DNA of 36,557 nt, from assembly GCF_001571005.1 (NCBI RefSeq), contig NZ_BCST01000013.1:1-36557 (forward strand), written 5' to 3'. This DNA comes from Herbiconiux solani NBRC 106740 (lineage in GTDB: Bacteria > Actinomycetota > Actinomycetes > Actinomycetales > Microbacteriaceae). This document shows positions 1-36,557 of the stretch, one piece after another (within the stretch, counting starts at the first letter, position 1; every line of letters starts with the position of its first letter). Below the pieces are notes generated by a model. It saw nothing but the letters and a program-made list of their open reading frames with translations, made no database searches and was not told the origin of the DNA. Made by a program: the position numbers and the translations under genes.

Positions 1-1569
1 GGGGGGCGGGGCCGCTCCCCAGAGGTGGAGGGCGAGGTAGGTGCGCCAGGGGGCGAAGGGGGCCGACCAGGCGGCGAGGTCGCGCGGGGTGGCGGGGGCT
101 CCGAGGGCGCGGGCGCCGTTGCGTAGGGCGACGTCTCCGGTCGGGAGCACGTCGGTGCTGCCGAGCACCCGCATCGCCAGGTAGCCGGCGGTCCAGTCGC
201 CGATGCCGGGCAGCGCGACGAGCCGCGCCCGCTGCTCGACGGGGTCGTCACCCGAGGTCAGCTCGAGCTCGCCGGCCGCGATCGCCTGCATCGCCGCGAG
301 CAGCGTCGCCGCCTTGGCGCGCGGCCCCGCGAGCACGGGGCCGGTCAGCAGCTCGTCGGCGTGCGCCACGATCTGGGCGGGCGTCGGGAACAGGACGGTG
401 GGCATCCATTCGCCGTCTGCAGACCCGGCCGCGTGCACTCGGTTCTCGTTCGCGGATTCGGAGTGACGCATCGATTCGCCGTCGGCGACGGGGTCGGCGG
501 GGTCGAGGGGGGAACCCGCCAGGACGGCCAGGCGATGGAGGAGGGTTCGCGCGGCCGTGACGGTGATCTGCTGGCCGACGATCGCCCGCACGAGCATCTC
601 GTGGGGGTCGACGGCGCCCGGCATCCGGATGCCCGAGGTCGCCCTCACCCGCGCCGCCAGCTCGGGGCCGCCGGGCAGCCCGGGGGCGAGCGCGGCCGAC
701 AGCAGCGTCTCGTCGACCGCGACCGGGTCGGCGTCGAGATCGAACAGACGACGGATGCGCGCCACCAGCACCGGCAGATCGCCGAGCACGGCGAGGTGCG
801 CCTCGAGGTCGAGCGGCCGGCCCGGCTCGTGCCGCACCGTGAACCAGGAGGGCCCGCCCGGCAGCAGGAGCGAGCGCGTGTAGGAGCGGCCGTCGACCCG
901 CTCGATCCCGGGGATCGCCCGGGCGGCGAGCCAGGTGAAGACTCCCTCGGCATCGAAGGGCTCGCGGTAGGGCAGGCTGAGGCGCAGCGCACCGGGCGTC
1001 GCCGTCTCGGCACGACCCCTACGGGCCCGGATGGCCGACGGGGTCAGCTGGAACACCTCCCCCACCGTGTCGTTGAACTGCCGGATGCTCGTGAACCCGG
1101 CCGCGAACGCGATGTCGGCCATCGGCAGGTCGGTCGCCGTGAGCAGGGTGCGGGCGGTCTGCGCGCGGTGCGCCCGCGCGAGGGCGAGCGGCCCCGCCCC
1201 GAGTTCGTGGGTGAGCACGCGGGTGAGGTGCCGGGGCGAATAGCCGAGGCGGGCGGCCAGGCCGTCGACGCCCTCGCGCTCGATGACTCCGTCGCCGATC
1301 AGGCGCATGGAACGGGCGGCCAAGTCGTCGCGGAGGTTCCACGCCGGGGTTCCGGGGACGGCCTCGGGCAGGCAGCGTTTGCAGGCCCGGTAGCCGGCCT
1401 CGTGCGCGGCGGCGCTGGTCTCGTAGAAGGTGACGTTCGTGGCTTTCGGCGTGCGGGCGGGGCAGCTCGGGCGGCAGTAGATGCCGGTGGAGCGCACGGC
1501 CGTGATGAATTGGCCGTCGAACCGCGCATCCCGCGATCCGATGATGCGGTAGCGCTCGTCGAAGTCCAT
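1..1569 (-). CDS. Ada-like AraC regulator fused to AlkA 3-methyladenine DNA glycosylase (C-terminus cut by window edge)
   Basis: This is a bifunctional DNA-alkylation repair protein that excises alkylated bases and probably senses methyl damage. From ATG at 1569 the frame stays open to base 1, giving 523 residues. The N-terminus has the Ada zinc-binding pattern with C32, C36, C63 and C66 (CRPSC and CKRC). An AraC-type helix-turn-helix follows at about 85-185 ([20 protein letters not shown]). The second half is an AlkA N-terminal domain and an HhH-GPD glycosylase domain with [15 protein letters not shown] and the catalytic Asp in [10 protein letters not shown]. The last visible residues (YLALHLWG) match the usual AlkA C-terminus, so few residues are missing. 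A short polar stretch near 370-395 precedes the glycosylase core. Neighbours are divergent, so it is probably a single gene. Confidence 0.9.
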
Positions 1570-1673
1570 GCCTCGAGTCTCACACGGGCGTCCGACACTC
1601 TCTAGCGGGAATCGGACATGGCAGTGGGTGGGGTGGGTGCGAGGGTCGGGTGGGACCTCCTGTGGCCCTCGGG

Positions 1674-1783
1674 ACGATGTCGCGCTGGGCCGCGGGCGAT
1701 GTCGGGCGGCCCTGTGGGCGTTGTCGGGCGGCCCTGTGGACGTTGTGGCGCTCGCCTGTGGGCGATGTCGGCGGCCCGCCGTA
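1674..1783. repeat. Imperfect 22-bp tandem repeat, five units
   Basis: Five back-to-back 22-bp units start at 1674, 1696, 1718, 1740 and 1762. Each opens with RCGWTGTSG and most close with CCTGTGG. Units 2 and 3 differ by one base; the outer units are more diverged. The array fills the gap between the divergent Ada-AlkA and M4 protease genes and ends 11 bp before the protease start codon, so it may affect the protease promoter or leader. It has no convincing coding character. Confidence 0.75.
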
Positions 1784-1794
1784 GGGTCGCACGC

Positions 1795-2868
1795 ATGGCG
1801 CACTCCATCGTTCCTCCGTACCTGCTCGCCCGTCTCGCCCAGGCCGACTCCGCCGGCATGCAGAAGGCCGCCGAGGCGGCTCGGCGGTCGTTGCTGGCCG
1901 AACCCCCGCTCCGTGCCGAACGGCGCCGCGAGGGGGCCGCACCCGCACTCCCGCCCCGCGCGGGTCAGGATGCGCCGACCGCGGTCGATCGCACGATCTA
2001 CGATGCGGCCGGCAGCGAGACCCTGCCCGGCGAGAAGGTGCGCGACGAGGGTGATCCGGCCACGGACGACCCGGCCGTCAACGAGGCCTACGACGGACTC
2101 GGGGCGACCCACGCGCTCCTCCTCGACGCCTTCGGCCGCCGCTCGATCGACGACCGCGGGCTCCCGCTCCGCGCCACCGTGCACTACGGCCGTGACTACG
2201 ACAACGCGTTCTGGGACGGCGAGCGCATGGTCTTCGGCGACGGCGACGGCGAGGTCTTCGGCCGGTTCACGGCCTCACTCTCGGTGATCGGTCACGAGCT
2301 CGCCCACGGCGTCACGCAGTACACCGCCGGGCTCGATTACCAGGGTCAGTCGGGGGCGCTCAACGAGTCGCTCTCGGACGTGATCGGCGCCCTGGTCGAG
2401 CAGCACAGCCGCGGGCAGAGCGCTGCCGAGGCGAGCTGGCTGATCGGCGAGGGCCTGTTCACGGATGCGGTGGAGGGCCGGGCGCTGCGCTCGATGCTCG
2501 AGCCCGGCACGGCGTATGACGACGACGTGCTCGGAAAAGACCCGCAGCCCGCCGACATGGCCGGCTACGTCGAGACGACCGACGACAACGGCGGGGTACA
2601 CCTGAACTCGGGTATCCCGAACCGGGCCTTCGCGCTCGCGGCGATCGAGATCGGTGGCAGGGCGTGGGAGAAGGCGGGCCGCATCTGGTACGACACGATC
2701 ACCGAGGCCACCGGGCCGCTGGAGCCGGACAGCGCGTTCGCGGCCTTCGCCGAGGCGACCGTCGCTTCCGCTCGCCGCCTGTTCGGCGAGGGCTCGGCCG
2801 AGGCTTCTGCCGTCGAGGGCGCATGGGCTACCGTGGGCGTGAGGAGTGATGAGCAGGCCCCAGGATGA
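1795..2868 (+). CDS. Protealysin-like M4 family metallopeptidase (zymogen)
   Basis: A zinc endopeptidase of the thermolysin family, 357 residues, close to protealysin in length. The zinc site is HELAH at 167-171 with the third ligand E191 in [10 protein letters not shown]269 in GGVHLNSG corresponds to the transition-state His of thermolysin. The N-terminus carries IVPPYLL, like the short protealysin propeptide, and has no hydrophobic signal peptide. It is therefore probably made as a short-propeptide zymogen and, like protealysin, not sent through Sec. ATG 1795 is chosen because the PPYLL motif starts 7 residues in; an open frame reaches back to 1618 but crosses the tandem repeats. The end overlaps the start of the inhibitor gene, implying coupled translation. 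Confidence 0.9.
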
Positions 2869-3289
2869 CGACGACGCGCAGGTGCTGCGCATCACGGTGG
2901 CGCGCTCGGGCGGGGTGGCCGGGATCGCTCCAAGCTGGACCGTGACGGCTTCGGCCGAGCCCGACGTCGACTCGTGGTTGTCGCTCGTCGAGTCGTGCCC
3001 GTGGGATGCACCGGGGGCGGGTGGGGCGCCGGGGACGGACGGGTCGCCTGAGGATGGGTCGCCCGGTGGTGCCGATCGGTTCGTCTACACGATCCGGGTG
3101 ATCCTCGATCCGCCCGCCGAGAAGGCGGCGGCCACCGAGCGCGATGCGACCGTACCGGAGACCGCGCTCGACGGGCCCTGGCGCGACCTCGTCGACCGGG
3201 TCAAGCAGGAGAGCAAGGCGGCCGGGCGCAAGAAGCCCGCGGGGCGCAAAGCTGCGGCCGGGGAGCCGACCGGGCCCGCCGCGTCCTGA
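2849..3289 (+). CDS. Emfourin-type protealysin inhibitor
   Basis: A small protein of 146 residues in the place where protealysin-type M4 protease genes carry their emfourin inhibitor. The core (about residues 8-100) has LRITVARSGGVAGI, then SWLSLVESCPW, then FVYTIRVILD and WRDLVDRVK. This is the usual emfourin order of strands and a C-terminal helix. A Gly/Asp/Pro-rich stretch near 50-70 and a Lys/Ala-rich tail (KAAGRKKPAGRKAAAGE) make it longer than typical members. The start overlaps the protease stop by 20 bp; GTG 2846 is an alternative directly before ATG 2849, with GAGG just upstream. It is expected to block the mature protease in the cytoplasm. Function is inferred from family and gene order. 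Confidence 0.82.
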   Translation: MSRPQDDDDAQVLRITVARSGGVAGIAPSWTVTASAEPDVDSWLSLVESCPWDAPGAGGAPGTDGSPEDGSPGGADRFVYTIRVILDPPAEKAAATERDATVPETALDGPWRDLVDRVKQESKAAGRKKPAGRKAAAGEPTGPAAS

Positions 3290-3348
3290 GGGGCGAAAAC
3301 ACCAGAGCCGGTGTAAAGCGGGGCCCGCGGAGCCACGAGAATAGAGGG

Positions 3349-4143
3349 ATGACCACGGTTCTCGAGCTCAGCGACGTGAGCTTCGTGCGGAACGGCCGCC
3401 GCATCCTCGACGGCATCGACCTCGAGGTGGGCGCTGGTGAGCACTGGGCGCTGATCGGGCCGAACGGGGCCGGGAAGAGCACGATCCTCAGCCTCTGCGG
3501 CGCCCTGCAGCACCCGACCGGAGGGGTCGTGACGGTGCTCTGGCAGCGGATCGGGCGCGTCGAGCTGCAGCAGCTGCGGCGGTCGATCGGGCATGTGAAT
3601 CCGCGGCATCCGCTGACATCGGCGCTGACGATCCGCGAGGTGGTGCTGACCGGACTGACCGGGACGATCGAGCTCGTGCCCCGCTGGCAGCCGACCGGCG
3701 ACGAACTCGTTCGGGCCGACGGCTTCATCGAGCTGCTCGGGCTCGCCGGCAAGACCGAACAGCGGTGGACGACCCTGTCGCAGGGCGAGCGCGGCCGCAC
3801 GCTGATCGCGCGGGCACTGATGACCGACCCCGAGCTGCTGCTGCTCGACGAGCCGTCGACCGGGCTCGACGTCGCGGCTCGCGAGCAGCTGCTCGACACG
3901 CTCGACGCGGTGCGGCGGGCGCACCCCGCGCTGGCGTCGGTGCTGGTGACGCATCATCTCGAGGAGCTTCCGCGCTCGACGACCCACGCCGCCCTCATCG
4001 CGTCCGGGCGGTTGACGGCCGTGGGGCCGGCGTCCGCGGTGCTGACGACCACGAACGTCACGGCGTGCTTCGCGCACCCCATCGAGATCGAGCACCGCCA
4101 CGGCCGCTGGTCGGCGCGTTCCCACGCCCCGGGCACCCCCTAG
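3349..4143 (+). CDS. ABC transporter ATP-binding protein, no visible partner
   Basis: An ATPase subunit of 264 residues. Walker A is GPNGAGKST at 37-45, the signature LSQGE at 143-147, Walker B LLLLDEP at 163-169, and the H-loop His at 202 (THHLEE). The ELSDVSFVRNGRRIL start and THHLEELP segment resemble the YlmA/ModF-like group of single ATPases rather than a specific importer. No permease or binding protein gene is adjacent, so the substrate cannot be predicted. GAGGG lies directly before ATG 3349. It is convergent with the DUF2236 gene across a 309-bp gap filled with inverted repeats. Confidence 0.88.
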   Translation: MTTVLELSDVSFVRNGRRILDGIDLEVGAGEHWALIGPNGAGKSTILSLCGALQHPTGGVVTVLWQRIGRVELQQLRRSIGHVNPRHPLTSALTIREVVLTGLTGTIELVPRWQPTGDELVRADGFIELLGLAGKTEQRWTTLSQGERGRTLIARALMTDPELLLLDEPSTGLDVAAREQLLDTLDAVRRAHPALASVLVTHHLEELPRSTTHAALIASGRLTAVGPASAVLTTTNVTACFAHPIEIEHRHGRWSARSHAPGTP

Positions 4144-4163
4144 CCCCTCCCATGTCGCCGAGC

Positions 4164-4210
4164 CGTCACTTGTTGTCGATAAATGGGGCGTTTAGCGACC
4201 ACAACTGACG
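4164..4210. repeat. Inverted repeat copy A (REP-like or bidirectional terminator)
   Basis: Arms 4164-4183 (CGTCACTTGTTGTCGATAAA) and 4191-4210 pair at 17 of 20 positions around a 7-nt loop. It is 20 bp past the ABC gene stop, between convergent genes. The arm has the same core as copy D at 6903-6959. Confidence 0.75.
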
Positions 4211-4260
4211 TCTCGAGGGAAGCACCCCTCCTGTCCGCCCCGCCCGCCCTGTCGGCGAAA

Positions 4261-4307
4261 CGTCACTCCTTGTCACTAAGGGGGTTGTCAAGCGACCACA
4301 AGTGACG
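4261..4307. repeat. Inverted repeat copy B
   Basis: A degenerate relative of copy A. The left arm begins CGTCACTCCTTGTC at 4261 and the right arm ends with GACCACAAGTGACG at 4307. Pairing is imperfect, but both outer CGTCACT/AGTGACG ends are intact. Like copy A, the right side is followed by CTCGAGG. Confidence 0.6.
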
Positions 4308-4369
4308 CCTCGAGGGCAGGACCACCACCCGATCCCCCCACCCACGTCCCGCCACGCCTCGCCTCACCT

Positions 4370-4431
4370 CGCCGAGAAGTCACGTTTACGTCCACGATCG
4401 CGGTTTTGGACGCGAAAGTGACTTCTCGGCG
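4370..4431. repeat. Inverted repeat copy C, variant with long perfect stem
   Basis: Arms CGCCGAGAAGTCAC (4370-4383) and GTGACTTCTCGGCG (4418-4431) are perfectly complementary over 14 bp. The pairing continues imperfectly inward (CGTCCA with TGGACG) to an 11-nt loop. The flank CGCCGAGA and the GTCAC core link it to copies A, B and D, though the inner sequence differs. It ends 22 bp from the DUF2236 stop codon and could terminate either convergent transcript. Confidence 0.7.
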
Positions 4432-4452
4432 CCAGCGGTGGGTGGCGCGGGG

Positions 4453-5337
4453 CTAGGGGCGGGGGCGCGCGCGACGAAGGCGCGCCAGGTAGTAGCGCTG
4501 GGGCCAGTGGCGGATGCGCGGGGGCAGCACGCGATACACCGCCCCGATCGCCGCGAGCAGGCGGTCGAAGCGGCGCTGGCGCACGACGCTCCAGGGGTAG
4601 CCGAACTGGGCGCGCACCGCATCCGGAAGCAGCGCCACCGTCGCGAACCGGGCCAGCGGCATCCCAGCCCGAATCGGCAACGGAGCCCTCTCGGCCTTGA
4701 GCAGCGCGGCCGCCACCCCGCGGATCGTGTCGTCGACGCGCAACCCGGCGACGGTCTCGTCCCAGTAGCGCCGGAAGGCCGCGCGATCGGCCGGCCACAG
4801 CTCGGCGGGCATCTGCAGCGCAGTGCCGAGGACGGCGTACTCGCGATACACCCGCTCGGCCTCCTCGTCGCCGAGCGGCCCGAAGACGCGCTCGTACACC
4901 AGCACGGCCGTGTCGTAGAGGGTCGCCGCTACCCAGAGCTGCAGCTGCGGGTCAAAGGCGTCGTATGGCGGATCTCCGGCGTCCATGGCTTGCGGCGACG
5001 GCGCTCGAGGTGAGTCGCTCGTGGGTGCGGCGTCTTCCCCAAGCTCGACGCCGTGGGCTCGATGTGCTCGGTGGGCCGAACCACGCGGCGGATTGCTGAC
5101 GGGGCCGTGCGCGCGGTTGACCGCCCGGCGCACGGCCGCGACATCGTCGGGCGTGCCGTTCGAGAGGGCGTAGATGTAGGTGAGGGTGCCGTGGAGGCGG
5201 TCCATGGGGCGGTTCGCGAAGTCGCTGTGCCGGGCCACGCCGTACCCGATCGCCGGATGCGCGATCTGCAGCAGGATCGCCCGCCCGGCACCCGCGAGCA
5301 GGATGCTCTCCGGCGCGATCCCCGCCAACGTCACCAT
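4453..5337 (-). CDS. DUF2236 / MpaB-like oxygenase domain protein
   Basis: A protein of 294 residues in the family of MpaB and rubber oxygenase (latex clearing protein), which are b-type heme proteins. Visible family features are ILLQIAHPAIGYGVARHSDF (about 21-40) with the His pair, PMDRLHGTLTYIYALSNG, and DPQLQLWVAATLYDTAVLVYERVFGPL in the middle. A helical Arg-rich C-terminus follows. About 30 residues of low complexity (near 85-115) interrupt the usual spacing. ATG 5337 begins MVTLAGIAPESILLAG; an open frame extends upstream but crosses the divergent intergenic gap, so it was not used. It is divergent from the flavoprotein at 5495. The substrate is unknown. Confidence 0.78.
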   Translation of the reverse strand: MVTLAGIAPESILLAGAGRAILLQIAHPAIGYGVARHSDFANRPMDRLHGTLTYIYALSNGTPDDVAAVRRAVNRAHGPVSNPPRGSAHRAHRAHGVELGEDAAPTSDSPRAPSPQAMDAGDPPYDAFDPQLQLWVAATLYDTAVLVYERVFGPLGDEEAERVYREYAVLGTALQMPAELWPADRAAFRRYWDETVAGLRVDDTIRGVAAALLKAERAPLPIRAGMPLARFATVALLPDAVRAQFGYPWSVVRQRRFDRLLAAIGAVYRVLPPRIRHWPQRYYLARLRRARPRP

Positions 5338-5494
5338 GCCGCGACGGTACCATCGCCGCCTGCGCGGGCCCGGTGCGTCGTCCGGCCGCTGGCACAGACG
5401 GCGAGTGGGCGCGGGAGGGGTGGGCGCGAGAGGGCAAGTCAGCGCGGGCTGGCGGGTGCGCGCAGGAGGGCGGGCGGGATCGTAGGCTCGGAGG

Positions 5495-6859
5495 GTGAGT
5501 GACGTGGTGTGGGATGTGGTGGTCGTGGGCGCCGGACCCGCCGGGTCGAGCGCCGCCCGCGCAGCCGCCGAGGCCGGGGCGTCGGTGCTGCTGCTCGACC
5601 GCGCCGCGTTCCCGCGGTACAAGACCTGCGGCGGAGGACTCCTCGGCGAATCCCTCGCCCTCATCCCCCCGGTCGCCGCGGCGACCATCGAGTCGCGGGT
5701 GGGCGAGACCGTGGTCACCGACCGCTTCCGCTCGCGCTTCACCCTCCGCGAGCCCACGCCGTACCTCGCCCTGGTGCGCCGGCTCGAGTTCGACGACGCG
5801 CTCGCCCAGGCGGCTCGGGATGCTGGCGCAGAGTTCCGCGACGACGTGACCGTTCGCGAGATTCTCCGCCCGGGCACGCTTCCGGCAGATGGGACGACGA
5901 CCCAAGCGTCTCCGGGTGCGACGGCCCAGGCCATGACGGCAGCATCGGGTGCGAGCGCACCGGACGCGACGGCAACGGACGCGACAGCATCGGACTCATC
6001 CACACCGGACACATCAGATGCGACCGCACCGGGTGCGACGCCACCGGATTCGATGGCACCGAATGCGACAGCATCGGACGAATCGGATGCGCGCGACGTG
6101 GACGACACCGGGATCGTGACGATCCGCACGAACCGCGGCACTTTCCGCGCCCGGGTCGTGATCGGGGCCGACGGCACCGGCGGACGGGTGGGACGGTACG
6201 TCGGCGTCAAAGCCGGCGGAGTCGACCTCGGGCTTGAGGACGAGATCGCGATGCCCGCCGACGTGGGCCGCTGGCGCGATCGGGTGCTGCTCGACTGGGG
6301 TGGCGCATCCGGAAGCTACGCCTGGGTCTTCCCGAAGCGTGAGTCGCTGACCGTCGGGGTGATCCAGCGGAAGGGCTCCCCCGATGAGACCCGCGAGTAC
6401 CTCGCCGCGTGGCGTCGACACCTCGGGCTGGCGGACGCCGAGACCCTGCACTCGTCGGGGCACCTCACGCAGTGGCGGGCATCCGGATCGCCGCTGCGAC
6501 GCGGACCGGTGCTCGTCGCCGGCGACGCCGCCGGGCTGCTCGAACCGTGGACCCGCGAGGGCATCTCGTTCGCCCTGCGCTCAGGGCTCTGGGCCGGCGC
6601 GGCCGCCGCCGCACATGTCGCGGGTGACACTCGCGCGCTCGGCCGGTACACCGACCGGGTCGAGAGCGAACTCGGCACCGAGCAGCGGGCCGGAGCCGTG
6701 CTTCTCGCCGCCTTCGAGCGCCGGCGCGCGCTCGTGCACCTGATGCTGAAGACGCCCGTGGGTGCGCGATTCTTCGTGCGCTTCTGCCGCGGCGACACCA
6801 CCCTCGCCCGCCTCGCGCGCCACCGCGTGGTCATGCGCCTGGCCCGCGCCCTGGGCTAG
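5495..6859 (+). CDS. Geranylgeranyl-reductase-family FAD oxidoreductase with repeat-built insertion
   Basis: A flavoprotein of 454 residues. The FAD-binding Rossmann motif is VVVGAGPAGSSAA at 8-20. KTCGGGLL at 43-50 is the family's Cys-containing motif. VVIGADGTGGRVGR is the second FAD motif, and VLVAGDAAGLLEPWTREGI the third. Members reduce isoprenoid double bonds or act as related monooxygenases; the substrate here is unknown. Residues about 133-204 are an insertion of Ala/Thr/Asp/Ser/Pro pentads encoded by degenerate 15-bp repeats, placed between two strands where relatives have a short loop. The start is GTG 5495; GTG 5504 is possible because GGAGG at 5490-5494 sits better for it. The gene is divergent from DUF2236. 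Confidence 0.85.
   Translation: MSDVVWDVVVVGAGPAGSSAARAAAEAGASVLLLDRAAFPRYKTCGGGLLGESLALIPPVAAATIESRVGETVVTDRFRSRFTLREPTPYLALVRRLEFDDALAQAARDAGAEFRDDVTVREILRPGTLPADGTTTQASPGATAQAMTAASGASAPDATATDATASDSSTPDTSDATAPGATPPDSMAPNATASDESDARDVDDTGIVTIRTNRGTFRARVVIGADGTGGRVGRYVGVKAGGVDLGLEDEIAMPADVGRWRDRVLLDWGGASGSYAWVFPKRESLTVGVIQRKGSPDETREYLAAWRRHLGLADAETLHSSGHLTQWRASGSPLRRGPVLVAGDAAGLLEPWTREGISFALRSGLWAGAAAAAHVAGDTRALGRYTDRVESELGTEQRAGAVLLAAFERRRALVHLMLKTPVGARFFVRFCRGDTTLARLARHRVVMRLARALG
5891..6106 (+). repeat. Degenerate 15-bp in-frame repeat inside the flavoprotein gene
   Basis: Units close to GCGACRGCAWCGGAC recur about every 15 bp, keeping the frame and encoding variants of ATASD, ATAPG, ATPPD, SMAPN and PDATA. 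The order is uneven and some units are diverged. The region replaces a short surface loop in the enzyme. Confidence 0.7.
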
Positions 6860-6902
6860 CGCTCCTCCTCGACCCCCGGACACCGAGGCGCCCGAAGGCC
6901 AT

Positions 6903-6959
6903 CGAGACGTCACTTGTTGTCGCTAAACCGACTCAATAGCGACAACAAGTGACGTCTCG
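6903..6959. repeat. Inverted repeat copy D, perfect 22-bp arms
   Basis: Arms 6903-6924 and 6938-6959 are perfectly complementary over 22 bp around a 13-nt loop. Each arm contains CGTCACTTGTTGTCGCT. It lies between the stops of the convergent flavoprotein and cellulase genes, 43 bp and 30 bp away. It is the best-preserved copy of the family found at 4164-4431 and may act as a bidirectional terminator or a REP-type element. Confidence 0.85.
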
Positions 6960-6989
6960 GCGACAGTGTGCCCCCGGGGTCAGTGAGGG

Positions 6990-8945
6990 TCAGCGGGACT
7001 CCAGGGTGAGGGCGGGGCGGTAGGGGGCGGCGGTCGAGACGACCTGGAGGCCTACCGTGACGGACTGGCCGGACGCCACGGGCGTCGCCCACTGCGAGCC
7101 GGTGCAGGTGACCGTGCGGGACGCGACCTGGCAGTCCATGCCCCAGGCGTTCACGACGGAGGTCGCCCCGGCATCGGGCCACGAGATGCGCCAGCCCGTC
7201 GAGGACCCCGTGTTCGTGAGGACGATCTGGGCGATGTACCCCGTGTCCCACTGGCTCTGGGCCGTCCAGGTGGCGGAGAGGGATCCGGATCCGCCCGCCG
7301 AGCTGGAGGACGGCGACGGCGTTCCCTGCGACGAACCGCCCTGACCGGCCGAGGGCGACCCGGGCGGAGTAGACGGTGACCCGGGGGACGTGGACGGCGC
7401 CGGCACCGGCGACGACGGAGCCTGCGACGGCCCCGGAGGCCCGGGCCGCGCAGTGCCCGGGATCGGCGAGACCGGCGTCAGCCACGGCGCCGCCGGCGTC
7501 TTCGTCGGGGACGGTGATGTCCCCGGCGCCGGCGTCTGCACCGGCACCGACGTCCCGCTGCCGATCAGCGGAGCCAGCGCCGCCACCTTCTCGGCCTGCG
7601 GCGTGACCCAGTCGTCCTTCACGAGGCCGCCGGTGTCACCGCTGTTGGGGTTGAACGACCAGTAGGCGAAGCTGATGCCCGTCGTCTTCAGGTACGAGAC
7701 CATCGTCTCGAACCACGCGCGGTCGCTCGCGGTCTCGAGCTTCGACCCGAACTCCCCGACCAGCACCGGAGCGATGTTCTCGGTCGCGAGGTAGCCCCAG
7801 TTGCCGGTCCAGACAGCGGGCAGGTTGGCCGGGTAGTCGGATGCAGAGAACCACTTCTGGGCGAAGATCGACGCCGGGTAGTCGTGCGGCGAGTAGACGA
7901 CCTGCCCGGGAACGGACAGCTCGACCGGGTCGGATCCCGCATCCGCCAGCCCGCCGCCCCACCAGGTCGACGATCCGTCGCCCTGCTTCTCGACGCCCTC
8001 GACCACGATCAGCAGCTGCGGGTTGACCGCCTGCACGGCATCACCGGCACGCGTCGCCGCGGCCTGCCAGTCGCGGGCGGGGTCGCCGCAGCCCCAGCAG
8101 GCCTGGCCGTGCGGCTCGTTGTGCAGGTCGACGCCGATCACGGTCGGCTCGGCGAGGTAGCGGCGGGCGAGCATCGTCCAGTCGGCGATCCAGCTCTCTT
8201 CGCTGTACTGCGCGGTGTACCAGAGCTCGGACTGCGCCCCCGAATCGGGGCGGTGCCGATCGAGGATGACGTTGAGCCCGTAGGCCTTCGCCCGCTGGAC
8301 GACCTGGTCCATCAGTTCGAGCGGGCTGAGGCTCACGAGCGTCGGGTTGACCCCGGCGTTGATCGAGTTGCTGGCGGATGCGGCGAGGCACTCGCTCGAG
8401 AACGGCAACCGGATCGTATTGAACCCCATCGACGCGATCTGCGCGAGACCGGCGTCGAGACTGATCGTCCAGAGCCCGTGCGGGGCGCAGTTGCTCGTCT
8501 CCATGCCGAACCAGGCCACGCCCTTGATCACATAGGGCGAGCCGTCGGCCTTCTCGAGTGTCGCCCCGTCGGCGTGCAGCCAGCCGGCCAGAGAAGCGGA
8601 TGCGGCGGCAGCCGACGCGGTCGAGGGAGCAGTCGCCGCGAGTTCACCGGCGACAGCGGCGGGGCCGATCGGAGTGTCGGACGCGGTTCCCCCGAACCTG
8701 CTGCCCGGCGCTCCCGGCCCGGCGGTCCCCGTGTGAGGACCCAACGCGGGGGGCGTGGCCGAAGCGACGACCGCTGCCGGGACAGCAGCACCCGCGACAG
8801 CAGCACCCGGCACAGCCGCTTCCGCAGCCGACGACCCCACGGCCGCCGAACCGATCCCGGCCGTCGTGACGACGCCGGCGACCAGCACGAGCGCGGTCAG
8901 AGCCGCGCCCCACCATCGCCCCTTGCGCCTCGTCGTCGGGCCCAC
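6990..8945 (-). CDS. Secreted GH5 endo-beta-1,4-glucanase with C-terminal CBM2
   Basis: A cellulase of about 651 residues. The N-terminus has a Lys/Arg patch (TTRRKGRWW) and a hydrophobic stretch (ALTALVLVAGVVTTAGI), so it is exported or anchored. After an Ala/Thr-rich spacer the GH5 domain (about 125-455) closely follows the Acidothermus E1 pattern: GVAWFGMETSNCAPHGLW, NVILDRHRPDSG, DLHNEPHG with acid/base E277, and LVGEFGS with nucleophile E398. A Pro/Ser/Thr linker leads to a CBM2 (about 550-651) with paired Cys. GTG 8945 was chosen because GGGGAGG lies 5 nt upstream; earlier in-frame starts reach 9029 but precede the ribosome site. An extended -10 (TGGTATGGT) near 8974-8982 suggests its own promoter. 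Confidence 0.9.
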   Translation of the reverse strand: MGPTTRRKGRWWGAALTALVLVAGVVTTAGIGSAAVGSSAAEAAVPGAAVAGAAVPAAVVASATPPALGPHTGTAGPGAPGSRFGGTASDTPIGPAAVAGELAATAPSTASAAAASASLAGWLHADGATLEKADGSPYVIKGVAWFGMETSNCAPHGLWTISLDAGLAQIASMGFNTIRLPFSSECLAASASNSINAGVNPTLVSLSPLELMDQVVQRAKAYGLNVILDRHRPDSGAQSELWYTAQYSEESWIADWTMLARRYLAEPTVIGVDLHNEPHGQACWGCGDPARDWQAAATRAGDAVQAVNPQLLIVVEGVEKQGDGSSTWWGGGLADAGSDPVELSVPGQVVYSPHDYPASIFAQKWFSASDYPANLPAVWTGNWGYLATENIAPVLVGEFGSKLETASDRAWFETMVSYLKTTGISFAYWSFNPNSGDTGGLVKDDWVTPQAEKVAALAPLIGSGTSVPVQTPAPGTSPSPTKTPAAPWLTPVSPIPGTARPGPPGPSQAPSSPVPAPSTSPGSPSTPPGSPSAGQGGSSQGTPSPSSSSAGGSGSLSATWTAQSQWDTGYIAQIVLTNTGSSTGWRISWPDAGATSVVNAWGMDCQVASRTVTCTGSQWATPVASGQSVTVGLQVVSTAAPYRPALTLESR

Positions 8946-8973
8946 GTCATCCTCCCCGGTTCGTCTTGACCAG

Positions 8974-8982
8974 ACCATACCA
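8974..8982 (-). promoter_or_regulatory. Possible extended -10 promoter for the cellulase gene
   Basis: On the minus strand TGGTATGGT resembles an extended -10 (TGn plus TATGGT), about 28 bp before the GTG start. The -35 region is weak (TTCCGG). If real, the cellulase is transcribed separately from mftF, whose stop lies 120 bp upstream. Confidence 0.4.
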
Positions 8983-9065
8983 GCGCCCGCCGACACCGGA
9001 ATCCGCCGCCCGAGCACCGGCGACCGCACGCGTATCGTCGGCCGGGAAACAGCCGCGCCAGCCCC

Positions 9066-10520
9066 CTACCGCTGCCGCCGCACGTCCGGCAGCAACGCCC
9101 GCCACGACCGCCCGCGCACCGCGCTCACCCACACGCCCGCGCCGTACGCGAGGTCGTCGAGCCGCCGTGCCAGCCCGAACCGCACCGGATCCAGCCGCGC
9201 CCGCGTCCGCACCTGCTCGATCGCCACGTCCACCAGGTGCGCCACCACCACCGCCCGCCGCAGCCGCGCCGAGAACAGGCAGCCGACCAGCACCGCGGGC
9301 CACCAGTGCCGCAGCAGCAGCGCCGTCGCCTGCACGAGCGACGCGACGAGACCGTTCGCGGTGAGTCCGGCGGCGACGCGCAGCGGATGCTCGCTCCGCC
9401 CGAGCTTCCGAGACAACCGCCAGGCCGTGAACGCCGAGATCCCGAGCGCGACCGGCACCGACCACCGCCGCTGCGCGAGCAGTGCCGCGACGACCGCCGC
9501 GCTCCACGGCGCGAGCACCGCCGGAGCGATGTCATACGGATGCCGCACCGCCAGCGGGTGCGCCCCGGTTCCGTAGAACGCCTTCCGCGCCAGCCACGCA
9601 CCCGTCGTGGTGCGATGCTCGTGGAAGACCGCGGCGGCCGGCTCGTAACGCACCCGGAGCCCGCGGTCGGCGAGGTTCCAGACCAGGTCGACGTCCTCCC
9701 CCACCCGCATCCCCGCGGTGAACCCCGCCTCGAGCAGCGCCACCCGCCCCACCAGGAACGTGCTCGACACCCACGACACCGTCGCCCGCTGCCGCACGAT
9801 CGCCGGACCGTCACCGAGATCGAGCGACGACCGCGCCTCCTCGTACCGCCCGATCCAGTTCGCCCCTCGCCCGTCGTCATCGACGAGCCCGCGCACCCGG
9901 GGCGCGACGAGCGCCACCCGCGGGTCGGCGAAGTGCCTGATCAGGGTCGCGACGGCATCCGGATGCGCCACCACGTCCGAGTCCACGAACGCCACGAACT
10001 CCGTGGTCACCTCGCGCAGCCCGGCGTTCCGGGCTTCGGCGGGCCCGACGTTCTCCGGCAGCGGCAGGAACCGCGCGCCGTGCCGCTCGACCACGGCCCG
10101 CTGCCGGTCGACGTCGCGCGAGGCGTCGTCGACGACGATGACGGATGCGCCCGCGCCGAGCGCCCCCAACAGTCGGTCGAGCGACTCCGGCCGGTCGCGC
10201 ACCGGGATCACGTAGGTCACCTCGGAGAGATCGCCCTCGGGCAGCGTCTCGACGACCGGGTCGGCGATCCCGGCGTCGACGAGCCGATCGGCCAGCACCT
10301 GGGACGGCCGGTCGCGCACCCGCAGGTCGCGCCCTTCGAACAGCTCCGCCGCCGCGGGCTTGAGGTACAGCACCCGGATCGGCGCACCCCCGATCAGGGC
10401 CCGCCCGCCGTCGCTCACCCGCGTCCGCCGGTTCAGCCGAACGACGCTCCCGATCGGCACCCCGAGCTGTGCCCCCGTCTCGCTCGGCCTCGGCCCTGTG
10501 GCGTCAGGACGATCGCTCAC
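9066..10520 (-). CDS. mftF: Mycofactocin glycosyltransferase MftF
   Basis: A family-2 glycosyltransferase of 484 residues that adds beta-1,4-linked glucose units to the mycofactocin core. The GT2 domain spans about 100-310, with VTYVIPVRDRPESLDRL, VIVVDDASRD near 127-136, the metal-binding DSD at 180-182 (FVAFVDSDVVAHPDA), and VGEDVDLVWNLADRG. The C-terminus has hydrophobic helices (AVLAPWSAAVVAALLAQ, ALLLRHWWPAVLVGCLF), consistent with membrane association. The N-terminal extension (LNRRTRVSDGGRALIGGAPIR) is typical of MftF. GTG 10520 overlaps the mftE stop by 4 bp, so translation is coupled. Family assignment is strong from both sequence and locus. Confidence 0.92.
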   Translation of the reverse strand: MSDRPDATGPRPSETGAQLGVPIGSVVRLNRRTRVSDGGRALIGGAPIRVLYLKPAAAELFEGRDLRVRDRPSQVLADRLVDAGIADPVVETLPEGDLSEVTYVIPVRDRPESLDRLLGALGAGASVIVVDDASRDVDRQRAVVERHGARFLPLPENVGPAEARNAGLREVTTEFVAFVDSDVVAHPDAVATLIRHFADPRVALVAPRVRGLVDDDGRGANWIGRYEEARSSLDLGDGPAIVRQRATVSWVSSTFLVGRVALLEAGFTAGMRVGEDVDLVWNLADRGLRVRYEPAAAVFHEHRTTTGAWLARKAFYGTGAHPLAVRHPYDIAPAVLAPWSAAVVAALLAQRRWSVPVALGISAFTAWRLSRKLGRSEHPLRVAAGLTANGLVASLVQATALLLRHWWPAVLVGCLFSARLRRAVVVAHLVDVAIEQVRTRARLDPVRFGLARRLDDLAYGAGVWVSAVRGRSWRALLPDVRRQR

Positions 10521-11347
10521 CCTCGCGGCCCGTCAGCACCCGTGGCCCCCGCGTGCCGCGCCCGCCCGCCGACGCGGCCGAGCAACCCCCGCGCATCCGG
10601 CTGTGCGCGAACGATCCGCCGCTCCACCTCCGCCGTCATCGACGCGAACAGTTCCTCGCCCTCCTCCGCCGTGGCGCCGGTCGGGTCGCCGAGCACGCCC
10701 GACGACGACACGGCCCCGACCCCCGAGGCGGTGAGGAGCGGCAGCAGCTCGCGCATCGGTCGGGTGTCCCCGGCTCCGGGCAGCGGCTGCCGCACCGACC
10801 CGGGCCGCAGGAAGAGCATCAGCGAGGTCTCGAGCCGGCCGGCGTGCGCATCCGTGATCTCGGGCGGAGCCCCGGCCGGAGCGCACGGCACCCACGACAC
10901 GTCGTGCCCCTCGTCGGTCAGCTGGGGCACGGCCGACACGAGAGTCGACATGTTGCCGCCGTGTCCAATGACGAGCACGATCCGCCCGGCCCAGGTCGAC
11001 AACGACCGGACGAGCTCGATCACGACCGCGCGCAGGGCCTCCTGCCCGATCGACACCGTGCCGGCGAAGGACTGGTGCTCGCCGCTCGCTCCGAAGGCAA
11101 GTGCCGGGGTCACGACGACCGAACGGCCCGAGGTGACCAGTCGTGTGGCGACCGCCTCGGCGGTCTCGGCCGCGATCACCGAGTCGGTGTCGAACGGCAG
11201 GTGCGGCCCGTGCTGTTCGGTGGCGCCGACCGGTACGAGCACGAGCGGCCGCTCGGGCAGCTCCGGCCAGGCCATCCCGCCGAGAAGCACATCCCCGCGG
11301 GGCGCATCACCCCGCGCTCGCCCGTCCCGTCCGTCATCGGCCACCAC
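10517..11347 (-). CDS. mftE: Mycofactocin precursor peptide peptidase MftE (creatininase family)
   Basis: A creatininase-fold metallopeptidase of 276 residues that cleaves modified MftA to release the cross-linked Val-Tyr dipeptide. Metal-binding signatures are VGATEQHGPHLPFDTDS (about 40-56), FGASGEHQSFAGT, VIGHGGNMS and the acidic ITDAHAGRLETS. The start is uncertain. GTG 11347 gives about 24 extra N-terminal residues before MAWPELPERPLVLVPVG; ATG 11275 would give the usual family length, but neither has a clear ribosome site. The gene follows mftD by 54 bp and overlaps mftF by 4 bp. Confidence 0.92.
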   Translation of the reverse strand: MVADDGRDGRARGDAPRGDVLLGGMAWPELPERPLVLVPVGATEQHGPHLPFDTDSVIAAETAEAVATRLVTSGRSVVVTPALAFGASGEHQSFAGTVSIGQEALRAVVIELVRSLSTWAGRIVLVIGHGGNMSTLVSAVPQLTDEGHDVSWVPCAPAGAPPEITDAHAGRLETSLMLFLRPGSVRQPLPGAGDTRPMRELLPLLTASGVGAVSSSGVLGDPTGATAEEGEELFASMTAEVERRIVRAQPDARGLLGRVGGRARHAGATGADGPRG

Positions 11348-11401
11348 GTCAGGCTACCGCGTGCCTAAGACTTCCCCCGAGCCGACGACGTCACCGCGCA
11401 C

Positions 11402-12745
11402 CTACGACTTCGCCTCGGCCTCCGCCTTCGCCAGCGGCTTCGCCGGCGACGCCCGCCGCGTACCCTTGGGCGACGTCGGCGTCGGCGACCCCTCACCCGA
11501 AGCAGCACCCGAAGCACCCCCGGCGCCCCCGGCGCCCCCGGCCGCGGCACCCACCCCGCCCGAGTCCTCAGCCCCGGCACCGAGCGTCCGCTCGAACCCC
11601 TCCGGCACCACGAGATCGTCCCGGCTCAGCTCGTGCACCGAGGCGTGACCTGTCCCGAGCACCGCCGAATCGAGCCCACCGCGCAGGATGTCGAGCACGT
11701 TCTCCACGCCCGCCTGCCCGTTGGCCGCGAGCCCCCAGAGGTACGCCCGCCCGATCATCACGGCCCGGGCCCCCAGGGCCACGGCCTTGGCGACGTCGCC
11801 ACCGCGCCGGATCCCGCCGTCGAGCACGACCTCCACCTGGTCTCCGACGGCCTCGACGACCGACGGCAGCATCCTGATCGTCGCCGGCGTGGTGTCGAGG
11901 TTGTTGCCGCCGTGGTTCGAGACCGAGATCGCGGTGACCCCGGCATCCACGGCCCGGCGCGCGTCGTCGACCCGGGTCACGCCCTTCAGCATGAACGGCC
12001 CGCCCCACTCCTCCCGGAGCCACGCGACGTCCTCCCACGTCGGCGGCGGAGTCTGCATCCATTCGTAGTAGGCGCCGAAGAAGGTGGGCGCGTCGCCCCC
12101 GGGCGGCTGGAGGTTCGGCGCGGTCAGGTCGGGCAGCTGCCCGGCACGCGCGAACTGCCAGAGCCACTTCGGATGCGGTAGCACGTTGGGCGCGAAGGTC
12201 ACCATGGTCTTGAGGTCGAGCTTCTCCGGGATCGACGGGCTCCCCCAGTCGCGCCCGTTCGAGAACGACCAGTCCAGCGTCGCGATCAACCCGCGAGCCC
12301 CGGCCTTCCGGGCCCGGTCCATCCGCTGGATCATCTGCTCCCGCGTCCCGGTCCAGTACATCTGGAAGAAGGTGTCCGGGTTCGCAGCCACGACCTCCTC
12401 GACCGGCTTCGAGGCGAACGAGGACAGCCCCATCGTGATGCCCCGGTTCGCGGCGGCGCGCGCCACGGCGACCTCGCCGTCGGGATGCACGGCCTGCACG
12501 CCGGTCGGCGAGATCATCACCGGGAACGACAGCGGCAGCCCCATGATCGTGGTCGACAGGTCACGCGCGGGCTTGTGCCCGGCGACGTGCGGCGCGAAGC
12601 CGATCTCGCCGAAGGCGCCCACGTTGTCGTCGATCGTGAGCCCGCGCTCCGACCCCGCGACCAGCGCTCCGTAGACCGAGCTGGGCAGTCGCCTCTTGGC
12701 CCGGCGCTGCGCCTCGGCCACCGTCTCGAACCATGCATTCGCCAT
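11402..12745 (-). CDS. mftD: Mycofactocin system FMN-dependent oxidoreductase MftD
   Basis: A flavoprotein of the lactate-oxidase/glycolate-oxidase family, 447 residues. In the pathway it oxidatively deaminates the MftE product to give pre-mycofactocin. Visible features are FPVMISPTGVQAVHPDGE (about 74-91), TLDWSFSNGRDWG, the FMN-contacting Lys in FMLKGV (K254), the active-site His in SVSNHGGNNLDTTP (H278), and the phosphate loop LDGGIRRGGDVAKAVALGA. The catalytic domain ends near residue 388. A Gly/Ala-rich, then Lys-rich tail of about 57 residues follows, which is not typical of MftD. ATG 12745 starts MANAWFETVAEAQ. The gene has its own upstream MftR-like operator and leads the mftDEF unit. 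Confidence 0.93.
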   Translation of the reverse strand: MANAWFETVAEAQRRAKRRLPSSVYGALVAGSERGLTIDDNVGAFGEIGFAPHVAGHKPARDLSTTIMGLPLSFPVMISPTGVQAVHPDGEVAVARAAANRGITMGLSSFASKPVEEVVAANPDTFFQMYWTGTREQMIQRMDRARKAGARGLIATLDWSFSNGRDWGSPSIPEKLDLKTMVTFAPNVLPHPKWLWQFARAGQLPDLTAPNLQPPGGDAPTFFGAYYEWMQTPPPTWEDVAWLREEWGGPFMLKGVTRVDDARRAVDAGVTAISVSNHGGNNLDTTPATIRMLPSVVEAVGDQVEVVLDGGIRRGGDVAKAVALGARAVMIGRAYLWGLAANGQAGVENVLDILRGGLDSAVLGTGHASVHELSRDDLVVPEGFERTLGAGAEDSGGVGAAAGGAGGAGGASGAASGEGSPTPTSPKGTRRASPAKPLAKAEAEAKS

Positions 12746-12797
12746 TGAACTCTCACTCTCTCTGTCGTCGGGAGAACTGATTCCCCAGTCTAGCCCG

Positions 12798-12816
12798 ACT
12801 ATTGACACTCGGTGCC
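12798..12816 (-). promoter_or_regulatory. Probable MftR operator before mftDEF
   Basis: On the minus strand the site reads GGCACCGAGTGTCAATAGT, with palindromic core GGCAC-N3-GTGTC. It matches the site at 19121-19139 at 15 of 19 positions and in the same orientation relative to the downstream genes. It lies in the 76-bp gap between the VWA gene and mftD. A TetR-type palindrome next to mft genes suggests control by MftR; binding is inferred. Confidence 0.7.
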
Positions 12817-12821
12817 AAAAC

Positions 12822-13694
12822 TTATCGCCGGAACACCTCGCCCAGTGCCGGCGCGATGTCGTGGAAGGTGCGGATCGCCCGGAAGGTGCCGCGCCCGATC
12901 CGCGCGAGGTCCCGGCCCAGCTCGACGTCCTTCTCCCCGCTGGTGTCCAGCAGCACGTCGAGCCGCGGCAGCCGCCCGGCGAGCGGCCGCGGATCCGGCC
13001 CCGCGTTGTGCACGCAGTCGGAGAGCAGGATGACGCGGGCGTTCCGGGGCGGCACGCCCGCGAGCTGCCCGGCGGCCAGCTGCAGCGGGAAGGCGAGATT
13101 CGTGAGCCCGCGGGCCGGCAGCCGCAGCATCGCATCGAGCAGTTCCATCGGCCGCACCGGATCGCCGAGCCGCTGCAGCACCACCGCATCCGACCAGAAC
13201 GCGATCACCGACAGCGCGTCCTGCCCGAGCTCCCCGGCGAGCGCGCCGACGGTCGCCGCCGCGGTGCGCACCCGCTCGCCCTTCATCGAGCCCGAGACGT
13301 CGACCGCGAGCACCACCGAGCGCTTCGCGCGCACCCGTTCGCGCACGACGATGTCCTCGTCGTCCGGCACCGGCTTCTCGGCCAGCACCTGCAAGGTGCG
13401 GTCGAGGTCGATGTCGTCGCTGCTCCCCCGGTAGGCCACGCTCCCGAAGCGCCCGGCGCCCCGGTCCCTCGCCGTGTCGGCCACGGGCTTCGGCACCGAC
13501 AGTCGTGCGGCGATCTGCGCGGCGCGGAGCCGCACGGCGGGATCGACGGTTGCCGTCTCCTCCTCCAGCGCCAACGACCCCTCGTCGTCGGTGAACCCGG
13601 CCCCCGAGGCGCTCGGCTTCGTCGCCGCCGCCGACCCGCGGCCCGGTTGCGGTCTCATGACGAGCCCCGAGCCGCTGCCGGCGATGCTGAACAC
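12822..13694 (-). CDS. VWA (von Willebrand factor A) domain protein, partner of MoxR; start uncertain
   Basis: A 290-residue protein if begun at GTG 13694. The VWA domain covers about 125-290, with the MIDAS motif DVSGS at 132-136 (LAVDVSGSMKGERVRT) and a later Asp in LLSDCVHN. VWA proteins next to MoxR ATPases act as metal-dependent adaptors in chaperone-like assembly machines. GTG 13694 has GAGG 8 nt upstream. Yet coding-like sequence in the same frame (NAKPLRRKPKQLTEDP) runs back 37 codons to the MoxR stop TGA with no ATG, GTG or TTG on the way. The overlapping ATGA at 13809 is in another frame. The true N-terminus may be longer. The stop is 76 bp from mftD. Confidence 0.85.
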   Translation of the reverse strand: MFSIAGSGSGLVMRPQPGRGSAAATKPSASGAGFTDDEGSLALEEETATVDPAVRLRAAQIAARLSVPKPVADTARDRGAGRFGSVAYRGSSDDIDLDRTLQVLAEKPVPDDEDIVVRERVRAKRSVVLAVDVSGSMKGERVRTAAATVGALAGELGQDALSVIAFWSDAVVLQRLGDPVRPMELLDAMLRLPARGLTNLAFPLQLAAGQLAGVPPRNARVILLSDCVHNAGPDPRPLAGRLPRLDVLLDTSGEKDVELGRDLARIGRGTFRAIRTFHDIAPALGEVFRR

Positions 13695-13805
13695 CGTCGG
13701 ATCCTCGGTCAGCTGCTTCGGCTTCCGCCGCAGCGGCTTCGCGTTCCGCGAGGGCGGTCGCGCATCCGTCTTGCGGCTGATCGGCGAATCGGCCTCGACC
13801 GCTCT

Positions 13806-14717
13806 TCATCCCGGATCCGCCCGGGCCGGCTCGAGCACGAAACGGTCCTCCCAGATCTCCCGCAGCACCCGCTCCGGGGTCGTCTCCGCCGCCTCGTCGA
13901 CGTGGATGCGGCCGGACAGCGCCACGAGCATCGCGTCGAAGACCGTGTCCTGGTACTCCTCCTGCGTCGGCGCCGGCAGGCCCCGAAGCTCGAACAGCTC
14001 GTGCGCGACCAGTGCGCAGTCGATCGCGCCGCGCACGCTCGAGCCCTGACGCACATCCGGATGCTCGCGGGTCGCCCGCGTGACGGCGACCGCGTCCGGG
14101 ATGATCCGCTCCGAGAGCTCGCCGTGGAGTCCTGTGCGCAACGCCACGATCCCCCGTTCGGCCTCGGCGTCCTGGTAGCCGACGACGATCCGGTTGAGCC
14201 GGTCGGAGACGCTCGTCGACAGCCGGGTGGTGCCGACGTTGTCGAAGGGGTTCATCGAGGCGATCACCCGGAAGGTGGGCTGCGCCTCGACCCGGCCCAC
14301 CCGCGGCACCTCGACGGCCCGGTCGGCCATCGCGGTGAGCAGGGTGTTCAGGGTGTCCTCGGGCGCTCGGTTGAACTCCTCGATGTAAAGAAACCCGCCC
14401 TGCCGCATCGCCTCGACGAGGGGTCCGGCGACGAAGTTGTCGGCGCTGTAGTCCTCCCTCAGCACCCGGGCCGGGTTGTGGTGCCCGACGAGCTTGGCGG
14501 GGGTCAGGTCGGCGTTGCCCTCGACGAACAGCAGCGGGATGCCCCACTCCTCGGTGATCGCCTTGAGCATCGTGGTCTTGCTCGTGCCCGGCGGCCCCTC
14601 GAGCACCAGGTCGCGCCCCGCGGCCACGGCCGCGAGCGCGAGTTCCAGTTCGCGCTCGCGGCCGACCAGGTGCGAGGCAATGCGCCGCCGGGTGTCGGTG
14701 ATGTCCGTCTCGCCCAT
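13806..14717 (-). CDS. MoxR family AAA+ ATPase
   Basis: An AAA+ ATPase of 303 residues. Walker A is GPPGTSKT at 41-48 and Walker B FLYIEEF at 109-115, then VIASMNPFDNVGTTRLS (sensor region) and SDRLNRIVVGY. MoxR ATPases work with VWA proteins as chaperones; the founding member is linked to methanol dehydrogenase maturation in methylotrophs. Here it lies in the mycofactocin locus, 40 bp downstream of an SDR and directly before a VWA gene in the same reading frame. ATG 14717 is preferred because AAGGA lies 5 nt upstream; ATG 14723 is an alternative. A role in assembling or activating mycofactocin dehydrogenases is inference. Confidence 0.9.
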   Translation of the reverse strand: MGETDITDTRRRIASHLVGRERELELALAAVAAGRDLVLEGPPGTSKTTMLKAITEEWGIPLLFVEGNADLTPAKLVGHHNPARVLREDYSADNFVAGPLVEAMRQGGFLYIEEFNRAPEDTLNTLLTAMADRAVEVPRVGRVEAQPTFRVIASMNPFDNVGTTRLSTSVSDRLNRIVVGYQDAEAERGIVALRTGLHGELSERIIPDAVAVTRATREHPDVRQGSSVRGAIDCALVAHELFELRGLPAPTQEEYQDTVFDAMLVALSGRIHVDEAAETTPERVLREIWEDRFVLEPARADPG

Positions 14718-14757
14718 CCTCATCCTTCGATCGATTCCGATTCCGTCGTGCGTGCCG

Positions 14758-15597
14758 CTACTTGATCGTGTAACCGGCGTCGACCTTGAGCTCGGTGCCG
14801 GTGACGTACCGCGCCTCGTCCGAGGCGAGGAACAGGACGGCGTTCGAGATGTCGATCGGCTCGACCCACGGGATCGGCAGGGCATTCGTCGTCTCGAAGA
14901 TCGGCGCGGCCTGCTCCTTGGTGGGGTGCTCGACGTCCGGCATGAACAGCCTGAACGTGGCTTCGTTCAGGATCATGTCGGTCGCGACCCCGGTGGGGTG
15001 CACCGTGTTCACCCGGATGCGGTGCGGCGCGAGCTCCAGCGCGAGGGTGCGCATGATGCCCACGACCGCGTGCTTCGACGCCGTGTACGCCACGACGTTC
15101 GGGGTGCCCTTGAGGCCCGCGGTCGAGCTGGTCAGGATGATCGACCCGCCCGTGCCCTGCTCGATCAGGTGCGGGATGACCGCTTTCGCGGTGTGCCAGA
15201 CGCCCTTCGCGTTGATGTCGTTGACCATCTCCCACTCGGCGTCGGTGACCAGTTGCGACTGCTCACCGAAGGCGAAGATGCCGGCGTTCGCCGAGACGAT
15301 GTCGACGTGCCCGAGTTCGGCGACCCCCGCATCCAGCGCCGATTTGAGCGCGTCGTAGTCGCGCACGTCGGCCTTGGTGGCGACGATCCGCCGGTCGAGC
15401 GCCTCGACCTGGCGGACGGTCTCGGCGAGGTCCTCCTCGGTGGCCCCGGGGTAGAACTTGTCCATCCCAGGGATCGACTCGGCGATGTCGACCGCGATGA
15501 TGTCGGCGCCCTCCTGGGCCAGGCGCAGCGCGTGGCTGCGGCCCTGGCCACGGGCGGCTCCGGTGATGAAGGCGACCTTGCCGTCTACGCGTCCCAT
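14758..15597 (-). CDS. Mycofactocin-coupled SDR family oxidoreductase (third of three)
   Basis: A short-chain dehydrogenase/reductase of 279 residues. The NAD-binding motif is TGAARGQGRSHALRLAQEG at 13-31, the NAG motif is SANAGI, the catalytic Ser is in ILTSSTAG and the catalytic pair in YTASKHAV. The long insert before the NADVRD-like strand (EEDLAETVRQVEALDRR) is typical of mycofactocin-linked SDRs, which hold their nicotinamide cofactor tightly and pass electrons to mycofactocin instead of exchanging it. The substrate, probably an alcohol, is unknown. It shares an almost identical first 35 residues with its two upstream paralogues. ATG 15597 follows the paralogue's stop by 10 bp. Confidence 0.9.
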   Translation of the reverse strand: MGRVDGKVAFITGAARGQGRSHALRLAQEGADIIAVDIAESIPGMDKFYPGATEEDLAETVRQVEALDRRIVATKADVRDYDALKSALDAGVAELGHVDIVSANAGIFAFGEQSQLVTDAEWEMVNDINAKGVWHTAKAVIPHLIEQGTGGSIILTSSTAGLKGTPNVVAYTASKHAVVGIMRTLALELAPHRIRVNTVHPTGVATDMILNEATFRLFMPDVEHPTKEQAAPIFETTNALPIPWVEPIDISNAVLFLASDEARYVTGTELKVDAGYTIK

Positions 15598-15607
15598 GCC
15601 GCACCCC

Positions 15608-16441
15608 CTACTTGATCGCCGCGCCGGCATCGACCGGGAGCGGGACCCCCGTGATGTAGCGCGATTCGTCGGAGGCGAGGAAGAGCACGGCGTTGGAGAT
15701 GTCGACCGCCTCGACCCACGGGATCGGGAGCGCGTTCATCGCGACCGCGGCCTGGGCGAAGTCGTCCTTCGTCGGGTTCTCGAGGTCCGGCCGGAACAGG
15801 CGGTAGATGCCGTCGTTCTGCACCATGAGCGTGTCGACCGTGGTCGGATGCACGCTGTTGACCCGGATGAAGTCGGGCGCGAGCTCGAGCGCCAGTGTGC
15901 GCATCAGGCCCACCACTCCGTGCTTCGCCGACACGTAGTGCGAGATGTTGGCGTAGGGGAACAGCCCCGCGTCCGAGCTGGTCAGGATGATCGACCCGCC
16001 GCGTCCGCCCGCCTTCAGATGCGGGATGGCGGCTTTCGCGGTGCGCCAGACGCCGTTGAGGTTGATGTCGATCATCCTCATCCACTCGTCCTCCGGCACG
16101 TCCTCGGAGAGGTTCGGCCGGCCCGCGATGCCCGCGTTCGCCGAGACGATGTCGAGCCGCCCGAGCTGGGCGACCCCGTCGTCGACGGCGGCCTTCAGGG
16201 CGTCGAAGTCACGCACGTCGGCCTTGCTGGCGATGATCCGGCGGTCGAGCGCCTCGACCTGCCTGACCGTCTCGACGAGATCCTCTTCGGTCGCCGGAGG
16301 ATACGGGTTCTCCGGCAGATCCTCCAGGTAGTCGATCGCGATGATGTCGGCGCCCTCCTGGGCCAGGCGCAGCGCGTGACTGCGCCCCTGTCCTCGTGCG
16401 GCTCCGGTGATGAACGCCACTTTTCCTTCTACACGCCCCAT
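15608..16441 (-). CDS. Mycofactocin-coupled SDR family oxidoreductase (second of three)
   Basis: An SDR of 277 residues. It has TGAARGQGRSHALRLAQEG, the SANAGI motif, Ser in ILTSSDAG, and YVSAKHGV with catalytic Tyr and Lys. The VETVRQVEALDRRIIASKADVRD insert marks it as a mycofactocin-type SDR. It differs from its neighbours mainly in the substrate-side region (LMVQNDGIYRLFRPDLENPTKDDF), so the three may handle different alcohols. The C-terminus GVPLPVDAGAAIK is typical of SDRs. The start is ATG 16441; the gap to the upstream SDR is 57 bp. Confidence 0.9.
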   Translation of the reverse strand: MGRVEGKVAFITGAARGQGRSHALRLAQEGADIIAIDYLEDLPENPYPPATEEDLVETVRQVEALDRRIIASKADVRDFDALKAAVDDGVAQLGRLDIVSANAGIAGRPNLSEDVPEDEWMRMIDINLNGVWRTAKAAIPHLKAGGRGGSIILTSSDAGLFPYANISHYVSAKHGVVGLMRTLALELAPDFIRVNSVHPTTVDTLMVQNDGIYRLFRPDLENPTKDDFAQAAVAMNALPIPWVEAVDISNAVLFLASDESRYITGVPLPVDAGAAIK

Positions 16442-16498
16442 TGCGTGCCCCTTTCTCTTGTCTCTTCTGTCGGACTCGTGGTCCTGGGATCAGACGGT

Positions 16499-17305
16499 TC
16501 AGTACTGCGTGTTGCCGGCGTCGACCGTCATCTCGAGGCTCGTGATGAAGCGCGACTCGTCCGAGGCGAGGAAGAGCACCGCGTTCGACTGGTCGAGCGG
16601 CTCCGTCGCCTGGATCGGCAGCAGGTTCGCCAGCATGCCGCCGACGGTCGGATGTGCCTCGAGCAGCGGCCCGAAGGCGTTGCCCATCTCGCCCATCGGG
16701 GTGTTGACGCCGGTGGGGTGGATCGTGTTGACCCGCACGGAGTACTCGGCGAGCTCGGTCGCATAGGCGCGCATCAGCCCGACCACGCCGTGCTTCGCGG
16801 CCACGTAGGCCGACAGGAACGGCAGGCCCTTGATGCCGGCCGCCGAGCTCGTCATGATGATCGAGCCTCCGCCGTTGTCGATCAGGTGGCGGCTGGTGAG
16901 CTGGACGGTGTTCCACACGCCCGTGAGGTTCGTGCCGATGGTCTGGTCCCAGACGTCGACGGAGGTGTTCTCCCAGTCCTCGACCACGCAGATCCCGGCG
17001 TTGGCCACGACGATGTCGAGCTTGCCCAGCTGGGCGACGCCGTCGTCGATGGCCGCCTTGAGGGCGCCGCGGTCGCGGACGTCGGCCTTCGTGGCGATGA
17101 TGCGGCGGTCGAGCGCCTCCACCTGGCGGACGGTCTCGGCGAGATCCTCCTCGGTCGCGGAGGGGTAGGCGATGTTCGGGATGTGGTCGGCGAGGTCGAC
17201 GACGATGATGTCGGCGCCCTCCTTGGCCAGGCGCACGGCATGGCTGCGCCCTTGACCGCGGGCACCTCCGGTGATGAAAGCGACTTTTCCTTCGACACGC
17301 CCCAT
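16499..17305 (-). CDS. Mycofactocin-coupled SDR family oxidoreductase (first of three)
   Basis: An SDR of 268 residues. Motifs are TGGARGQGRSHAVRLAKEG, VANAGI, Ser in IMTSSAAG, and YVAAKHGV. It carries the same AETVRQVEALDRR insert as the other two and ends SLEMTVDAGNTQY. The substrate-side segment (NTPMGEMGNAFGPLLEAHPTVGGML) is the most diverged of the three. ATG 17305 is chosen over an earlier in-frame ATG at 17326 because GGAAGGAGC lies just upstream and the paralogues start with the same MGRVEGKVAFITG. It follows mftC by 57 bp, so it is probably in the mftA-led operon. Confidence 0.9.
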   Translation of the reverse strand: MGRVEGKVAFITGGARGQGRSHAVRLAKEGADIIVVDLADHIPNIAYPSATEEDLAETVRQVEALDRRIIATKADVRDRGALKAAIDDGVAQLGKLDIVVANAGICVVEDWENTSVDVWDQTIGTNLTGVWNTVQLTSRHLIDNGGGSIIMTSSAAGIKGLPFLSAYVAAKHGVVGLMRAYATELAEYSVRVNTIHPTGVNTPMGEMGNAFGPLLEAHPTVGGMLANLLPIQATEPLDQSNAVLFLASDESRFITSLEMTVDAGNTQY

Positions 17306-17362
17306 TGCATGCTCCTTCCAGTGCACACGCGGGCCGCGTCTCGGCCCACGGCCTTCTGCTCG

Positions 17363-18679
17363 CTACGACCTCGGGTCGAAGCCGGCGAGCGGGTTCTCCT
17401 CGCACGCGCTGACCGGCGGGCGGTCGGGGCGGGTGAGCGAGAGAGTGATCGGGATGCCCCGGGACTTGGTCTTCACGACGCCGCCGTCGCGGCGCGGGCC
17501 GCGTTCGGTTCGGTGGGAGTGGTCGCCGTCGGGCCGCGGGATGGAGTCGGCCTCCTTGCGCTTCTCGAGCGCCTGCTCGCCGAAGCCGCGCACGCACTCC
17601 GGGTCGGGGCCGTCCAGCGGCAGGCCGGTGAAGAACTTGGCCGCCATGCAGCCGCCCTTGCAGGTGTCGAAGAACGAGCAGCTGGTGCAGGCGCCGCCGG
17701 ACTGCGGCGTGCGCAGCCGGGTGAACAGGGCACTGTTGCGCCACACCTCCTGGAACCCGCCCTCGGAGCGCACGTTGCCGGCGAGGAACTCGTCGTGGAT
17801 CGCGAACGGGCACGCGTAGACGTCGCCGACCGGGTCGATCAGGCACACCACGCGCCCGGCGCCGCAGAGGTTGAGGCCGGGCAGCGCCGAGCCGTAGGCC
17901 GACAGGTGGAAGAAGGAGTCGCCCGTGAGCACGCCGTCGCCGTGGGCGACGAGCCAGTCGTAGAGCTCGCGCTGCTGCTCGGGCAGGGGGTGCAGCTCGT
18001 CCCAGACGTCCGCCCCGCGGCCCGACGGGCGGAGCCGGGTCAAGCGCAGCTGCGCACCGTACTCGTCGGCGATGGCCTTGAACTCGTCGAGCTGGCCGAT
18101 GTTCTGGCGGGTGCAGACGACCGAGATCTTGAAACCGGTGAAACCGGCATCCTTCATGTTCTGCATCGCCCGCATCGCGGTGGCGTAGGAGCCGGGACCG
18201 CGCACGTAGTCGTTGACCTCGGCGGTCGCGCCGTCGAGCGAGATCTGCACGTCGACGTAGTCGCTGCTCGCGAGCTTCTGTGCGACCTCGGGCGTGATCT
18301 TGACGCCGTTGGTCGAGAACTTGACCCCGACCTTGTGGGCGGTGGCGTAGTCGACGAGCTCCCAGAAGTCGCTCCGCACGGTCGGTTCGCCGCCGCCGAT
18401 GTTGACGTAGAAGACCTGCATGCGCTCGAGCTCGTCGATGACCGCCTTGCACTCCTCGGTCGACAGCTCGCGCGGGTCGCGCCGGCCGGAGCTTGAGAGG
18501 CAGTGCACGCAGCTGAGGTTGCAGGCGTAGGTGAGCTCCCAGGTGAGGCAGATCGGCGAGTCGAGCCCGAACTCGAACAGGTCGACCAGGCGGCCCGGCT
18601 GAGTGGGCGTGGCCGGCGCGGTCGTGGTACCGGGAGCCGGCGCGGCCGCCGACGGCCGTGGGGTGTCGAGGAGGGTCAT
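17363..18679 (-). CDS. mftC: Mycofactocin radical SAM maturase MftC
   Basis: A radical SAM/SPASM enzyme of 438 residues. It decarboxylates the C-terminal Tyr of MftA and cross-links it to the preceding Val. The SAM cluster motif is C53-x3-C57-x2-C60 (CNLSCVHC), followed by VNIGGGEPTVRSDFWEL and FSTNGVKI. The SPASM region near 310-375 has clustered Cys (CGAGRVVCLIDPVGDVYACPF, CTSCSFFDTCKGGC). The first 30 residues are a Pro/Ala/Thr-rich leader not needed for the fold. After the SPASM domain a basic, low-complexity tail of about 55 residues is longer than usual. GAAAGGAAG lies 4 nt before ATG 18679, which overlaps the mftB stop by 4 bp. Confidence 0.95.
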   Translation of the reverse strand: MTLLDTPRPSAAAPAPGTTTAPATPTQPGRLVDLFEFGLDSPICLTWELTYACNLSCVHCLSSSGRRDPRELSTEECKAVIDELERMQVFYVNIGGGEPTVRSDFWELVDYATAHKVGVKFSTNGVKITPEVAQKLASSDYVDVQISLDGATAEVNDYVRGPGSYATAMRAMQNMKDAGFTGFKISVVCTRQNIGQLDEFKAIADEYGAQLRLTRLRPSGRGADVWDELHPLPEQQRELYDWLVAHGDGVLTGDSFFHLSAYGSALPGLNLCGAGRVVCLIDPVGDVYACPFAIHDEFLAGNVRSEGGFQEVWRNSALFTRLRTPQSGGACTSCSFFDTCKGGCMAAKFFTGLPLDGPDPECVRGFGEQALEKRKEADSIPRPDGDHSHRTERGPRRDGGVVKTKSRGIPITLSLTRPDRPPVSACEENPLAGFDPRS

Positions 18680-18951
18680 GGCTTCCTTTCGATCACCATC
18701 GACGACGCGGCGAGCGTGCCGAGGGCGGCGTGGTACCGCGGGATCTCCCCGTCCGGGATGCCCGCAGAGGCGAACGCCGCGCGCACCGAAGCAGACGCCG
18801 CGAGGGATTCGACCGCCGCCAGGAGCGTGCGGTCTTTCAGGAACGAGAGCTTCCGGGTGCCGAAGTGGTACAGCAGCGCGCCGAACGGCTCAGGACGGAT
18901 CGACACCTGGGGATGCACGTCCCACGCGGCGTCGAGATCGACCGGGATCAC
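18676..18951 (-). CDS. mftB: Mycofactocin biosynthesis chaperone MftB
   Basis: The small RRE-type protein that binds MftA and presents it to MftC, 91 residues from GTG 18951. The hallmark is HPQVSIRPEPFGALLYHFG followed by TRKLSFLKDRTLLA near the N-terminus, then a helical C-terminus. GTG 18951 gives MIPVDLDAAWDVHPQV, the normal spacing for the family. GTG 18975 would add 8 residues and overlap mftA by 16 bp. Neither start has a strong ribosome site. It begins 8 bp past the mftA stop and overlaps mftC by 4 bp, so mftABC are one unit. Confidence 0.92.
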   Translation of the reverse strand: MIPVDLDAAWDVHPQVSIRPEPFGALLYHFGTRKLSFLKDRTLLAAVESLAASASVRAAFASAGIPDGEIPRYHAALGTLAASSMVIERKP

Positions 18952-18959
18952 GGCACGGC

Positions 18960-19070
18960 CTAGTAGACGCCGCACATCCCGTCGATCGACACTTCTTCTA
19001 CCAGTGAGTCGGCCTCCACCAGCTCGTCGTCGGTGAGAACCTGGTCACGTTCACTCGTGTTGTCACTCAT
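18960..19070 (-). CDS. mftA: Mycofactocin precursor peptide MftA
   Basis: A 36-residue ribosomal peptide, the source of the cofactor. It starts MSDNTSERDQVLTDDELVE and ends VSIDGMCGVY, the C-terminal signature of MftA. The final Val-Tyr is what MftC cross-links; MftE then cuts it free. The acidic leader (about 1-28) is the part recognised by MftB. GGAGC lies 4 nt before ATG 19070. It is the first gene of the leftward operon, with the MftR-like operator 51 bp upstream. Confidence 0.95.
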   Translation of the reverse strand: MSDNTSERDQVLTDDELVEADSLVEEVSIDGMCGVY

Positions 19071-19120
19071 GGGATGCTCCTCATGTCGTTGTCGTCATCG
19101 AAACGCTGTGATGGCACGAT

Positions 19121-19139
19121 ACTAATGACACCGAGTGCC
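19121..19139. promoter_or_regulatory. Probable MftR operator in the mftA/mftR divergent promoter
   Basis: The plus strand reads ACTAATGACACCGAGTGCC, with imperfect palindrome GACAC-N3-GTGCC. It shares 15 of 19 bases with the site before mftD (12798-12816). The centre triplets of the two sites (CGA here, TCG there) are reverse complements, as expected for a symmetric dimer site. It sits between divergent mftA and mftR, so MftR could repress both. Confidence 0.75.
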
Positions 19140-19158
19140 GAATGGAAGGGGTGCCCGC

Positions 19159-19800
19159 ATGAATCAACTCCGGCTCCCGGATGAGGCCCGGCCCGCCGAC
19201 CAGCCCCGGCTCGGGCGCCAGCCGTCGACCTCGCGCAACGAGCTCAGCCACCTCGCCCTGCAGCTGTTCATCGAGAAGGGCTTCGACGAGACGACGATCG
19301 ACGAGATCGCGGCACGCGCGGGCATCGGCCGACGCACCTTCTTCCGCTACTTCTCGTCGAAGAACGATCTGCCATGGGGCGACTTCGAGGAGCTGCTCGA
19401 CCGGCTCCGGCGGCACCTGCAGGAGCTCCCCGCCGATCTGCCGCTGCTCGATGCGCTCCGGCTCGCGGTGATCGAGTTCAACCGGTTCCCGGCCGAGGAG
19501 GTGCCGTACCACAAACGCCGGATGGACCTCCTGCTGAACGTGCCCACGCTGGTGGCGCACTCGACGCTCCGCTACGCCTCCTGGCGCGAGGTGGTCGCCG
19601 TTTTCGCCGGCGAGCGCCTGGGGCTCCCGGCCGACGACCTCGAGCCGCAGGTGATCGCGTGGACGGCGCTGGCCGTCTCGCTCGCCGCCTACGAGCAGTG
19701 GCTGCGCCGCGACGACGCCGATCTGGCCGAGCTGCTCGACGAGGCCTTCCGCAAGCTGCCGACCACGATCGCGACCGACGCGGAGCCGCGCGGGCGATGA
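19159..19800 (+). CDS. mftR: Mycofactocin system TetR-type regulator MftR
   Basis: A TetR-family repressor of 213 residues. The HTH is at about 25-75 (SHLALQLFIEKGFDETTIDE, then IAARAGIGRRTFFRYFSSKND). The ligand domain has EFNRFPAEEVPYHKRRMDLL and a helical C-terminus. MftR of mycobacteria responds to acyl-CoA; the ligand here is assumed similar. ATG 19159 is chosen because GGAAGG lies 9 nt upstream; GTG 19135 would put the start inside the operator. The stop overlaps the mftG start as ATGA. Autoregulation is likely because the palindrome at 19121-19139 directly precedes it. Confidence 0.92.
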   Translation: MNQLRLPDEARPADQPRLGRQPSTSRNELSHLALQLFIEKGFDETTIDEIAARAGIGRRTFFRYFSSKNDLPWGDFEELLDRLRRHLQELPADLPLLDALRLAVIEFNRFPAEEVPYHKRRMDLLLNVPTLVAHSTLRYASWREVVAVFAGERLGLPADDLEPQVIAWTALAVSLAAYEQWLRRDDADLAELLDEAFRKLPTTIATDAEPRGR

Positions 19801-21419
19801 CCGTCTGGGACGTCGTGGTCGTCGGCGGCGGGGCCGCGGGCGCCGCGTTCGCCGCCCGCGTGAGCGAGGATCCCGAGCAGCGGGTGCTGCTGCTCGAAGC
19901 CGGTCCCGCACCACGGTCGGCGGAGGAGTACCCGGCCGAGCTGCTGGATGCGTCGGCGCTGCGCGGAGCCGACCCCGCGCATCCGGATGTCTGGGCCTAC
20001 CCGGCCGAGCTCCTGCCCGGGCGGGACTACACGATCGTGCGGGGGCGCATCCTCGGCGGCTCGACGACGACCAACGGCGCGTACTTCGTGCGCGCCCGCC
20101 GCGCCGACTTCGACGCCTGGGCGGCGGCGGGCAACCCGGAGTGGACCCTCGAGCGCTCCCTGCCGTTCCTCCGCGCCCTCGAGCACGACGTCGACTACGG
20201 CGAGACGGCCGTTCACGGTGGCCGCGGGCCGGTCTTCGTGACTCGGCCTGGGCAGGATCACCCGGTGACGCGGGCCTCCGCCGAGGCGGCCGAGCAGCTG
20301 GGGGTGCCGCGCGTGGCCGACCTCAACGGACAGGCGCTGGGCGATCACGACCCGAGCGGCCTTCCTCACGTCGACGACGGGCACGGCCCGTTGCCGATGG
20401 ATGTCCGCGACGGCATCCGCTGGAACACCGGCCTGGCCTACCTCGAGCCGCTCCGCGACCGGGCGAACCTCACCGTGCGCGGGCACTCCCGGGTGAACCG
20501 GGTGCTGTTCGAGGGCACCCGCGCGGTCGGCGTCGAGCTCGCGCCCGACGCCGGATCCGGCACGCCGGGCGAGGTGATCCGGGCGCGCGAGGTCGTCCTG
20601 TCGGCGGGCGCGATCGCGACCCCGCAGCTGCTGCTGCTCTCGGGGGTCGGGCCGTCGGCCGAGCTCGAGCGCCACGGCATCCCGGTCGTCCTCGACGCCC
20701 CTGGCGTGGGACAGGGTCTGAGCGATCACCCACAGGTGCGGCTCGACTGGCGGATGACGGCCGCGGCGGCGGCCGAGCTGCCCGCGACCGGTCCCGCGAT
20801 GGCGAGCGCGCTGCACCTGCGCACCAGCACGGGTGGGGTGATCGAGCTGCTGCCGCTGCTGCATCCGCTCGGCGAGCTCCTCTTCGGAACGAACCCCGAC
20901 TCCCCCATGGAGCCTGGCTCAGCGGCGACCGTCCTTTCCGTGCTGGTCGCGCTGCAGACCCCGCGGTCCCGCGGATCGATCGCGCTCGACTCCCCCGACC
21001 CTGCGGCGCCGCCGCGGATCCGCTTCGGCTACCTCGAGGATGCGCGCGACCGCGCCGACCTCCGCGACGGCGTGCGGCGCACCGCCGAACTGTTCGGCCA
21101 GCCGTCGTTCGCCTGGCTGTTCGACGGGTTCTCCGCCGGGAGCGACGGGCTCGACACCGCGACGCTGGCCGACGACGAGCGCCTCGACACCTGGATCGCC
21201 GAGAATCTCGGCACCGCCCTGCACACCTGCGGCAGCGCCCGGATGGGCCCCGCCGGCGACCCCGGCGCCGTAGTCGACCAGTACGGCCACGTCCACGGGC
21301 TCGAGGGCCTCCGCATCGCCGACCTCTCGGTCATCCCCGTGGTGCCTCAGCGCGGTCCCGCGGTCACGGCGGTGCTGACGGGCGAGCGGATGGCGGCCTT
21401 CCTCCGCGACGGGCACTGA
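19797..21419 (+). CDS. mftG: Mycofactocin dehydrogenase MftG (GMC oxidoreductase)
   Basis: An FAD enzyme of the glucose-methanol-choline family, 540 residues. It is proposed to take electrons from reduced mycofactocin and pass them to the respiratory chain. The FAD motif is VVVVGGGAAGAAFAARVSE at 6-24, then LLLEAGPAP, GRILGGSTTTNGAYFVRARR, and the GMC signature LSAGAIATPQLLLLSGVGP. The C-terminus holds LHTCGSARMG with the catalytic His region and VPQRGPAVTAVLTGERM. ATG 19797 overlaps the mftR stop by 4 bp, so the pair is coupled. In many genomes mftG sits at the other end of the cluster; here it pairs with mftR. Confidence 0.9.
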   Translation: MTVWDVVVVGGGAAGAAFAARVSEDPEQRVLLLEAGPAPRSAEEYPAELLDASALRGADPAHPDVWAYPAELLPGRDYTIVRGRILGGSTTTNGAYFVRARRADFDAWAAAGNPEWTLERSLPFLRALEHDVDYGETAVHGGRGPVFVTRPGQDHPVTRASAEAAEQLGVPRVADLNGQALGDHDPSGLPHVDDGHGPLPMDVRDGIRWNTGLAYLEPLRDRANLTVRGHSRVNRVLFEGTRAVGVELAPDAGSGTPGEVIRAREVVLSAGAIATPQLLLLSGVGPSAELERHGIPVVLDAPGVGQGLSDHPQVRLDWRMTAAAAAELPATGPAMASALHLRTSTGGVIELLPLLHPLGELLFGTNPDSPMEPGSAATVLSVLVALQTPRSRGSIALDSPDPAAPPRIRFGYLEDARDRADLRDGVRRTAELFGQPSFAWLFDGFSAGSDGLDTATLADDERLDTWIAENLGTALHTCGSARMGPAGDPGAVVDQYGHVHGLEGLRIADLSVIPVVPQRGPAVTAVLTGERMAAFLRDGH

Positions 21420-21451
21420 CGCGACCGCGCCTCGAGGTGCAGACTGGCGGC

Positions 21452-22198
21452 ATGGCCAAGGATCCGTCCCTCGCACTCCGCTTCGGCTCCGCCGCGGCCT
21501 CCTACGACGCCGGCCGCCCCGGCTACCCGGTCGACGCCGTCGAGTGGCTGCTCACGCAGGCCGCGACCGACGACGGCCGGCTGCCCGACGTCGTCGACAT
21601 CGGCGCCGGCACCGGCAAGCTCACGGCGGTGCTCGCCGCGCACGCCGCCTCGGTCGTCGCGGTCGAACCCGACGAGCGGATGCGCGCCGCCCTCGAGTCG
21701 AACCTGCCCGGCGTGCGGGTCACCGCGGGCACCGGCGAATCGGTGCCGCTCGGCGACGACTCCGCCGACGTCGTGACCTTCGGGCAGGCCTGGCACTGGG
21801 TCGACCCCGAGGCCGCCTCCCGCGAGGCCGCCCGGCTCCTCCGGCCCGGCGGCGTGCTGGCGCTGATCTGGAACGTGCGGGACGACCGGGCCAACTGGGT
21901 GCGCGAGCTGAGCACTCTGATCGGCCCCTCGGTCGCCGAGGAGTTCGACACCGTGCAGCCTCCGGTCGGTGAGCCGCTGCGCCGGGACGCCTATGCCGAG
22001 TTCCACTGGACCCAGCCGACGGATGCCGCCCGGCTGGTCGAGATGGTCGCGTCCCGCAGCTCGGTCATCGCCCTCGCCGAGGACGAGCGGGCCGCGCTCC
22101 TGGAGGAGGTCACCGCGCTGACCCGCCGCCATCCCGAGATGGCCGGCCGCGAGCGCTTCGACCTGCCCTACACGACCCGGGTCACGATCGCGCGCTGA
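21452..22198 (+). CDS. Class I SAM-dependent methyltransferase
   Basis: A methyltransferase of 248 residues. SAM motif I is VVDIGAGTGKLT at 45-56, motif II VVAVEPDERMRAAL, the post-motif TGESVPLGDDSADVVTFGQA, and LLRPGGVLALIWNVRDD near 130-146. The N-terminus RFGSAAASYDAGRPGYP is common in a broad actinobacterial group whose substrates are mostly unknown. It lies 32 bp behind mftG on the same strand and could be cotranscribed with mftRG. A link to mycofactocin glycan methylation (as by MftM in mycobacteria) is possible but rests only on position. Confidence 0.85.
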   Translation: MAKDPSLALRFGSAAASYDAGRPGYPVDAVEWLLTQAATDDGRLPDVVDIGAGTGKLTAVLAAHAASVVAVEPDERMRAALESNLPGVRVTAGTGESVPLGDDSADVVTFGQAWHWVDPEAASREAARLLRPGGVLALIWNVRDDRANWVRELSTLIGPSVAEEFDTVQPPVGEPLRRDAYAEFHWTQPTDAARLVEMVASRSSVIALAEDERAALLEEVTALTRRHPEMAGRERFDLPYTTRVTIAR

Positions 22199-22328
22199 GA
22201 CCGCGACAACAGCTGCGCCCAGAGAAGCAGCCGAACCGGCACAGCCGCGACGGCAGCCGTGGCTGCAGCCGAAGCAGCAGCCGTGCCACCCACCTGGCGC
22301 AGCCCCTGGGCACCGGTATCGTTGCCTC

Positions 22329-23744
22329 ATGCCCGACACGCTGACGAAGGCCGGAGGCGCGGACACCCTGCCCGCGAAGCGGCGCAGGCGGTTCTCGCTG
22401 AACGCCGTGCTCGACAACGTGTTCTTCGTGATCGCGGGCGCGGCCGCCGTCTGGCTGGCCTACCTGGTGCTGACCGAGGGCTTCTCGTCGGGCTGGGCGC
22501 AGATCTGGTTCTACGTGGTCTTCTGGGTGGTCGTCGCGTACATCGCCCTGCCGCGGCTGCACCGCATCCTCACCAACATCTACGTGCCGAACTACTTCAT
22601 CGGCCGCACCCGCACGAGCGACGGCCTGCTCGGCGACCCGGTGAACCTCGGTCTCCTCGGCAGCGAGGAGCAGGTGCACACCGCGATGCTCGCCGCGGGC
22701 TGGACCAGGGCCGACGACCTGACCCTGCGGAGCGCGCTCCGGATCGTGCGGTCGACCGTGCTGCGGCAGAGCTACAACGAGGCACCGGTCAGCCCGCTGA
22801 TGCTGTTCGGCCGCAACCAGGACTTCGCCTACCAGCAGGAGGTCAAGGGCAACCCGGCCAAGCGCCACCACGTGCGCTTCTGGCGCTGCCCCGACGGCTG
22901 GCTGCTGCCCGGCGGGCACTCGACCGACTGGCTGGCCGCCGGAACCTACGACCGCGCCGTCGGCTTCTCGCTGTTCACGTTGCAGATCACGCACAAGATC
23001 GACGAGAACACGGATGTCGAGCGCGACCACATCGTGGCGACGATGCAGGATGCGGATCCTGCCGTCGAGGTCGTCGTGCTGAAGGACTTCGCCACCGGCT
23101 ACCACTCCCGCAACGGCGGCGGCGACCAGATCATCACGGACGGCGACCTGCCGATCGTGAACCTCCGCGCCGTGGTGCCGACCGTGCTCGCCGTGCAGGA
23201 GGCGGCCGCGCCGGTGCCGACGCCGCATCCGCTGCCCGACGCCGACGTGCCCGAGGCGCCCGCATCACCCGGCAAGGCCGTCCGACGGCCGGCTCAGATC
23301 ACCTTCGGCGCGGTCGTGGTGCTCATCCGGGCGTTCGTGCCGGCGTTCATCATCCTCGCCGTCCTGCTGGACTGGCAGGGGGTGCGCGACCTGCTCGACA
23401 TCGACACCGGGGACACCGCGCTCCCCGACTCGATCGACTACCGCGACCTGACCCTGTGGGTGCTGGTGGCGGGAGCCGCGCTCTTCGGCGTCGTCGAGGT
23501 GCTGCTGGGGTTGTTCGTGTTCTTCGGGAGCAACCTCGCCCGGATCCTGGTGATGACGTTCAGCTCGATCAACATCCTGATCGCGCTGATCGAGAGCATC
23601 GACAGCCACCAGGCGATCACGCTCGGCACGAACCTGGTGGGATTGTCGTTCGACATCCTCATCCTGATCGCGTTGTCGAGCGATCGGGCGCGGGACTACG
23701 CGCGGCGGCCGCGCGACAAGAAGGCGTCACGCGCTGCGGTTTGA
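22329..23744 (+). CDS. LssY C-terminal domain membrane protein
   Basis: A membrane protein of 471 residues. Two N-terminal TM segments (VLDNVFFVIAGAAAVWLAYL, IWFYVVFWVVVAYIALP) are followed by a soluble LssY_C-like domain at about 95-290. This includes GDPVNLGLLGSEEQV, HTAMLAAGWTRADDL and HHVRFWRCPDGWLL. Three to four more TM segments fill the C-terminus. Such domains occur fused to, or beside, PAP2 phosphatases in other bacteria, but none is seen here. The role is unknown. ATG 22329 follows a GCAGCCG-rich intergenic stretch. Confidence 0.75.
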   Translation: MPDTLTKAGGADTLPAKRRRRFSLNAVLDNVFFVIAGAAAVWLAYLVLTEGFSSGWAQIWFYVVFWVVVAYIALPRLHRILTNIYVPNYFIGRTRTSDGLLGDPVNLGLLGSEEQVHTAMLAAGWTRADDLTLRSALRIVRSTVLRQSYNEAPVSPLMLFGRNQDFAYQQEVKGNPAKRHHVRFWRCPDGWLLPGGHSTDWLAAGTYDRAVGFSLFTLQITHKIDENTDVERDHIVATMQDADPAVEVVVLKDFATGYHSRNGGGDQIITDGDLPIVNLRAVVPTVLAVQEAAAPVPTPHPLPDADVPEAPASPGKAVRRPAQITFGAVVVLIRAFVPAFIILAVLLDWQGVRDLLDIDTGDTALPDSIDYRDLTLWVLVAGAALFGVVEVLLGLFVFFGSNLARILVMTFSSINILIALIESIDSHQAITLGTNLVGLSFDILILIALSSDRARDYARRPRDKKASRAAV

Positions 23745-23831
23745 CAACCGTGGTCTGACCGCCGCCGTGTGACCGCCGCCGTCTGGCTCGAGTCGTGTGC
23801 CGGGTCGCCCCGGCGGAGCCGTGGCTTGGAG

Positions 23832-24164
23832 TCAGGCCGCGATCATCGACAGGCTCATGCCCGCCAGCGACAGGGCCACGACCGCGGAGACGATCGCGAC
23901 GTTCGAGAGGACGCCCTCGGGGAGCCGACGGCGGGAAGCACCGAGGTCGACCGAAGCCATCGCGGAGTCGAGGGAGCTGTAGGAGCCCAGGTCGTGGCCG
24001 GTGGCCCCGGTGGCGACGAAATGGCCGGCCAGGTACTCGATCATGCCGGCGTACTCGCCGTCACGGCTGGCGACCCAGAGCTTGGTCTCGGGCTCGGACC
24101 AGGTGAGGGTGGTCGCCTTCCGCTCGGAGACCGACAAGGGGATGTTCTCGAGAAGTGCCACCAC
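23832..24164 (-). CDS. Small membrane protein of unknown function
   Basis: A protein of 110 residues that I do not recognise. It has a soluble N-terminal part with ATTLTWSEPETKLWVASRDG and a GEYAGMIEYLAGHFVAT segment. One C-terminal TM helix is predicted (VLSNVAIVSAVVALSLAGMS). The double GTG start at 24164 has a strong GGAGGAAGGA ribosome site 5 nt upstream. The gene has a clear promoter and a palindromic operator, so it is expressed as a single regulated unit. The soluble part could bind a ligand or partner at the membrane, but no function can be assigned. Confidence 0.75.
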   Translation of the reverse strand: MVALLENIPLSVSERKATTLTWSEPETKLWVASRDGEYAGMIEYLAGHFVATGATGHDLGSYSSLDSAMASVDLGASRRRLPEGVLSNVAIVSAVVALSLAGMSLSMIAA

Positions 24165-24188
24165 TGTTCCTTCCTCCTGATCGACTAA

Positions 24189-24207
24189 TTGCTAGACAGC
24201 CTAACAA
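24189..24207. promoter_or_regulatory. Palindromic operator before the small membrane protein gene
   Basis: TTGCTAG-N5-CTAACAA is an inverted repeat with 6 of 7 arm positions paired, the style of MarR-family operators. It lies between the predicted -10 and the ribosome site, where a bound repressor would block transcription. No MarR gene is in the window. Confidence 0.55.
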
Positions 24208-24214
24208 CTAGTTC

Positions 24215-24244
24215 ACTCTAGGGAATAGGGATTGCATGTCGCAA
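24215..24244 (-). promoter_or_regulatory. Predicted promoter for the small membrane protein gene
   Basis: On the minus strand, -35 TTGCGA (24239-24244) and -10 TAGAGT (24215-24220) are 18 bp apart in one of the most AT-rich stretches of the window. The palindrome at 24189-24207 lies just downstream. Confidence 0.5.
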
Positions 24245-24253
24245 CCGGAGGGG

Positions 24254-25231
24254 CTATAGGACGTTGTCCTCAGGAACACGGACTTTCAGGGCCCCGGCGT
24301 CGATCCAGGTCTTCAGTGCCACGGCCTTGCCGAACCCGTCGCCGTCGAGCTCGATCTCCTCCGGCCGCTGCAGGCGGAGCACCAGCTCGCTGCCGCGCAG
24401 GTAGTTCAGCGCGCGCACCTCCTTCGTGTCGCCCATCAGGCGCCGCCCGACGCTCGTGCGCCGGAGCACGCCGTTCTCCCAGAAGACCTTGCCCATGATC
24501 TGGAGCCAGCCGAAGAAGCCCTCCGGCCTCAGCACCACGATGTCGAACAGCCCGTCGTCGACGGCGGCATCGGGCAGCAGCAGGATGTTCGCCGGCAGCG
24601 ACCCGCAGTTGCCGATCATGATCGTGTGGGCGCGCACGGTGCGTGTGGGCGCGTCGTCGAGCCGGTAGCGGAGCCGCAACTGGTTCTTGTCGCGCAGCAC
24701 CGTCACGATCGCCTTCGCGTAGGCCAGCCAGCCCACGCGCGCCTTGAGCTCGTCGTCGGTCGCGGCGAGCATCTTGGCGTCGAGCCCGAGGCCGGCCATC
24801 ACGAGGTAGGCGTGCTTGGTGATCGACCCGTCCTCGTGCTCGATGCGGATGACGCCCAGGTCGATCGCGCGGTCGGCACCCCGGAACGCGGTCCGCAGCG
24901 AGTTGCCCACGTCGTCGAGCGTGAGGTCGAGGTTCCGTGCCAGGAGGTTGCCGGTGCCGGAGGGCAGCAGGGCGAGCGGCACGTCCGACCCCCGGAGCGC
25001 TTCGGCGACCGCCCGCACGGTGCCGTCTCCCCCGGCGGCGATCACGAGGTCGACCTTCTCGGCGAGCGCCTTCTTCGCCGGCCCCTGCCCCGGGTCGTCC
25101 TCGCTCGTCTCGAGCCAGAGCGTCTCGGCCCAACCGGCCTCGGCCTCTTCGGCCGCGACCGCCTCCTTGAGAGCGTCGAGGTCGACCTTGATGGGGTTGT
25201 AGACGAGGGCTGCGCGGGGCGAGGTGGTCAT
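24254..25231 (-). CDS. Diacylglycerol kinase / YegS-LCB5 family lipid kinase
   Basis: A lipid kinase of 325 residues. The nucleotide-binding motif is VIAAGGDGTVRAVAEAL (about 62-78), followed by PLALLPSGTGNLLARNLDL. The family's SLPANILLLPDAAVDDGLFD and ELDGDGFGKAVALKTW come later. Members phosphorylate diacylglycerol or related lipids at the membrane. ATG 25231 begins MTTSPRAALVYNPIKVDL, the usual start; upstream in-frame sequence overlaps the next gene and was rejected. It follows the nucleotidyltransferase-like gene by 31 bp and is probably its operon partner. Confidence 0.88.
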   Translation of the reverse strand: MTTSPRAALVYNPIKVDLDALKEAVAAEEAEAGWAETLWLETSEDDPGQGPAKKALAEKVDLVIAAGGDGTVRAVAEALRGSDVPLALLPSGTGNLLARNLDLTLDDVGNSLRTAFRGADRAIDLGVIRIEHEDGSITKHAYLVMAGLGLDAKMLAATDDELKARVGWLAYAKAIVTVLRDKNQLRLRYRLDDAPTRTVRAHTIMIGNCGSLPANILLLPDAAVDDGLFDIVVLRPEGFFGWLQIMGKVFWENGVLRRTSVGRRLMGDTKEVRALNYLRGSELVLRLQRPEEIELDGDGFGKAVALKTWIDAGALKVRVPEDNVL

Positions 25232-25262
25232 CTTCGCGACCGTACCCGGGGGTCGTGGGAGA

Positions 25263-26156
25263 TCAAAGAGGGTCGGGCGGAGCATCCCAGCCCACCGGTT
25301 CGGCCGGAGCGAGCTCGGGGAAGTCGCCGCCGAACAGCGCGACGAGGTAGGCGTGGGCGGTGTCGAGGTCGCCGTCGAGGTAGGCGTTGACCGCACCACG
25401 GGCGCTCGACGCCGCCCGCTCGACCGGGAACTGCACCTCGATCGCCCGGCCGAGGGAGGCCGCCGGCCTCACCCCCTGGGTCTGGTCCGGGCTCGAGAGA
25501 TCAGGCAGGTTCACGAGTCCGCCCGAGGCCAGCGACTCCCAGAGCCAGCACAGATCCCAGAGCAGGCTGAACGAGCGCTGCTGCAGCGACTGGCGGATGG
25601 CCGCGGTCTCGAGGTAGTACGACGAGACGGGCACTCCTTGTCGATGCTTCCAGGCCAGCAACAGGCGGATCAGCGCGCGCAGGCTGCCGTCGTCGTCGAT
25701 CCGGTCGAGCAGCATCTCACGGGCACCTGGCCGGTGACGCACCCAGCGACCCGCCGCATCCGGCACCCACTGGGAGTCCTCGCGGGCATAGGCGGGGATC
25801 AGGTGGAGCCCGATGCCGCCGACCCGGTCGAGGACGACCCGGCCAGCCGCCGTCGAGACCGAGCCCAAGGCGGCGGTGACGACGTCGCCCGGCACGGCGG
25901 CCGCGAGGCTCTCGGCAGCCCTGGTCGCTGAGCGCGACCGGGGCCCGTCGAGCACGACGAGGAGGTCGAGGCGGCTGCCGCGCACGGCGGTGCCGTGGGA
26001 GAACGACCCCGCCGGCTCGATGCCGATGATGCCGGGCCTGCCACGCAGGGCGGTCTCGATCCCGTCCCGGAAGCCCACGACCTCGGCCGGGTCGTCGGCC
26101 GCAGGCCGCACGAGCGCGTCGAACGCGCGGAACGCATCGCTGATCGGCTCGGGCAT
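25263..26156 (-). CDS. CD-NTase-like (SMODS-type) nucleotidyltransferase fold protein, active site degenerate
   Basis: A protein of 297 residues that resembles CD-NTases. It has the GS-x-GT nucleotide motif (AGSFSHGTAVRGSRLDLLVVLD, about 49-70) and the helix LLLAWKHRQGVPVSSYYLET at 165-184 that follows it in SMODS-type enzymes. The catalytic triad looks broken. The DxD of active enzymes appears as R62-x-D64, and the third Asp, usually in a xVDVVPA strand, is H118 in GLHLIPA. It is therefore unlikely to make a cyclic nucleotide. ATG 26156 has GGGAGGA 3 nt upstream. No CBASS effector, E1/E2 or JAB gene is nearby. The assignment is by eye and moderate. Confidence 0.65.
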   Translation of the reverse strand: MPEPISDAFRAFDALVRPAADDPAEVVGFRDGIETALRGRPGIIGIEPAGSFSHGTAVRGSRLDLLVVLDGPRSRSATRAAESLAAAVPGDVVTAALGSVSTAAGRVVLDRVGGIGLHLIPAYAREDSQWVPDAAGRWVRHRPGAREMLLDRIDDDGSLRALIRLLLAWKHRQGVPVSSYYLETAAIRQSLQQRSFSLLWDLCWLWESLASGGLVNLPDLSSPDQTQGVRPAASLGRAIEVQFPVERAASSARGAVNAYLDGDLDTAHAYLVALFGGDFPELAPAEPVGWDAPPDPL

Positions 26157-26243
26157 CGGTCCTCCCACGCCCGAATGTACTCCCGTCGGGCGGCCCGGGA
26201 AGGGGTGGACTGCGTGGGGTCGGGCGTGATCGGGGCCGGGGCC

Positions 26244-26876
26244 TCAGCCGCGGCGCCGGGTGCTGCGGCGGGAGTCGGCCAGCTCCCAGAGGTCGAACTC
26301 ACGGAGTCTCCGCATCCGCTCGTCACGGTCGCGGCGGTAGTCCTCGTCGACGACGATCGACGAGGCCGAGCGGTACTGGTCCAGCCGTTCGGCGATCTCG
26401 CGGCCGATCTCGTCCCAGGCGCGGGCCCGGGCATCCTCCACCAGCGACGCCAGGGCTGCCGGGTCTTCTGCATCGGCACGGATGCGGCGGGCCACCTCCC
26501 GGTAGACCAGGCGCCGGGCCGCGAGCAGCTCGAGGTCGCGGGCCTTGTAGTCGTGCTCGTGCCGGGCGACGCCCTGGTCGCTCTCCGCGTCGGCGATCAT
26601 CTCGTCGGCGTGCGCCGCGTTGGCGTCCTGCTCAGCCGCCAGTTCGGTCAGCACCTCCCGGGCGGCGTCGGCCGCCTGCTCGGCGTCGAAGGCGCGGTCG
26701 TCGCGGAGTGCCGAGACGATCAGCCGGTTCTTCAGGGCGAGCACCGACGAGAACCGCGCGATCAGCTCGCCGTCGGCGACAGCGGCGTCGACCTCGTCGT
26801 CGGAGAGCGGTTCCGGGGTCTCGATGGGCTTGCCGGTGGTCAACCAGCGCTTCACGCGCTCACGCCGCCGAACCAT
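26244..26876 (-). CDS. Conserved helical charged protein of unknown function
   Basis: A protein of 210 residues, unrecognised. It is dominated by Glu/Asp/Arg/Ala and predicted long helices, probably coiled coil (about 65-185; e.g. DAEQAADAAREVLTELAAEQ). It ends in an Arg-rich tail (ADSRRSTRRRG). No Cys, no TM segment and no signal peptide were seen. ATG 26876 (MVRRRERVKRWLTTGK) has GAGGAGG close upstream. The gene is 87 bp upstream of the CD-NTase-like gene on the same strand, likely one unit with it and the lipid kinase. It is divergent from the TetR gene and may share its promoter region. Confidence 0.75.
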   Translation of the reverse strand: MVRRRERVKRWLTTGKPIETPEPLSDDEVDAAVADGELIARFSSVLALKNRLIVSALRDDRAFDAEQAADAAREVLTELAAEQDANAAHADEMIADAESDQGVARHEHDYKARDLELLAARRLVYREVARRIRADAEDPAALASLVEDARARAWDEIGREIAERLDQYRSASSIVVDEDYRRDRDERMRRLREFDLWELADSRRSTRRRG

Positions 26877-26925
26877 CTCGCCTCCTCTGCATCCAGCGTA
26901 GTCCGAGCGCATTGACCCGGCTAAG

Positions 26926-26940
26926 TTTCGCGTTGCGAAA
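26926..26940. promoter_or_regulatory. TetR operator half 1 (palindrome TTTCGC-GTT-GCGAAA)
   Basis: A perfect 6-bp inverted repeat with 3-bp spacer, 28 bp before the TetR start codon. It is paired with the similar palindrome at 26943-26957; centres are 17 bp apart. Probable TetR binding site; it could also affect the divergent gene at 26876. Confidence 0.75.
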
Positions 26941-26942
26941 GT

Positions 26943-29997
<3,055 letters not shown>

Positions 29998-30001
<4 letters not shown>

Positions 30002-30576
30002 GCGGGGGCGGTCCAGAAGGGGTCTCGGCCGATGAAGCCGATCAGGCGGGTGGGGGCGTCCGATCCCTCGGGCACCTCCACGCGGGGGCCGTACTGGCCG
30101 GAGCTGCGGAGGACCTCGTCCATCGGCTCCATCCCTTCCACCATGGTCAGCGCGAAGTCAGCGTCGAGACCGGGTTCCTGGCCCGTGGCACGGGCGAGAT
30201 CCCAGGTGTGCAGGAAGATGTCGGCTGTGTAGAAGCGGTCGATCGCCTGCGCCAGCGGCATCGTGCCGGTGTGCGGGTTCGTGAACATCAGGGCCGCGAC
30301 CTCCGGGTCATCGAGCACCCGTTGCACCGAGTCCGCGTGCACCCGCCACGCCTCGACCGGGTCGTCGTCGACCGACGGGCCGGCGAGCAGCACGACGTCG
30401 CTGCCGCCCGCGAGGAACTGGGGGAACCAGGTCACGAGGTGCCGAACCACGTCGCGGGCGGCCCACTCGGGGACCGGGGACGGCGCATCCCAGGCATCCG
30501 GAGCCGCGCCCCGCGTCAGCTCGGCGAAGTGGCCGGCCACCTGGCGGTGCCGTTCTGCAGGTCTGTCGTCCAACAC
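29998..30576 (-). CDS. TIGR03086-type DinB-like metal-binding protein
   Basis: A protein of 192 residues, similar to the mycothiol-dependent maleylpyruvate isomerase N-terminal/DinB group common in actinomycetes. Visible features are WDAPSPVPEWAARDVVRHLVTWFPQFL (about 28-54) and TADIFLHTWDLARATGQ near 125-141, with the three-His arrangement expected for a metal site. A C-terminal segment GFIGRDPFWTAPA closes it. The substrate is unknown. The GTG 30576 start is tentative since no good ribosome site is visible. It overlaps the TMEM175 gene start by 4 bp, so the two are cotranscribed. Confidence 0.78.
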
Positions 30577-30605
30577 GTCGCCAGGGTACTCCCCCGCCGC
30601 CGCCC

Positions 30606-31898
30606 TCAGGCGTCGACGGTCTCGTGGCGGGGGAAGCGGGCGAAGAGCTTGTCGAAGACGACGTGGCGGTCGAACTGCCGCGCGTACTCCCGGGCCCGTG
30701 CGGCCTGGTCGGCGCGCTCGGCCGGGGTCGTGCGGATGACGGCCTGATCGATCGCCTCGGCCACCGCATCCGGATCGTTCACCGGCACCACGATCGCGTG
30801 CTCGCCGATCGCCTCGCCGATCCCGCCGGTCAGCGTCGTGATGACGGGGCCGCCGCCCGCGAGCATCTTCTCGGCCAGCGCGATGCCGAAGGTCTCGACG
30901 AACTCGGGCCGGGGCTTCGACGGCAGCACGAACGCGGCGCAGCCGGCCATCAGGAAGGGCTTCTCGGCGTCTCCGACGTCGTCGAGAAAGCGGATGCGGT
31001 GGGCCAGCGGCGAGGCGGCCGCCAGCTCCCGCAGTGCTCCGGCCTGCGGTCCGCGTCCCGCGATGATCAGGGGCAGATCCGTTGCGCGCCCGACCTCGCT
31101 GCGTTCGAAGCCGCCGATCAGGTCGTCGACGCCCTTCGCATCCGTCAGCCGGGAGAGGAAGAGCAGGTAGCCGTCGCGGCGGAGTCCCCGTGCGGTGACG
31201 ACGTCGTCGATCGTCTGCTCGTCGAGGTCGAGGTAGGCCGCCGCGTCGATCGCCGGGTACGAGACCTCGATGCGGTCGCGGCACTGCTCGGCGAAGCGGG
31301 TGCCGTGCTGGTCGTCGACCCGCTGGGCCTCCGAGATGATCAGGTCGCGGGTGTACTCGGAGACGGCGACGCAGTGGTCCTGGCTGAGGTAGCTCGAGAG
31401 GATGTGCGCGGCGGCTCCGAGCCGGCCCTCCTCGACCGCGGTGCGCACGACGTTGGTCACGTCGGAGCCGACCGCCTCGGCGATCGTCGTGACGTTGACC
31501 GGCAGGCCCGTGCCCCAGGCGGCGCGCACGGCGTCGGCGACCGCGATGGTGTGGGGGCTGAGGTAGAGCGAGAGCGCGACCGTGGGCACCCCGTCGGTGA
31601 AGAGCTCGACCAGGCGGCCGGTGATGCCGGCCAGGTAACGGCCGTCCGGCACCTTGTAGTCGCCGACCGGGGCCGGGCGCTCGACGATGATGCCCGGGCT
31701 GTAGGGCAGCACCGAGTCGAGGGGCTTGAGCGGCAGGCCGGCCGCCTCGAGGCGCTCGATCGGCCAGGTGACGATGCGCACCTCGTCGAAGCCGCGGGCG
31801 AGAGCGGTCTCGGCGAGGTTGCGGCCCTCGACGGAATGCCCGCAGATGACCGGATCGGCGCGGTTGACGATCACGAGGCGGTTGCGGATCGCGGTCAT
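30606..31898 (-). CDS. GT4-type glycosyltransferase
   Basis: A GT-B fold glycosyltransferase of 430 residues. The C-terminal donor domain holds LLFLSRLTDAKGVDDLIGGF (about 240-260), LIIAGRGPQAGALRELAAA, and the family E-x7-E motif in FVETFGIALAEKML (about 320-335), then GGIGEAIGEHAIVVPVNDPD. The N-terminal acceptor domain starts IVNRADPVICGHSVEGRNLAETALARG. The donor and acceptor are not known. Its ATG overlaps the stop of the GH92 gene by 4 bp, so both are made together and may act on the same sugar. Confidence 0.88.
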   Translation of the reverse strand: MTAIRNRLVIVNRADPVICGHSVEGRNLAETALARGFDEVRIVTWPIERLEAAGLPLKPLDSVLPYSPGIIVERPAPVGDYKVPDGRYLAGITGRLVELFTDGVPTVALSLYLSPHTIAVADAVRAAWGTGLPVNVTTIAEAVGSDVTNVVRTAVEEGRLGAAAHILSSYLSQDHCVAVSEYTRDLIISEAQRVDDQHGTRFAEQCRDRIEVSYPAIDAAAYLDLDEQTIDDVVTARGLRRDGYLLFLSRLTDAKGVDDLIGGFERSEVGRATDLPLIIAGRGPQAGALRELAAASPLAHRIRFLDDVGDAEKPFLMAGCAAFVLPSKPRPEFVETFGIALAEKMLAGGGPVITTLTGGIGEAIGEHAIVVPVNDPDAVAEAIDQAVIRTTPAERADQAARAREYARQFDRHVVFDKLFARFPRHETVDA

Positions 31899-34210
31899 GG
31901 GGTTGCTCCTGTCGGCTGGGTGGGGGCGGGGGTGGTCATGGGGGCCGGCGTGGTGGTCACGATCGTGGCGATCGGGGCCGTCGACGGGAAGGGGTCGGTG
32001 AGAACGGGCGTGCCGGCCGCGGGCGGGTACGAGGGCGGGAGGTCGACGGTGCCCCAGTCGGAGGGCTCCGGGCCGAGCTCGACGAGCAGCTCACCACCGC
32101 GGTGGAACTCGTCGCCGGTCAGGTGGGTGCGCGCGAGCGGAGCACCGTTCAGCCGCACCGAGCGCACGTACTGCACCGGGCCGCCCGGGGTGGGCTCCAC
32201 GAAGCCCACGGTGCGGATGGCGAACTCGCCGCCGGCGACCGCGATCGTCGACTCGGCGAACGAGGGTGCGTTGATCAGCAGCATGTTCTGGCCGGCGACC
32301 GGGAACAGCCCGAGCGAGGCCCAGACGAGCCACGAGCTGAGTCCGCCGGAGTCGTCGTTGCCGGGCAGGCCGCCCCGCCCGGTTCCGAACTGCTGGTGCA
32401 CGGCGTGGTGCACGACCTCGGCCGTGCGGTCGGGGCGACCGGCGTAGTGGTACGCCCACGGTGCATCCATGTCGGGTTCGTTGTTGAGGCCTTCGAACCG
32501 GCCGAGCACGTAGCCCGCCAGCAGCTCTTCGGCATCCGGAGCCACCCCGAGCTGCGTGACGGGCGGCGCTCCGTAGCCGAAGAACGCGTCGAGCTGCTCG
32601 AGGAAGTGCTCGGGCCCGCCACTCAGCGCGATCCGGCCGGCCATGTCGTGCTGCAGGCGGAAGGAGTAGTTGTAGCGCGAGCCCTCGTAGTACGTCGAGT
32701 CCTTGAGCAGTCCCGTCGAACGGTCGTAGGCGTTGACCCAACGCTCGGCGAGCGCCTCGAACTGGGCGGCCAGGGCATGGTCGCCGACGTGCCGGGCGAC
32801 GCGGGCCGTGCACCAGTAGCCGTACGCGAGGTCGAGGGTGTGCGTGATCGGATGCGCCTCGCCGCGGAGCAGGTACTCCTCGCCGTAGGTGCGGCGCAGG
32901 TCGTCGGACATGTGCACGAGGGCCCAGTCCCAGTCGATCCCGGGCACGCCGAGCTGGCAGAGGTCGGCGAGGAAGGTGTGCGCGAGCGCCGACCCCTGGC
33001 GCGAGAAGCGGTCGCCGCCGCGGGCGAGCCGGTAGCCGATCGGGAAGTTGCCCTCCTCCTCGCAGATCGTGAGCAGGGCGTTGGCGAGCTCGACGGCCCG
33101 CTCGGGGAAGAGGGTCGTCAGCAGCGGCAGCTGGGTGCGGTAGATGTCCCACATCGTCGAGATGTCGAAGACGAACGGGCCGTCGCTCGGCCAGAACGGG
33201 CTCTCGGAGTCGGCGAAGCTCGGCTTGATCAGCGAGTGGTAGAGCGCGGTGGAGAACACCGTGCGGCGGGCCGTCGAGGGTGTGTCGACGGCGATCGTCT
33301 TGAGGTGTTTGCGCCAGGTCTTCTGGGTGCGCTCGCGCCGGGCCTCGAACCGGCCCGGGCCCGGGCCGCAGTCGGCGCGGAGGTTCTGCTCGGCCTGCTC
33401 GACGCCGCGGAACGAGAAACCGATCCGCAGCTCGATCGTCTGCCCCGGTTCGCTGGGGCCCGCCCACATCAGGCCGAAGGGCCGCAGGGTCGTGGGCCGG
33501 ATGTGGTCGAAGTCGAGCCGGGTGCCGCCCGGCATCAGCCGCCGGTCGTACCAGAGCATCTGCCGCCACTGCGGGGCGTCGCACTCGATGTGCACGGCGA
33601 TCGGCGCACCCTCGGCGACCACGACTCCGCTGGCGACACCCGGCTCGATCGTCTCGAGGTGGGCGCGGAGCGGGATCGTGGCCCCGTACGGGATCGCGAG
33701 GCCGCCGAGCGAGAAGTCGATCACGATGCGCGCGTTGGCGTGCCGGGGGAAGGTGTACCGATGCACGGCGCTCTTCGGCCCCACCGTGATCTCGGCGGTA
33801 ATGCCGGAGTCGAGGGTGGCGGAGTAGAGGCCGGGGGCAGCCTCCTCGTCGGTGATCTGCCAGGTGCGGCCGAGCACGTCGAGTGGCTCGATCATCGGCG
33901 TGACGCGAAAGTAGTTGTAGTACTTGCGGATCGCCCCGGTGCCCGACTGCTGGAAGTGCGTGAAACCCGAGGCGAGCTGGTCGTCGTGGATGGTCGTCGG
34001 CACGCCCTCGAGGCTCAGATCGAAGCGGCCGTAGCCGGTCGGGTAGGCGCCGGAGTAGGCGCAGGCCGAGACCATGCCGAGGGGGTAGGTGGCGCCGGGG
34101 TGGGTGTTGCCGACCTGCGGCTTGGGCCACCACCAGGTCGCGGCGAGGCCGGACTGCGGGGGCAGGTCGGTGATGCCGGTGCCGATGAAGGGGTCGACGC
34201 GGTCGAGCAT
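31895..34210 (-). CDS. GH92 family alpha-mannosidase, no signal peptide
   Basis: A glycosidase of 771 residues with GH92 signatures: GNTHPGATYPLGMVSACAYSG (about 35-55), TMWDIYRTQLPLLTTLFPER (about 345-365), NNEPDMDAPWAYHYAGRP, and GLPGNDDSGGLSSWLVWASLGLFPV with catalytic Asp residues. GH92 enzymes are Ca2+-dependent exo-alpha-mannosidases. The N-terminus MLDRVDPFIGTGITD has no hydrophobic signal, unlike many secreted members, so the enzyme probably works in the cytoplasm or by an unusual route. A Pro/Thr-rich tail of about 40 residues ends the protein. GGAAGGGG lies 6 nt before ATG 34210. It is coupled to the GT4 gene downstream. Confidence 0.9.
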   Translation of the reverse strand: MLDRVDPFIGTGITDLPPQSGLAATWWWPKPQVGNTHPGATYPLGMVSACAYSGAYPTGYGRFDLSLEGVPTTIHDDQLASGFTHFQQSGTGAIRKYYNYFRVTPMIEPLDVLGRTWQITDEEAAPGLYSATLDSGITAEITVGPKSAVHRYTFPRHANARIVIDFSLGGLAIPYGATIPLRAHLETIEPGVASGVVVAEGAPIAVHIECDAPQWRQMLWYDRRLMPGGTRLDFDHIRPTTLRPFGLMWAGPSEPGQTIELRIGFSFRGVEQAEQNLRADCGPGPGRFEARRERTQKTWRKHLKTIAVDTPSTARRTVFSTALYHSLIKPSFADSESPFWPSDGPFVFDISTMWDIYRTQLPLLTTLFPERAVELANALLTICEEEGNFPIGYRLARGGDRFSRQGSALAHTFLADLCQLGVPGIDWDWALVHMSDDLRRTYGEEYLLRGEAHPITHTLDLAYGYWCTARVARHVGDHALAAQFEALAERWVNAYDRSTGLLKDSTYYEGSRYNYSFRLQHDMAGRIALSGGPEHFLEQLDAFFGYGAPPVTQLGVAPDAEELLAGYVLGRFEGLNNEPDMDAPWAYHYAGRPDRTAEVVHHAVHQQFGTGRGGLPGNDDSGGLSSWLVWASLGLFPVAGQNMLLINAPSFAESTIAVAGGEFAIRTVGFVEPTPGGPVQYVRSVRLNGAPLARTHLTGDEFHRGGELLVELGPEPSDWGTVDLPPSYPPAAGTPVLTDPFPSTAPIATIVTTTPAPMTTPAPTQPTGATP

Positions 34211-34499
34211 TCGGGGCCCCTTCCGGCGGGTGGGTCGCGGATCGCGGATTGCGGATTGCGGTGGTGGATCGTGGATCGTGGCCGAAGTGCGGGCCGTCGT
34301 CGGAATCTAGGTTTCGAAGGGGGACGAGGGGTGAACCGGCGGTGACGGGATGGAGAACGGCGGTGGGCGTTCGGGGAACGACGGGCGAAGCGGCGGCGGT
34401 GGGAGGGCTCGACGGAACACCGCGGCCATCGGCGGCGGGCGGGGGCGCGCGGGAACCGGGCGGGTTATCGAGGCGGTGCGGTAGACGGAGCGGCGGGAA

Positions 34500-35075
34500 T
34501 TACGGGGGCGGCGCGGTGAGCAGGGCGGCGCGCTCGGTGAGGTAGGGCTCGAGCGGGGTGGTGCCGACCGCGCCGGGCTGGAGGTTCCAGCGCACCATGA
34601 CCGTGTCGCCGGCGAGACTCAGCACGCCGGTTCCTGCCCGGATCGCCGGAACCGCGAGGTCGACCTCGCCGGTGTCGAAGTTGACCGTGTCGCCCTCGGC
34701 GAACTTGCCGGCGAAGGCCGCGCGGCGGTAGTCACGGCGCTCCTCGGCGCGGGCGGACTGGTTCGTGACGCGACCCGGCTCGATGGCGCGGGTGACGCGG
34801 CCGATCGTGTGGAGGCCGCCGGCCGCATCCAGGAGCAGCACGCCGAGCCGCCAGACCCGCCCGCGCGCCACCATGACGGGTGAGCGGCGCACGCCGAGGA
34901 TCGCGCGGCGCTCCTCGAAGCTCGCGAGCGCCTCGGTGCGGGCGCCGCTCGCCTCGAGCGCCGCGACCGTGCCGGACAGGATGGCGGCGAGCGCCGCCGC
35001 GACCTCGGCGTCGGTCGCGCCGGGGCCGGGGCCTGTGCCGCCGCCTTCGCTCCCGCTGCCCGCCGCACTCGCCAT
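34500..35075 (-). CDS. Hypothetical protein (conserved, beta-rich)
   Basis: A protein of 191 residues that I do not recognise. A Gly-rich N-terminus (about 1-25) leads to helices with AAALAAILSGTVAALEA and a core with ERRAILGVRRSPVMVARGRVWRLGVLLL, HTIGRVTRAIEPG, and DYRRAAFAGKFAEGDTVNFD. Strong strand-forming segments suggest a mixed fold. No signal or TM segment was seen. It follows the small membrane gene by 12 bp, so it is likely part of the three-gene unit starting beyond the window. Function unknown. Confidence 0.7.
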   Translation of the reverse strand: MASAAGSGSEGGGTGPGPGATDAEVAAALAAILSGTVAALEASGARTEALASFEERRAILGVRRSPVMVARGRVWRLGVLLLDAAGGLHTIGRVTRAIEPGRVTNQSARAEERRDYRRAAFAGKFAEGDTVNFDTGEVDLAVPAIRAGTGVLSLAGDTVMVRWNLQPGAVGTTPLEPYLTERAALLTAPPP

Positions 35076-35087
35076 GAGACGACGCTA

Positions 35088-35540
35088 CTAGGACTCCCGG
35101 TCGACCGAACCCTGCCCGCGGGCCGCCCACCACGTGAGCAGCGTCAACCCACCCGCGGTCTGCGCGACGGCGAGCGCGGCGAGGGCGAGGGTCTGGATGT
35201 CGGTCGTGAACATCCACACCAGCACCGCCACGACCCCGCCGCCCACGACCACACCCGTGACGAGGGCGGCCGGTGCCGCCGGCATCCCGACCCGCCAGAG
35301 CAGGGCGAGGAGACCGGCCGCGAGCCCGCCGGCCAGGGCGCCCACGAGCATCCCGAGCGTGGTGCCCACCAGCATCCCGATCAGGAGCAGGCCGGTCGAC
35401 GACGACGGATCGCCGCGCACGAGCCCCGGCCCGAGCACGGCGACCGGGTAGAGCAGGCCCGTGCCGGCCCCGGCGATCACCCCGCCGGGCAGTGCGGCCA
35501 GGGTGCGGCCCGGTCGCGGCTCAGACGCCACCGCCGCCAC
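35088..35540 (-). CDS. Small integral membrane protein, 4 predicted TM segments
   Basis: A protein of 150 residues with four hydrophobic segments: LPGGVIAGAGTGLLYPVAVL, GLLLIGMLVGTTLGMLVGAL, AALVTGVVVGGGVVAVLVWM and LALAALAVAQTAGGLTLLTW. Loops are short, and a GMPAAPA segment and a C-terminal charged tail (ARGQGSVDRES) are visible. No family was recognised. GTG 35540 or GTG 35531 may be the start; either overlaps the end of the secreted protein gene. Both neighbours are on the same strand and close, so an operon is likely. Confidence 0.7.
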   Translation of the reverse strand: MAAVASEPRPGRTLAALPGGVIAGAGTGLLYPVAVLGPGLVRGDPSSSTGLLLIGMLVGTTLGMLVGALAGGLAAGLLALLWRVGMPAAPAALVTGVVVGGGVVAVLVWMFTTDIQTLALAALAVAQTAGGLTLLTWWAARGQGSVDRES

Positions 35541-36557
35541 TGCTCCCGTCGGCGTGGTCGGCTACGCGCTGCCAGTAGAGCAGCCAGTTCGCCCCGGCGA
35601 TGCGGGAGTTCGCGATGTTCGCGGCCGGTCCGCGGTCGACCATGATCAGCGCGTGCACGTACAGGTGCAGGTAGCCGCTCGGGTCGTTGTACCAGGAGAA
35701 GGTGATCAGCGATCCGGCGCCGTCGAAGTGCCCGGCCTGGGCGAGGAACTGCAGGGCTCCCCCGTTGGCGGTCTGCACCTTCACCGGGGCCGGCACGGTG
35801 ATCAGCGAGAACGGGCTGGCGTTCAGCGCGAGGATGTCGCCGTCGGCCGGGTACGAGCGCGGGCCGCCGTTGATCGGGAAGTAGCAGTTGAAGCATCCGT
35901 GCAGCAGTCGGTCGACCGCCCGCTCGGAGGCCTTGGGATGCACCGCGTGGTAGAGCGGCAGCGCGGCCGAGAAGTCGTAGCTGTAGAGCCATCGCGGGTC
36001 CAGCAGCACTGGGAACGCCGTCTCATCGGTGAGGTCGACGTGCTGGGTGAGGGTATCGCCGCTCCAGGAGTAGTGGGTCGGCACCGTGGCGCCTTGCGCG
36101 TCCACCGCCCAAGGCGCCTCGAGGGTGCCGATGTAGCGGTGGTCGCGGTCGGTCACGAGCGTCTGGCCGTCGGGCAGGTCGACCCGGCCGCTGCCCTCGG
36201 GCAGGTCGAAGCGGTACGCGAACTCCTCGCCGGCCGTGGCGTCTGCGAGGGTCGTGAGCAGGCGCACGCCGTTCATCACGGGCTGCACCAGGGTGTGCGC
36301 GGCCGGTGTCTTGGTCGCCCAGCTGTGGATGCCGTCGGTCACCTCCGCCTGCCCGCGCGCGTCGACGATCGTGATGGCGACGGGCTGCCCGGCGCCCTCG
36401 GTGTCGGCGGGCGCGAGGCGGATGGGCTGGCTGGCGTCGGCGGGGATGCGGGCGGTGAAGGGGGCGGGCCCTCCGTCGCCGGTCGCTGGGTCTGCGGCGT
36501 CGGTCGCCGCCTCGGCTGCGCCGGTCGCCGGCCCGGCTGCGCCGGTCGCCGGCCCGG
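35521..36557 (-). CDS. Large hypothetical protein, N-terminus beyond the window
   Basis: A protein whose frame is open from the right window edge to 35521, at least 344 residues. It has strand-rich, surface-protein-like sequence, e.g. GSGRVDLPDGQTLVTDRDHR, THYSWSGDTLTQHVDLTDET and FPVLLDPRWLYSYDF. Near the C-terminus (CFNCYFPINGG) there is a CxxC. The visible N-terminal part is Ala/Pro/Gly/Thr repeats built from a 21-bp tandem repeat (GPATGAA twice). Composition and neighbours suggest an exported or cell-wall protein, but the signal peptide is outside the window. No catalytic motif was recognised. Confidence 0.7.
   Translation of the reverse strand, partial: GPATGAAGPATGAAEAATDAADPATGDGGPAPFTARIPADASQPIRLAPADTEGAGQPVAITIVDARGQAEVTDGIHSWATKTPAAHTLVQPVMNGVRLLTTLADATAGEEFAYRFDLPEGSGRVDLPDGQTLVTDRDHRYIGTLEAPWAVDAQGATVPTHYSWSGDTLTQHVDLTDETAFPVLLDPRWLYSYDFSAALPLYHAVHPKASERAVDRLLHGCFNCYFPINGGPRSYPADGDILALNASPFSLITVPAPVKVQTANGGALQFLAQAGHFDGAGSLITFSWYNDPSGYLHLYVHALIMVDRGPAANIANSRIAGANWLLYWQRVADHADGSSGGGGV
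36514..36555. repeat. 21-bp tandem repeat, two perfect copies at the window edge
   Basis: Two identical 21-bp units (36514-36534 and 36535-36555) start GGCTGCGCCGGTCGCCGG. A third, diverged unit lies at about 36491-36513. They encode GPATGAA-type repeats in the protein above and may continue beyond the window. Confidence 0.75.

What the first reader, a model, noticed from the sequence alone, without database searches (positions are those of the whole stretch)
12822..14717. MoxR ATPase and VWA protein built into a mycofactocin locus
The pair sits between the three mycofactocin-type SDRs and mftD, on the same strand with small gaps. MoxR/VWA pairs assemble or activate metal- or cofactor-containing complexes; the founding MoxR is tied to methanol dehydrogenase, a PQQ enzyme. 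By analogy this pair could load or remodel mycofactocin dehydrogenases. Gene order and motifs are seen; the role is inference, and I know of no established MoxR/VWA function in mycofactocin metabolism.
Basis: partly seen in the sequence, partly recalled or inferred. Interest (0 to 1): 0.78.

Follow-up and report, generated by a model that had tools for sequence, protein, structure and literature searches.

The report
One recoded gene, two chaperone subunits
Two neighbouring bacterial genes, for a protein-remodelling motor and its partner, look like one gene interrupted by a stop codon that ribosomes sometimes read through, and this unit travels with the genes for the redox cofactor mycofactocin.

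Summary
The pair is real and lies in a locus with mftA-F and mftR.

The main finding is new: the pair reads as one recoded gene. VWA continues in the AAA+ frame straight after a TGA, without a conserved start codon. In this class the stop is TGA in 36 of 36 junctions, followed by AGA/AGG in 35, with purifying selection right after it. In sister clades VWA is in the -1 frame, with a slippery heptamer (51 of 54) and a stem-loop soon after (48 of 51). Others have uninterrupted fusions. Each clade can thus make AAA+ and AAA+-VWA subunits, as frameshifted chlD does. -1 frameshifting is strongly supported by sequence; TGA readthrough in the window, and remodelling of mycofactocin-dependent dehydrogenases, are inferred.

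The parts
13809..14717 (-). AAA+ ATPase (MoxR superfamily, NorQ/CbbQ-like), short product; Walker A GPPGTSKT at 14574-14597, Walker B region at 14376-14393 (motif names recalled)
13806..13808 (-). in-frame TGA between AAA+ and VWA coding parts: proposed readthrough codon
   Evidence: TGA in 36 of 36 in-frame-class junctions; sense codon GAG in two natural fusions nested in the same clade
13803..13805 (-). AGA codon directly after the TGA; proposed part of the recoding context (TGA-AGR)
   Evidence: AGA or AGG in 35 of 36 junctions although AGR is 0.54% of codons in the same genes
13551..13820 (-). linker of the read-through product, mostly low-confidence in the model, with conserved RxVEADSP and PLRRKPKQL segments
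   Evidence: pN/pS 0.43 in this frame over the first 11 codons after TGA, 0.99 and 1.92 in the other frames; pLDDT under 50 at residues 300-332, 347-350, 358-389
12825..13805 (-). VWA coding part in the frame of the AAA+ gene (stop TAA 12822-12824); VWA domain about 12825-13547, MIDAS-type DVSGS at 13287-13301
   Evidence: VWA_2 40.6 bits; same-frame translation; D473, S475, S477 invariant in A3
14758..15597 (-). mycofactocin-coupled SDR directly upstream of the AAA+ gene
   Evidence: TIGR03971 397.4 bits, cut-off 300
15608..16441 (-). mycofactocin-coupled SDR
   Evidence: TIGR03971 398.7 bits
16499..17305 (-). mycofactocin-coupled SDR
   Evidence: TIGR03971 359.2 bits
17363..18679 (-). mftC radical SAM maturase
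   Evidence: TIGR03962 657 bits
18676..18975 (-). mftB
   Evidence: TIGR03967 106.3 bits
18960..19070 (-). mftA-like precursor peptide ending IDGMCGVY
   Evidence: found by a V-Y-stop scan; the typical MftA ending is recalled
19135..19800 (+). mftR regulator
   Evidence: TIGR03968 266 bits
11402..12745 (-). mftD
   Evidence: TIGR03966 708.6 bits
10517..11347 (-). mftE
   Evidence: TIGR03964 293.6 bits
9066..10520 (-). mftF
   Evidence: TIGR03965 423.8 bits

Best explanation
The two genes are one translation unit that makes two nested products: the AAA+ ATPase alone and, when a fraction of ribosomes passes the junction, an AAA+-linker-VWA fusion. In the window and its clade the pass is readthrough of an in-frame TGA in the context GGN-TGA-AGR. 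In Pseudonocardia, Acidimicrobiia and others it is -1 ribosomal frameshifting at T_TTT_TTC, G_GGA_AAA or C_CCA_AAA before a stem-loop. In Rubrobacter and Chloroflexota-type loci it is replaced by two genes, an AAA+ gene and an uninterrupted AAA+-VWA fusion. The recoding would set the ratio of plain to VWA-bearing subunits in a mixed AAA+ ring, comparable to the NorQ hexamer with one NorD. The ring most likely remodels or reactivates the mycofactocin-dependent nicotinoprotein dehydrogenases encoded next to it, for instance by opening the site that holds non-exchangeable NAD. Shown by sequence: one continuous constrained frame, recoding signals in sister clades, natural fusions, tie to mft. Inferred: that the TGA is actually read through, ring stoichiometry, and the client.
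For: Frame classes: 54 junctions at -1, 36 in-frame TGA, 14 fused rows (13 distinct), none at +1 apart from one dropped row. -1 class: in-frame heptamer within 110 nt before the stop in 51 of 54, against 6 of 321 control windows of 100 nt in the same AAA+ genes; perfect stem of at least 5 bp starting 4-9 nt after the heptamer in 48 of 51 against 100 of 1010 control positions; VWA frame open upstream past the heptamer in 51 of 51. TGA class: TGA 36 of 36, AGR next in 35 of 36; pN/pS 0.43 after the TGA, like 0.38 before it, against 0.99 and 1.92 in the other frames (35 loci); no column of the first 50 codons after the TGA has a start codon in more than 18 of 35 loci, and the first in-frame start lies up to 118 codons away; the distance from TGA to the PLRRxPK motif varies from 15 to 28 codons while staying in frame. 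Two fusions without a stop (L070, L086) sit inside the TGA clade (support 96/92) with GAG at the TGA position and no AGR after it. An AAA+ gene directly before an AAA+-VWA fusion in L088, L090, L091, L110. Link to mft. Dehydrogenase directly upstream in 50 of 76 loci. Precedent: chlD frameshifting (passages of PMC9227772 and PMC5009743); NorQ hexamer with one NorD (passages of PMC9976466).
Against: No conserved RNA structure follows the TGA (mean z -0.64 against -0.73 for a VWA control stretch). 19 of 35 TGA-class loci hold some in-frame ATG/GTG/TTG between the TGA and the PLRRxPK motif, so internal starts are possible in part of them. L059 breaks the TGA-AGR rule; L084, L111 and L124 lack a canonical heptamer and L121, L122 and L136 lack the stem. 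25 of 53 mftC genomes lack the pair and 5 of 33 carriers lack mftC; none of those 5 has mftD or the TIGR03971 SDR over cut-off. One same-family genome (G032) has mftC without the orthologue. No protein or ribosome data were available. Counts and p-values ignore shared ancestry.
Confidence: 0.76

Rival explanations
1. Two separate proteins. VWA is made by termination-reinitiation near the AAA+ stop or from an in-frame start in the linker, and the two proteins bind non-covalently as NorQ and NorD do.
For: Known pairs such as NorQ/NorD are separate proteins (PMC9976466 passages). 19 of 35 TGA-class loci have some in-frame ATG/GTG/TTG before the PLRRxPK motif. Window GTG at 13694 is in frame.
Against: The codon before the TGA is GGT 12, GGC 10, GGA 9, GGG 3, ACT 2, so an overlapping NTGA start is not favoured, and it would be out of the VWA frame. 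No start position is conserved (at most 18 of 35). Selection starts at the first codon after TGA. Slippery heptamers with stem-loops in sister clades and natural fusions argue for a fused product.
Confidence: 0.14
2. Recoding is right but the client is not a dehydrogenase: the complex acts on mycofactocin biosynthesis (for example MftD or MftF) or on metal delivery, like Mg- or Co-chelatase subunits.
For: The pair lies between the SDRs and mftD in the window. The AAA+-VWA architecture resembles chelatase D subunits. The link is to mftC presence even where the pair is not next to mft genes.
Against: 25 of 53 mftC genomes make do without the pair. Where no mft biosynthesis gene is near, the pair still follows an SDR in several loci (L062, L063, L071, L074, L076, L078, L080, L084), and in Acidimicrobiia it follows NDMA-dependent ADHs. 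Chelatase large subunits were not looked for.
Confidence: 0.25
3. The TGA is decoded as selenocysteine or is a reassigned codon.
For: An in-frame TGA inside a conserved open frame.
Against: Own genome: no selB over cut-off (best 194.5 against 242.25 bits) and no tRNA-Sec over the gathering score (43.6 against 47). TGA also ends the VWA ORF in 32 of 36 of the same loci. The two natural fusions have Glu, not Cys, at this position.
Confidence: 0.02
4. The pair is an ordinary MoxR/VWA module that happens to lie beside mft genes.
For: Every genome searched has some MoxR-type match (60 of 60 at E <= 0.001).
Against: The close subfamily follows mftC: 9 genomes with both and 7 with neither of 16 in the genus; 11 of 12 carriers with mftC in the order sample; 26 of 26 tested unlinked cases with mftC.
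Confidence: 0.02

Closest known systems
fs-chlD, magnesium/cobalt chelatase gene with programmed frameshifting (passages of PMC9227772 and of PMC5009743 read)
   Same: One gene yields a small AAA+ subunit and a longer AAA+-VWA subunit by recoding; some lineages instead carry a separate small-subunit gene
   Different: Not chlD by family score (BchD-ChlD 26.4 bits against 499.55); heptamers here are G_GGA_AAA, T_TTT_TTC and C_CCA_AAA rather than the A_AAA_AAR reported there; a TGA variant in the same frame; tied to mycofactocin
NorQ/NorD and CbbQ/CbbO (MoxR AAA+ with VWA partner)
   Different: The VWA part is short and, on this reading, covalently tethered to an AAA+ subunit through a flexible linker; clients differ
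Mycofactocin system (MftA-F, MftR, nicotinoprotein SDR/ADH)
   Same: Same locus and same genomes
   Different: I found no AAA+ or VWA component described: no word match for MoxR, VWA, von Willebrand, ATPase or CoxE in Haft 2011 (PMC3023750), none for MoxR or VWA in PMC11778925, no paper with mycofactocin, VWA and AAA, and the one paper that holds both 'mycofactocin' and 'MoxR' (PMC8191103) was seen only as a listing
dnaX tau/gamma (passages of PMC5009743)
   Same: Recoding used to fix the ratio of two nested AAA+ subunits
   Different: Different AAA+ protein and function

Membership tests
programmed -1 frameshifting (sister clades) | X_XXY_YYZ heptamer in the zero frame shortly before the zero-frame stop | tested here: met
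   51 of 54 against 6 of 321 control windows
programmed -1 frameshifting (sister clades) | stem-loop a short spacer downstream | tested here: met
   48 of 51 against 100 of 1010 control positions
programmed -1 frameshifting (sister clades) | trans-frame product observed | not testable with these tools
   no protein data
programmed stop-codon readthrough (window clade) | conserved stop with coding constraint in the same frame after it | tested here: met
   36 of 36 TGA; pN/pS 0.43 against 0.99 and 1.92
programmed stop-codon readthrough (window clade) | conserved stop context | tested here: met
   AGR in 35 of 36
programmed stop-codon readthrough (window clade) | stimulatory RNA structure | tested here: inconclusive
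   none conserved in +4..+90; that readthrough does not always need one is recalled
programmed stop-codon readthrough (window clade) | extended protein detected | not testable with these tools
   no protein data
chlD / chelatase D subunit | family score over curated cut-off | tested here: not met
   TIGR02031 26.4 of 499.55; TIGR02442 26.1 of 779.45
MadB family ATPase / GvpN | family score over curated cut-off | tested here: not met
   NF047784 57.4 of 475; TIGR02640 80.1 of 266.8
NorQ/CbbQ-type MoxR AAA+ | AAA+ fold with Walker motifs | tested here: met
NorQ/CbbQ-type MoxR AAA+ | hexameric ring bound to VWA partner | not testable with these tools
   no biochemical data
mycofactocin system | co-occurrence with mftC | tested here: met
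   28 of 33 carriers in 396 genomes; 26 of 26 tested unlinked cases
selenoprotein | Sec machinery in the genome | tested here: not met
   selB and tRNA-Sec below cut-off in the own genome

The most novel reading that the evidence does not exclude
A dedicated AAA+ activase of mycofactocin nicotinoproteins exists, and its two subunits are made from nested reading (AAA+ and AAA+-VWA). Evolution has swapped the device that makes the second subunit between TGA-AGR readthrough, -1 frameshifting with different heptamers, and gene duplication with fusion, while keeping the product pair. The TGA-AGR junction would be a conserved programmed readthrough in Actinobacteria without a visible RNA structure.
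Probability: 0.45. Interest if true: 0.92.

Novelty: new variant of a known kind. Interest (0 to 1): 0.82.

Why it matters
It would add an ATP-driven component to mycofactocin metabolism, whose dehydrogenases are reported to hold NAD that does not exchange, and give a testable question: why do some mycofactocin organisms have it and others not. It would also be a second AAA+/VWA system in which subunit ratio is fixed by recoding, with an unusual set of natural variants (readthrough, frameshift, fusion) of one gene. A gene caller that stops at the TGA would be expected to report an ATPase and a VWA protein with a wrong start (inference; no annotation of these loci was read).

Tried and rejected
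Selenocysteine: rejected. Overlapping NTGA start for VWA: out of frame, and N is not biased to A or G. Conserved downstream start codon: none. RNA structure after the TGA: none found. +1 class: the single '+1' row (L111) comes from a VWA split over two frames, probably an assembly indel, and was dropped. Rfam and tRNA scans of the window: nothing. Recoding signals inside the natural fusions: one out-of-frame CCCAAAC in L070, two in-frame CCCAAAG in L110, none in the other 12 rows; no pattern. Papers: mycofactocin with VWA and AAA, 0 papers; mycofactocin with MadB/MadC, nothing relevant; MoxR with frameshift, 12 papers, listing seen, no relevant title; chlD with programmed frameshifting, 1 paper; UGA readthrough in Actinobacteria, 10 of 344 listed, none relevant by title. 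The original 2020 chlD paper is recalled, not seen. 15 of 76 loci have no mycofactocin-type dehydrogenase in reach, many of them Pseudonocardia, and neighbours there were of mixed kinds, so neighbourhood alone does not name the client.

Rows dropped before counts: L008, L009, L011, L014, L107 (copies of L027-L030 or L007), L082 (copy of L081), the '+1' row of L111, and loci in which no VWA was found. L109 repeats L088 and is still among the 14 fused rows (13 in the tree). L033, L072, L089 (edge) and L106 were left out of the neighbour count. L059 was left out of the selection test.

Full report
What is there. The genome's same-genus relatives include Herbiconiux: loci L027-L029 lie on contigs of the same lengths as those of same-genus genomes G012, G013 and G003. 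On the minus strand the window carries an mftA-like peptide, mftB, mftC, three mycofactocin-coupled SDRs, the AAA+/VWA pair, mftD, mftE and mftF, with mftR divergent; the mft genes other than mftA and the SDRs are over NCBIfam cut-offs.

One frame, not two genes. The AAA+ gene (14717-13806) ends in TGA, and the VWA frame is the same frame directly after it. In eight genus members the residues just after the TGA are conserved (R-A-V-E-A-D-S/T-P ... P-L-R/K-R-K/R-P-K-Q-L) without a common start codon. With loci from two further searches I classified 104 junctions after removing duplicates: 36 with an in-frame stop, 54 with VWA in the -1 frame, 14 uninterrupted fusions (L088 and L109 are the same sequence, so 13 distinct), and no reliable +1 case.

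In-frame class. The stop is TGA in 36 of 36; the next codon is AGA or AGG in 35 of 36, while AGR is 5.0% of Arg codons and 0.54% of all codons in these genes. Over the first 11 codons after the TGA, pN/pS is 0.43 in the VWA frame and 0.99 and 1.92 in the other two; the last 11 AAA+ codons give 0.38, 1.61 and 1.97 (35 loci). The distance from the TGA to the PLRRxPK motif varies from 15 to 28 codons, always in frame; the best column for a start codon has one in 18 of 35 loci, and the first in-frame start lies 3 to 118 codons after the TGA. In 16 of 35 loci there is none before the motif and in 19 there is one (for L045 the motif was missed by the pattern, and its first start is at +129 nt). I found no conserved RNA structure after the TGA. 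Two natural fusions (L070, L086) lie inside the TGA clade (96/92) and have GAG at the TGA position, followed by AAC or CAT instead of AGR. That fits a pass through the stop in the others and an AGR that serves the stop rather than the protein, though it is one event in one small clade.

-1 class. A zero-frame X_XXY_YYZ heptamer lies within 110 nt before the AAA+ stop in 51 of 54 junctions: T_TTT_TTC (as CAT TTT TTC) in 22 Pseudonocardia and Actinomycetospora-type loci, G_GGA_AAA in 26, C_CCA_AAA in two, A_AAA_AAA in one. Windows of 100 nt in the AAA+ gene body have one in 6 of 321. A perfect stem of at least 5 bp starts 4-9 nt after the heptamer in 48 of 51 against 100 of 1010 random positions in the same genes; examples are CCCGGCG-GGCAG-CGCCGGG and GCCCC-NNNN-GGGGC. 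The VWA frame is open upstream past the heptamer in 51 of 51. Exceptions: L084, L111, L124 without heptamer; L121, L122, L136 without the stem.

Fusions. In Rubrobacter marinus, a Sphaerobacter MAG, another Chloroflexi MAG and genome G111 a VWA-free AAA+ gene stands directly before the fusion. The long ORF of L094 holds two AAA+ domains, and the genome of L108 (G382) has a second AAA+ copy on the same contig. L070, L086, L115, L119, L128, L129 and L133 show a single AAA+ hit in their loci, and the genomes of the last five have one match each; how these would make a short subunit is open. On the AAA+ tree the three classes need at least 6 changes.

Tie to mycofactocin. Genus: 9 of 16 genomes have the orthologue and the same 9 have mftC; 7 have neither; one genome of another genus in the same 60 (G032) has mftC without it. 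Order sample: 12 of 297 carry it, 16 have mftC, 11 both; the exception (G610) is 88% complete. Phylum sample: 33 of 396 carry it, 53 have mftC, 28 both (cross-tabulated by hand; Fisher p 1.4e-22 without the own genome, ancestry ignored). In 21 of those 28 the two are on one contig within 25 kb. Of the 80 loci, 54 show no mftC in the stretch fetched; I tested 26 of these 54, and 26 of 26 genomes have mftC (not a random choice, and two, L081 and L082, are near-copies). Against this, 25 mftC genomes lack the pair, and 5 carriers lack mftC (G090, G101, G229, G364, G409; two are under 90% complete; none has mftD or the TIGR03971 SDR over cut-off).

Function. In 50 of 76 loci a mycofactocin-type dehydrogenase lies directly upstream on the same strand: SDRs similar to those of the window in 41, and in 9, mostly Acidimicrobiia, a homologue of the NDMA-dependent ADH identified in L097 (TIGR03989). 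NorQ works as a hexamer with one NorD, and chlD uses frameshifting to make both chelatase subunits (passages of PMC9976466, PMC9227772, PMC5009743). I therefore propose a mixed AAA+ ring, with a minority of VWA-bearing subunits set by recoding, that remodels mycofactocin-dependent dehydrogenases. That such enzymes hold non-exchangeable NAD is the title claim of PMC5264612 (seen in the listing). Ring, ratio and client are inferences.

Limits. No protein data; MAG contigs of mixed quality (L033, L041 carry unlikely names and are probably misbinned); loci are related, so counts are not independent; families and genera of the surveyed genomes are coded, not named.

Noticed in passing
window 18960-19070 (-): An mftA-like 36-codon ORF ending IDGMCGVY overlaps the first start of the mftB ORF, so mftB probably starts further downstream than 18975.
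   Followed up: partly
window 11402-11587 (-): mftD is 447 aa against a 385-position family model: about 60 extra C-terminal residues rich in Ala, Pro and Gly.
   Followed up: no
L059 (Pseudonocardia sp. OFTM335): In-frame TGA followed by CTG, not AGR, outside the main TGA clade; possibly a separate origin of the in-frame arrangement. Another contig of the same isolate holds a -1 copy (L076).
   Followed up: no
L037: mftR and mftF each give two adjoining tblastn hits in a complete chromosome, perhaps frame breaks.
   Followed up: no
L033, L041: Contigs labelled Mucilaginibacter and Acidobacteria carry genes that group with Microbacteriaceae on the AAA+ tree: probably misbinned MAG contigs.
   Followed up: no
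L136 (genome G101): Long-branch AAA+/VWA pair in a genome without mftC, with a run of nine A before the stop: possibly another recoded AAA+/VWA system outside mycofactocin.
   Followed up: no
window 31895-34210 (-): GH92-type glycosyl hydrolase (TIGR01180 252.6 bits, cut-off 249.55) beside a glycosyltransferase, outside the mft locus.
   Followed up: no
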